Source of the DNA: a virus
Length of the DNA stretch: 33,150 bases
Reading direction: 5' to 3' (one strand)
IMG/VR virus record: IMGVR_UViG_3300043436_001091
Coordinates: 1-33,150 of that record
Shown here: positions 1 to 33,150 of the stretch, in pieces
Position numbering within the stretch: position 1 is the first letter of the stretch
Layout: each line of letters begins with the position of its first letter
The notes under the pieces: model-generated
What the model was told of the DNA's origin: nothing
The model's database searches: none
What the model saw: only the letters and a program-made list of their open reading frames with translations
Program-made: the position numbers and the translations under genes

Positions 1-48
1 GTTTGGCTGTCTGGCCTCCTAGAGATGCGACCCACCCCCCCGTGCTGG

Positions 49-822
49 TCACGTCTCGGCCTCCAGCATAAGGATTTCCATATCGATGCTGATTGATCCT
101 GTTCCGTTGCTGACCTTTGCCAGCACGCCGATGTCGGTCAACTCTGGGAATTTGATCGGCATCTCAAAGTCCAAAGTGATGGTCTGAGTGACTTGCATGA
201 ACTCCTGAACCTTAATCACTGGCTTATATGGCGCGGATGCTTGCAGGATGCCTTCTCGCTTCAAGATTAGGATGTCGGACGTTGTGCTTCCAGATTGCTC
301 TGGTGATATCCTGATAGACGCAACCAAGCCAACGTGGTTGCGAGGCACGGTGATGCTTCCGATGCCTGTGGTAGATGAAGGAAAGCCATTGAGTTGTATC
401 TGCGCCCAATCCTCGCCGCCAGTTGCACGCTCAATGGTGATGTTGCCAACGTGCGATCCTGCCGACTGCGTGCCATAGGTTCCGCTTTCGTAGACCTCAG
501 CGAGGTAAAGCCTAATGAAGCTGTTGGTGGTTGCCGCTGACGCTGATGCGCCTGCGGTAGCAATGATCTCGGTGATTTCATCCCCGCTGGCGTTCAAGCC
601 CCATAGCCTCACAGACCGCGCACCAGAGCCGTTGGCTGTGTCTGCCGCGTTGCCACCCGCCTTGATGCGAAGCGGTGTCGCGTTGGCTGGCTGTGGCGTC
701 CTGTATAGCCCGAGGTCAGCGACCGGGACATAGGTTGTCCCAACGGCCACGTTTCGCCCGAACTGGTGATGCACATGGGCTTGGAACATATTGTTGCGTG
801 AGACGTGATAGGACCACGGCAC
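49..822 (-). CDS. probable virion structural protein (257 aa)
   Basis: I do not recognise a named family with confidence. The protein is rich in Gly, Ser, Thr and Ala and in short alternating beta-type segments, with no signal peptide or membrane segment. This composition is typical of phage tail, fibre or head-decoration proteins. The N-terminus (MFQAHVHHQFGRNVAVGTTY, residues 12-31) is reminiscent of structural proteins of marine podo- and siphoviruses, from memory only. The start is GTG at 822 with only a weak A-rich ribosome site; an AGGAGG lies about 30 bases upstream, too far to serve it. It is the leftmost minus-strand gene and lies downstream of two HNH genes, away from the main tail module. 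It could be a late-expressed fibre or decoration protein whose operon continues beyond the left edge, where another AGGAGG is seen at 15-20. Confidence 0.6.
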   Translation of the reverse strand: MPWSYHVSRNNMFQAHVHHQFGRNVAVGTTYVPVADLGLYRTPQPANATPLRIKAGGNAADTANGSGARSVRLWGLNASGDEITEIIATAGASASAATTNSFIRLYLAEVYESGTYGTQSAGSHVGNITIERATGGEDWAQIQLNGFPSSTTGIGSITVPRNHVGLVASIRISPEQSGSTTSDILILKREGILQASAPYKPVIKVQEFMQVTQTITLDFEMPIKFPELTDIGVLAKVSNGTGSISIDMEILMLEAET

Positions 823-886
823 GCTATTCTTTTGACGGATTTCGATGGCTAGGCCCTCCTCTTGCTGACAATCATCTTACCACAAG

Positions 887-1411
887 TCATGTTCCATGGC
901 GATCTGTGAAGCCATAAAGAACATTCGCCGCAACACGCGCTGCTGCTGCTTCTTCAATGGTGTCAAAAAGGCCAAGTGACTTCCCTCGCCCGTTAACATT
1001 AATGCGGGCCTGCCACCTTCCATTTGGCTTGTGCCAGTAAACACCAGTAAAACCGCTTGTATTGCTTAACCTCATAGACTTGTTGCGCATGTTCTCCTGA
1101 TTAGTAACAACGCGCAAATTCACTATTCGGTTATCATCTGTGATGCCATTTATGTGATCTATATGGTCACTAGGCCATTCACCGTAATGGATCGCCCAAG
1201 CAACTCGATGTGCCTTTAGTGTCTTGTAAGAGACCGCGCCGATTTTATAACCACTTTTGTCTTTAGCCGTGAATGCTTCCTGCAATGCCCAGCGCCCTAT
1301 CCATCGTCTCGGCATATCCTCACAATCACGCCAAAACAATTTCCCTGTCTCTGGATCATAGCGCAAACGCTTGCGCAAATAATCGATGGTTGGTAAATCT
1401 TTTGCAGTCAT
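887..1411 (-). CDS. HNH endonuclease with C-terminal AP2 DNA-binding domain
   Basis: The protein (174 aa) is a free-standing homing-type endonuclease: a nicking or cutting HNH fold plus a DNA-binding AP2 domain. The HNH core is around residues 68-105, with HIDHINGITDDNR giving His83, Asp85, His86 and Asn88, followed by the usual NLRVVTNQENMRN segment. The AP2 domain is at about 116-158 (SGFTGVYWHKPNGRWQARI). Such genes are selfish elements common in phages and may also nick DNA for packaging or exclusion. I start at ATG 1411 because GGAGG lies 8 bases upstream; a longer in-frame extension to 1459 has no such site. It follows a second HNH gene by 90 bases. Its AP2 part resembles the solitary AP2 protein at 2889-3260. 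Confidence 0.9.
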   Translation of the reverse strand: MTAKDLPTIDYLRKRLRYDPETGKLFWRDCEDMPRRWIGRWALQEAFTAKDKSGYKIGAVSYKTLKAHRVAWAIHYGEWPSDHIDHINGITDDNRIVNLRVVTNQENMRNKSMRLSNTSGFTGVYWHKPNGRWQARINVNGRGKSLGLFDTIEEAAAARVAANVLYGFTDRHGT

Positions 1412-1501
1412 CGGCGAACCTCCATTCGCTTGTTGATAGGGGCGAGGTTGACGTTGCAAGCGTCCCTCGCCTCGACAAGTTACATCAGCACATCATTTCA
1501 G

Positions 1502-1861
1502 TCAATTCCGCTTGGCATTTGCCGGGTGGCTTGGGTCTTCCGGCCAACCGTTTTCTGAAATCGTCTTATCAAAGCCTCGGTTCTCAATCGACTGAATGAT
1601 CCCGCTATGGTGCGCCCAGCAGACGCTTTGCAGGTTGTCCAAATTGAAGAACAGATCGATGTCGCCTTTGTGAGGCTTGATGTGGTGGACGACTGCTGAG
1701 TTTGGATGCGATATGCCGCGCCGCAGAATAACTCCGCAGCCTTTGTGCTGGCAGCGGTATGCATCGCGCAAAAGGGCTTGCTCCCGCAGGACGCGCCATT
1801 GTTTGGTAGCGTATAGCTTGCGGTATTGGTTGGCTTCCTCAGATCGCCAGCCTTCAATCAT
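1502..1861 (-). CDS. HNH endonuclease (119 aa)
   Basis: A small HNH nuclease. Residues 33-85 hold the beta-beta-alpha metal fold: Cys37 and Cys42, then HH at 59-60, Asn76 and C81WAHH. This spacing is typical of phage HNH proteins, in which cysteine pairs bind structural zinc and the histidines and Asn serve the metal site. The tail (GFDKTISENGWPEDPSHPAN) is also seen in phage-encoded relatives. I start at ATG 1861; the alternative GTG at 1870 would add three residues. The start lies 13 bases after the stop of the preceding gene, so translation is probably coupled. It could be a homing endonuclease or a packaging accessory nuclease; its distance from the terminase genes favours the former. Confidence 0.85.
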   Translation of the reverse strand: MIEGWRSEEANQYRKLYATKQWRVLREQALLRDAYRCQHKGCGVILRRGISHPNSAVVHHIKPHKGDIDLFFNLDNLQSVCWAHHSGIIQSIENRGFDKTISENGWPEDPSHPANAKRN

Positions 1862-1874
1862 CTTTGCCACGATG

Positions 1875-2096
1875 TCACCGCTTGACCGCAAGGTAGGCAA
1901 ACATGCTGCCGTATGCCCGCTTGCAGAACAGGAAGGCCAGCTTGTCCGTCTCGGCTCTGGCAGCCGCGTGTCGATGGATGCCTCCGCAGTGCTGGCCAAT
2001 ATGGTAAACGATGCGGTCGCCCTTCTGTGCCTCGGCCAGCGCGACGAACAGGGCATCCGGCTTAGTGTCGCCTGTGATGTAGATGGTCTCGCTCAT
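1875..2096 (-). CDS. hypothetical protein (73 aa)
   Basis: No family is recognised. The start overlaps the stop of the upstream gene by four bases (ATGA at 2093-2096), a strong sign of a translated, coupled ORF. The sequence is a mixed alpha/beta small protein (MSETIYITGDTKPDALFVAL at the N-terminus) with several His and Cys residues (HCGGIHRHAAA near 36-46, then FCKRAYG). They could bind metal, but the spacing does not match a known zinc motif. No membrane segment is seen. It sits between a 194-aa unknown and an HNH gene in one transcription unit. Confidence 0.7.
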   Translation of the reverse strand: MSETIYITGDTKPDALFVALAEAQKGDRIVYHIGQHCGGIHRHAAARAETDKLAFLFCKRAYGSMFAYLAVKR

Positions 2097-2677
2097 TCAA
2101 TCACCCCGTCGCTGAGAAAGTCTATGTCGTCGTCCAGATCGGCCTTCGGTCGGCGGACCTGTTTCACTTCTGCGCCGGGGAAGGCCAGCTTGGCCGCGTT
2201 CACCAGCCCGTTGCGATGCTCATGCAGGGCGATGGCCACCTCTCGCATGGTGTGGATGGCGATGCCGGGACGCTTGGCGTAGGCGGCAGGCCATTCACGC
2301 CCATCAGCGATGATGCCGTAGACCGTGCCTTCGTATTCGTGTTCCCAGATGTCAGGATCGGAAACAGGCCGACCGAGGCTGACTGCTTCTGCGTCCATAG
2401 CTGCCAGCCCGCGCAAACACACCTCCACCCAGAACTTCACCTTGTCTGGGTCTTGGCCAGCGATAGCCGCATTCAGGCCAGCCATCGCCTTCGCCCATTT
2501 GTCTGCGCTTTCGACCGACACCAATTCGGGCAGGCGGTCCACGCCCCATTTCTTTTCGGCCTCTCTGCATGCGTGATCGAAGGGTGCCAAAGCCATGTCG
2601 CAGCGAACCTGAATGGCCGTCGTTTGGCCGTGCAGGAGGGTGTCATATTTCTTCTGGTGTGTCGGTCTTTTTGCCAT
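2093..2677 (-). CDS. hypothetical protein (194 aa)
   Basis: A conserved-looking phage protein of unknown function. It is soluble, charged and mainly helical. The N-terminus is basic (MAKRPTHQKKYD), the centre contains WVEVCLRGLAAMDAEAV (about 85-102), and the C-terminus ends in an acidic stretch (KADLDDDIDFLSDGVIE). The start at 2677 is well supported by GGGAG six bases upstream. The stop overlaps the next start by four bases. Upstream lies the repeat-rich spacer 2678-2888, so its promoter may be there. No catalytic motif can be named. Confidence 0.75.
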   Translation of the reverse strand: MAKRPTHQKKYDTLLHGQTTAIQVRCDMALAPFDHACREAEKKWGVDRLPELVSVESADKWAKAMAGLNAAIAGQDPDKVKFWVEVCLRGLAAMDAEAVSLGRPVSDPDIWEHEYEGTVYGIIADGREWPAAYAKRPGIAIHTMREVAIALHEHRNGLVNAAKLAFPGAEVKQVRRPKADLDDDIDFLSDGVIE

Positions 2678-2748
2678 CGTTCACTCCCGTCTTTCAGTTT
2701 CGCGGGTTCGCCCTGATACCGGGTCAACCCAGCGCGTGCGCCTCTGCC

Positions 2749-2880
2749 GCGCCGCTAGGCAGGCGGCAGTGGCGCGCTCTGCGCCGCTGGGTTTACCCTA
2801 TAGGGCGAATTCACCAGCGGCGCAGTCATTTTGCGCCGCTGGCGCGCCAGTAAAACACCATTTTCAAATCCAGCGGCGCA
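2749..2880. repeat. cluster of inverted 11-bp repeats TGCGCCGCTGG
   Basis: Four exact copies of the 11-mer occur in alternating orientation: plus at 2780-2790, minus at 2814-2824, plus at 2832-2842 and minus at 2870-2880. A shorter copy (GCGCCGCT) is at 2749-2756. The first pair encloses a 10-bp palindrome, CCCTATAGGG (2796-2805). The cluster fills the 211-base spacer between the AP2 gene and the next gene, and the last copy ends 9 bases from the AP2 stop codon. It may be a set of operators, a replication origin, or RNA hairpins in the minus-strand transcript; the sequence alone does not decide. Related motifs recur at 3304-3345. Confidence 0.8.
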
Positions 2881-2888
2881 GTGTCGCA

Positions 2889-3260
2889 TTAGTTGCGCTT
2901 TGCCCAATTTTCGGCCTCTGCTTTTGTCCGCGCCATGATGGCCTGATCCATGTTCTCGAAATATCCGAGGTGCTTGGATCGACCAGTCCCGTTGCCAATT
3001 TTTGCCTGCCACTTCCCAGCAGATTTGTTGAATGTCACGCCCTTTGCGCCTGACGTATTGTTGCGCTGGGTTCTTTTGAACCTCTTTGCATCAGCGGTGC
3101 CTCGCACTTCATTCAGCATGATCTTTCCATATGCCAACGAAAGTTCCTTGATCGCCAGAGATAGCGCCGCCGCAATTTCTGCCTCTTCGCATGCGTCAAG
3201 GATCGAAATTTCGACGCTCTTAATCGTTCTGAGCAACTCTGCCTTTTCAGTGTCGCGCAT
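2889..3260 (-). CDS. solitary AP2-domain protein
   Basis: The C-terminal half is an AP2-type DNA-binding domain (SGAKGVTFNKSAGKWQAKI, then GYFENMDQAIMARTKAEAEN), as found in phage HNH homing enzymes. No HNH motif is present. The N-terminal ~60 residues are helical (EKAELLRTIKSVEISILDAC and on). The start is uncertain: tandem ATGs lie at 3275, 3272, 3263 and 3260. GGAG is best spaced (6 bases) for the ATG at 3260, giving 123 aa. The gene is flanked on both sides by GCGCC-rich repeats (2749-2880 and 3304-3345). It may be a DNA-binding regulator or origin-binding protein, or the remnant of a homing endonuclease that has lost its nuclease. The AP2 assignment is firm and the role is open. Confidence 0.75.
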   Translation of the reverse strand: MRDTEKAELLRTIKSVEISILDACEEAEIAAALSLAIKELSLAYGKIMLNEVRGTADAKRFKRTQRNNTSGAKGVTFNKSAGKWQAKIGNGTGRSKHLGYFENMDQAIMARTKAEAENWAKRN

Positions 3261-3303
3261 CATAATCTCCATCATGGTTTTGCGTTATGCGCCCATGATA
3301 CAC

Positions 3304-3345
3304 TTGTGCGCCACTACGTCAACAGCGGCGCACAAATGGCGCACA
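3304..3345. repeat. hairpin and GGCGCACA repeats upstream of the AP2 gene
   Basis: A 12-bp inverted repeat with one mismatch (3304-3315 against 3324-3335, 8-base loop) is followed by a further copy of its GGCGCACA half. The octamer or its complement occurs at 3305-3312, 3327-3334 and 3338-3345, the last two 11 bases apart. The arm at 3323-3332 matches ten of the eleven bases of the downstream repeat family. The element sits exactly between the primase stop codon and the AP2 gene. There is no T-run, so it is not an obvious intrinsic terminator. An operator or binding-site array is a better guess. Confidence 0.7.
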
Positions 3346-5676
3346 TCAAAATTGCTCCCCAACACGGCCAACAGGGCGCACACCTTTGCGATCTTTGCGC
3401 TGACTGTCGGACCGATATTCGAACTCTTCGATCAAGCCCTTTTCGTGCCAAGTCTTGATGATGCGTTTGGCTTGCGCGTCGTTTTTCATGTTGGCCGGAT
3501 CGTCGAATGGGAAGGTCGTGACGACGCGCCCAACGAAGCGATCCTTGTCTTGTGGCCGGATCGAATAATACTCCTGAGACCCGTCATCTGTCCTCGGCCC
3601 CAGTTCGATCATCCGCAGCATCTCGTTCACGACGGCATCGGTCATGCCCTTCCATTCATCTGGCAGGTCGAATGGTACGCAGACACCGATCCACTCGCCG
3701 TTGTCGATCTTGACGCCGATCATCTGGCGATAGGTTGACTTGTCCGCAGGCGGGGCGAGATTGGCCTTGCCATCGTCCACGCGGAAGATGCCTTTGGCTT
3801 TGTCCATGTCCACGCCCAGCTTCATGGCGTCGTCTTCTGAGACCTTGTTGACGACACGGGCAGCCCGCGCCGCCCCGATCAGTGAGCCTGCGCCACGCAC
3901 GCTGTCGATGCTGGCGTCTTCCCCGTTGCCTTTGCGGATGTGATGGACCAGCCCGATGGCAGATTTCGTCTCATCAGCCACTCGCCGTATTTCCGCCACA
4001 ATGGCGTTTACGGCCATATTGTCGTTTTCGTTGATGCTGTGAGCGCCGACGAAGGGATCGATGAAGACGCAGCCGATCTGCTTTTGCGGTATCTGCTTGC
4101 AGAGGTACTCGACCAGTTTGGTGTTGGGCAGGACGCCTTCGCGGGTCTGGATGCCGAATTTTAGGCTGAAGTCTCGGCCCGCGTTGACGAAGAGACGCCC
4201 GCGCACCTCATCCGGCGTGATCTTGTAGTGCTGCATTGCAGCTATGACGCGCCGTTGGATTTCTTCGAGCGGGTCTTCGAGGTTGACGATCCAGACGTTG
4301 GTGCGCTCTTTGACTTCCTCGCCCAGCAGCGGCCTGCCTGTGACGATGGCCAGCGCCTCGACGATCTGTAGGCTGGTCTTCCCGATGCCGCCAGCCGAGG
4401 CCAGCACGCTGACGAAGGACCGCAGGTAGTGGTGGGCATATATCCAGCGGCGAGGCTCAATGCTGGCCCCATCAAACATGTCGTAGACTGTGGGCCAATC
4501 TGGGGCCGCCTCGGGGGCATCTGGGGTGTCAAACGAGCCGAGGTCTATGTCGTCGAAGTCATCGCTGGCAGATGCCTCTGGCGGGCTTTGCGGCGGCTCC
4601 ATGTAGTCGAAGTCGTCCAGCCCGTTCTCGGGCAGTTCGATCTCGGCTTTGGCCGGGCTGATCTCCAAGCCATAGGCGCGCACGGCTTTGTCGAAATCCC
4701 CGTCATGCTCATAGTGGCAGAACAGGTCAAAGGCATCGCCCCAGCAGTATGAGTTCTCTCCGAGTGACTTCGGCTTGCCGACGCCAGCGGCTGCATCCGA
4801 TCCAGACAGGCTTACCCAATGCGATAAGAAGTTCTCCGTGGCAAAGCTGGGAGACGTTTGATACCGAGAACGGTAATGCTGGGATGACCCGCGCCTCTCA
4901 TATTGGTAGCGCATCAACAGGTCTTCGATGGTGTGGTCAGCGTTGAAGGCATCGACCGGGCTGACCTGATCGGGAAACTTCTGCCGACGCTCGGCGCGCT
5001 GGCGCTCACGATCTGCCCGCGCACGCTCGGCCTGCTCGGCGGCCAGACGATGCTGCTCTGCCCGGCGGTCGATCTCCTGCCGGATCGCGCTGGCAGCATC
5101 CAGACGCAGCGTGCCAGCGCGGATCACGCGGTGCTGGTAGAAGATCGGGGTGATGTCAGGGTTGCGTTTGGCCAGCGGCACGTTGGGCAGGTAGATCGGC
5201 TGGCCGCAGCGTGCAAGCGCGCCGTCAGGGTGTATGCCATTGGCATGGAGCAAATCGAACAGGGCTGTCTGGGCAGCTTCATACTCGGCCCCGGTCAGTA
5301 CGCCCGCCAGCGGCAGCAGGACGCGCCACTTGCGGTTCTCTGGGCTTGCGCCGGAGGACGAGTAGGCCAGCAGGCTGACAGGCCCGCAGACGGCCTCTAC
5401 GGCGGCCAGCACGTCGTCTAGGCTGGGGTTGCCCCGGTCGATGTCGAGGGCCAGCATGCGGAACGCCCCATGCTCACGCTGTGCGTCGTGGGATCGGCCA
5501 TCGTGTTCGCGGTAGGTCGAGGGAATGAAGAAGTCGGCGTCGATCTTTTCCTTGGCCTGCGGCGAGGCTGCCATGCGGGCGATCTCGGCCCAAGAGATGC
5601 CGGGATAGGCTTGGCCGGGCTTGCCGATCAGTGTGTAGAAAGAGCCGGGGGCTGTCAGGAAGCGGATGTCAGACAT
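3346..5676 (-). CDS. phage primase-helicase (RepA/AAA_25-type ATPase)
   Basis: This is the main replication protein, 776 aa. Numbering is from an upstream GTG at 5700. The N-terminal part resembles a primase-polymerase: LALDIDRG (about 83-90) supplies the hhhDhD metal motif, followed by YSSSGASPENRKWRVLLPL (113-131). A charged helical linker runs from about 205 to 245. The C-terminal half is a RecA-like ATPase with Walker A ASAGGIGKTS (434-443) and Walker B CVFIDPF (544-550), followed by GLVHHIRKG (583-591), as in RepA/DnaB-like hexameric helicases. It would prime and unwind phage DNA. I prefer ATG 5676 over GTG 5700: neither has a ribosome site, but a short leader ORF with a strong site ends just inside the ATG 5676 start. 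The winged-helix-like C-terminus (ENMLRMIELG region) may bind DNA. Confidence 0.85.
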   Translation of the reverse strand: MSDIRFLTAPGSFYTLIGKPGQAYPGISWAEIARMAASPQAKEKIDADFFIPSTYREHDGRSHDAQREHGAFRMLALDIDRGNPSLDDVLAAVEAVCGPVSLLAYSSSGASPENRKWRVLLPLAGVLTGAEYEAAQTALFDLLHANGIHPDGALARCGQPIYLPNVPLAKRNPDITPIFYQHRVIRAGTLRLDAASAIRQEIDRRAEQHRLAAEQAERARADRERQRAERRQKFPDQVSPVDAFNADHTIEDLLMRYQYERRGSSQHYRSRYQTSPSFATENFLSHWVSLSGSDAAAGVGKPKSLGENSYCWGDAFDLFCHYEHDGDFDKAVRAYGLEISPAKAEIELPENGLDDFDYMEPPQSPPEASASDDFDDIDLGSFDTPDAPEAAPDWPTVYDMFDGASIEPRRWIYAHHYLRSFVSVLASAGGIGKTSLQIVEALAIVTGRPLLGEEVKERTNVWIVNLEDPLEEIQRRVIAAMQHYKITPDEVRGRLFVNAGRDFSLKFGIQTREGVLPNTKLVEYLCKQIPQKQIGCVFIDPFVGAHSINENDNMAVNAIVAEIRRVADETKSAIGLVHHIRKGNGEDASIDSVRGAGSLIGAARAARVVNKVSEDDAMKLGVDMDKAKGIFRVDDGKANLAPPADKSTYRQMIGVKIDNGEWIGVCVPFDLPDEWKGMTDAVVNEMLRMIELGPRTDDGSQEYYSIRPQDKDRFVGRVVTTFPFDDPANMKNDAQAKRIIKTWHEKGLIEEFEYRSDSQRKDRKGVRPVGRVGEQF

Positions 5677-5716
5677 TGTGGCCACCGACGCGCTTGCCAC
5701 CAGATATAGACTGCAT
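5669..5716 (-). CDS. 15-codon leader ORF coupled to the primase gene
   Basis: A short ORF (MQSISGGKRVGGHNV) starts at ATG 5716 with an excellent Shine-Dalgarno, AAGGAA at 5724-5729, seven bases upstream. It stops with TGA at 5669-5671, overlapping the primase start ATG (5674-5676) region. It is in a different frame from the primase. The primase starts have no ribosome site of their own. Ribosomes terminating here could therefore re-initiate on the primase, which is a translational-coupling arrangement. The peptide itself need have no function. The alternative is that a sequencing frameshift has separated the true primase start from its gene. Confidence 0.45.
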   Translation of the reverse strand: MQSISGGKRVGGHNV

Positions 5717-5790
5717 TAAAGTATTCCTTGTGTTGGGTTGCTCTCACACATCTTGGAACCTGCTCCTCCTCGGTTCCGCCTGCCTCAACT

Positions 5791-5829
5791 GAACCCCGGC
5801 GCGTTGGTCTCACGCCGGGGTTCTTTTTT
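5791..5829 (+). terminator. intrinsic terminator, plus-strand orientation
   Basis: A perfect 11-bp GC-rich stem (5791-5801 with 5813-5823), an 11-base loop and then six T residues (5824-5829) form a textbook rho-independent terminator reading rightwards. All genes on both sides run leftwards. It would stop antisense transcription entering the SSB-exonuclease operon. In the minus-strand RNA the hairpin falls 2-8 bases after the SSB stop codon but lacks a following U-run. There it may stabilise the 3' end or terminate only weakly. Confidence 0.8.
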
Positions 5830-5830
5830 G

Positions 5831-6484
5831 TTAGAACGGGATCGAATCGTCTAGCTCATCCGCAATGGATTGCCGCTTGGCGTCATCCAGCGGCTTGCGG
5901 GCCTGCTCAAACGGATCAGACTTGTTCTCGACCGTGTCAAAATCATCCATTCCGCCGTCGCCATAGCTGGCTTCGGTGACCTGCACTGCGTCCAGAAGCA
6001 GGCTGATGCCGCCGACGCCTTCAGGGTCGATCACAGCCACGGCCCATGCGCGCACGGTGCCTTTGGAGCCGCCCCAGAAGTTAAGATCGGCGACGGGCTG
6101 CTTTTGCCCGTCGATCACGGTGGGTGCCTTGTTGAGGGTGCCATCCTTCTTCACGCCGTTCCGCTTGGCGCTGAACTTGATGATGCCCGTCTCGTTTCCG
6201 TGTTCGTCCTTGAGCTTCTTCATGCCGAAGACCTTGGAGAACGGAGGCAGCTTGGTGTTGCGCGTGCGGGAGGCGTCATAGTGGGCGCGCATTTCATCGA
6301 ACAGCGGCTTGGCCTGATCTCTTGGCATCTCGAAGTCCACGCTCCAAGCCGCGTTGGATGCGGTCTGCGCGCAGGGTTCGCTGGCCTGCTTCTGGGTGTT
6401 AAAGCGGTAGGTGCCGCTCAATTTCGGGTATTGCAGCGTGACGTTTTTCGCCAACACTTTCAGGAAGTCGGTATTATCAGCCAT
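5831..6484 (-). CDS. single-stranded DNA-binding protein, Enc34/DUF2815-like
   Basis: The 217-aa protein matches the phage ssDNA-binding (OB-fold) family typified by Enc34 SSB: N-terminal VTLQYPKLSGTYRFNTQ (about 15-31), central KVFGMKKLKDEHGNETGIIKF-type region, and WGGSKGTVRAWAVAVIDPEG (about 137-156). The C-terminal ~45 residues are acidic and disordered, ending in DDSIPF. That ending closely mimics the DDDIPF tip of bacterial SSB, which docks partner enzymes. It would coat phage ssDNA during replication and recombination and may recruit host SSB-interacting proteins. It is the last gene before the hairpin at 5791-5829 and follows the exonuclease gene by 24 bases. Confidence 0.85.
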   Translation of the reverse strand: MADNTDFLKVLAKNVTLQYPKLSGTYRFNTQKQASEPCAQTASNAAWSVDFEMPRDQAKPLFDEMRAHYDASRTRNTKLPPFSKVFGMKKLKDEHGNETGIIKFSAKRNGVKKDGTLNKAPTVIDGQKQPVADLNFWGGSKGTVRAWAVAVIDPEGVGGISLLLDAVQVTEASYGDGGMDDFDTVENKSDPFEQARKPLDDAKRQSIADELDDSIPF

Positions 6485-6508
6485 TGGTTTGCTCCTCTTT
6501 GGCTTGGT

Positions 6509-7321
6509 TTAGAAATCGACGGTCTCGGTGAAGATATCGTCGTCGGCGGTCTCGGCCTGCCAACGCGGCAGGTCGATAGTGTTAATCAGCGGCCAGCCCG
6601 TTGTGAAGTCGGAAACGGCGACGGCGTTGCTGATCTTTTGCAGCGTCTGGGTCACGATCATGTCGGCATGGTCCAGATAGCGGTCGGTGAGAGCGTGCAG
6701 GCCGACAGCGTGAGGCGGCTCTTTCTCAACAGCAATGAAGATGAAGGTATCGGCCTTGTAGCCTGCCGACCGAAGTGCGCGTAAGTAAAAGGCGCTTTGC
6801 ACGTCATACGCATACTTCCGCAATTCACGCGGGAAGCCGTCTGGGCTGGCGTCGGTGGTGGTCTTCAGATCAAACACAATGCCATAGTCCGGCAGATAGC
6901 CGTCAGGCCTGCATTTGATCTCGGTGCCTGTGGCTGGATCGATGCCGAAGAAGCTGGCCTCGGCCACGAAGGTCGGATCGCCGAGATACTGTTCGACGAC
7001 CGGGTGAGCCTTGGCGGCATCAGCGATGCGGGCGGCCAGATCGAAGTCGCCTTCGGGCAGAAGGATGACGCCATCCAGATCGGCGGCAAGCTGCGCTTTC
7101 TTCCACTTGTCACCGCGCCGATCTTCCGGCCCACGGCGGACCAAGTTCTTTTCCGGCTCCAGAACCAGAGCGTGAACTGCGCTGCCCAAGGCGAAGGCAG
7201 AGGTCTCCTTGCGGACCTTGCCTTTCCAGTGTGCCAGCGACTTGGTGTGGACAGCCTTCACGTCCGATGACGAGATCGCGGGGTGGGCGTGGTATTCCTT
7301 GTTGGTCAGGTCTCGGTTCAT
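6509..7321 (-). CDS. PDDEXK exonuclease, RecE/DUF3799-like
   Basis: A 270-aa nuclease related to the C-terminal domain of exonuclease VIII (RecE) and the phage PDDEXK_1-type family. Visible motifs are GSAVHALVLEP (47-57), VAEASFF with Glu121, CRPDGYL with Asp140, FDLKTT with Asp151 and Lys153, and YDVQSAFYL with Gln175. These are the metal-binding and catalytic residues of the RecB-like fold. It would resect dsDNA ends 5' to 3' for recombination or concatemer formation, handing ssDNA to the SSB encoded next. The start overlaps the previous stop by four bases. No RecT/Beta annealing protein is seen beside it, which is unusual for a recombination pair; the SSB may substitute. Confidence 0.85.
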   Translation of the reverse strand: MNRDLTNKEYHAHPAISSSDVKAVHTKSLAHWKGKVRKETSAFALGSAVHALVLEPEKNLVRRGPEDRRGDKWKKAQLAADLDGVILLPEGDFDLAARIADAAKAHPVVEQYLGDPTFVAEASFFGIDPATGTEIKCRPDGYLPDYGIVFDLKTTTDASPDGFPRELRKYAYDVQSAFYLRALRSAGYKADTFIFIAVEKEPPHAVGLHALTDRYLDHADMIVTQTLQKISNAVAVSDFTTGWPLINTIDLPRWQAETADDDIFTETVDF

Positions 7322-7641
7322 TGCTCTCTCTCCACTAGGTCAAAGTCATCAAAGGTTTCGCCCTGAACCCGCCGCACGGTGGCAAACATAGCGGGCAGGC
7401 CGTAGGCCACGCTGGACTCATAGGCGACGTGAGCCTTAGCCTTATGCGGCCAGAAATTGATGAGTTGGTTGCCAACTTCCATCTGAAGATGCCAAGGCGC
7501 GGCCTCATAATTTGGCCAAAACAACTCGCTGATAATGTTGTTGTCGTAGGCCGCCAAGATGAAGTCGCGGTTATTCTGGTCCTGATCGTCGTAGCGGGCG
7601 TACATGTCCTCTGGCAGCCCGGTGAATGGTCGTTTTGTCAT
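7318..7641 (-). CDS. hypothetical protein (107 aa)
   Basis: No family is recognised. It begins MTKRPFTGLPEDMYARYDD and is a soluble protein rich in Trp, Tyr and acidic residues, with an acidic C-terminus (FDDFDLVEREQ). I start at ATG 7641 because GGAGG lies five bases upstream and the start overlaps the resolvase stop (ATGA). A longer in-frame reading back to 7794 would be a shadow of the resolvase gene. Its stop overlaps the exonuclease start by four bases. Its place between resolvase and exonuclease suggests a role in DNA metabolism, but nothing in the sequence proves it. Confidence 0.75.
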   Translation of the reverse strand: MTKRPFTGLPEDMYARYDDQDQNNRDFILAAYDNNIISELFWPNYEAAPWHLQMEVGNQLINFWPHKAKAHVAYESSVAYGLPAMFATVRRVQGETFDDFDLVEREQ

Positions 7642-8075
7642 TTCTTCCTCCATCCGTAATATGCGATCAGAGCCGCTTCGGCCCTTCCGTCGTCTTTCTT
7701 GCGCGCCCACAGGTGCGACTGATCCGGGAACACGCTTGATGCGTATGCCCTTGATGCGTCTTTGTCGTTCGACAGGCCGAAGTGCTTTTTCCACGTCGCT
7801 GGCGGCACTTCATTCGTCGGCACGCCCGCGAAGAACAGGCAGGCCTTCATCTCGCCGTAGGCCTGCGCGATGGTCACGGCATTCTTGATGCCGATCATGC
7901 GCGGGAAGAAAGGCTTTTCGATCCAAGCGCACCGCACGCTGCCGATCTCGGACAGGACGGCGCGCTTTTCCTCGATGGTGCCTGGCATGTCGAACACGCG
8001 CACGCTCATGTCGTCACCGTCCATGACAGCGATGGCACCCGTCTTGCCGGGGTCGATGCCGATGTAGAGGGCCAT
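7638..8075 (-). CDS. RuvC-like Holliday junction resolvase
   Basis: A 145-aa RNase H-fold nuclease. The N-terminal IGIDPGKTGAIAV carries Asp8, WIEKPF carries Glu53, and KKDDGRAEAALIA carries Asp128/Asp129 and Glu133, together forming the acidic site of RuvC-type resolvases. The middle segment TIAQAYGEMKACL matches the family's substrate-binding helix. It would resolve branched replication or recombination intermediates before packaging. ATG 8075 overlaps the previous stop (TGATG) and is served by GGAG eight bases upstream, so I prefer it over GTG 8078. It belongs to the early operon with exonuclease and SSB. Confidence 0.9.
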   Translation of the reverse strand: MALYIGIDPGKTGAIAVMDGDDMSVRVFDMPGTIEEKRAVLSEIGSVRCAWIEKPFFPRMIGIKNAVTIAQAYGEMKACLFFAGVPTNEVPPATWKKHFGLSNDKDASRAYASSVFPDQSHLWARKKDDGRAEAALIAYYGWRKK

Positions 8076-8281
8076 CACTCAGGCTCCCCGCGTGCGTAGT
8101 CGATGGCGAAGCGGACAGAGCCGCTTCTGTCGCCGTGCATTGGCGTGCTGACCTGATACGATGTGACCGATCCTTGCGCCGTGCGGCCAGATCCGAAGCG
8201 ATATTTGAACCGCGTGTCCATGTCGCCGCCGTGGACATCGACCAAGCCGTCGATGATTGCTTTGAGTTCGTGCAGCTTCAT
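8075..8281 (-). CDS. hypothetical protein (68 aa)
   Basis: A small soluble protein beginning MKLHELKAIIDGLVDVHGGD. The segment around VSTPMHGDRSGSVRFAIDYA resembles the beta-strand end of small conserved phage proteins but I cannot name the family. Both ends overlap neighbours (ATGA with the upstream gene and TGATG with the resolvase), which supports translation. No catalytic motif, metal site or membrane segment is visible. Confidence 0.7.
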   Translation of the reverse strand: MKLHELKAIIDGLVDVHGGDMDTRFKYRFGSGRTAQGSVTSYQVSTPMHGDRSGSVRFAIDYARGEPE

Positions 8282-8655
8282 TTTGGTGTCTCGCTTCCCG
8301 CTCTGTCGTCAACGCCCATGCCTCTGGCCTCATAGGCAACCAGAAACATCACGCAGCACGCCGCGTGCCAAAGATGGGACATGCCCGTCTCCCGGTCCAT
8401 TGCCTCGCCTCTCCACCAAGCCCACATGTGTCGCATCATTGCGGAGAATGGCCTGCTCCAGTTCATGCCCTTTTCCCAATTCCGCGGAGCGTATTTAGCA
8501 GCGCCGAATGCAAGCACGGCGGCCAGCGCATCTTGGATTTCGGGTGCAATTAGGTGATGGGGCAGCTTATGCGCGTCGTTTTTGTGGCCGTAGTCCATGA
8601 CCTGATGCGACAAGATTTCTTCGTTCTCCCACTCAGTTTGAGCCTCTCGCGTCAT
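8278..8655 (-). CDS. dATP/dGTP diphosphohydrolase-like protein (DUF5664)
   Basis: The 125-aa protein matches the family annotated as dATP/dGTP diphosphohydrolase, N-terminal (DUF5664). It shows LAAVLAFGAAKYAPRNWEKG (about 44-63), then MMRHMWAWWRGEAMDRETGM and HLWHAACCVMFLVAYE. These MazG/HD-like helical proteins are thought to hydrolyse purine deoxynucleotides, shifting the dNTP pool. The real start is ATG 8655, overlapping the HTH gene stop (ATGA); the longer reading to 8751 is a shadow. As the second gene of the early operon it fits nucleotide metabolism during replication. Activity is inferred from the family only. Confidence 0.8.
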   Translation of the reverse strand: MTREAQTEWENEEILSHQVMDYGHKNDAHKLPHHLIAPEIQDALAAVLAFGAAKYAPRNWEKGMNWSRPFSAMMRHMWAWWRGEAMDRETGMSHLWHAACCVMFLVAYEARGMGVDDRAGSETPK

Positions 8656-8852
8656 TTCCACGTCCCCTTGTCGCGCAGGCTGTCGATGCCCGTGATCTCG
8701 GCCAGCCTGTTGCGGTAGATCGCGCCGGGCGTGATGTTGTTCTGCATCCATCTCGACATGCTGGATTTTGCGACGGGGACTTGGTCAGCGATCCAGCCAA
8801 GCTTGCGCCCGCCGTCCGCCGCCCACTGTCTGATTTGGTCTTGTGCCTTCAC
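8652..8852 (-). CDS. small HTH regulator (Cro/C1-like)
   Basis: A 66-aa protein whose body is one helix-turn-helix: LGWIADQVPVAKSSMSRWMQ (about 18-37), followed by GAIYRNRLAEITGIDSL, as in Cro/C1 or XRE proteins. It starts with GTG at 8852, with AGGAGG five bases upstream. It is the first gene of the leftward early operon and faces the rightward block across a 129-base spacer, the classic place for a phage regulator acting on divergent promoters. No second repressor is found opposite it, so it may be the only early regulator. No integrase is present. Confidence 0.8.
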   Translation of the reverse strand: MKAQDQIRQWAADGGRKLGWIADQVPVAKSSMSRWMQNNITPGAIYRNRLAEITGIDSLRDKGTWK

Positions 8853-8981
8853 GGCGTCCTCCTGTGCTTCGGTTCGATCTGTCTATTTGTGAAATAATTT
8901 TGCGTCAAGCGCATTTTATTGTTGCATGCGGTGCTGCGGGCTGTATGGTGGTCACACGAACTAGCAAACAAGGAGACTACC
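8853..8981. promoter_or_regulatory. divergent promoter/operator region
   Basis: The only divergent gene pair in the window is separated by this AT-richer spacer. On the minus strand, TTGACG (about 8904-8909) followed 17 bases later by TAGACA is a reasonable sigma70-type promoter for the HTH operon. On the plus strand, TTGCAT and TATGGT about 16 bases apart are weaker candidates for the rightward block. A small dyad TGCG-TCAAG-CGCA overlaps the minus-strand -35 element and could be an operator half-site pair. The location is well supported; the individual elements are tentative. Confidence 0.45.
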
Positions 8982-9191
8982 ATGTGGATCAACACCCAGC
9001 ACACCGACACCATCCGCCAGAAACTGGAGAATGACTTCCCGTTCATGAACTTGGCTGTGGAGCAGCAGTTCCCGTCCCACCCGATCCAAGGCACCCGCTA
9101 TCGCGTGTACCGCACCGATGCCGACCGGGATGAGTTCTACACATACAACCCGGCAGAGATGCGTGAGGCAATCCTGTGCCGTGCAATTTGA
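8982..9191 (+). CDS. hypothetical protein (69 aa), first gene of rightward block
   Basis: The start at 8982 has AAGGAG six bases upstream; a longer reading from 8919 would run through the promoter region. The protein begins MWINTQHTDTIRQKLENDFP and continues with a beta-rich, charged middle (YRVYRTDADRDEFYTYN). I recognise no family. It is the leader of a block of tightly packed plus-strand genes that are probably expressed early, from the divergent promoter region. Confidence 0.7.
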   Translation: MWINTQHTDTIRQKLENDFPFMNLAVEQQFPSHPIQGTRYRVYRTDADRDEFYTYNPAEMREAILCRAI

Positions 9192-9313
9192 CCCTCGAAC
9201 TCGAACTCAATCGGCTGGGCGTCATCGCCCGGCCTGCACCCCGCCCCCAGCCAGCGGCCTACGCGCCGCCACAGTGGAAACCAACTTACCCCGGCGAAGA
9301 GCCGCCGTTTTGA
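9176..9313 (+). CDS. short proline-rich protein (45 aa)
   Basis: An ORF from GTG 9176 to TGA 9313 overlaps the end of the previous gene by 16 bases and fills most of the 134-base space before the next gene. GAGG lies seven bases before the GTG. The product has a helical start (LTLELELNRLGVIARP) followed by a proline-, tyrosine- and tryptophan-rich tail ending PTYPGEEPPF. That tail looks like a designed peptide rather than random translation. A TTG at 9188 is an alternative start. Function unknown; possibly a short linear motif that binds a host protein. Confidence 0.5.
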   Translation: MPCNLTLELELNRLGVIARPAPRPQPAAYAPPQWKPTYPGEEPPF

Positions 9314-9325
9314 TAGGAGAGCAAC

Positions 9326-9523
9326 ATGTCAGACCCAACCATCCTCATCACGCTAGAGCAGGCCGAGGCGGCTCTGGAGTGCATCGACCGCGACATCGAA
9401 CGCAACTACACCGACGACCACCCGAACTACCACGACACTGGCGAGATCATGTTTCTGCTGCGCCGCGCCGAACTGCGCCTGCGCCTGTCCTCTGCCATCA
9501 ACGCCAACAAGGAAACCAAATAA
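9326..9523 (+). CDS. hypothetical helical protein (65 aa)
   Basis: The start is supported by AGGAGA five bases upstream. The sequence is mostly amphipathic helix (ITLEQAEAALECIDRDIERN, then IMFLLRRAELRLRLSSAIN), without membrane segment or metal motif. The family is unknown. Its stop overlaps the start of the next gene (TAATG), so the two are coupled. Confidence 0.65.
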   Translation: MSDPTILITLEQAEAALECIDRDIERNYTDDHPNYHDTGEIMFLLRRAELRLRLSSAINANKETK

Positions 9524-9621
9524 TGCGTATCCGCGACATCGCCGCCGACCTGATCGGCATCATGTGCCTCTTCGGCCTGCTATACGCGGGCTTCCTCTTC
9601 GGCTTCGGGATGGGGTGGTGA
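9523..9621 (+). CDS. 32-aa single-span membrane peptide
   Basis: A very short ORF starts at ATG 9523 in a TAATG overlap with the previous stop, with AAGGAA eight bases upstream. It encodes a basic-acidic head (MRIRDIAAD) followed by one hydrophobic span of about 20 residues (GIMCLFGLLYAGFLFGFG). The next gene begins two bases after its stop. It is likely an inner-membrane micropeptide; such early phage peptides often affect host membrane processes or exclude other phages, but that is a guess here. Confidence 0.6.
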   Translation: MRIRDIAADLIGIMCLFGLLYAGFLFGFGMGW

Positions 9622-9622
9622 G

Positions 9623-10207
9623 ATGAACCTCAACAAAACCCACAAGGCCGAAATCGTCAAAAAGATCATGGCCGACATCCCCGTGATCGACCATAGCGCG
9701 CAGGCGCAGGCTCTGCTACAGGCCAAGGCTGTCGAGAAGATGCCTGCCGAGGTCCGTGCGATCTATGGCAACCCAGACATGCGCCACTGGCTGGCCACGC
9801 GCTACGCCTCACACCACACCCACCTTTCTGGCTCCTACGTCTTTTGGCAGAACAAGGAGGGGGGGGCTGGAGACTGGCTCTATGCCTACCGCGTTAACTA
9901 CAACGACAGCACCGAGGACCGAGAGCTTGTGACCGAGGTCCAAGGACCGCTGGCCGATCTATCCCGCGCCGCCGAGGCGCAGTGGAAGGCTCGCTGGTCG
10001 ATGGAGGAGAAGCTTGAGGCCATGCTGCGGGGCATCCGCACCTTGAAGCAGGCCAAGACCTTGCTGGAGCCGGAGCTTCACAAATACCTGCCGGAAGAGC
10101 CGCCCAAGGACATGAAGCCCGCGCAGGCTTCAACGGCGCTGGTGCCGTATGTCGTGGCTGGCCTGCGCGAGATGGGCTGGCCCAAGGATCAAGAGGAGGT
10201 TGCGTGA
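9623..10207 (+). CDS. hypothetical protein (194 aa), possibly Nmad5-like
   Basis: A soluble, charged protein starting MNLNKTHKAEIVKKIMADIP. The C-terminal part (LEAMLRGIRTLKQAKTLLEP, then ELHKYLPEEPP) resembles the end of phage proteins annotated as putative nucleotide-modification-associated domain 5 (Nmad5). I make that link from memory with low confidence. No methylase or glycosylase motif is visible. The GGGGTGGTG upstream is a poor but usable ribosome site, and its stop overlaps the next start. It is the largest gene of the rightward block. Confidence 0.65.
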   Translation: MNLNKTHKAEIVKKIMADIPVIDHSAQAQALLQAKAVEKMPAEVRAIYGNPDMRHWLATRYASHHTHLSGSYVFWQNKEGGAGDWLYAYRVNYNDSTEDRELVTEVQGPLADLSRAAEAQWKARWSMEEKLEAMLRGIRTLKQAKTLLEPELHKYLPEEPPKDMKPAQASTALVPYVVAGLREMGWPKDQEEVA

Positions 10208-10395
10208 TGGCTGTTAAACTTGGAGCAATGGACACCCACATCGTGCTGACCGCGCTTTGGGATTACCGCGAGACGCTGACCAACGGCATCGCGCCCAACC
10301 CGCCGCATATACAGGCCAGAATTGCCAGCGTTGACCGCCTTATCGAGAGTTACAAGAAATCGTACTTCGCCTTGGACAGATTGGGGATCATGTAA
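10207..10395 (+). CDS. hypothetical protein (62 aa)
   Basis: It begins at ATG 10207, overlapping the previous stop (TGATG), with GAGGAGG seven bases upstream. A GTG three bases earlier is less likely. The sequence is a helical hairpin: HIVLTALWDYRETLTNG, a Pro-rich turn (IAPNPPHI), then IASVDRLIESYKKSYFALDR. The family is unknown. This Leu/Tyr helical pair is common in small phage proteins that form dimers. Confidence 0.65.
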   Translation: MAVKLGAMDTHIVLTALWDYRETLTNGIAPNPPHIQARIASVDRLIESYKKSYFALDRLGIM

Positions 10396-10580
10396 TGAGC
10401 AAGCAAGACCTACTCGCCTACATCGAACTGCGGCAGAGCCAGATCGACGATCTGGAAAAGCGATACGGCACTGGGGTTCGCCCGGCTTGGGTTGGGGAGG
10501 AGATCGGCATTCTCTCCCACTACAAACGCGACGCCGAAGACCAACTGAAAAAACTGGAGAAAAACAATGCAGCCGACTGA
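10395..10580 (+). CDS. hypothetical coiled-coil protein (61 aa)
   Basis: The start overlaps the previous stop (TAATG at 10393-10397). The protein is a charged helix (MSKQDLLAYIELRQSQIDDL), a short loop with Gly and Pro (GTGVRPAWVG), and a second helix (HYKRDAEDQLKKLEKNN), consistent with an antiparallel coiled coil. No named family. Its 3' end overlaps the following gene by 14 bases, so their translation is linked. Confidence 0.65.
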   Translation: MSKQDLLAYIELRQSQIDDLEKRYGTGVRPAWVGEEIGILSHYKRDAEDQLKKLEKNNAAD

Positions 10581-10974
10581 ACTTATCGTAACTAACCGCC
10601 TCGCCACTGGCACCACCTTCGCCGTCCTCGCCAGCGACATGACGCAGAACGTGTTCATCCCGTCCAAGCTGGCGCTGGATGCCAGCCTGCGCCCCGGCCA
10701 GAAGATCTTGGCTCAGATCGTGCCGAACATGAGCCAGCCGGAGAAGACGCCTTGGCTGGCGATCTCGCTGGAAGACGCAAAGCCGCTGTCCACACGGACG
10801 CTGGCTGGCCGGATCAAGGAAGAGTTGGCTGGCGGGGCAGCTACGACTTACGAACTGGCATCCATCCTTGGTGCCAGCTTCGATGATGTGTTGGCCGAGT
10901 TGATCGAAATGCGCCTGCCCAGCACAAACCTGTGGGCCTTGGACATGCGCGAACTGACGGAGGTGCAGGCATGA
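10567..10974 (+). CDS. putative OB-fold plus winged-helix protein (135 aa)
   Basis: Two domains can be distinguished. Residues 4-70 look like a cold-shock/OB-type barrel: TGTTFAVLASDMTQNVFIP, then LRPGQKILAQIVPN and WLAISLE. Residues 76-125 look like a winged helix (TLAGRIKEELAGGAATTYEL, then ASILGASFDDVLAELIEM). The pair would suit a nucleic-acid-binding regulator, such as an antiterminator-like or mRNA-binding factor. Fold assignment is by pattern only. GGAG lies seven bases before the start, which overlaps the preceding gene. Confidence 0.6.
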   Translation: MQPTELIVTNRLATGTTFAVLASDMTQNVFIPSKLALDASLRPGQKILAQIVPNMSQPEKTPWLAISLEDAKPLSTRTLAGRIKEELAGGAATTYELASILGASFDDVLAELIEMRLPSTNLWALDMRELTEVQA

Positions 10975-11240
10975 GCATTCCCCGCAACATGACAGATGCT
11001 CACTTGGCCGCCGTGATGGACGCCATGCCGGATGAGTTAAGCGAGGCCGAATTGTGCGCCCTGACGCTGACGCTCTACAGCGCGTTCATCGATGATCCCG
11101 CTGAGATAATCTCTGAACTGCTCACTGCGATCTATTGCTTCGGCGAGAGCCGGGGAATGAGCAAAAAAACAATATCCATCGGTCTTCGGCTTTCCGTAGA
11201 CATGCACGACGCAACCCCAACCAAGCAAACAGCACACTAG
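10971..11240 (+). CDS. hypothetical protein (89 aa)
   Basis: The true start is ATG 10971, in an ATGA overlap with the preceding stop and with GGAGGT six bases upstream; the longer reading from 10932 is rejected. The protein is helical and acidic (LAAVMDAMPDELSEAELCAL, then FIDDPAEIISELLTAIYCFG), with a basic, polar end. The family is unknown. The arrangement of acidic helices suggests a small protein-binding factor, but nothing specific can be claimed. Confidence 0.65.
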   Translation: MSIPRNMTDAHLAAVMDAMPDELSEAELCALTLTLYSAFIDDPAEIISELLTAIYCFGESRGMSKKTISIGLRLSVDMHDATPTKQTAH

Positions 11241-11250
11241 GGAGATAGAT

Positions 11251-11466
11251 ATGTTCTGGCGCAAAGAACCAAAGACCATGCCGCACCGCGACATCCACGC
11301 AGAGGCGGCACTGGGGATCAGCAACGCGGCGCAGGTGCTGCCAGCAGGGCGTTTCATGGCCCTCGTTTACTGGGCCATCGTGGAGAACCGCCAGATCAGC
11401 GTCGAGGACATCGACGCGCTGGCCAATCGGCTGTCGCGGGCAGCTTGGGAGCGGGGACGGAAATGA
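11251..11466 (+). CDS. hypothetical protein (71 aa)
   Basis: GGGAG six bases before ATG 11251 supports the start. The sequence begins MFWRKEPKTMPHRDIHAEAA, then has a moderately hydrophobic helix (AAQVLPAGRFMALVYWAIVE) that is too polar for a clear membrane span, and ends in an Arg-rich helix. No family is recognised. The end overlaps the next gene by four bases. Confidence 0.65.
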   Translation: MFWRKEPKTMPHRDIHAEAALGISNAAQVLPAGRFMALVYWAIVENRQISVEDIDALANRLSRAAWERGRK

Positions 11467-11777
11467 GTGATAAGAATTGCTGCGGCGCTTGCGGATATCC
11501 AATACACGCGACCAAAGACAAGGCTTGCGATTGGTGCCGCCAAACCGCCGACCGCATCGAAGAACTGACCGCCCGCGCCGAGAAGGCAGAGGCCGTGCTG
11601 AAAGAGGCGGTGGATGTGCTTGAAGCGTTTGCAGGTGTTGGAGACATACTGCGGGGATGGTCCGTGGAAAACGTTCAGGCGGCGCAGCCTGAAAAAATCG
11701 TTGAGGTTATGCAGAAGATGGCCGAGCGCTGCGACGCTGCGGAAGCCGTCTTCGCCAAACACGGAGAACAGCCATGA
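11463..11777 (+). CDS. zinc-ribbon plus coiled-coil protein (104 aa)
   Basis: The N-terminus has a four-cysteine zinc knuckle: C7GAC10 and C22DWC25. A long helical coiled coil follows (TADRIEELTARAEKAEAVLK and on). Such ribbon-coil proteins often bridge nucleic acid or protein partners. I choose ATG 11463, which overlaps the preceding stop (ATGA). Its coil resembles that of the next gene product (ADRIE, then AVxLLxEA patterns), suggesting that the two are related. Function unknown. Confidence 0.65.
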   Translation: MSDKNCCGACGYPIHATKDKACDWCRQTADRIEELTARAEKAEAVLKEAVDVLEAFAGVGDILRGWSVENVQAAQPEKIVEVMQKMAERCDAAEAVFAKHGEQP

Positions 11778-12085
11778 GTGACGAAGAACTGGTGAAGCGG
11801 CCGCGTGATTTTGCGGAGGATGCATACGATGACCTAGCCGCCGACCGCATCGAAGCCCTGCTTAACCTAAACGAAGCCTTAGTGGAGTTAATGGACGACC
11901 GTGACGCCAAGCTGGCGAAGGCGGTGGAGTTGCTCAAGGAGGCGCGGCAAGACCTCGAGTGGTATGTCACCCACGAATGGCCGAAGGACGAGCATCCAGT
12001 CTACGAGCGTAAGTGGGAGCGAGACATGGAACTGTGCCGCCGCATTGACGCCACGCTGGCCGAGATTGAGGGAGAGAAGGGATGA
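11774..12085 (+). CDS. hypothetical coiled-coil protein (103 aa)
   Basis: A strongly acidic helical protein. Residues 24-62 form a coil (ADRIEALLNLNEALVELMDD, then AKLAKAVELLKEARQDLEWY). It overlaps both neighbours by four bases. Its coil shares the ADRIE and KAVELL-type patterns with the zinc-ribbon protein just upstream, so the pair may have arisen by duplication and fusion or loss of the ribbon. Related small proteins of unknown role are common in phage early regions. Confidence 0.65.
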   Translation: MSDEELVKRPRDFAEDAYDDLAADRIEALLNLNEALVELMDDRDAKLAKAVELLKEARQDLEWYVTHEWPKDEHPVYERKWERDMELCRRIDATLAEIEGEKG

Positions 12086-12390
12086 GCAGTCTTAAACTAT
12101 ACAGAACGACCAAAGGCGAGATGGAACGGATCATGTGCGACATCACATATCCGCATCCTGTCTACTTCGACCGACCTTCTAAGCGGCTTGCAAAGCATGA
12201 TCTCAAGGTCATGTTGCACGAGCGGGCAGAGGAGGCCAAACGCATCATTGATATGATGGAGCGTATGGCTGAGGCCAATGTCGAGAACGCGAGGCTTCGA
12301 GATTACATCAACGCCCTGCATGACTTCCACAACGCATTTGGTTTTTTCACTGTGGAAGCGCCCGGTAGACCGCATCTTTGGGAAGTGTAG
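12082..12390 (+). CDS. hypothetical protein (102 aa)
   Basis: It begins at ATG 12082 in an ATGA overlap with the preceding gene. The sequence has a basic first third (DRPSKRLAKHDLKVMLHERA) leading into a long helix (EEAKRIIDMMERMAEANVEN, then ARLRDYINALHDFHNAFGFF), which is likely a coiled coil. No motif for catalysis or metal is seen. Its ends and composition fit the rest of the rightward block. Confidence 0.65.
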   Translation: MSSLKLYRTTKGEMERIMCDITYPHPVYFDRPSKRLAKHDLKVMLHERAEEAKRIIDMMERMAEANVENARLRDYINALHDFHNAFGFFTVEAPGRPHLWEV

Positions 12391-12393
12391 CCA

Positions 12394-12576
12394 ATGCCCC
12401 GTGACCCATCCAACAGCCCCGGCGCGAGAGCGTTGAGGCAAGCGGGCTACGTCAAGTTGCCTGCGTGGTGGGTGACTGAGGAACAACTGCAACTGATCGA
12501 ATACATGGCCAAGCAGAACTTGGCAGAGATCAACAGAATAAAGGACCAAGCCGAATGGCACCGCCGAGACGACTGA
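12394..12576 (+). CDS. hypothetical protein (60 aa)
   Basis: It starts three bases after the previous stop, with GGGAAG eight bases upstream. The N-terminus is polar and Pro-rich (MPRDPSNSPGARALRQAGYV), followed by WWVTEEQLQLIEYMAKQNLA. The middle resembles short phage proteins with a small beta-helix unit (VKLPAWWVTEEQ) but I cannot name the family. The 3' end overlaps the HTH gene that follows by 22 bases. Confidence 0.65.
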   Translation: MPRDPSNSPGARALRQAGYVKLPAWWVTEEQLQLIEYMAKQNLAEINRIKDQAEWHRRDD

Positions 12577-12866
12577 TTACCCGCGACATGATCCAAGCCG
12601 CCAAAGACCAAGGCTGGCACCTAACCCTCACAGCGGAACACTACGGAATGCACCGATCTAGCATCGCAGCCGCCTGTGAGCGTTTTGGCATCGTTCTGCC
12701 GATGCACCCATTCTCGCCGCAGCGGGTCAGCCCAAAGAGCAAAGTGTGGCTCGACATCGCTGACGGCGAGACGAAGCCCAAGGTCAAACTGTCAGCCAGC
12801 CCTGCGGCGGTCAAGCGCACCTTGCGGCGGCTTCAGAACGAAAAGCGGTTGCAGGCCACAAACTGA
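12555..12866 (+). CDS. HTH DNA-binding protein (103 aa)
   Basis: The N-terminal half contains a helix-turn-helix: DMIQAAKDQGWHLTLTAEHY, then GMHRSSIAAACERFGIVLP (about 11-49), the layout of a homeodomain-like or Psq-type motif. The C-terminus is basic and disordered (VKLSASPAAVKRTLRRLQNE). As the last gene of the rightward block, facing the late genes, it may be a late-gene regulator. That is inference from position. It overlaps its upstream neighbour and is followed by the convergent lysis genes. Confidence 0.65.
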   Translation: MAPPRRLITRDMIQAAKDQGWHLTLTAEHYGMHRSSIAAACERFGIVLPMHPFSPQRVSPKSKVWLDIADGETKPKVKLSASPAAVKRTLRRLQNEKRLQATN

Positions 12867-12882
12867 GCCGCTAAAACGAATT

Positions 12883-12981
12883 GCGAGGGGCGCAACACAT
12901 CCAAGAAACCGTCACGGGTGGCTTTGTGTTGGTCGAAAATCAGACTGCGCTACGGCTCATTTTCACCAGCGCGCCCCTCGC
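12883..12981. repeat. 11-bp inverted repeat at the convergence of two operons
   Basis: GCGAGGGGCGC (12883-12893) and its exact reverse complement (12971-12981) are separated by 77 bases. They lie where the rightward block and the leftward lysis operon meet. The right arm lies inside the end of the small gene 12950-13120. A long-loop hairpin could form in transcripts from either side. No T-run follows either arm, so a standard intrinsic terminator is not claimed. Chance is possible for 11 GC-rich bases. Confidence 0.4.
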
Positions 12982-13120
12982 GATCCATCATTTCCCGCAG
13001 CATCTCCAAAATAAGGTCGCCGAACTGGCCAAATGGAATGATGGCCCGATGCTGACCGAACCAGACAATCAGGCCATCGCGGGTCACCCGCCAAGACGCT
13101 ATGGGATAGCCGTCTTTCAC
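12950..13120 (-). CDS. hypothetical protein (56 aa) downstream of the endolysin
   Basis: A GTG start at 13120 overlaps the endolysin stop by four bases (GTGA). The ORF runs to TAG at 12950. The product (starting VKDGYPIASWRVTRDGLIVW) has a beta-hairpin-like first half, then a helical, charged end (ILEMLREMMDREGRAGENEP). The overlap, the sensible composition and the fit to the gene end support it as real. No signal or membrane segment is seen, so it is not an obvious spanin. Function unknown. Confidence 0.55.
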   Translation of the reverse strand: MKDGYPIASWRVTRDGLIVWFGQHRAIIPFGQFGDLILEMLREMMDREGRAGENEP

Positions 13121-13977
13121 CCCAGCAGCTTCGCCAGCGTCTTCGGGCCAGCCACGCCGTCAGGGGTTAGACCGTTGGCCGACTGCCACTTCTTCAGGGC
13201 CGCCTCTGTGCCGGGACCGAAGCTGCCGTCAGCAGTGATCCTAAGTGCGACCTGCATCCGCTTAACGTCGTGGCCCGTCGAGCCAACGCGCAGGACGCCC
13301 GTAGAGGCCGCAGGAGCGGCGGCAGGGGCGACAGCATCGATCTTGCCACCCAATGCCGCCATAGCCTTGGCATAGCGCGCCTGACGGTCTGCAAGGCCGA
13401 TGTCGCCGCCGTTGATGATCTTGGTCAGTCGGACCACGTCGCCTGTGTCGGCCACCTCGTTCAGGTTACGGCTGCCCCAGAACCACAGTGCGCTCTCAAG
13501 TGCGCCCTTCTTGGTCAGCAGGTAGGCGGCGGCTTCCTCGGCGGTCATGCCAACGGTCTTACCAAAAGCCGTCGTATTTGCACGGCCAGTAACCTGCTTC
13601 AGACCTTTTCCAGAAAAAAGCCACCCGTCGCCTTCCTTCACATTGCCAAGAGCGCCGCCCTTGGAGCGGTTCTTGTCCATGTAGACGTAGTTGGCGATCT
13701 TCTCGGGCTTGCCAGCATACTCTGCGGCGTTCTCTTTGCCGGGGCCAAAGTAGCGCGGGAACACCTTCAGGAGGGTGGCCTCCTTGTAGTTCAGGTTCTC
13801 CTGCAAGACGCGGAAGTCCATGCTCTCATGGGCGCACTGGCTGATAAAGCCAGCGATGCGCTTGTCGGTGGTGATGCCGTACTTGGGCAGCATCTCATTG
13901 AGGGCGGCGCACCATTCGCCAGCTTCCTTGTTGGTCGGAATCATCACGGCCAGTTGGGCTTCGGTAATTAGGCTCAT
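13117..13977 (-). CDS. GH19 endolysin with peptidoglycan-binding domain
   Basis: A 286-aa muralytic enzyme. The catalytic domain (about 1-215) is of the chitinase/lysozyme GH19 type: ISQCAHESMDFRVLQENLNY (about 45-64) holds the likely general acid Glu51, followed by FSGKGLKQVTGR (121-132) and SALWFWGSRNLNE. A Pro/Ala linker (VAPAAAPAAS) leads to a C-terminal PG_binding_1 repeat (GHDVKRMQVALRITADGSFG, then GLTPDGVAGPKTLAKLLG). It would cleave the glycan strands of peptidoglycan at lysis. No signal peptide is visible, so it should depend on a holin, probably the two-TM protein at 14605. AAGGAG seven bases upstream fixes the start. Confidence 0.92.
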   Translation of the reverse strand: MSLITEAQLAVMIPTNKEAGEWCAALNEMLPKYGITTDKRIAGFISQCAHESMDFRVLQENLNYKEATLLKVFPRYFGPGKENAAEYAGKPEKIANYVYMDKNRSKGGALGNVKEGDGWLFSGKGLKQVTGRANTTAFGKTVGMTAEEAAAYLLTKKGALESALWFWGSRNLNEVADTGDVVRLTKIINGGDIGLADRQARYAKAMAALGGKIDAVAPAAAPAASTGVLRVGSTGHDVKRMQVALRITADGSFGPGTEAALKKWQSANGLTPDGVAGPKTLAKLLG

Positions 13978-13988
13978 TTATTGGCTCC

Positions 13989-14396
13989 TTATTCGCACCA
14001 AGAGGACTTAGCCTCGCCTTTGTAGGGGCGGGCTAGACCCGCCTCAATCAGCATCTCAGAAAGCCCGCGCCCGTCCAAAACGACCATGCCTAGCACGCGG
14101 CCACCATACTTATCCCAGCTTTTGATGTGAATGTTGACTTCTTTGGCTTCGGCAACGGCGCGCTGAGTGAAACGTGTTGCTTCCACCGCCCTCTTGGCTT
14201 CAGCCTCGCACTTGGCGCGAGGTGCTTTCTCGGGCGTATCAACACCTATCACGCGGATCGACAGCTTTGGCGGGAGAGGCTTTGGTAAAAAGTCCACGGC
14301 GATCTCGACGGTATCGCCGTCGATCACGCGGGTGATCTCATAGGGTGTGGCCAGCGCAGGGCTGGCCGACAAGAGCAGGATGCCGAGCCACTTCAC
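13989..14396 (-). CDS. secreted staphylococcal-nuclease-like protein
   Basis: A 135-aa thermonuclease (SNase) fold with an N-terminal signal peptide (MKWLGILLLSASPALA, cleavage expected after Ala16). IDGDT gives Asp26 and Asp28, IRVIGVDTPE gives Arg48, Asp53 and Glu56, and WDKYGGRVLG gives Arg100. These correspond to the calcium and catalytic residues of the family. It would degrade DNA or RNA outside the cytoplasm. Its place inside the lysis cassette, just upstream of the endolysin, is noteworthy. The start overlaps the previous stop by four bases. A purely periplasmic job, such as degrading incoming DNA, is also possible. Confidence 0.85.
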   Translation of the reverse strand: MKWLGILLLSASPALATPYEITRVIDGDTVEIAVDFLPKPLPPKLSIRVIGVDTPEKAPRAKCEAEAKRAVEATRFTQRAVAEAKEVNIHIKSWDKYGGRVLGMVVLDGRGLSEMLIEAGLARPYKGEAKSSWCE

Positions 14397-14608
14397 TTCT
14401 TTGGCTTCTTCTTCAGCAGACCGCCCAGCACAGTTTCCTGCGCCATGTCTTTGCCCATGCCGCCGAGCAGGTCACCGACGTTGCCAGTGGTAGCGATCTT
14501 AATGGCACCTTCGACCGGATCGGGCAGGTCCACCTTGTCCAGCACGGCGTCCACGGCCTTCTCTTTAAGCTTGCGGCCAACAAGCATTCCGATCATGCGT
14601 CCGATCAT
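14393..14608 (-). CDS. hypothetical protein (71 aa) in the lysis cassette
   Basis: A small protein with an amphipathic N-terminus (MIGRMIGMLVGRKLKEKAVD), a Gly-rich middle (ATTGNVGDLLGGMGKDMAQE) and a very basic tail ending in KKKPKK. It overlaps both neighbours by four bases. There is no clear membrane span, but the N-terminal helix could associate with membrane. Similar short proteins occur next to holins in alphaproteobacterial phages and prophages, from memory. Function unknown. Confidence 0.65.
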   Translation of the reverse strand: MIGRMIGMLVGRKLKEKAVDAVLDKVDLPDPVEGAIKIATTGNVGDLLGGMGKDMAQETVLGGLLKKKPKK

Positions 14609-14883
14609 TCTGTGTATTCCTGTGTTGGCGGCTCACTGCCAGCCTTGTTGCGGTTGCTTCCTGCGGACAGCACGCCACCCAAGGCACCCACCAGAAACGA
14701 GGCGATTGGCGTGAGGATGGAAAACAGTGCGCGGTCGTTTTCGCTGCTCTCGCCCAGCGGCTGGGTGACGAAGATCAGCGCGTAAAGCGTGAAGAACACG
14801 ATGCCGCCCAAGGTGCAGGTCAGCGCCACGCCGATGAAGTAGCGCAGCTTGGCTTCCATGAAATCAGGGTCGTTCTTGCTCAT
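14605..14883 (-). CDS. candidate holin (two TM segments, 92 aa)
   Basis: Two membrane spans are clear: FIGVALTCTLGGIVFFTLYA (about 16-35) and ILTPIASFLVGALGGVLSAG (about 56-75). They are separated by a short acidic loop (GESSENDRA), with a polar, charged C-terminus. Size, topology and location two genes upstream of the nuclease and endolysin suit a class II-type holin that would permeabilise the inner membrane for the signal-less endolysin. The assignment is by topology and context; no family motif is recognised. It overlaps both neighbours by four bases. Confidence 0.65.
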   Translation of the reverse strand: MSKNDPDFMEAKLRYFIGVALTCTLGGIVFFTLYALIFVTQPLGESSENDRALFSILTPIASFLVGALGGVLSAGSNRNKAGSEPPTQEYTE

Positions 14884-15065
14884 TCCGAAACTCCTGTCAG
14901 ATCGGTCGCACAGTTTTTAGTGCGAACGCAGATCGGTGGTGTGCATTCCAAGGCGGTCCAGTTCTCAGGGTCTTGGCATGGGTAACGATAAAAGCCGTCG
15001 CCACTGAGCCACAGGATGCCGAATATGCCAGCGACGAAGGCCAGCCATGTCAGCTTTTCTCGCAT
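14880..15065 (-). CDS. small exported or membrane-anchored protein (61 aa)
   Basis: The N-terminus is a signal or anchor segment (MREKLTWLAFVAGIFGILWL). The remainder carries four cysteines (YPCQDPENW, LECTPPICVRTKNCATDL), likely forming disulphides in the periplasm. It could be a spanin-like or lysis accessory protein, but there is no lipobox and no coiled coil. The ribosome site GGGGAGG is well placed. It overlaps the holin candidate by four bases and lies in the lysis cassette. Confidence 0.6.
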   Translation of the reverse strand: MREKLTWLAFVAGIFGILWLSGDGFYRYPCQDPENWTALECTPPICVRTKNCATDLTGVSE

Positions 15066-15066
15066 G

Positions 15067-15558
15067 TCACCACCTCCCCAGATAGACGCCCCAGAAGTAC
15101 AGGCCCACGCCTGACAGTGCTATAGCCACCAAGATTATGCCAGACCACAGCAAAAACTCAACGATGCCCTCAATGATCTCGCGACGGCGATAGACCTGCT
15201 CACGCTGCTGCTCTCGAACCCGACGCTCAGTTGCCTGAAAATCTAACCAGGCGTCGTTCCCATAGCTGTAGCTGATGAGCTGCCGCAGCTCCCGCCTTTG
15301 CTGTTCGCACTGCTTCTGCGCGGCGAAGATGTCGATGGCGCTCTTTTGGTTGCCGCCGCCGAACAGCGTCTGGAACACGCCGGGAGGCTCGTTGGCCCTG
15401 TCCGCCGCGTAGGCAATGTCAGAGACGGCCTTGCCCCATTCGGACAGTTGGGACGCCATGTCTTGGATTTCGCGGCCAGCGGCAATGCCCTGCTTCAGCA
15501 GGCTGAAGGCCTTGCCACCAACGCTGATGGCCATGCTGATTGAAACTGGGTCAAACAT
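15067..15558 (-). CDS. tail-anchored membrane protein (163 aa)
   Basis: The start is ATG 15558 (GGAG six bases upstream, overlapping the previous stop as TGATG); an upstream extension to 15663 would read across another small gene. An N-terminal weakly hydrophobic stretch (PVSISMAISVGGKAFSLLKQ) precedes a long charged helix (QQRRELRQLISYSYGNDAWL, then ERRVREQQREQVYRRREIIE). A strong C-terminal span follows (FLLWSGIILVAIALSGVGLY) with a short tail. It is a membrane protein with a cytoplasmic coiled-coil region. It may be part of the lysis system or a superinfection-exclusion factor; neither is proven. Confidence 0.65.
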   Translation of the reverse strand: MFDPVSISMAISVGGKAFSLLKQGIAAGREIQDMASQLSEWGKAVSDIAYAADRANEPPGVFQTLFGGGNQKSAIDIFAAQKQCEQQRRELRQLISYSYGNDAWLDFQATERRVREQQREQVYRRREIIEGIVEFLLWSGIILVAIALSGVGLYFWGVYLGRW

Positions 15559-15701
15559 CACAGGCTCCAGAACGGCGGGCAGGGATAAAGCGGGTGAACC
15601 GCCAATGCTATGTCCGCAGTATACCTGCAAATCTTGACAAATACCATGCGCCCGTCGATCCACAGGTGGGTGTAGGCCACCCAGATCAATGGCAGTGTCA
15701 C
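15558..15701 (-). CDS. short hydrophobic protein (47 aa) filling a gene gap
   Basis: A GTG start at 15701 overlaps the preceding stop by four bases (GTGA). The ORF ends in TGA at 15558-15560, overlapping the next ATG (TGATG). It exactly fills a 139-base gap. The product is hydrophobic and aromatic (VTLPLIWVAYTHLWIDGRMV, then VHPLYPCPPFWSL) with Cys, Trp and Pro, and may associate with the membrane. Fit at both ends is the main evidence. The role is unknown, presumably linked to the neighbouring membrane proteins of the lysis region. Confidence 0.6.
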   Translation of the reverse strand: MTLPLIWVAYTHLWIDGRMVFVKICRYTADIALAVHPLYPCPPFWSL

Positions 15702-15940
15702 TTCGCTAGGCTTCGCATCAGTTCGTCGATCTTCTTGTCAAGATTGTCCAGCCGCGAGATGACCCGGTTCATGTCGGCGTGCATGTCGGCCCGCGTGACG
15801 TAGTCACGGGCTACTTCCTCCCGCGTCCTGTTCAGCAGGATTTGCAGCCGTTTGACCTCTTCGACATGGTTCTTCAGCACCCAGCCGATGAGGCCGAGTG
15901 CTGCTGATAGACCGAGGCTCCAAAGCGTTTCCGGGGTCAT
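15698..15940 (-). CDS. membrane-anchored coiled-coil protein (80 aa)
   Basis: An N-terminal span (LWSLGLSAALGLIGWVLKNH, about 6-25) is followed by a charged helix with heptad character (VEEVKRLQILLNRTREEVAR, then MNRVISRLDNLDKKIDELMR). This layout resembles small phage proteins near holins, including i-spanin-like or DUF2730-like proteins, but the match is not diagnostic. CGGAGG eight bases before ATG 15940 supports the start. It would sit in the inner membrane with a long helix in the cytoplasm or periplasm. A role in lysis is likely from context. Confidence 0.65.
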   Translation of the reverse strand: MTPETLWSLGLSAALGLIGWVLKNHVEEVKRLQILLNRTREEVARDYVTRADMHADMNRVISRLDNLDKKIDELMRSLAK

Positions 15941-15943
15941 AGA

Positions 15944-16168
15944 TCACGCCTCCGGGTAGGGATAGCGCGCCTTGATCTCGGCGACCTTGGCCTCCCATTC
16001 GGCGACCGTTGCCTCGCCGCGCTGGGACATGAAGAACAGGGGGTCCGCTTCGACGGTATACGCCACGCGACGGGCCGATTCCTGCTGTTCTTTTGTAACC
16101 GGGCTTGGGTCAACCGGAGCATCAATGATAGTTTCTTCTCCGGTGATGAGGCTGATTTCGCGCTGCAT
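15944..16168 (-). CDS. hypothetical protein (74 aa) after the tail fibre
   Basis: The start at 16168 has GGGAG six bases upstream. The sequence is acidic and helical (ITGEETIIDAPVDPSPVTKE, then GEATVAEWEAKVAEIKARYP). Short proteins of this type commonly follow phage tail fibre genes and sometimes act in fibre assembly, but I see no family motif. Its stop lies three bases before the ATG of the next gene. Confidence 0.6.
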   Translation of the reverse strand: MQREISLITGEETIIDAPVDPSPVTKEQQESARRVAYTVEADPLFFMSQRGEATVAEWEAKVAEIKARYPYPEA

Positions 16169-16171
16169 GTT

Positions 16172-17203
16172 TTACTCCCAGAAAATGTTGATTGCGCCAG
16201 CGGTGAACGTAAGAGCTCCGCCTGCTGTGGTAACTCTAATCCGATCAACAGCGGCGGCTGCCGCAATGCGTGCTCCTGCTGCGCTGCTATTGGAAGTGTT
16301 CCCAATTGTCATAGTTCCGACCCAATCGTTCCCGGTCCCCGTTCTATACCACACCGCAGCGCCGCTGTTGGCAGCGCCTGAGGTTCCATTAATGGAGCCA
16401 AGACCCGTTGTCAGTGAGGTGTTACCTCCTTGAGTGAAGTAAGCCCCGACATAGCCCGTTGCGATATAGCCCGCCGATGTTCCAAGTTGAACGAGCAAAG
16501 TATCGTTTCCACTTGTCACTACGCCTTCCAAAATCATCGTAATTCTTGTGGCAGATGAAGGGATACCAGTGAACCCAATTGCCGTCCCGCTTGTTGCAGC
16601 CACCTCCGTACCGTAAGTTGTTGTAACCAGATCAACTGCTGCTTTCACGAAGGCCGTCGTCGCAAGCTGGGTGGTGTTGGTCCCGGCGGTTGCCGTCGGC
16701 GCGGTAGGCGTCCCGGTGAGCGCGGGAGAGGCGAGCGCCGCCTTCGCATTAAGCTGCGTCTGGATCGCGGAAGTGACGCCGCCCACGAAGTTCAGTTCGG
16801 CAGCCGTTGCGGTGATGCTGGTCCCGGCGATCTGGAGTGTGGTGGCGTTGACCTGCCCAGCAGCCCCGTAGACCACGGCCTTGCTGTTGACAATCGTGCC
16901 AGCCACGGAACCATCGACCAAGTTAAGTTCCGTCCCGGTCGATGTCACAGTGACGCCGCCGACAATCGGAAATGCCTGATCTGTGGTCTGATTGAGAAGC
17001 GCCACACTGATCCAAGCGTCGTTGGCCTCGGCTCGGATTTTCAGCGTGTCGGTGGCAGTGTCATACCACCATTCGTTGGCATACATGGTCGTCGGTTGGG
17101 TGGCCCCACTGTTGTTTGAGACAACGGCGGCCAGCGCGCTGTTGATATCCGCTCGGACGTTTGCTGCCGTATCGTTGGCGATCACATAGTCATGCTGTGC
17201 CAT
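16172..17203 (-). CDS. tail fibre protein (343 aa)
   Basis: A beta-rich, Ala/Gly/Thr/Ser-rich fibre. Residues 1-85 form a short head (MAQHDYVIANDTAANVRADI, then YANEWWYDTATDTLKIR), the type that carries collagen- or helix-like repeats downstream. The stretch LTGTPTAPTATAGTNTTQLA (about 163-182), then TTAFVKAAV, is a widespread phage fibre module. The C-terminal ~150 residues resemble receptor-binding beta domains. It probably contacts the host surface. ATG 17203 has GAGAGGG five bases upstream and is preferred over 17236. It lies directly downstream of the tip protein. I see no chaperone or peptidase domain at its end. Confidence 0.8.
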   Translation of the reverse strand: MAQHDYVIANDTAANVRADINSALAAVVSNNSGATQPTTMYANEWWYDTATDTLKIRAEANDAWISVALLNQTTDQAFPIVGGVTVTSTGTELNLVDGSVAGTIVNSKAVVYGAAGQVNATTLQIAGTSITATAAELNFVGGVTSAIQTQLNAKAALASPALTGTPTAPTATAGTNTTQLATTAFVKAAVDLVTTTYGTEVAATSGTAIGFTGIPSSATRITMILEGVVTSGNDTLLVQLGTSAGYIATGYVGAYFTQGGNTSLTTGLGSINGTSGAANSGAAVWYRTGTGNDWVGTMTIGNTSNSSAAGARIAAAAAVDRIRVTTAGGALTFTAGAINIFWE

Positions 17204-17213
17204 TTCATCCCTC

Positions 17214-19886
17214 TCAAGCGTAATTGCCCGTTGCACTCAATTCGCTAATTGCAGGCGAGATGCCGAGCGTATCCGAGCGCAACTCTACCTTAAACCTTAA
17301 CGCACGGCCATAGACATTTGCCGCCCTGATCTTTCGCCAAGGCGACCACGTCGGCGAACCTGCCGGGTTATCATTCGTCGTGCTTACATAGGCCGTCACG
17401 GTGGTATCGTTAAAGTTTGCCGTTCCCGTCATGGCGTCCCAAAGACCAGAAACCGTATCAAGCGGGCCAGCCAGCGCATCAAACCCGCCGCCCAAGCCGT
17501 CAAATCGACGTGTCACCATGTCAACCGTCACAAAGCCCTGCTCTGGCACGGTGCGGTCGATGATGTTGGCAAAGAAATATGTGCCGCTCGTCTTATCATA
17601 TGAGATACCAAGCGCATCCCACTGCCCTGACAGGCTGTCCAAATTTCCGACCAAACTGTCAAAGTTCAGGGCAGTCCCAAGCCGCACTTCTGCTTCCTGC
17701 ACGACCACATCGCTTCTCGCACCCGAGAAGCCGGGATGCTCCGTGATGGACACAACATTGGCTCTGGCGACGACATCATCAGCCGTAACGACGACCGATG
17801 TAGAATTGGTGGACTGCACGCCCGTCTTATCGACGGCTTTGATTAAATATGTGCCAGCCTTGGACGGGACGATAACCTCTGTAGACGGCCTTGCGACCTT
17901 CTCCACATAGGTCACGGAATCTGCCCAAGTGGCACCTGTCGTCTCTTTGGCGTGCCGGATGATGTAGTAGGACAGGTCAAGATCAGGCACTGCATCCCAA
18001 GAAAGATTGATGCTGTCACCGTTCACCTCGGCGGCAAAGCCAGTGACATCCTGCGGCGGCTGAGACAGGCCTTGGACCTGATAGCCAGTGCGGGTTGTAT
18101 AGTCGCCCTTGACGCCAAAGCCATTGACCGCACGCACTCGGAAGTCATAGGTGCCGTCTTCAATATCGTTGATCTCGAACAGGCCAAGTTCGCCATAGCC
18201 TGCATCGCGCCAAGGTGTTTCGGATGACTTCTTGAACTCGACTTGCACATAGTCAATGAAGCCAGACAGCGAAGATGTAGTCGTCAGCGACACCACGTTG
18301 GACAGCTTTTCGTGGTAAACCCGCAAGGCATCCGACACCGAAAGCCCGAGCGTCGGCACGCTGCTGTAATCCAGAAGCGTCGTGTTGTTCGAAATGATCT
18401 CAGATTCTTCTGCGTTCCAATCAAAGGCTGCCGACGAGGTTTCGCGCAAGACCAATGCAACACGCAGGCCACCGCCGTCAGCGATCACAAGTCGCCAAGA
18501 TGCGACCTCAAACTCTTTGGCAGCCCAGCCATAGCGGTCGATGGTCAGGTCAATGATGTCGCCAACCTCAACGCTCAGAGCGGCAAGCCCGAATTCAGCA
18601 CTGATGGTCATCTGCTCACGCGATCTGAACAGCTTCTGCTTGGCCAGCCGCTGCGCTCTGGCAGCATTGGTGACAAGGTTCAGGCCAACGTCGATGCTGT
18701 TTTCCAGCCCGCCGTCTTCCGCAAGAAATGCCGTGCTGGTGATGGCCGGGAAGTCTGTTTCGATCCAATCGCTGGACGCATCGATGAACTTGCCAGTGAC
18801 CCTGTTGAAGTTTTCACGGCGCGGCATTCTGGTTGAAAACGTGATGGCAGATCGGAAGTCATCCAGCGTCAGTGACTTTACGCTGGCATTGTATACGCCG
18901 ACCTTGCACTTCCACTCACCGCCAGAGAAAAACAGCGCGCCATTGCAGGCTTCCATCATGTCGGCCAAAGCATTGCCTATGGTGCTTTCGGCGCTGATGA
19001 CACCATCAATCGTGTATCTTGTCTGGGTTCCACCGCCAGCCAGAGGAATTGCATCATCGCAGTCATTGGTGGCCGCTGCGAAATAAGTGTCATCAACCTC
19101 TGGGTCATTAAGGCCATAGGACGACGTGATGTAATCTCGAAGCACCCGTGCAGCATTGTTGCTGTATGAGGTGGTGGCGGTGACAGGGTTGTACACCTTC
19201 TTGCCACTGACGACGGCTGTGAAGGTCGGCATCCCGCCGCTGAAGACATCCTGATCGTATTCAATGCGCGCATAGAGATAGGCGATCCCAAGGCCGACGA
19301 ATGTGCTTGGCAGGTCGCATTCGGCGCTGATCGTATCACGCAGGTTGGTGGCAGCATTGCTGAAGTTTGTGGTCCAACTTGTCTGGTTGCCAAGATGCTT
19401 CAGCACGCGGATTTTGCTCTTCCATCGCGTCCCGGTCACATAGCCGCTGGCATCAAGGGTCACGATCTCGTCATTGACGTAGATATCACCGATAGCTTCA
19501 ACCTCATGCCCTGCGAGGGCGATGATCATGTGCAGGTATTTGTTCGAAGTTCCCGTGGTTTCCAAGAACGTGATGATGCCGCCCTTACGGACTTGGCCAT
19601 AGACATATTCATGGGGTGCCGCTGGTTGGCGAGAGTTAATCAAGGTGCCGCGATTGGCCGCCCCTGCGCTGGGAACCAGTTTGCGAAGGGCAAAGGATGT
19701 CAGAGCCGTCGTGACAAGCGTGCCAACGGCCCATGCGCCGACCGACAGGGCTGTCCCGAAAATAGTAAATGTGGTTGCTGCCGTCGCAGTCGATCCGAGG
19801 ATGGCCGCGCCGATGGTGACGGGATCACGCGGGGCGGCATCCCACCCGGCATGACGCATAACATTGAACGGCGTTTTCAGCGTCAT
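17214..19886 (-). CDS. large tail tip protein (lambda J / GTA megatron-like)
   Basis: An 890-aa tip or host-specificity protein. Residues ~20-70 are hydrophobic (TIGAAILGSTATAATTFTIF and on), as in this family. APHEYVYGQVRKGG (about 89-102) opens the conserved hub-like region, and the middle (about 220-420) matches the phage tail 3 domain seen in J homologues. Fibronectin type III-like beta domains follow (about 540-690: FEINDIEDGTYDFRVRAVNG and AGTYLIKAVDKTG), then two similar repeats near 735-815 (DSLVGNLDSLSGQWDAL and DALAGPLDTVSGLWDAM). I choose ATG 19886 because it gives the usual ATGA overlap with the peptidase gene and a GAAGGGG site at seven bases. It would form the distal tip with the upstream proteins and carry the fibre. 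Confidence 0.88.
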   Translation of the reverse strand: MTLKTPFNVMRHAGWDAAPRDPVTIGAAILGSTATAATTFTIFGTALSVGAWAVGTLVTTALTSFALRKLVPSAGAANRGTLINSRQPAAPHEYVYGQVRKGGIITFLETTGTSNKYLHMIIALAGHEVEAIGDIYVNDEIVTLDASGYVTGTRWKSKIRVLKHLGNQTSWTTNFSNAATNLRDTISAECDLPSTFVGLGIAYLYARIEYDQDVFSGGMPTFTAVVSGKKVYNPVTATTSYSNNAARVLRDYITSSYGLNDPEVDDTYFAAATNDCDDAIPLAGGGTQTRYTIDGVISAESTIGNALADMMEACNGALFFSGGEWKCKVGVYNASVKSLTLDDFRSAITFSTRMPRRENFNRVTGKFIDASSDWIETDFPAITSTAFLAEDGGLENSIDVGLNLVTNAARAQRLAKQKLFRSREQMTISAEFGLAALSVEVGDIIDLTIDRYGWAAKEFEVASWRLVIADGGGLRVALVLRETSSAAFDWNAEESEIISNNTTLLDYSSVPTLGLSVSDALRVYHEKLSNVVSLTTTSSLSGFIDYVQVEFKKSSETPWRDAGYGELGLFEINDIEDGTYDFRVRAVNGFGVKGDYTTRTGYQVQGLSQPPQDVTGFAAEVNGDSINLSWDAVPDLDLSYYIIRHAKETTGATWADSVTYVEKVARPSTEVIVPSKAGTYLIKAVDKTGVQSTNSTSVVVTADDVVARANVVSITEHPGFSGARSDVVVQEAEVRLGTALNFDSLVGNLDSLSGQWDALGISYDKTSGTYFFANIIDRTVPEQGFVTVDMVTRRFDGLGGGFDALAGPLDTVSGLWDAMTGTANFNDTTVTAYVSTTNDNPAGSPTWSPWRKIRAANVYGRALRFKVELRSDTLGISPAISELSATGNYA

Positions 19887-20290
19887 ACCCATGCCCCTTC
19901 GATCTGCTCTATCGGCAGGTATATCACATCGCTCTCGCCAAGGAAAACAGCCGTGACGCCCATCGCAAGCCCAAAGGCATACCCGGTAAAATATGGGCGT
20001 TCAGATCGCATGACGACCAGCGCACCTTTGGGCGGAAAGCTGTTGACGCGGGTCAGGCCAGCGTCGAGGGCGTCTATCATACTAGGCGTGCCGAAATTGT
20101 CGAAAAGCAGTCTTGCCAACTGCTTCTGACCGAGATCGGCATATTTGCCCATGATCTGGTCAGCATATCCGCGCCCGCGCATCGCAGCCCAAGCGCCATT
20201 CGTGAAAGTGAAGCAATCATGCACGCCGATGGCAAAGGGCTTGCCGCGCTGCGCCTTCACATAGCTTATGAGGATATCTTGCGGCCCCAT
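19883..20290 (-). CDS. NlpC/P60-like tail peptidase (DUF6950-type)
   Basis: A 135-aa protein with the N-terminal cysteine motif of NlpC/P60-like phage tail proteins: GVHDCFTFTNGAW, with Cys26 as the presumed nucleophile. The beta-strand GALVVMRSERP, where a catalytic His would be expected, has no clear His, so activity is uncertain. Its position between the hub and the large tip gene is exactly that of the lambda K or GTA peptidase gene. It would locally degrade peptidoglycan during DNA injection. It overlaps the hub gene by 25 bases. Confidence 0.8.
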   Translation of the reverse strand: MGPQDILISYVKAQRGKPFAIGVHDCFTFTNGAWAAMRGRGYADQIMGKYADLGQKQLARLLFDNFGTPSMIDALDAGLTRVNSFPPKGALVVMRSERPYFTGYAFGLAMGVTAVFLGESDVIYLPIEQIEGAWV

Positions 20291-20820
20291 GCGATCTCTT
20301 TGTCCTGAAGCTCCTCGACATAGTCGAAGAAGGTGTCAGTTGGGTAGCGCAGCTTGTGACTTTCAGAGGTATAGCGGCGAACATTTGGGCGCTGCAATGT
20401 CACCAGCTTGCTCTCGACAGTCAGTTCAATGGTGGCCGACGATCCGTCCTCTTGCAGGGTCATCACGTCCATCAGACCAGCGAACACCTCGACGAAGTCG
20501 CTTACGCCAGTGACGCCGAGAAGGACACGCGCAGAGCGGCCCTGATACGGTTCCTGAATTGCCAAGCTGACCAAGGATGTATCTACCCCTGAAAGCGTCA
20601 GAACGATGCCCTTGGCGCTTAGATCGGCCACTTCCTCAATGCCACTGATCGAAAGCAGGGTGCCTGCGCCGATGTATGTCTGGCCGCCGATGGTTCTGTT
20701 GCCGAATCCTGTCCACAGCCGCACGGGGGCGGTGCTGAAGTTCATCTCGACCGCATAGAACAGTTCGACGCTCTCGCCTGCCAGAGCATTAAGGATCGCT
20801 ACAGGGACTGTGCGGCTCAT
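20266..20820 (-). CDS. tail hub/baseplate protein (DUF2163-like position)
   Basis: A 184-aa beta-rich protein: VELFYAVEMNFSTAPVRLWT (about 19-38), then RTIGGQTYIGAGTLLSISGI, then LTVESKLVTLQRPNVRRYT and LRYPTDTFFDYVEELQDKEI. This pattern is typical of the phage baseplate protein that sits between the distal tail protein and the peptidase, as in gene transfer agent gp13. The ATG at 20820 overlaps the previous stop by four bases; the long reading to 21252 is a shadow. The family name is from memory; position is the firmer evidence. Confidence 0.75.
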   Translation of the reverse strand: MSRTVPVAILNALAGESVELFYAVEMNFSTAPVRLWTGFGNRTIGGQTYIGAGTLLSISGIEEVADLSAKGIVLTLSGVDTSLVSLAIQEPYQGRSARVLLGVTGVSDFVEVFAGLMDVMTLQEDGSSATIELTVESKLVTLQRPNVRRYTSESHKLRYPTDTFFDYVEELQDKEIAWGRKISS

Positions 20821-21440
20821 CCTATGGCCTCCATGCAACTGAAGCTGATGCCATAGATCGAAGCCTCGTTGACCGACCAAGATGACTCGTTGCTGGCAAG
20901 ACGCCAGCGTCCAACAGTGTTTGTCACAACGACGGTCGCATTGTTGGCCGGGGCCGTGCGGATGTGAGGCCACAGAAGCAATGTTGCCTGCCCGCTGGCA
21001 TTTGTGTTCACGTCGGCAAGAACCTTGTGCAAAGTGGCAGAGGAAGCGGCCCCAAGCTGCACATAGTCCCCAGCCCTTAGCCATCCCGTCACGTTGGCAG
21101 TGCAGCCATCTATGGCAAGGTCTTCCCCGACTTGGCTTGCTCCGTTGACAAGTGGAGTGCCGCCTATCGCACCGCGTGGGGTAGCGCCAATCGGATCTCC
21201 CATCGTGAATGTGCCGAAGCTGCCACGCAGGCTGACCAGCCAAGCGACCCATTGCTCTGCATCTGCGCGGATCATGGGCGGCAGGCTCACATCAGCCTGC
21301 CACATCTGCCCGGCGCTGGCCTGCGCTTGGCTGGCATAGGTGAACGGTGACCGCTCCACAGTGACCGCGTTGGTGGCCCGCAGTTCCATGCTTCTGCGCC
21401 CGGTGTGCGACGGCAGGGTCAGAGGATATGTAATCGCCAT
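20817..21440 (-). CDS. distal tail protein (Dit-like)
   Basis: A 207-aa beta protein starting MAITYPLTLPSHTGRRSMEL. The conserved block QMWQADVSLPPMIRADAEQW (about 45-64), then LVSLRGSFGTFTMGDP, is characteristic of phage distal tail proteins that cap the tube next to the tape measure. A second domain of about 90 residues (SQVGEDLAIDGCTANVTGWL and on) resembles a galectin-like insert. It begins in a TGATG overlap with the tape measure stop. It would connect tail tube, hub and tip. Confidence 0.8.
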   Translation of the reverse strand: MAITYPLTLPSHTGRRSMELRATNAVTVERSPFTYASQAQASAGQMWQADVSLPPMIRADAEQWVAWLVSLRGSFGTFTMGDPIGATPRGAIGGTPLVNGASQVGEDLAIDGCTANVTGWLRAGDYVQLGAASSATLHKVLADVNTNASGQATLLLWPHIRTAPANNATVVVTNTVGRWRLASNESSWSVNEASIYGISFSCMEAIG

Positions 21441-23227
21441 CAGTAGCCCATCCCATTGACGCTGCGCCGCTGTGCATCGAACACGGCGGCCTTGGTGCTT
21501 TCCACGATCTTCGGCAGCATGGCTTGGATTTCCGCACGGCTCACACCAGCGCCGAAGGTGTTCTGCTGAATGACCGTCACACCCTGACCGCCGCCCAGCT
21601 TATTGTTTGGGACAACCTGCGCGTTGCGCGACGGGACAACAAGCTCTGGCCCGCGCTCACCGACCATGTAGGCCCGACCGCCAGTGACCGGGCCGCCCAT
21701 AGCTTTAGCGCCAGAAATAGCAGGTGCCAGAGCCGGGAATATCGACCCAATCAAGCCCATCGCGGCGTTTACGATTCGCTGCACGACAAGCACCTCGTAG
21801 AGCTTCAGGATGATGTTGCGGGCCATGTCGCGGAAGGCGTCCTTCACCGACTTCGTGCCATCAACCATCGACATGAAAGCACCTGAGAAAGAGTCGCGGA
21901 TCGTGTCTGCGATGGCCTTCATGTTTTCTTGCTGCCTTTTCAGCTCATCAGCGGCTGCTTTAGCGGCACCGCCAGCCTTATCGGATGCCTCTGCGGCAGC
22001 ATCGCCGAAGATGTCTACCTCTGTCGTGCCAGCGGCCACTGCGCTTGTCAGTGCATTCCAAGCGCCAGAAATTCCCGTCTTAGCAGTTTTAAAAGCATCT
22101 TGAGCAGAATTTGCAGCATTAATAGATGCTTCCGACCATCCAGCGACTGACTCACCCGCAGATTTAGACCAATCAGAAATGTATTCATCAGCGACAAGGC
22201 TACCCAATCCGACAGAATCCACAAATTTGTTCCAGCCAGATATCATGGCATTCACAAGGCCTTCCCATTTTTCCATAATCATGGAAAACGCGGAGACAAA
22301 CTTTCCGACCATGCTTAATGTGAGAGCAACTATCACAAGCCGGAAACCTTCAGCATACCAAGACATGCCAGAAAAAACTGCTTTGGCCAAATCCCAAAGC
22401 AGCTTCATGGCATTACCAAAGCCGCCTGCGCCTTCCTTCAGACGGAGGAAGAGTTCAACTAGCTTTGCCAAACCAAGAAGAAGAGCAATTGGCAGCAGGC
22501 GCATCATGGCCGCACCAAGCGCTTTTAGCGTACCCGTAAGACTGATAGCTGCAAATTGCAGCCTGAACATGATGACCTCTTTGGCCACCAAAGCCCTTCC
22601 AGCCAAAACTGTCTGGTAAGCCAAATATTGGGCTGCGGCTGCACTTGCAGTAACAGCCGCAGCAGAGATCATAGCCGCAACTTTTAGGGCAGCAAACCTC
22701 AGAGCAAGCAGGCCCACAAATATAAGAACAGTGTCGATCTGGCCAGACATTCCGCCGAAAACAGACCCAATGATTGACCCAAGCTCTTTTATAGATGCCA
22801 CAACAGCAGACACTGGTGCCTGAAGAACCCCGAGGACCGAACCAAGGTTTTCGATCTCACGGCCAGACTTCTGAGCAACAACGCCCAAGGCGGCCACGAC
22901 GGCGACAACGGCACCGATCACGGCACCAGCCGGGCCGAAGATTTGCAAAAGCTGCGGTGCCTGCTGGCCGAATGCCTGCAAGCCGTTGGTGCCGTTGGCC
23001 AACTGAACTGCAAAGTCACCGACCTGAAAGCCTGCCTGCTGGAGCGCGCCCTTGGCCCACTTCTGGGTTGCTGTGTTGGCAAGGCCAGATGCCTGAGAGA
23101 AGCCCCTCACACTTGATGTGGCAGCGTTTACCGTAGCTGCCGTGCGAGTGACCTGATCCTGAACGGCCTTCAGGGGAGCCGTGGCGCGGTCGATGACCCG
23201 TAGGTCAAATACGAGACTTTCGCTCAT
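21440..23227 (-). CDS. tail tape measure protein (595 aa)
   Basis: A long helical protein with several hydrophobic spans (about 97-118, 160-215, 240-262), typical of tape measure proteins that set tail length and enter the membrane during infection. The C-terminus carries the hallmark GRAYMVGERGPELVVPSRNA (about 525-544), as in many siphovirus tape measures. N-terminally, residues 1-60 (LVFDLRVIDRATAPLKAVQD) are helical. At 595 aa it predicts a shortish tail. Its start lies within the end of the frameshift extension of the chaperone gene (overlap of 23 bases). GAGG is close to the ATG. Confidence 0.9.
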   Translation of the reverse strand: MSESLVFDLRVIDRATAPLKAVQDQVTRTAATVNAATSSVRGFSQASGLANTATQKWAKGALQQAGFQVGDFAVQLANGTNGLQAFGQQAPQLLQIFGPAGAVIGAVVAVVAALGVVAQKSGREIENLGSVLGVLQAPVSAVVASIKELGSIIGSVFGGMSGQIDTVLIFVGLLALRFAALKVAAMISAAAVTASAAAAQYLAYQTVLAGRALVAKEVIMFRLQFAAISLTGTLKALGAAMMRLLPIALLLGLAKLVELFLRLKEGAGGFGNAMKLLWDLAKAVFSGMSWYAEGFRLVIVALTLSMVGKFVSAFSMIMEKWEGLVNAMISGWNKFVDSVGLGSLVADEYISDWSKSAGESVAGWSEASINAANSAQDAFKTAKTGISGAWNALTSAVAAGTTEVDIFGDAAAEASDKAGGAAKAAADELKRQQENMKAIADTIRDSFSGAFMSMVDGTKSVKDAFRDMARNIILKLYEVLVVQRIVNAAMGLIGSIFPALAPAISGAKAMGGPVTGGRAYMVGERGPELVVPSRNAQVVPNNKLGGGQGVTVIQQNTFGAGVSRAEIQAMLPKIVESTKAAVFDAQRRSVNGMGY

Positions 23228-23710
23228 TTTCCTCGCGCTCCTTCATGACGGCAAAGTAGGCCACCCATTCATTATACTCATCAAGCGAGATTTCCTCAAT
23301 CTCCGAGATGGTCTTGCCCAACCTGTCTGCCAGCGCCACCAAGTTGAGCCTGAATGGGTCGCCTCTTAGTTTTTTGTGTGATCCTCAATGCTCGTCGCGT
23401 TGAACACAGCGCCGAACACTTTGGCGATCACGCCGACAGGCTCACTCATCAGGATCGGCTTGTCCTCAAGGGTGAACGCCTTGTCGCCCTTCTGGTCTTC
23501 GCACTTTTCAATGACCATCTCGACCATCGCACCCAAGGAGGTGTTGGTCAGAAAGTCCTTGTACTTGCGCTGGACCTTTTCGATGTCCCGTGCGCTCACC
23601 GACGTGAAGAAGAGGCGAAGAGGAGTTTCCCCCTCGCCCCATTCTTCGACATCGACGAAGCCACGCTGCTGGTCAGCCCGTTTGGCTGCGATGCGTCTTG
23701 CCAAGCTCAT
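23205..23710 (-). CDS. tail assembly chaperone, frameshifted long form (168 aa)
   Basis: The zero-frame product is a 114-aa protein (23366-23710; MSLARRIAAKRADQQRGFVD, then LRLFFTSVSARDIEKVQRKY), the lambda gpG-like tail assembly chaperone. After a -1 shift at A_AAA_AAC (23369-23375) reading continues for 54 more residues (starting LRGDPFRLNLVALADRLGKT, then EYNEWVAYFAVMKERE) to TGA at 23205. The extension has the look of the gpT/GTA-type chaperone tail domain and no start of its own. As in lambda G/GT, the ratio of short to long form would organise tape-measure folding and tube assembly. The extension overlaps the tape measure start. Confidence 0.82.
23366..23710 (-). CDS. tail assembly chaperone, short form (114 aa)
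   Basis: This is the product read without frameshifting. The start overlaps the tail tube stop (TAATG at 23708-23712). The sequence is alpha/beta and acidic: GEGETPLRLFFTSVSARDIE (about 26-45), then VEMVIEKCEDQKGDKAFTLE, ending in NATSIEDHTKN. It would bind the tape measure protein before polymerisation of the tube, in the manner of lambda gpG. Its gene contains the slippery site that makes the long form. Confidence 0.8.
   Translation of the reverse strand: MSLARRIAAKRADQQRGFVDVEEWGEGETPLRLFFTSVSARDIEKVQRKYKDFLTNTSLGAMVEMVIEKCEDQKGDKAFTLEDKPILMSEPVGVIAKVFGAVFNATSIEDHTKN
23369..23375 (-). promoter_or_regulatory. -1 programmed frameshift site A_AAA_AAC
   Basis: The heptamer lies in frame as XXXYYYZ: the last base of ACA, then AAA and AAC, directly followed by the zero-frame stop TAA (23366-23368). 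Slipping back one base places the ribosome in a frame open for 54 codons. The sequence ahead (AAGAGGCGACCC) contains AGAGG, which may act as an internal Shine-Dalgarno-like element, but a stimulatory structure was not established. Position at the end of the tail chaperone gene is where lambda-like phages use such sites. Confidence 0.85.
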
Positions 23711-24105
23711 TATACAGCCGTCAGTTGTGAGAGAGGTCCAGTGCCTTGGCAGGAGATCGAAATCTCGACCAAGCCATCATAAGATGCCGTCAGATTGCGG
23801 CTCGTCACGATGGCACTGCCACTGTAGTAGATGTCACCCGCTGTCGCACCCTCTGGGTACAGGTTCAGCGTGACGGTGGCACCGACAGTCAAGGCACCTT
23901 GTCCAGTGGTGTTTGTCTCATCCCAAAGGCAATCGACAGTCGCAGTGAACGTCTTCAAACCCGCAAGATAGGTTCTTGAAACATCCCCCATGCTGCTGTC
24001 GTCGATGGTGTCGCCAGTTTCTTCGACCGAGTAAGAACGGATTTCAGCGATTGCGTTGGTGGACCCGACTCTAACGGTTCCTTCGCTTCCTGCATGAGTA
24101 GCCAT
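23710..24105 (-). CDS. major tail tube protein, copy A (131 aa)
   Basis: A compact beta-sandwich-type protein: MATHAGSEGTVRVGSTNAIA, then DTIDDSSMGDVSRTYLAGLK and TATVDCLWDETNT, ending with SRNLTASYDGLVEISISCQG. This is typical of siphovirus tail tube subunits, which form stacked hexameric rings. It differs from the copy upstream at about 15 of 131 positions, mainly in the loop EGATAGDIYYSG and at the C-terminus (PLSQLTAV). AAGGAGG five bases before the ATG is identical in both copies. The 3' end overlaps the chaperone start (TAATG). Confidence 0.85.
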   Translation of the reverse strand: MATHAGSEGTVRVGSTNAIAEIRSYSVEETGDTIDDSSMGDVSRTYLAGLKTFTATVDCLWDETNTTGQGALTVGATVTLNLYPEGATAGDIYYSGSAIVTSRNLTASYDGLVEISISCQGTGPLSQLTAV

Positions 24106-24556
24106 AGGAGCCTCCTTGTGTGGCTATTTCTGTATAAACTGATGATGCGGATTATTAAACCGCAGTCTGCGTTAGCGCGCCAGTGCCTTGGCAGGAGATC
24201 GAAATCTCGACCAAGCCATCATAAGATGCGGTCAGATTGCGGCTCGTCACAATGGCGCTGCCAGTGTAGTACACGTCGGTGGCCGTTGTACCCTCTGGAT
24301 ACAGGTTGAGGGTGACCGTAGAACCGACAGTCAAAGCGCCCTGACCATTTGTGTTCAGTTCATCCCAAAGGCAATCGACAGTCGCAGTGAACGTCTTCAA
24401 GCCAGCGATGAAGGTTCTCGAGACATCACCCATGCTGCTGTCGTCGATGGTGTCCCCGGTTTCCTCAACAGAGTACGAACGGATTTCAGCGATTGCGTTG
24501 GCACCGACTCTTACGGTTCCTTCGCTGCCTGCGTGAGTTGCCATAGGAGCCTCCTT
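23739..24556. repeat. tandem direct repeat containing both tail tube genes
   Basis: Two units of roughly 375-380 bases, 23739-24117 and 24181-24556, align along nearly their whole length with an offset of 439-442 bases. The ribosome-binding region is included (CATAGGAGCCTCCTT on the plus strand at 24103-24117 and 24542-24556). The repeat ends with the shared Shine-Dalgarno, while the 63 bases between the units are not shared. This is the footprint of a gene duplication that took the ribosome site with it. Confidence 0.85.
24155..24544 (-). CDS. major tail tube protein, copy B (129 aa)
   Basis: Paralogue of the adjacent gene, about 88 percent identical by eye. It starts MATHAGSEGTVRVGANAIAE and ends TGALTQTAV. 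The deduced loop is EGTTATDVYYTG instead of EGATAGDIYYSG. The DNA also carries many synonymous differences, so the duplication is not very recent and both genes appear to be under selection as proteins. It is transcribed before copy A. Either or both could build the tube; a mixed tube or a specialised end ring is possible. Confidence 0.85.
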   Translation of the reverse strand: MATHAGSEGTVRVGANAIAEIRSYSVEETGDTIDDSSMGDVSRTFIAGLKTFTATVDCLWDELNTNGQGALTVGSTVTLNLYPEGTTATDVYYTGSAIVTSRNLTASYDGLVEISISCQGTGALTQTAV

Positions 24557-25011
24557 TATCTGGCCGTTTCAACGTCTGTTAGACTAGTGACATACCTTAC
24601 AGCAAAAGTCATCGTTGCGATGCCAACAGGCTGCTCAGTCTCACCAGAAAAGTCGATGCTCGTCGATGTTAGCACCGATTCCTTCGCAATGCCACCTAGC
24701 GTGAAGTCCGCTCCGATAGCCTCTTCAACCTGCACCGCTATGGCGTCAACCGCGCTATCAAGAGATGCAGTGGCATTCTCATAGATCGAAACCGTGATCT
24801 CGACCGTGCGATCTAGGGACTTCACGCCCATTGTCGCGCCCATCGTCATCAGGCCGGATGTCTCGGCACCAGCGGTGACCGTGATGGCTGGCAACTTGGC
24901 CTGCGTCAGCGGATAGACCCGCGTGGCGAAAACCCGGCTGGAGACCAGAGTGACGCCAGCGGTCAGAAGCGTCACGAACTGGTCGCGTATCTGCTTTCTG
25001 ACGTGGGACAT
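24556..25011 (-). CDS. tail terminator-like protein (151 aa)
   Basis: Sequence and position suit a gpU-type tail terminator or tail completion protein: IRDQFVTLLTAGVTLVSSRV (about 8-27), then FATRVYPLTQAKLPAITVTA and LDRTVEITVSIYENATASLD. The LPAI.V.AGAE segment is typical of the family. It would end tube polymerisation and bind the head connector. It starts in a TAATG overlap with the preceding gene. Its last bases overlap the ribosome site of tail tube copy B. Confidence 0.75.
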   Translation of the reverse strand: MSHVRKQIRDQFVTLLTAGVTLVSSRVFATRVYPLTQAKLPAITVTAGAETSGLMTMGATMGVKSLDRTVEITVSIYENATASLDSAVDAIAVQVEEAIGADFTLGGIAKESVLTSTSIDFSGETEQPVGIATMTFAVRYVTSLTDVETAR

Positions 25012-25307
25012 TACTGCTTCTCCAACTGAACGACGGTGACGCCCGTGCCATCATGTATCCAAGCGCGGACCTTGTAGGTCACGCCGGAGATGACCATCGT
25101 CTGGTCCTCTGCGATGGACGGGACATTTGATGTGCGGCAGGTCAGGCGGGGCTGCTCCTGATGCACGGAAACGAATCCGCCAGCGTCCACTGGCACCGTC
25201 TCGTTGTCAAAGATGCCACGGATCGTGCCGCCACTGTAAGTGACGTTGACCGCGAACTCATCGACGTTGAACAGTGTCAGCAGATCGGTGGCGAAGGGCA
25301 GGGCCAT
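25011..25307 (-). CDS. head-tail joining protein (lambda FII-like)
   Basis: A 98-aa beta protein: LLTLFNVDEFAVNVTYSGGT (about 9-28), then RGIFDNETVPVDAGG, RLTCRTSNVPSI and YKVRAWIHDGTGVTVVQLEK. This pattern (a GIFD turn and a final G..V..L strand) is that of the phage attachment/FII connector family, which bridges portal-side proteins and the tail terminator. It starts two bases before the previous stop, with only a weak ribosome site. Confidence 0.75.
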   Translation of the reverse strand: MALPFATDLLTLFNVDEFAVNVTYSGGTIRGIFDNETVPVDAGGFVSVHQEQPRLTCRTSNVPSIAEDQTMVISGVTYKVRAWIHDGTGVTVVQLEKQ

Positions 25308-25309
25308 GA

Positions 25310-25528
25310 TTATTCTTTCGCGGCCCGCTTCGAGACTTTGGGCGCATTGCTGGCATCAAGGCCAACGCTGCGATCAGCGACGGCAGAAGCCGCACGCTCA
25401 GGGGCAGCCTGAACCCGGCCCATAGCCAAGAGAGACTTTCCCTCCTGCTCGGACAGCTCGACGATCTCGCCAGCATTGCGGGCAGCGCCACCTGCCACGC
25501 AGGATTTGAGGATCAGGTAGTTTGCCAT
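25310..25528 (-). CDS. small head-module protein (72 aa)
   Basis: It begins MANYLILKSCVAGGAARNAG with AGGAGG five bases before ATG 25528; a longer reading to 25588 is rejected. An N-terminal beta-strand pair (YLILKSCVAGGAARNAGEIV) leads to a charged helix and an Ala/Arg/Lys-rich tail. Short proteins like this lie between capsid and head-tail joining genes in many lambda-like phages and have been linked to head completion (lambda FI position), but the sequence alone does not show this. Confidence 0.65.
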   Translation of the reverse strand: MANYLILKSCVAGGAARNAGEIVELSEQEGKSLLAMGRVQAAPERAASAVADRSVGLDASNAPKVSKRAAKE

Positions 25529-25587
25529 TCTAGCCTCCTGTTGAGGTTGGGGGCGACCGAAGCCGCCCCCATTCCATTTGAGTGTCA

Positions 25588-28083
25588 TTAGACGCCGTCG
25601 TTGTTGTAGGCGAAGGACACAGCATGGCGAACTGCCACATCGACCGTCTGGAGGGCGCGGATGCGAACCGTACCCGAAGACGAAGCGGTGTAGGGGTCAA
25701 CCAAGATGTCCAAGCCGCCGTACATGCCGATCAGCAGGTCCGCGAAGTTGCCGAAGAACAGGTCGCCAGAGGTGACTTGGTTCGACACGATGGCGCGGTA
25801 GCCGTTGATCGTATTGCCGGGCTGCTCGACCACGAAGAGGCCCTGACCAGAGGCCTTGGCAGTGGTCTTCAGCGCGCCGTACATGCTGGCAGGCAGGATG
25901 TAGGCGAGGTTGCCCAGCAGGGCGTTGTCCTCGGCCACAGCGGTTTCCAGAGCCACGACTTCAGCGAAAGTCGGGTTGGCCGCAGCAAACGAGGTCGGCT
26001 TGTTGACACCAGAGACGTTCTTGATGCCAGTGGGCTGGCCCGAAGAGCCAGAGCCAGCCAGACCGCCGAGGTCGATGGCGAGAGCGATAGCACGCGACAG
26101 GTCGTCACGAACCAGAGCTTCGATATCGGGCGAGGACTGCATCATCATCAGGCGCGTGATGTCGGTGAAGGCACCGAGGGTCTTCGGGGTCATAGTGACC
26201 TGACCGAAGGTCGGCTCCGACTCAGAAGCAGCGCCGCCTTCCGTCGAAATCCAGCCAGCGGAAGCGCCAGCAGTCTTCTTCGGGATAGCCACGTTGCCCT
26301 TGAGGCCGTTCAGCATCGTCGCGCCAGCCTGCATCACAGACGAAGCGTTACGCAGAACGTCGATGAAGTCACCGCCACGGAAGTCTTGAGCGATCACGCC
26401 CGAGTCATCAGTGGTGTTCAGGTCACGCTTTGCCCACGACCGCAGAACGTCGGCGGGGATCATCAGGCCTTTGGCATCAGCACCAACAGCACGCTGGGCA
26501 GCAGCCGAGGCTTCGAATTCGAAGCGGGCTTCTTCCTGAGCGCGGAAGTCGGTCGGGTTCGCCATAGCGCGGATCGCAGCCATGAGCGAGAACTTGCGGA
26601 CCTCTTTCTGGGTCAGGCCGATGTTGGCCGTTTCCAGAGGCTTGTTGCCGATTGCTTCAAGCAGTTCGCCACGGAATTCCGCGAGAGAACGACCAGAAGA
26701 AATGGCTTTGTCAGCCAAATCACGCTTGTTGTGCGATGCGCCGAGACGGATCATCTCAGCAGCATCTTTGGCAGCGGCACGGGCAGCTTCGGCCTTGACC
26801 GCGTCCAGATCAAATTCAGCCATTTTGGCCTCCTTGATAGGGGTTGCAGGGATAGAGGTGGTCAGGTCGTCCGCCGCCGATCTGCCAACGCCAACTGTCC
26901 TGTCGGCGGGGATAGAAACGATGGAAACTTCCATAGGCATCCAAGAAGTGGCTCGGTACGTTTCCTTGCCTTCCTTGTCGAGTTTGTTGATCTGATAGCC
27001 GACCGAGATGTTGGCTCGGATGCCATCAGTCACGTCATCGAAAACCTCTTTGGCAAGCCCGTTTCTCCCGAAACGAACAGTCGCACGGAGACGCCGTGCC
27101 GAGCCATCCAAGGCAACCGATTCTACAACGCCGATCTGCTTGGTCGGATCGTGATCCAGCAGAAGAGGCGCTCGGCCAGAATTCAAGAACGACAGATCGA
27201 TGCTGCCGGGCTTGTGGTCGAGGATTTCAATGCCGAAGGACCGCTCAACGGGTTCCTCGGATGAGACGGCGATCTTGACGCGCCGAGCGTCATTGTCGAT
27301 CACCTTGTCTTCAAATGCCATCGCACGGGTTTCGATCCCGTCACGCGAATAACGCTCGGCCTGAAGCTCAAGATCATCCTCTTGCGCCTCGGTCGGTTCG
27401 ATGTGTTCTTCTTCCAGCATCGCTGCGTCCTCCATTTCACGGGCGATCATATCAAACTCACCCCCATCTTGCATAGAGCGCGCATCCTCGGTGGCAGGCT
27501 CAAACTGGATCGGCTCGAAATTATTGCGCTCCAGCCATGCCCGAGCCTCTGCCACAGTGAAGAACTGGGTGCGGAAACGGATCGCCTGAATCTCGCTGGT
27601 GTCGTCCTTGATGCCGAAGATGTAGTCAACGCCCCGGCCACCGCCGTTGTTGCGACGGCGGAAGCTGTCGTATTGGCGAGGATCGCGGATGCGGGCAGCA
27701 TGTTCATTTGCGTAAGGGCGCTCACCAGCGGCGCGGGTGCGGTCATCCTCATCATCCATGTCTTCGTCCTCATCGTCCATGTCGTCAACGATGCCATCGG
27801 CCCATGACTTGCCTGCATCGCCTCCCCAGAGCGCCCACGCGATCCTGCCATTCGACGGATAGCCGTCTTCACCGGGCCGGAAGCCTTGAGCCTCTTTGTC
27901 CACCTCATGGCGGGCGAAGAAGCTCTTCATGCGCTTGACAGTGCTGTCGGAAAGCTCTTTGCCGTTCACGATGTCACGGGCGCGGGCAATGCCGACCTCG
28001 GTGCCACCGCGCCCGAACTCGCGCCGCCAATAAAGGCCGCGCTGGGCTTCTTCCTTCATCTCCTGCGTCGGCTCATAGGACAT
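25588..28083 (-). CDS. prohead protease fused to major capsid protein (831 aa)
   Basis: One uninterrupted frame holds several parts. Residues 1-95 form an N-terminal domain (LYWRREFGRGGTEVGIARAR, then YPSNGRIAWALWGGDAGKSW). An acidic run (98-115, mostly Asp and Glu) and a small domain (YIFGIKDDTSEIQAIRFRTQ, about 154-173) follow. Residues ~255-400 are an HK97-type S78/U35 protease: VERSFGIEILDHK, LLDHD with His311, ANISVGY with Ser360, and PMEVSIVSIPAD with Glu385. From 421, MAEFDLDAVKAEAARAAAKD begins an HK97-fold capsid protein with a helical delta-like N-terminus and conserved GQPTGI and DPYT segments. The protease should cleave the shell during maturation. GGAGG seven bases before ATG 28083 supports the start. 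Confidence 0.88.
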   Translation of the reverse strand: MSYEPTQEMKEEAQRGLYWRREFGRGGTEVGIARARDIVNGKELSDSTVKRMKSFFARHEVDKEAQGFRPGEDGYPSNGRIAWALWGGDAGKSWADGIVDDMDDEDEDMDDEDDRTRAAGERPYANEHAARIRDPRQYDSFRRRNNGGGRGVDYIFGIKDDTSEIQAIRFRTQFFTVAEARAWLERNNFEPIQFEPATEDARSMQDGGEFDMIAREMEDAAMLEEEHIEPTEAQEDDLELQAERYSRDGIETRAMAFEDKVIDNDARRVKIAVSSEEPVERSFGIEILDHKPGSIDLSFLNSGRAPLLLDHDPTKQIGVVESVALDGSARRLRATVRFGRNGLAKEVFDDVTDGIRANISVGYQINKLDKEGKETYRATSWMPMEVSIVSIPADRTVGVGRSAADDLTTSIPATPIKEAKMAEFDLDAVKAEAARAAAKDAAEMIRLGASHNKRDLADKAISSGRSLAEFRGELLEAIGNKPLETANIGLTQKEVRKFSLMAAIRAMANPTDFRAQEEARFEFEASAAAQRAVGADAKGLMIPADVLRSWAKRDLNTTDDSGVIAQDFRGGDFIDVLRNASSVMQAGATMLNGLKGNVAIPKKTAGASAGWISTEGGAASESEPTFGQVTMTPKTLGAFTDITRLMMMQSSPDIEALVRDDLSRAIALAIDLGGLAGSGSSGQPTGIKNVSGVNKPTSFAAANPTFAEVVALETAVAEDNALLGNLAYILPASMYGALKTTAKASGQGLFVVEQPGNTINGYRAIVSNQVTSGDLFFGNFADLLIGMYGGLDILVDPYTASSSGTVRIRALQTVDVAVRHAVSFAYNNDGV
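26821..26835 (-). promoter_or_regulatory. internal ribosome-binding site and start for the capsid domain
   Basis: On the minus strand AAGGAGG (26829-26835) lies five bases before an in-frame ATG (26821-26823), the first codon of the capsid-like part (residue 421 of the fusion, MAEFDL). This is as strong as any ribosome site in the window. It predicts a second, separate product of 411 aa (25588-26823) made from the same frame. It would supply excess capsid over protease, which a plain 1:1 fusion could not. Confidence 0.75.
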
Positions 28084-28085
28084 GC

Positions 28086-29552
28086 TTATTCCTCCACCTG
28101 AGCTTCGACAGGCAGCTTCGAACCGAATGGCTCATAGGCCATCGCAAGGCCGAACTGCTTGGCCATTTCCTTGTCGCGCTCAATCTGCGCGAAGGTCTCT
28201 TCAGCATCACGACCATAGGTGGCAGCGATGTCGGTGTGGCTCAAGATGCCGTTCTGTAGGCCGACGACAGCCGCGTTGATCTCCTTCAGCGGGTCAACCC
28301 ACTGGAAGCCACGCGCACGCCAAGAGATGCCCATTGAGAACTTGTCGAACTTGCCCGGCCCGTTGATCGGGATCAGCGCGAAGTCCATGACGTGGGCCAT
28401 CCAGACGCGGAACAGAGGATCGATGAAGTGTTCGATGAAGAAACGCTGCTGGGTTTTGTAGAAGTCCCGCTCCTCAAGCGCGCCCTGCCGAACCGACGAA
28501 TAGGACGTGCCTTCCAGATCGTTGGCCAGCGCGGTGTAGCTGATGCCCAGACCGCCAGCGATTCCGCGCAGGATCGCCTTCTCAAAGTCGGCAAAGGCCG
28601 ATGTCGGGTGATTGGGGTCAAACGGGGTGAAGTCAACGCCAGCCGGAAGCTGGTGGAACGTGCCGGGTTCAGCGTCGTACATCGGGGTGAAGGTGTCTTC
28701 GAACCCGTCAGCCGTGAAGCCATCGCCAGCCGGGGATGTGAAGAAGCCCATCTTGGACGCGCCGACGCGGGCCGCCGTCAATTCGGCCTCACGGTAGCCG
28801 TGCAGCATCTTCAAGGCTGGCATGGCCGTCACAAGCTCAGGCACGCCACGGGTCTGATCTGCGCGCTCCTGCACATAGATGTGAATGATCTGATCCGCCG
28901 GGATGCGCTGGCGAAACAGACCCGTCGTCGTGGTGGTGTAATCATAATCGCCGGGATTGTTCACCAAGACGTGATAGGCGGAAACACGGCGGGTATCAGC
29001 GTCCAACTCGACGCCCATGCGAACTTGATTTCCATTTCGCAGTGTTTCGTTCATCTGCTCATCGACCCGGTCAGGCTCAATGATCTGAACGCCGATGCCG
29101 TGGCGCAGATAGGGCTTGCGGACGATGTGCAGGAACACCTCGCCGTCACGCTTCACGCCGCGAACCACTGCATTCGACAGGTCGGTCATCGACATCTTGC
29201 CGTCAACAGTAGATCCGCCCAGGCGCGAGAACTCAGCCCAAGCCGCTTCAATAATGTTGTTCCCGGCCATGTCGATAGAGCCATCGACGTTCCGGCCCTT
29301 TAGCTGAAGGCGGAAGCCGTTCTCGCCGACCACGTTGGTCTGAACGAGTTGCAGATAGCGGCGGGCGTATTCGTTGTTGCGCTCCAGATCGCGGGCGCGG
29401 TTGCGTAGATCACGCAGAACCCACCGAATCTCAGAGTCGGCAGACTTGTTGCTGCCCTTGAAGTCCATGTACAGGCGGCCCTTTGAGGCGGCCAGATAAT
29501 CACGCTTCCCGGTCGCCTTTTTCTGGCGCTTGAACATGTCGAAAAGGCCCAT
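28086..29552 (-). CDS. portal protein, lambda type (488 aa)
   Basis: A lambda-family portal: an N-terminal basic start (MGLFDMFKRQKKATGKRDYL), then LRNRARDLERNNEYARRYLQ (about 49-68), VVGENGFRLQ, RDGEVFLHIVRKP and VQIIEPDRVD (about 155-164). The conserved ALKMLHGYREAELTAARVGA (about 253-272) and RGIAGGLGISYTALANDLEG (about 336-355), then YSSVRQGALEERDFYKTQQ, confirm it. It forms the dodecameric channel at the capsid vertex through which the terminase packages DNA. The start overlaps the preceding stop (TGATG) and GAGG is eight bases upstream. Confidence 0.9.
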   Translation of the reverse strand: MGLFDMFKRQKKATGKRDYLAASKGRLYMDFKGSNKSADSEIRWVLRDLRNRARDLERNNEYARRYLQLVQTNVVGENGFRLQLKGRNVDGSIDMAGNNIIEAAWAEFSRLGGSTVDGKMSMTDLSNAVVRGVKRDGEVFLHIVRKPYLRHGIGVQIIEPDRVDEQMNETLRNGNQVRMGVELDADTRRVSAYHVLVNNPGDYDYTTTTTGLFRQRIPADQIIHIYVQERADQTRGVPELVTAMPALKMLHGYREAELTAARVGASKMGFFTSPAGDGFTADGFEDTFTPMYDAEPGTFHQLPAGVDFTPFDPNHPTSAFADFEKAILRGIAGGLGISYTALANDLEGTSYSSVRQGALEERDFYKTQQRFFIEHFIDPLFRVWMAHVMDFALIPINGPGKFDKFSMGISWRARGFQWVDPLKEINAAVVGLQNGILSHTDIAATYGRDAEETFAQIERDKEMAKQFGLAMAYEPFGSKLPVEAQVEE

Positions 29553-30139
29553 CAGCCGAACCTCACTTTAATCGTGCTTCCTGTGGGCTTACCGCGCCGC
29601 GCTCGGTCTTTGACGACCTCCTGCTGGAACTCGGCCTTGTATTGGTCCCGTGCCGTCATCAACTCGCCAAAGCTCATCTTGGTCAGAGAGCGGCCAGCGA
29701 TGGAGTAGCTGCCGACATCACTGTCAGCCTTGCCTTGGAGGATGGATTCGATCTTGCCGATCATGATCTCGGCATGGCTGCGAGGATCGGCACCATTCAC
29801 GTCAAGGTCTTGAATGATGGTAAACTCGCCGCGATCAACCACGATGCGGTTGCTGGTCGCCGTCTGCACCACCTCAAGCTGCCAGTGGTAGTAGCCAGCC
29901 TCATAGCCAGATGTCGTGGAACTTGACGCGGTGAACAGATATGTTCCGCCAGTTTCAGACCCTACCAACAGAATCTCTGTATTCCCGCCGCCCGTGATCC
30001 GAGCGACATACTGCGCGCTGTAGGATGCCAGCGGGTAGTCCTGAACCAGATCAGAACGCTTCCACTGAATGAAATCGCCGACGACGATCTCAAGCGGTTC
30101 GCCCTCTGGCGCATTGGCAGCGTCAAAAAGATTGGCCAT
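29552..30139 (-). CDS. gpW-like head protein with N-terminal beta domain (195 aa)
   Basis: The C-terminal ~80 residues carry the gpW-like signature: SHAEIMIGKIESILQGKADS, then YSIAGRSLTKMSFGELMTAR, then DQYKAEFQQEVVKDRARRGK. Lambda gpW is a head-completion or connector protein of about 68 residues encoded between terminase and portal, as here. The N-terminal ~110 residues are a beta-rich domain (LEIVVGDFIQWKRSDLVQDY, then YYHWQLEVVQTATSNRIVVD) that gpW lacks. It may be an Ig-like decoration or connector extension. It starts in a TAATG overlap with the terminase stop. Confidence 0.75.
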   Translation of the reverse strand: MANLFDAANAPEGEPLEIVVGDFIQWKRSDLVQDYPLASYSAQYVARITGGGNTEILLVGSETGGTYLFTASSSTTSGYEAGYYHWQLEVVQTATSNRIVVDRGEFTIIQDLDVNGADPRSHAEIMIGKIESILQGKADSDVGSYSIAGRSLTKMSFGELMTARDQYKAEFQQEVVKDRARRGKPTGSTIKVRFG

Positions 30140-31920
30140 TACCTGTATCCGTGGACAAAACCGCTCCGCATAGGCACCTTCGGCTTGCGGGAGACCGAAG
30201 GCTGCTCGGGAGATGATACCCGATTTTGGGCCTGAGTGTAAACAGCCTCAAGGTTTAGGTTGAGAATAGCCAAAGCAGCCGTCGCATAGACCCGGCAGTC
30301 GAGGGCTTCGTTGCGCGTCCTGATCTTTGCCCACTCCATCCTCGGCCTGCCCTTGAAGTAGCGCGTGACCTTCTTTTCAGCCGTCAGCATGCGGAAATAC
30401 TCATCGCTGCGGCCAACCGGGAAGTGGCAGTAGCCCTCGCCCTCTTCCCTGATCTTCAGCCGTGCGTAGACGATCTCCTTGGCCGTGTCGGTGCCGACCG
30501 GGAATAGGTTGATTTTGCCGATGTTGTTCTTCGTCGGCCTGCCTACAATCGGCTTGCCCTCGCCGCCGACGCCCTTGATGGCGAACACACGTCGGCCAGC
30601 CCGCAGGCGCGCATAGTTGTAGACCTGCTGGGTGTAGTGGCCGCCAGAGTCCACGCAGACAGATCGAATGACCATGTCACCCAAGGTCGGGTGGTCAAAC
30701 TTCCGCCCCAATGTCACGTCGAGGCGGTTCCACAATTCAGCCGACGATGGGTCGCCGTACATCGTCTCATATGCCAGCGACCATGTTTCCTCGCCCCGGC
30801 CCCAGCCGACGATCTCGATTTCCAAGCGGTCGTCCTGCACGTCAACGCCAGCGGTGATGAGCAGCACATCCTCGGGCAACTCATCTCCCCAGTTCTCGGC
30901 GCGCTCCATCAGGTCCATCTCATCGACCTGTTCGCCCTGCTCTTCCCATGTCTCGCCCAAGAACGTGTTGATCCACGTCTTCAGGCGCATGGGGTCACGC
31001 TTCGATTTCAGGAACTCATCCACTGCATCTGGGATCGATACCCAAGGCGAATAAAGTGATGATATGTGAAATCCAGCAATGCCATAAAATGGTGCTGCCG
31101 CCACCCACCTGCCATTCGAGACAGCCTTGTGCCGCTGAACATCAGACCATGCTGCGCCGCACTCCTCGCAATAATATGCCGCAGTTGATGCCTTTTTCTC
31201 CGTCCACTGCACCTGCGCCCAGCGAAGCGTTTGCATGTGGTCACAGTGCGGGCAAGGCACATAATATTGCCGCTGGTCGCTTTCCTGATATGCAGACTCA
31301 ATCCTGCTTGCGCCTTTGTCGGTAGGGGTGCTGACAAGAACTATCTTCCTGTTCCAGAAAGTCATCGCACGCTTGGTTGCCAGCGCCACAGGGTCGCCTT
31401 CCTCGCCCGCAGAAACTGGATATCTGTCCACCTCGTCGCAAAGCACAATCCTGATCGGCCTTGAGGCAAGCCCCGCAGGACTGTTCGCGCCGACCATGCT
31501 CAAAGCGCCACCGGGGAAGGTCTTGTGCAGCGTTGTGTTGCCACTGTCTCGGGCGCGAGGATCTTTAACCTTACCCCTCAGAGATGGCGTTGTAGACAAC
31601 AAGCCAGACGTGATCCTGTCCTTCGAAAAGGATTGCGCCATCTCAACTGTCGGCTGCATAAGAAGAATAGGGCTTGGGTCATGCTCAATGTGATAGCCGA
31701 TGATATTCAGAAGCGCCTCAGATTTGCCCAACTGCGCGCCCGACATAATGACGACCTGCTTGATGTTTGGGTCAGAACAGGCGTCCATCATCCCGCGCTG
31801 ATACTCAGCCCGAGATGTATTCCATCGACCAGCCTCTGCGCTACTCTGAGAACTTAGCCGTCTTTTTTGGTCTGCCCACTGGCTTACGGTTAGCTTTGGC
31901 GGTGGCTTCAGGATCTCCAT
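30139..31920 (-). CDS. large terminase subunit (lambda GpA-like)
   Basis: This ATPase-nuclease cuts concatemers and pumps DNA. Numbering is from an in-frame ATG at 31995. The Walker A-type SGAQLGKSE is at 85-93 and Walker B IVLCDEVD at 183-190. A zinc ribbon of CPHC (248-251) and CEEC (276-279) is present, as in GpA. The nuclease begins near LLITAGVDVQDDRLEIEIVG (about 381-400). ATG 31920 lies at residue 26 and is chosen because 31995 would overlap the small terminase gene by 155 bases; even so the overlap is 80 bases. The start remains uncertain, because lambda GpA also has about 22 residues before the equivalent point. Confidence 0.9.
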   Translation of the reverse strand: MEILKPPPKLTVSQWADQKRRLSSQSSAEAGRWNTSRAEYQRGMMDACSDPNIKQVVIMSGAQLGKSEALLNIIGYHIEHDPSPILLMQPTVEMAQSFSKDRITSGLLSTTPSLRGKVKDPRARDSGNTTLHKTFPGGALSMVGANSPAGLASRPIRIVLCDEVDRYPVSAGEEGDPVALATKRAMTFWNRKIVLVSTPTDKGASRIESAYQESDQRQYYVPCPHCDHMQTLRWAQVQWTEKKASTAAYYCEECGAAWSDVQRHKAVSNGRWVAAAPFYGIAGFHISSLYSPWVSIPDAVDEFLKSKRDPMRLKTWINTFLGETWEEQGEQVDEMDLMERAENWGDELPEDVLLITAGVDVQDDRLEIEIVGWGRGEETWSLAYETMYGDPSSAELWNRLDVTLGRKFDHPTLGDMVIRSVCVDSGGHYTQQVYNYARLRAGRRVFAIKGVGGEGKPIVGRPTKNNIGKINLFPVGTDTAKEIVYARLKIREEGEGYCHFPVGRSDEYFRMLTAEKKVTRYFKGRPRMEWAKIRTRNEALDCRVYATAALAILNLNLEAVYTQAQNRVSSPEQPSVSRKPKVPMRSGFVHGYR

Positions 31921-32266
31921 CGCCCCCTTCAGGCTCAGAGAAAGCAACCCCAGTGCCTGAGGGGTTTGAAAGTGGGTCATAGTTTGAGAGTTCATCTAAG
32001 CATTCCCTGATCTGCTTCTCCAGCTTGTCTTGGATGCTCAAAGCATCATCATCAGCCGCAAAGATTGGCCCCATTTTGGTTGGGATCGACAAAAGCTTGG
32101 CCTTGAGTGCTGAAAGCACATCTTCCCATGCCGAAACTACCGCAGACACAATCGCCAACTCGCCCCTGATCTTGGCAAGTTCCAACTCAGCAATCGCTGC
32201 TTCGGCTGCGACCTTTCTGGTGCGCGCCTCATCATACGTCATGTATTCAGGCTGTGTCTCAGTCAT
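31841..32266 (-). CDS. small terminase subunit (Nu1-like)
   Basis: A 141-aa helical protein: MTYDEARTRKVAAEAAIAEL (about 9-28), then AKIRGELAIVSAVVSAWEDV, then LKAKLLSIPTKMGPIF. This is the pattern of Nu1-type phage DNA packaging proteins. The C-terminus is acidic and then basic (RKPVGRPKKTAKFSE). It recognises the packaging site and hands DNA to the large subunit. The start at ATG 32266 overlaps the HNH stop by four bases (ATGA); a reading to 32341 would run through the HNH gene. An N-terminal HTH is not evident, unlike in lambda Nu1. Confidence 0.82.
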   Translation of the reverse strand: MTETQPEYMTYDEARTRKVAAEAAIAELELAKIRGELAIVSAVVSAWEDVLSALKAKLLSIPTKMGPIFAADDDALSIQDKLEKQIRECLDELSNYDPLSNPSGTGVAFSEPEGGDGDPEATAKANRKPVGRPKKTAKFSE

Positions 32267-33072
32267 GGCACCATCTTTTTTTTTACTCTGCTGAACTCTT
32301 CGATGGTCCTGTCCTGCTTTGCCGAATTGCAACTCAGGCACATGACAGACATGTTCTCAATCACATGCTTGCCGCCGCGAGAAAGAGGAAGATTGTGGTC
32401 AATCGTCCTCTGCGTTGGCTTGACCGGGTAGGATTGCGTCATCGCAACGCCACAGTGGGAGCAGTTTGTGTATTCCCTCAACATCATGCTCAACCTTGGA
32501 ACTGTCACTGAGCCATCGCCCGTCTCGTCCATCATGCGCTGGCGTTCTGGCCTATCAGACTTTTCGTGCATAATCGCCGCGATGCAGCACTTGCAGTATG
32601 GCCTTTTCTTGTCGCGGCCATTCGGGGCATACGAAAATTCATCAAACGGCAATCGAAGGCCACACTCAAAGCAGGTCTTCATCTGCTCTGCGATATCTAT
32701 TTCAATCTGCTCATGGGTTCTTCGCGGGCTGCAACAATACGGAAGGTAACCTTTGCGCTGCGCGTTGTAGAAATGCCTGCGCTCCTTCACTTCACCGCAA
32801 ATGGTACATTCCTGAAGTTCGGCAAGCCAAACCTGCTTTCTGGCATGGGCAGACTCTTTTTTTGCCTTTGCCGTCGGGCTTTCATACCCCGCTGCCTTGT
32901 TATAGCGCGATGAGTGGCAAGCCTTGCACATTGACTTAAACTTCCCATTGCCAAGGTGAAAACCAGATGCCGGCTTCCATTCGCAGCAATGCTTGCACAA
33001 CACCTCAGTGCCGCTCTCCGTCTCTCGGATGCGGGCGTTGTATGCTTCGATCTGGGCGCTCCCGTATGGCAT
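32263..33072 (-). CDS. HNH endonuclease with three zinc-ribbon repeats
   Basis: Three CxxC-pair ribbons precede the nuclease: CKHCCEWKPASGF with CKAC, CTICGEVKERRHFYNA with a lone Cys pair, and CFECGLRLPFDEF with CKCC. The HNH domain follows: CSHCGVAMTQ, then RTIDHNLPLSRGG (the D-H pair) and NMSVMCLSCNSAK. HNH enzymes beside terminase genes often nick the cos site or support packaging. I prefer ATG 33072 (MPYGSAQIEAYNAR), which resembles the start of relatives, from memory. The frame stays open to the right edge at 33150, with a TTG at 33108, so the gene may be longer than shown. No good ribosome site is seen for either start. Confidence 0.85.
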   Translation of the reverse strand: MPYGSAQIEAYNARIRETESGTEVLCKHCCEWKPASGFHLGNGKFKSMCKACHSSRYNKAAGYESPTAKAKKESAHARKQVWLAELQECTICGEVKERRHFYNAQRKGYLPYCCSPRRTHEQIEIDIAEQMKTCFECGLRLPFDEFSYAPNGRDKKRPYCKCCIAAIMHEKSDRPERQRMMDETGDGSVTVPRLSMMLREYTNCSHCGVAMTQSYPVKPTQRTIDHNLPLSRGGKHVIENMSVMCLSCNSAKQDRTIEEFSRVKKKMVP

Positions 33073-33150
33073 GACTAGGATGATCTCGCGTTTCGAACCA
33101 TAACTCAACGGATATTCTGTCTGGCCAGAAAACTTGGGGCGCGAACTACC

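Follow-up and report, generated by a model that had tools for sequence, protein, structure and literature searches.

In phage lambda, the protease gene C contains an in-frame internal start from which the C-terminal assembly protein Nu3 is made (the I/Z pair of Mu is similar), and the part shared by the two products targets the protease. The tripartite gene of Gifsy-2, attributed to Effantin and colleagues in 2010 (Virology 402:355), is reportedly one ORF for a protease, a scaffold-like middle part and an HK97-fold capsid. Capsid-protease fusions have been described in Microbacterium EE and EL phages and other small-genome actinophages (PMC7302621) and in the R. capsulatus RcC phages (PMC8601537), and fusion of protease and capsid is itself already known. 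No report of a conserved internal start in fused protease-capsid genes was found among open-licence full texts, and within those papers such a start appears to be undescribed.

The gene studied here lies in virus record IMGVR_UViG_3300043436_001091, in a window (the whole stretch of DNA analysed) of 33,150 bases. Its features are as follows.

25588-28083, minus strand: protease-scaffold-capsid fusion gene, a single ORF of 831 aa (predicted 90 kDa)
28084-28104, minus strand: ribosome-binding site of the full-length start, AGGTGGAGGAATAAGC, Shine-Dalgarno (SD) energy -9.3 kcal/mol, adjoining the portal stop codon
27745-28083, minus strand: N-terminal all-helical domain, residues about 1-113 (AlphaFold pLDDT 86; phrog_2859)
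26896-27213, minus strand: Peptidase_S78 prohead protease domain, residues 291-396, with H311, S360 and E385
26829-26835, minus strand: internal Shine-Dalgarno AAGGAGG, by sequence reading and SD energy
26821-26823, minus strand: internal in-frame start codon ATG (M421), at the protease end
25591-26823, minus strand: predicted second product, a scaffold-capsid protein of 411 aa, 43 kDa (fold model ma54a16716658)
26407-26823, minus strand: helical scaffold (delta-like) domain, residues 421 to about 559, predicted to be cleaved off
25591-26406, minus strand: HK97-fold major capsid domain, residues about 560-831, by Pfam, R4C mapping and fold match

A preliminary description of this DNA had placed a protease (His311, Ser360, Glu385) and an HK97-type capsid in one ORF, which the ORF translation, Pfam and the residue positions confirm. 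The 831 aa are not interrupted by any stop, and Peptidase_S78 (PF04586, residues 291-396, E 2e-6) and Phage_capsid (PF05065, residues 564-825, E 7e-43) are in the same frame. The three protease residues are invariant in a 24-member alignment of proteobacterial, cyanobacterial and marine phages, and PHROG 617 ("major head protein") matches residues 251-827 of the fusion (E 1e-158). The surrounding genes form an ordinary head module: on one side lie the portal gene (28086-29552), whose end at 28086 is beside the full-length start M1, a head-tail joining protein (29552-30139) and the large terminase (30139-31995), and downstream of the fusion gene are the head closure, tail terminator and tail tube genes. 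The tail tube genes at 23710-24105 and 24155-24544 (minus) are adjacent and 90% identical, a tandem duplication.

By tblastn, the same architecture was found in Roseobacter phage CRP-811 (75% identity across aligned segments) and in S-CBS1/3, VP882, phiHAP-1, PPpW-3, R4C, RcCronus and others; the PPpW-3 homologue is annotated "putative major capsid protein and peptidase U35". The S78 fusions of PHROG 617 (VP882, phiHAP-1, PPpW-3, R4C, S-CBS1, Arya and the FoX phages) are homologous over residues 251-827 with the same architecture and are annotated as one product in the records consulted, many of them without the N-terminal helical domain of the window gene. The small actinophage fusions (Microbacterium EE, Arthrobacter AN, Gordonia CW/DM, RRH1; PMC7302621) have the same protease-scaffold-capsid order in one gene and were absent among the tblastn matches listed for the window protein. 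Like the window gene, that of Gifsy-2 is one ORF with a junction ATG (M221) behind an SD, but its protease is ClpP-like (S14), whereas the window protease belongs to S78 and not to ClpP. The window gene shares with lambda C/Nu3 an in-frame internal start with a ribosome-binding site; in lambda, however, the two products have only scaffold in common and the capsid protein is encoded by a gene of its own, whereas the internal product predicted here includes the HK97-fold capsid. Like HK97 gp5 with its delta domain, this product is modelled as a helical scaffold, then a cleavable linker, then the HK97 fold, although HK97 encodes the gp4 protease and the gp5 capsid protein in separate genes and the window gene has them fused.

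The element at the border between protease and scaffold had been read, in the preliminary description, as AAGGAGG five bases ahead of the in-frame ATG of the capsid part (26821-26835). This holds on the minus strand, where the spacer CCAAA (26828-26824) separates the SD from the ATG of M421. With -11.4 kcal/mol, M421 has the strongest SD among all in-frame ATGs of the ORF, compared with -9.3 at the true start M1 and -4.5 kcal/mol at the best ATG downstream of M421. Because 26% of synonymous versions (same peptide, the gene's own codon usage) reach the M421 energy, window-only statistics are not decisive; it is the comparative data, and not the window alone, that make the case for a predicted internal start decisive. 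Against use of M421 as a start, a hairpin (-10.3 kcal/mol, z -1.7) is predicted to include its ATG. A start-codon hairpin (GCCA-AAA-UGGC) was also considered as a family feature and rejected, being present at 6 of 86 junctions and at 48 of 1,091 other ATGs.

With 24 seeds, 80 loci were collected from viruses and 80 from bacterial genomes, which together with earlier loci gave 209 complete fused ORFs; dereplication to less than 70% identity left 86 fused genes for the junction statistics, in which identity thresholds are a crude and the sole correction for shared ancestry. The junction was taken as the region between the protease end (VGxGR motif) and the scaffold, and its ATG was picked blind to the SD. 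An in-frame ATG was present at this position in all 86 genes, inside an otherwise fast-drifting linker, and in 200 of 200 undereplicated fused ORFs with the VGxGR motif. The mean SD energy was -5.8 kcal/mol at the junction ATG compared with -2.1 at 1,086 other internal ATGs (p 5e-29), -5 was reached by 73% of the former and 11% of the latter, and no internal ATG scored better than the junction ATG in 50 genes, with 6.9 expected. As a control, internal ATGs of the upstream portal-like ORFs average -2.3 kcal/mol. The junction SD was also stronger than in synonymous-codon shuffles (-5.8 versus -3.8 kcal/mol, p 1e-10), and the signal persisted in the 34 genes below 50% identity (p 4e-12). To remove ascertainment bias from a peptide pattern that spanned the junction, the loci fetched by that query were taken out, which left the result unchanged (84 genes, p 8e-28). 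Folding of the mRNA was weaker at the junction ATG than at other ATGs (-3.7 versus -8.6 kcal/mol, p 5e-15) and slightly weaker than in synonymous shuffles (p 0.003).

The SD is written in different ways at different junctions: as AAG GAG GCC AAA where the peptide is KEAKM, as AAG GAG GTC ATT where it is KKEVIM (AAGGAGGTCATT), and as CAA AGG AGT GAT CCC where it is TQRSDPM (CAAAGGAGTGATCCC). Its retention despite altered peptide and codon phase points to selection on the RNA, not on the linker peptide. Under the blind choice of ATG, 13 of the 86 genes have a weak SD. The cyanophage members S-CBS1/3 and S-LBS1 have kept the junction ATG without an SD, and therefore may use a different mode of initiation or have lost the function.

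Fused and split homologues, the two forms that the preliminary description had named for a database search, were both found: 209 fused ORFs on the one hand and two split relatives on the other, whose capsid gene begins at the junction position as an ATGA overlap. In one of them (L055), the protease ends in KMEVRA and a stop codon, and at the same stretch, ATGGAGGTAAGAGCATGA, a second ORF for scaffold and capsid (MKKKWIKRQQE...) begins in a different frame, with SD and ATG opening this capsid gene across the protease stop (GGAGGTAAGAGCATGA). The same arrangement occurs in an actinophage relative (L378, AAAGGAAACCCTATGA), where ACAAAGGAAACCCTATGA closes the protease and its ATG opens the capsid ORF. 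Where the frame is broken, the junction position therefore serves as a genuine start of the capsid gene. A Haematospirillum prophage-like locus (L214) carries, immediately behind the fused gene, a second, free-standing capsid copy (4783-5870) whose ATG is preceded by an SD of its own, GGAGG.

From these sequence comparisons, we consider it very probable that two proteins in the same frame and with a common C-terminus are made from the gene, an 831-aa fusion and a 411-aa scaffold-capsid protein, which co-assemble and are matured by the protease. Two products from one gene had been predicted in the preliminary description, and the prediction is strongly supported by the comparison and by the capsid start of the split relatives. 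At the sequence level, the support consists of the architecture, the SD and ATG, their conservation, the open junction mRNA across families and the starts of the split relatives; start use, product ratio, co-assembly and cleavage sites are what we infer. Initiation at M1, by the portal stop codon, would yield the protease-scaffold-capsid fusion (90 kDa), and independent initiation at M421 would yield the scaffold-capsid protein (43 kDa) as the main building block. Because the scaffold and capsid parts are shared, both would co-assemble into one procapsid, into which the fusion would bring the protease in limited number. After completion of the shell, the protease would remove itself and the scaffold by a cut at about residue 559/560, leaving a mature capsid protein of 272 aa.

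In likening the gene to lambda C/Nu3, the preliminary description had put capsid in place of scaffold. This is wrong, as residues 421 to about 559 are predicted to form a helical scaffold ahead of the HK97 fold. The model of the 411-aa product (residues 421-831, pLDDT 85) has helices at product residues 6-128, disorder at 134-150 and then the HK97 fold, so that a helical domain of about 100 or more residues is modelled ahead of the capsid fold, as in HK97 gp5. A structure search returned the R4C capsid (8gta, E 3e-24), RcGTA, D3 and HK97 as nearest. Of the 629 residues encoded in R4C, the deposited chain comprises the last 268, which may also reflect what was modelled, and its start maps to about residue 560 here, within the disordered stretch. 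Because helices precede the HK97 fold and the R4C chain maps from about residue 560, we read the internal product as a self-contained, HK97 gp5-like scaffold-capsid protein whose scaffold is predicted. The text of the R4C paper names neither a protease nor a cleavage, and no N-terminal data for VP882 or phiHAP-1 were found in the open-licence literature.

In the two-product model, translation would set the protease ratio, and the fusion would carry the protease into the shell. HK97 Prohead I contains 415 capsid proteins and only about 60 protease copies, and D3 about 90 proteases per 540 capsid subunits (PMC12749128). The HK97 ratio of about 60:415 was counted in favour of two products, because a single-product fusion could not yield it. 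A second start would answer the puzzle of how a protease can be welded to every capsid subunit without the shell being filled with protease. If this is true, the product named in hundreds of "capsid-protease fusion protein" annotations is the minor one and their capsid N-termini are misassigned, and one codon would be enough to make protease stoichiometry testable.

Other fusion families show a comparable junction. In Gifsy-2, the ATG of M221 is preceded by GAGGAG (TTGAGGAGTTTGAGCATATG) at the ClpP/scaffold border, and all 11 representatives of the Gifsy-2-like ClpP fusions have a junction ATG, with a mean SD of -5.5 compared with -1.9 at other ATGs (p 2e-5) and modestly above synonymous shuffles (p 0.012). 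Among RRH1-like actinophage fusions, 53 of 59 have the junction ATG, with an SD in most; the mean is -5.7 versus -2.5 (p 5e-15) and, in this group, not above the synonymous null (p 0.46). The mRNA at the junction start is open in both groups. Because the protease family differs (ClpP) and sequence similarity is low or partial, the S78, Gifsy-2-like and actinophage fusions were judged to be of probably separate origins. We think it likely, though less so than for the window gene itself, that protease-capsid fusion, apparently arisen separately in S78 marine/proteobacterial, ClpP Gifsy-2-like and actinophage lineages, is nearly always accompanied by a built-in second start where the scaffold begins. 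Genes of this kind would then encode two products, the protease dose per shell would be fixed at translation, and a frame change at the ATGA overlap would convert them into the two-gene HK97 layout or back.

The N-terminal helical domain, with the motif GRIAWALWGGDAG, is conserved in marine relatives and absent from the R4C, VP882 and Gifsy-2 records; the structure search gave no PDB fold match for it, and it has no Pfam family. Some relatives have an insert of about 77 residues after it. In Roseobacter phage CRP-823 (L058), two overlapping "major capsid" CDS (1486-2202 and 2162-4414) are separated by a break between this domain and the protease, either a genuine split or a frameshift introduced by sequencing.

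A further start before the protease, at M212 or M222, would add to the two-product model a third nested product, a protease-scaffold-capsid protein lacking the N-terminal domain. Both ATGs have a strong SD (-9.7 and -9.3 kcal/mol) upstream of the protease core (27418-27474, minus, residues 204-222), relatives without the N-terminal domain begin their gene near there, and an ATG with an SD of -7 or lower upstream of the core occurs in 26 of 49 relatives that have the domain, a raw count without a matched null (for example L139, AAAGGAGGAATCTATG). Position and sequence are not conserved, however, and several relatives have weak sites only; a third product is suggested but unlikely.

We regard as highly improbable a gene that makes the full-length fusion only, with the capsid freed solely by self-cutting of the protease and the SD and ATG left as relics of a separate capsid gene. 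HK97-type proteases do process themselves, fusion presumably joined genes that once lay next to each other, and this survey includes split forms in which SD and ATG are the same. But a relic would decay, whereas the SD and ATG persist below 50% identity in an otherwise saturated linker, where different codons have come to spell the SD. Moreover, a fusion-only shell (about 420 x 47 kDa extra) would by arithmetic have about 24,000 nm3 to house in a procapsid interior of roughly 20,600-44,600 nm3, a radius of 17-22 nm being assumed.

Slightly less probable still is that the SD-like stretch starts nothing and either arises from a linker rich in Lys, Glu and Gly or makes ribosomes pause for protease folding: junction peptides are K/E-rich, the synonymous null already averages -3.8 and in actinophages equals the observed SD, but the excess over that null in S78 and, modestly, in the ClpP family speaks against a by-product, a pause needs neither an ATG at start-codon spacing nor open mRNA, and in split relatives the capsid gene has to start from this element.

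The six actinophage fusions without a junction ATG are L239 (Gordonia phage SallySpecial), L398, L384, L390, L368 and L372. They are natural test cases of whether the second start can be lost, and two of them, L384 and L390, have a GTG behind a good SD.
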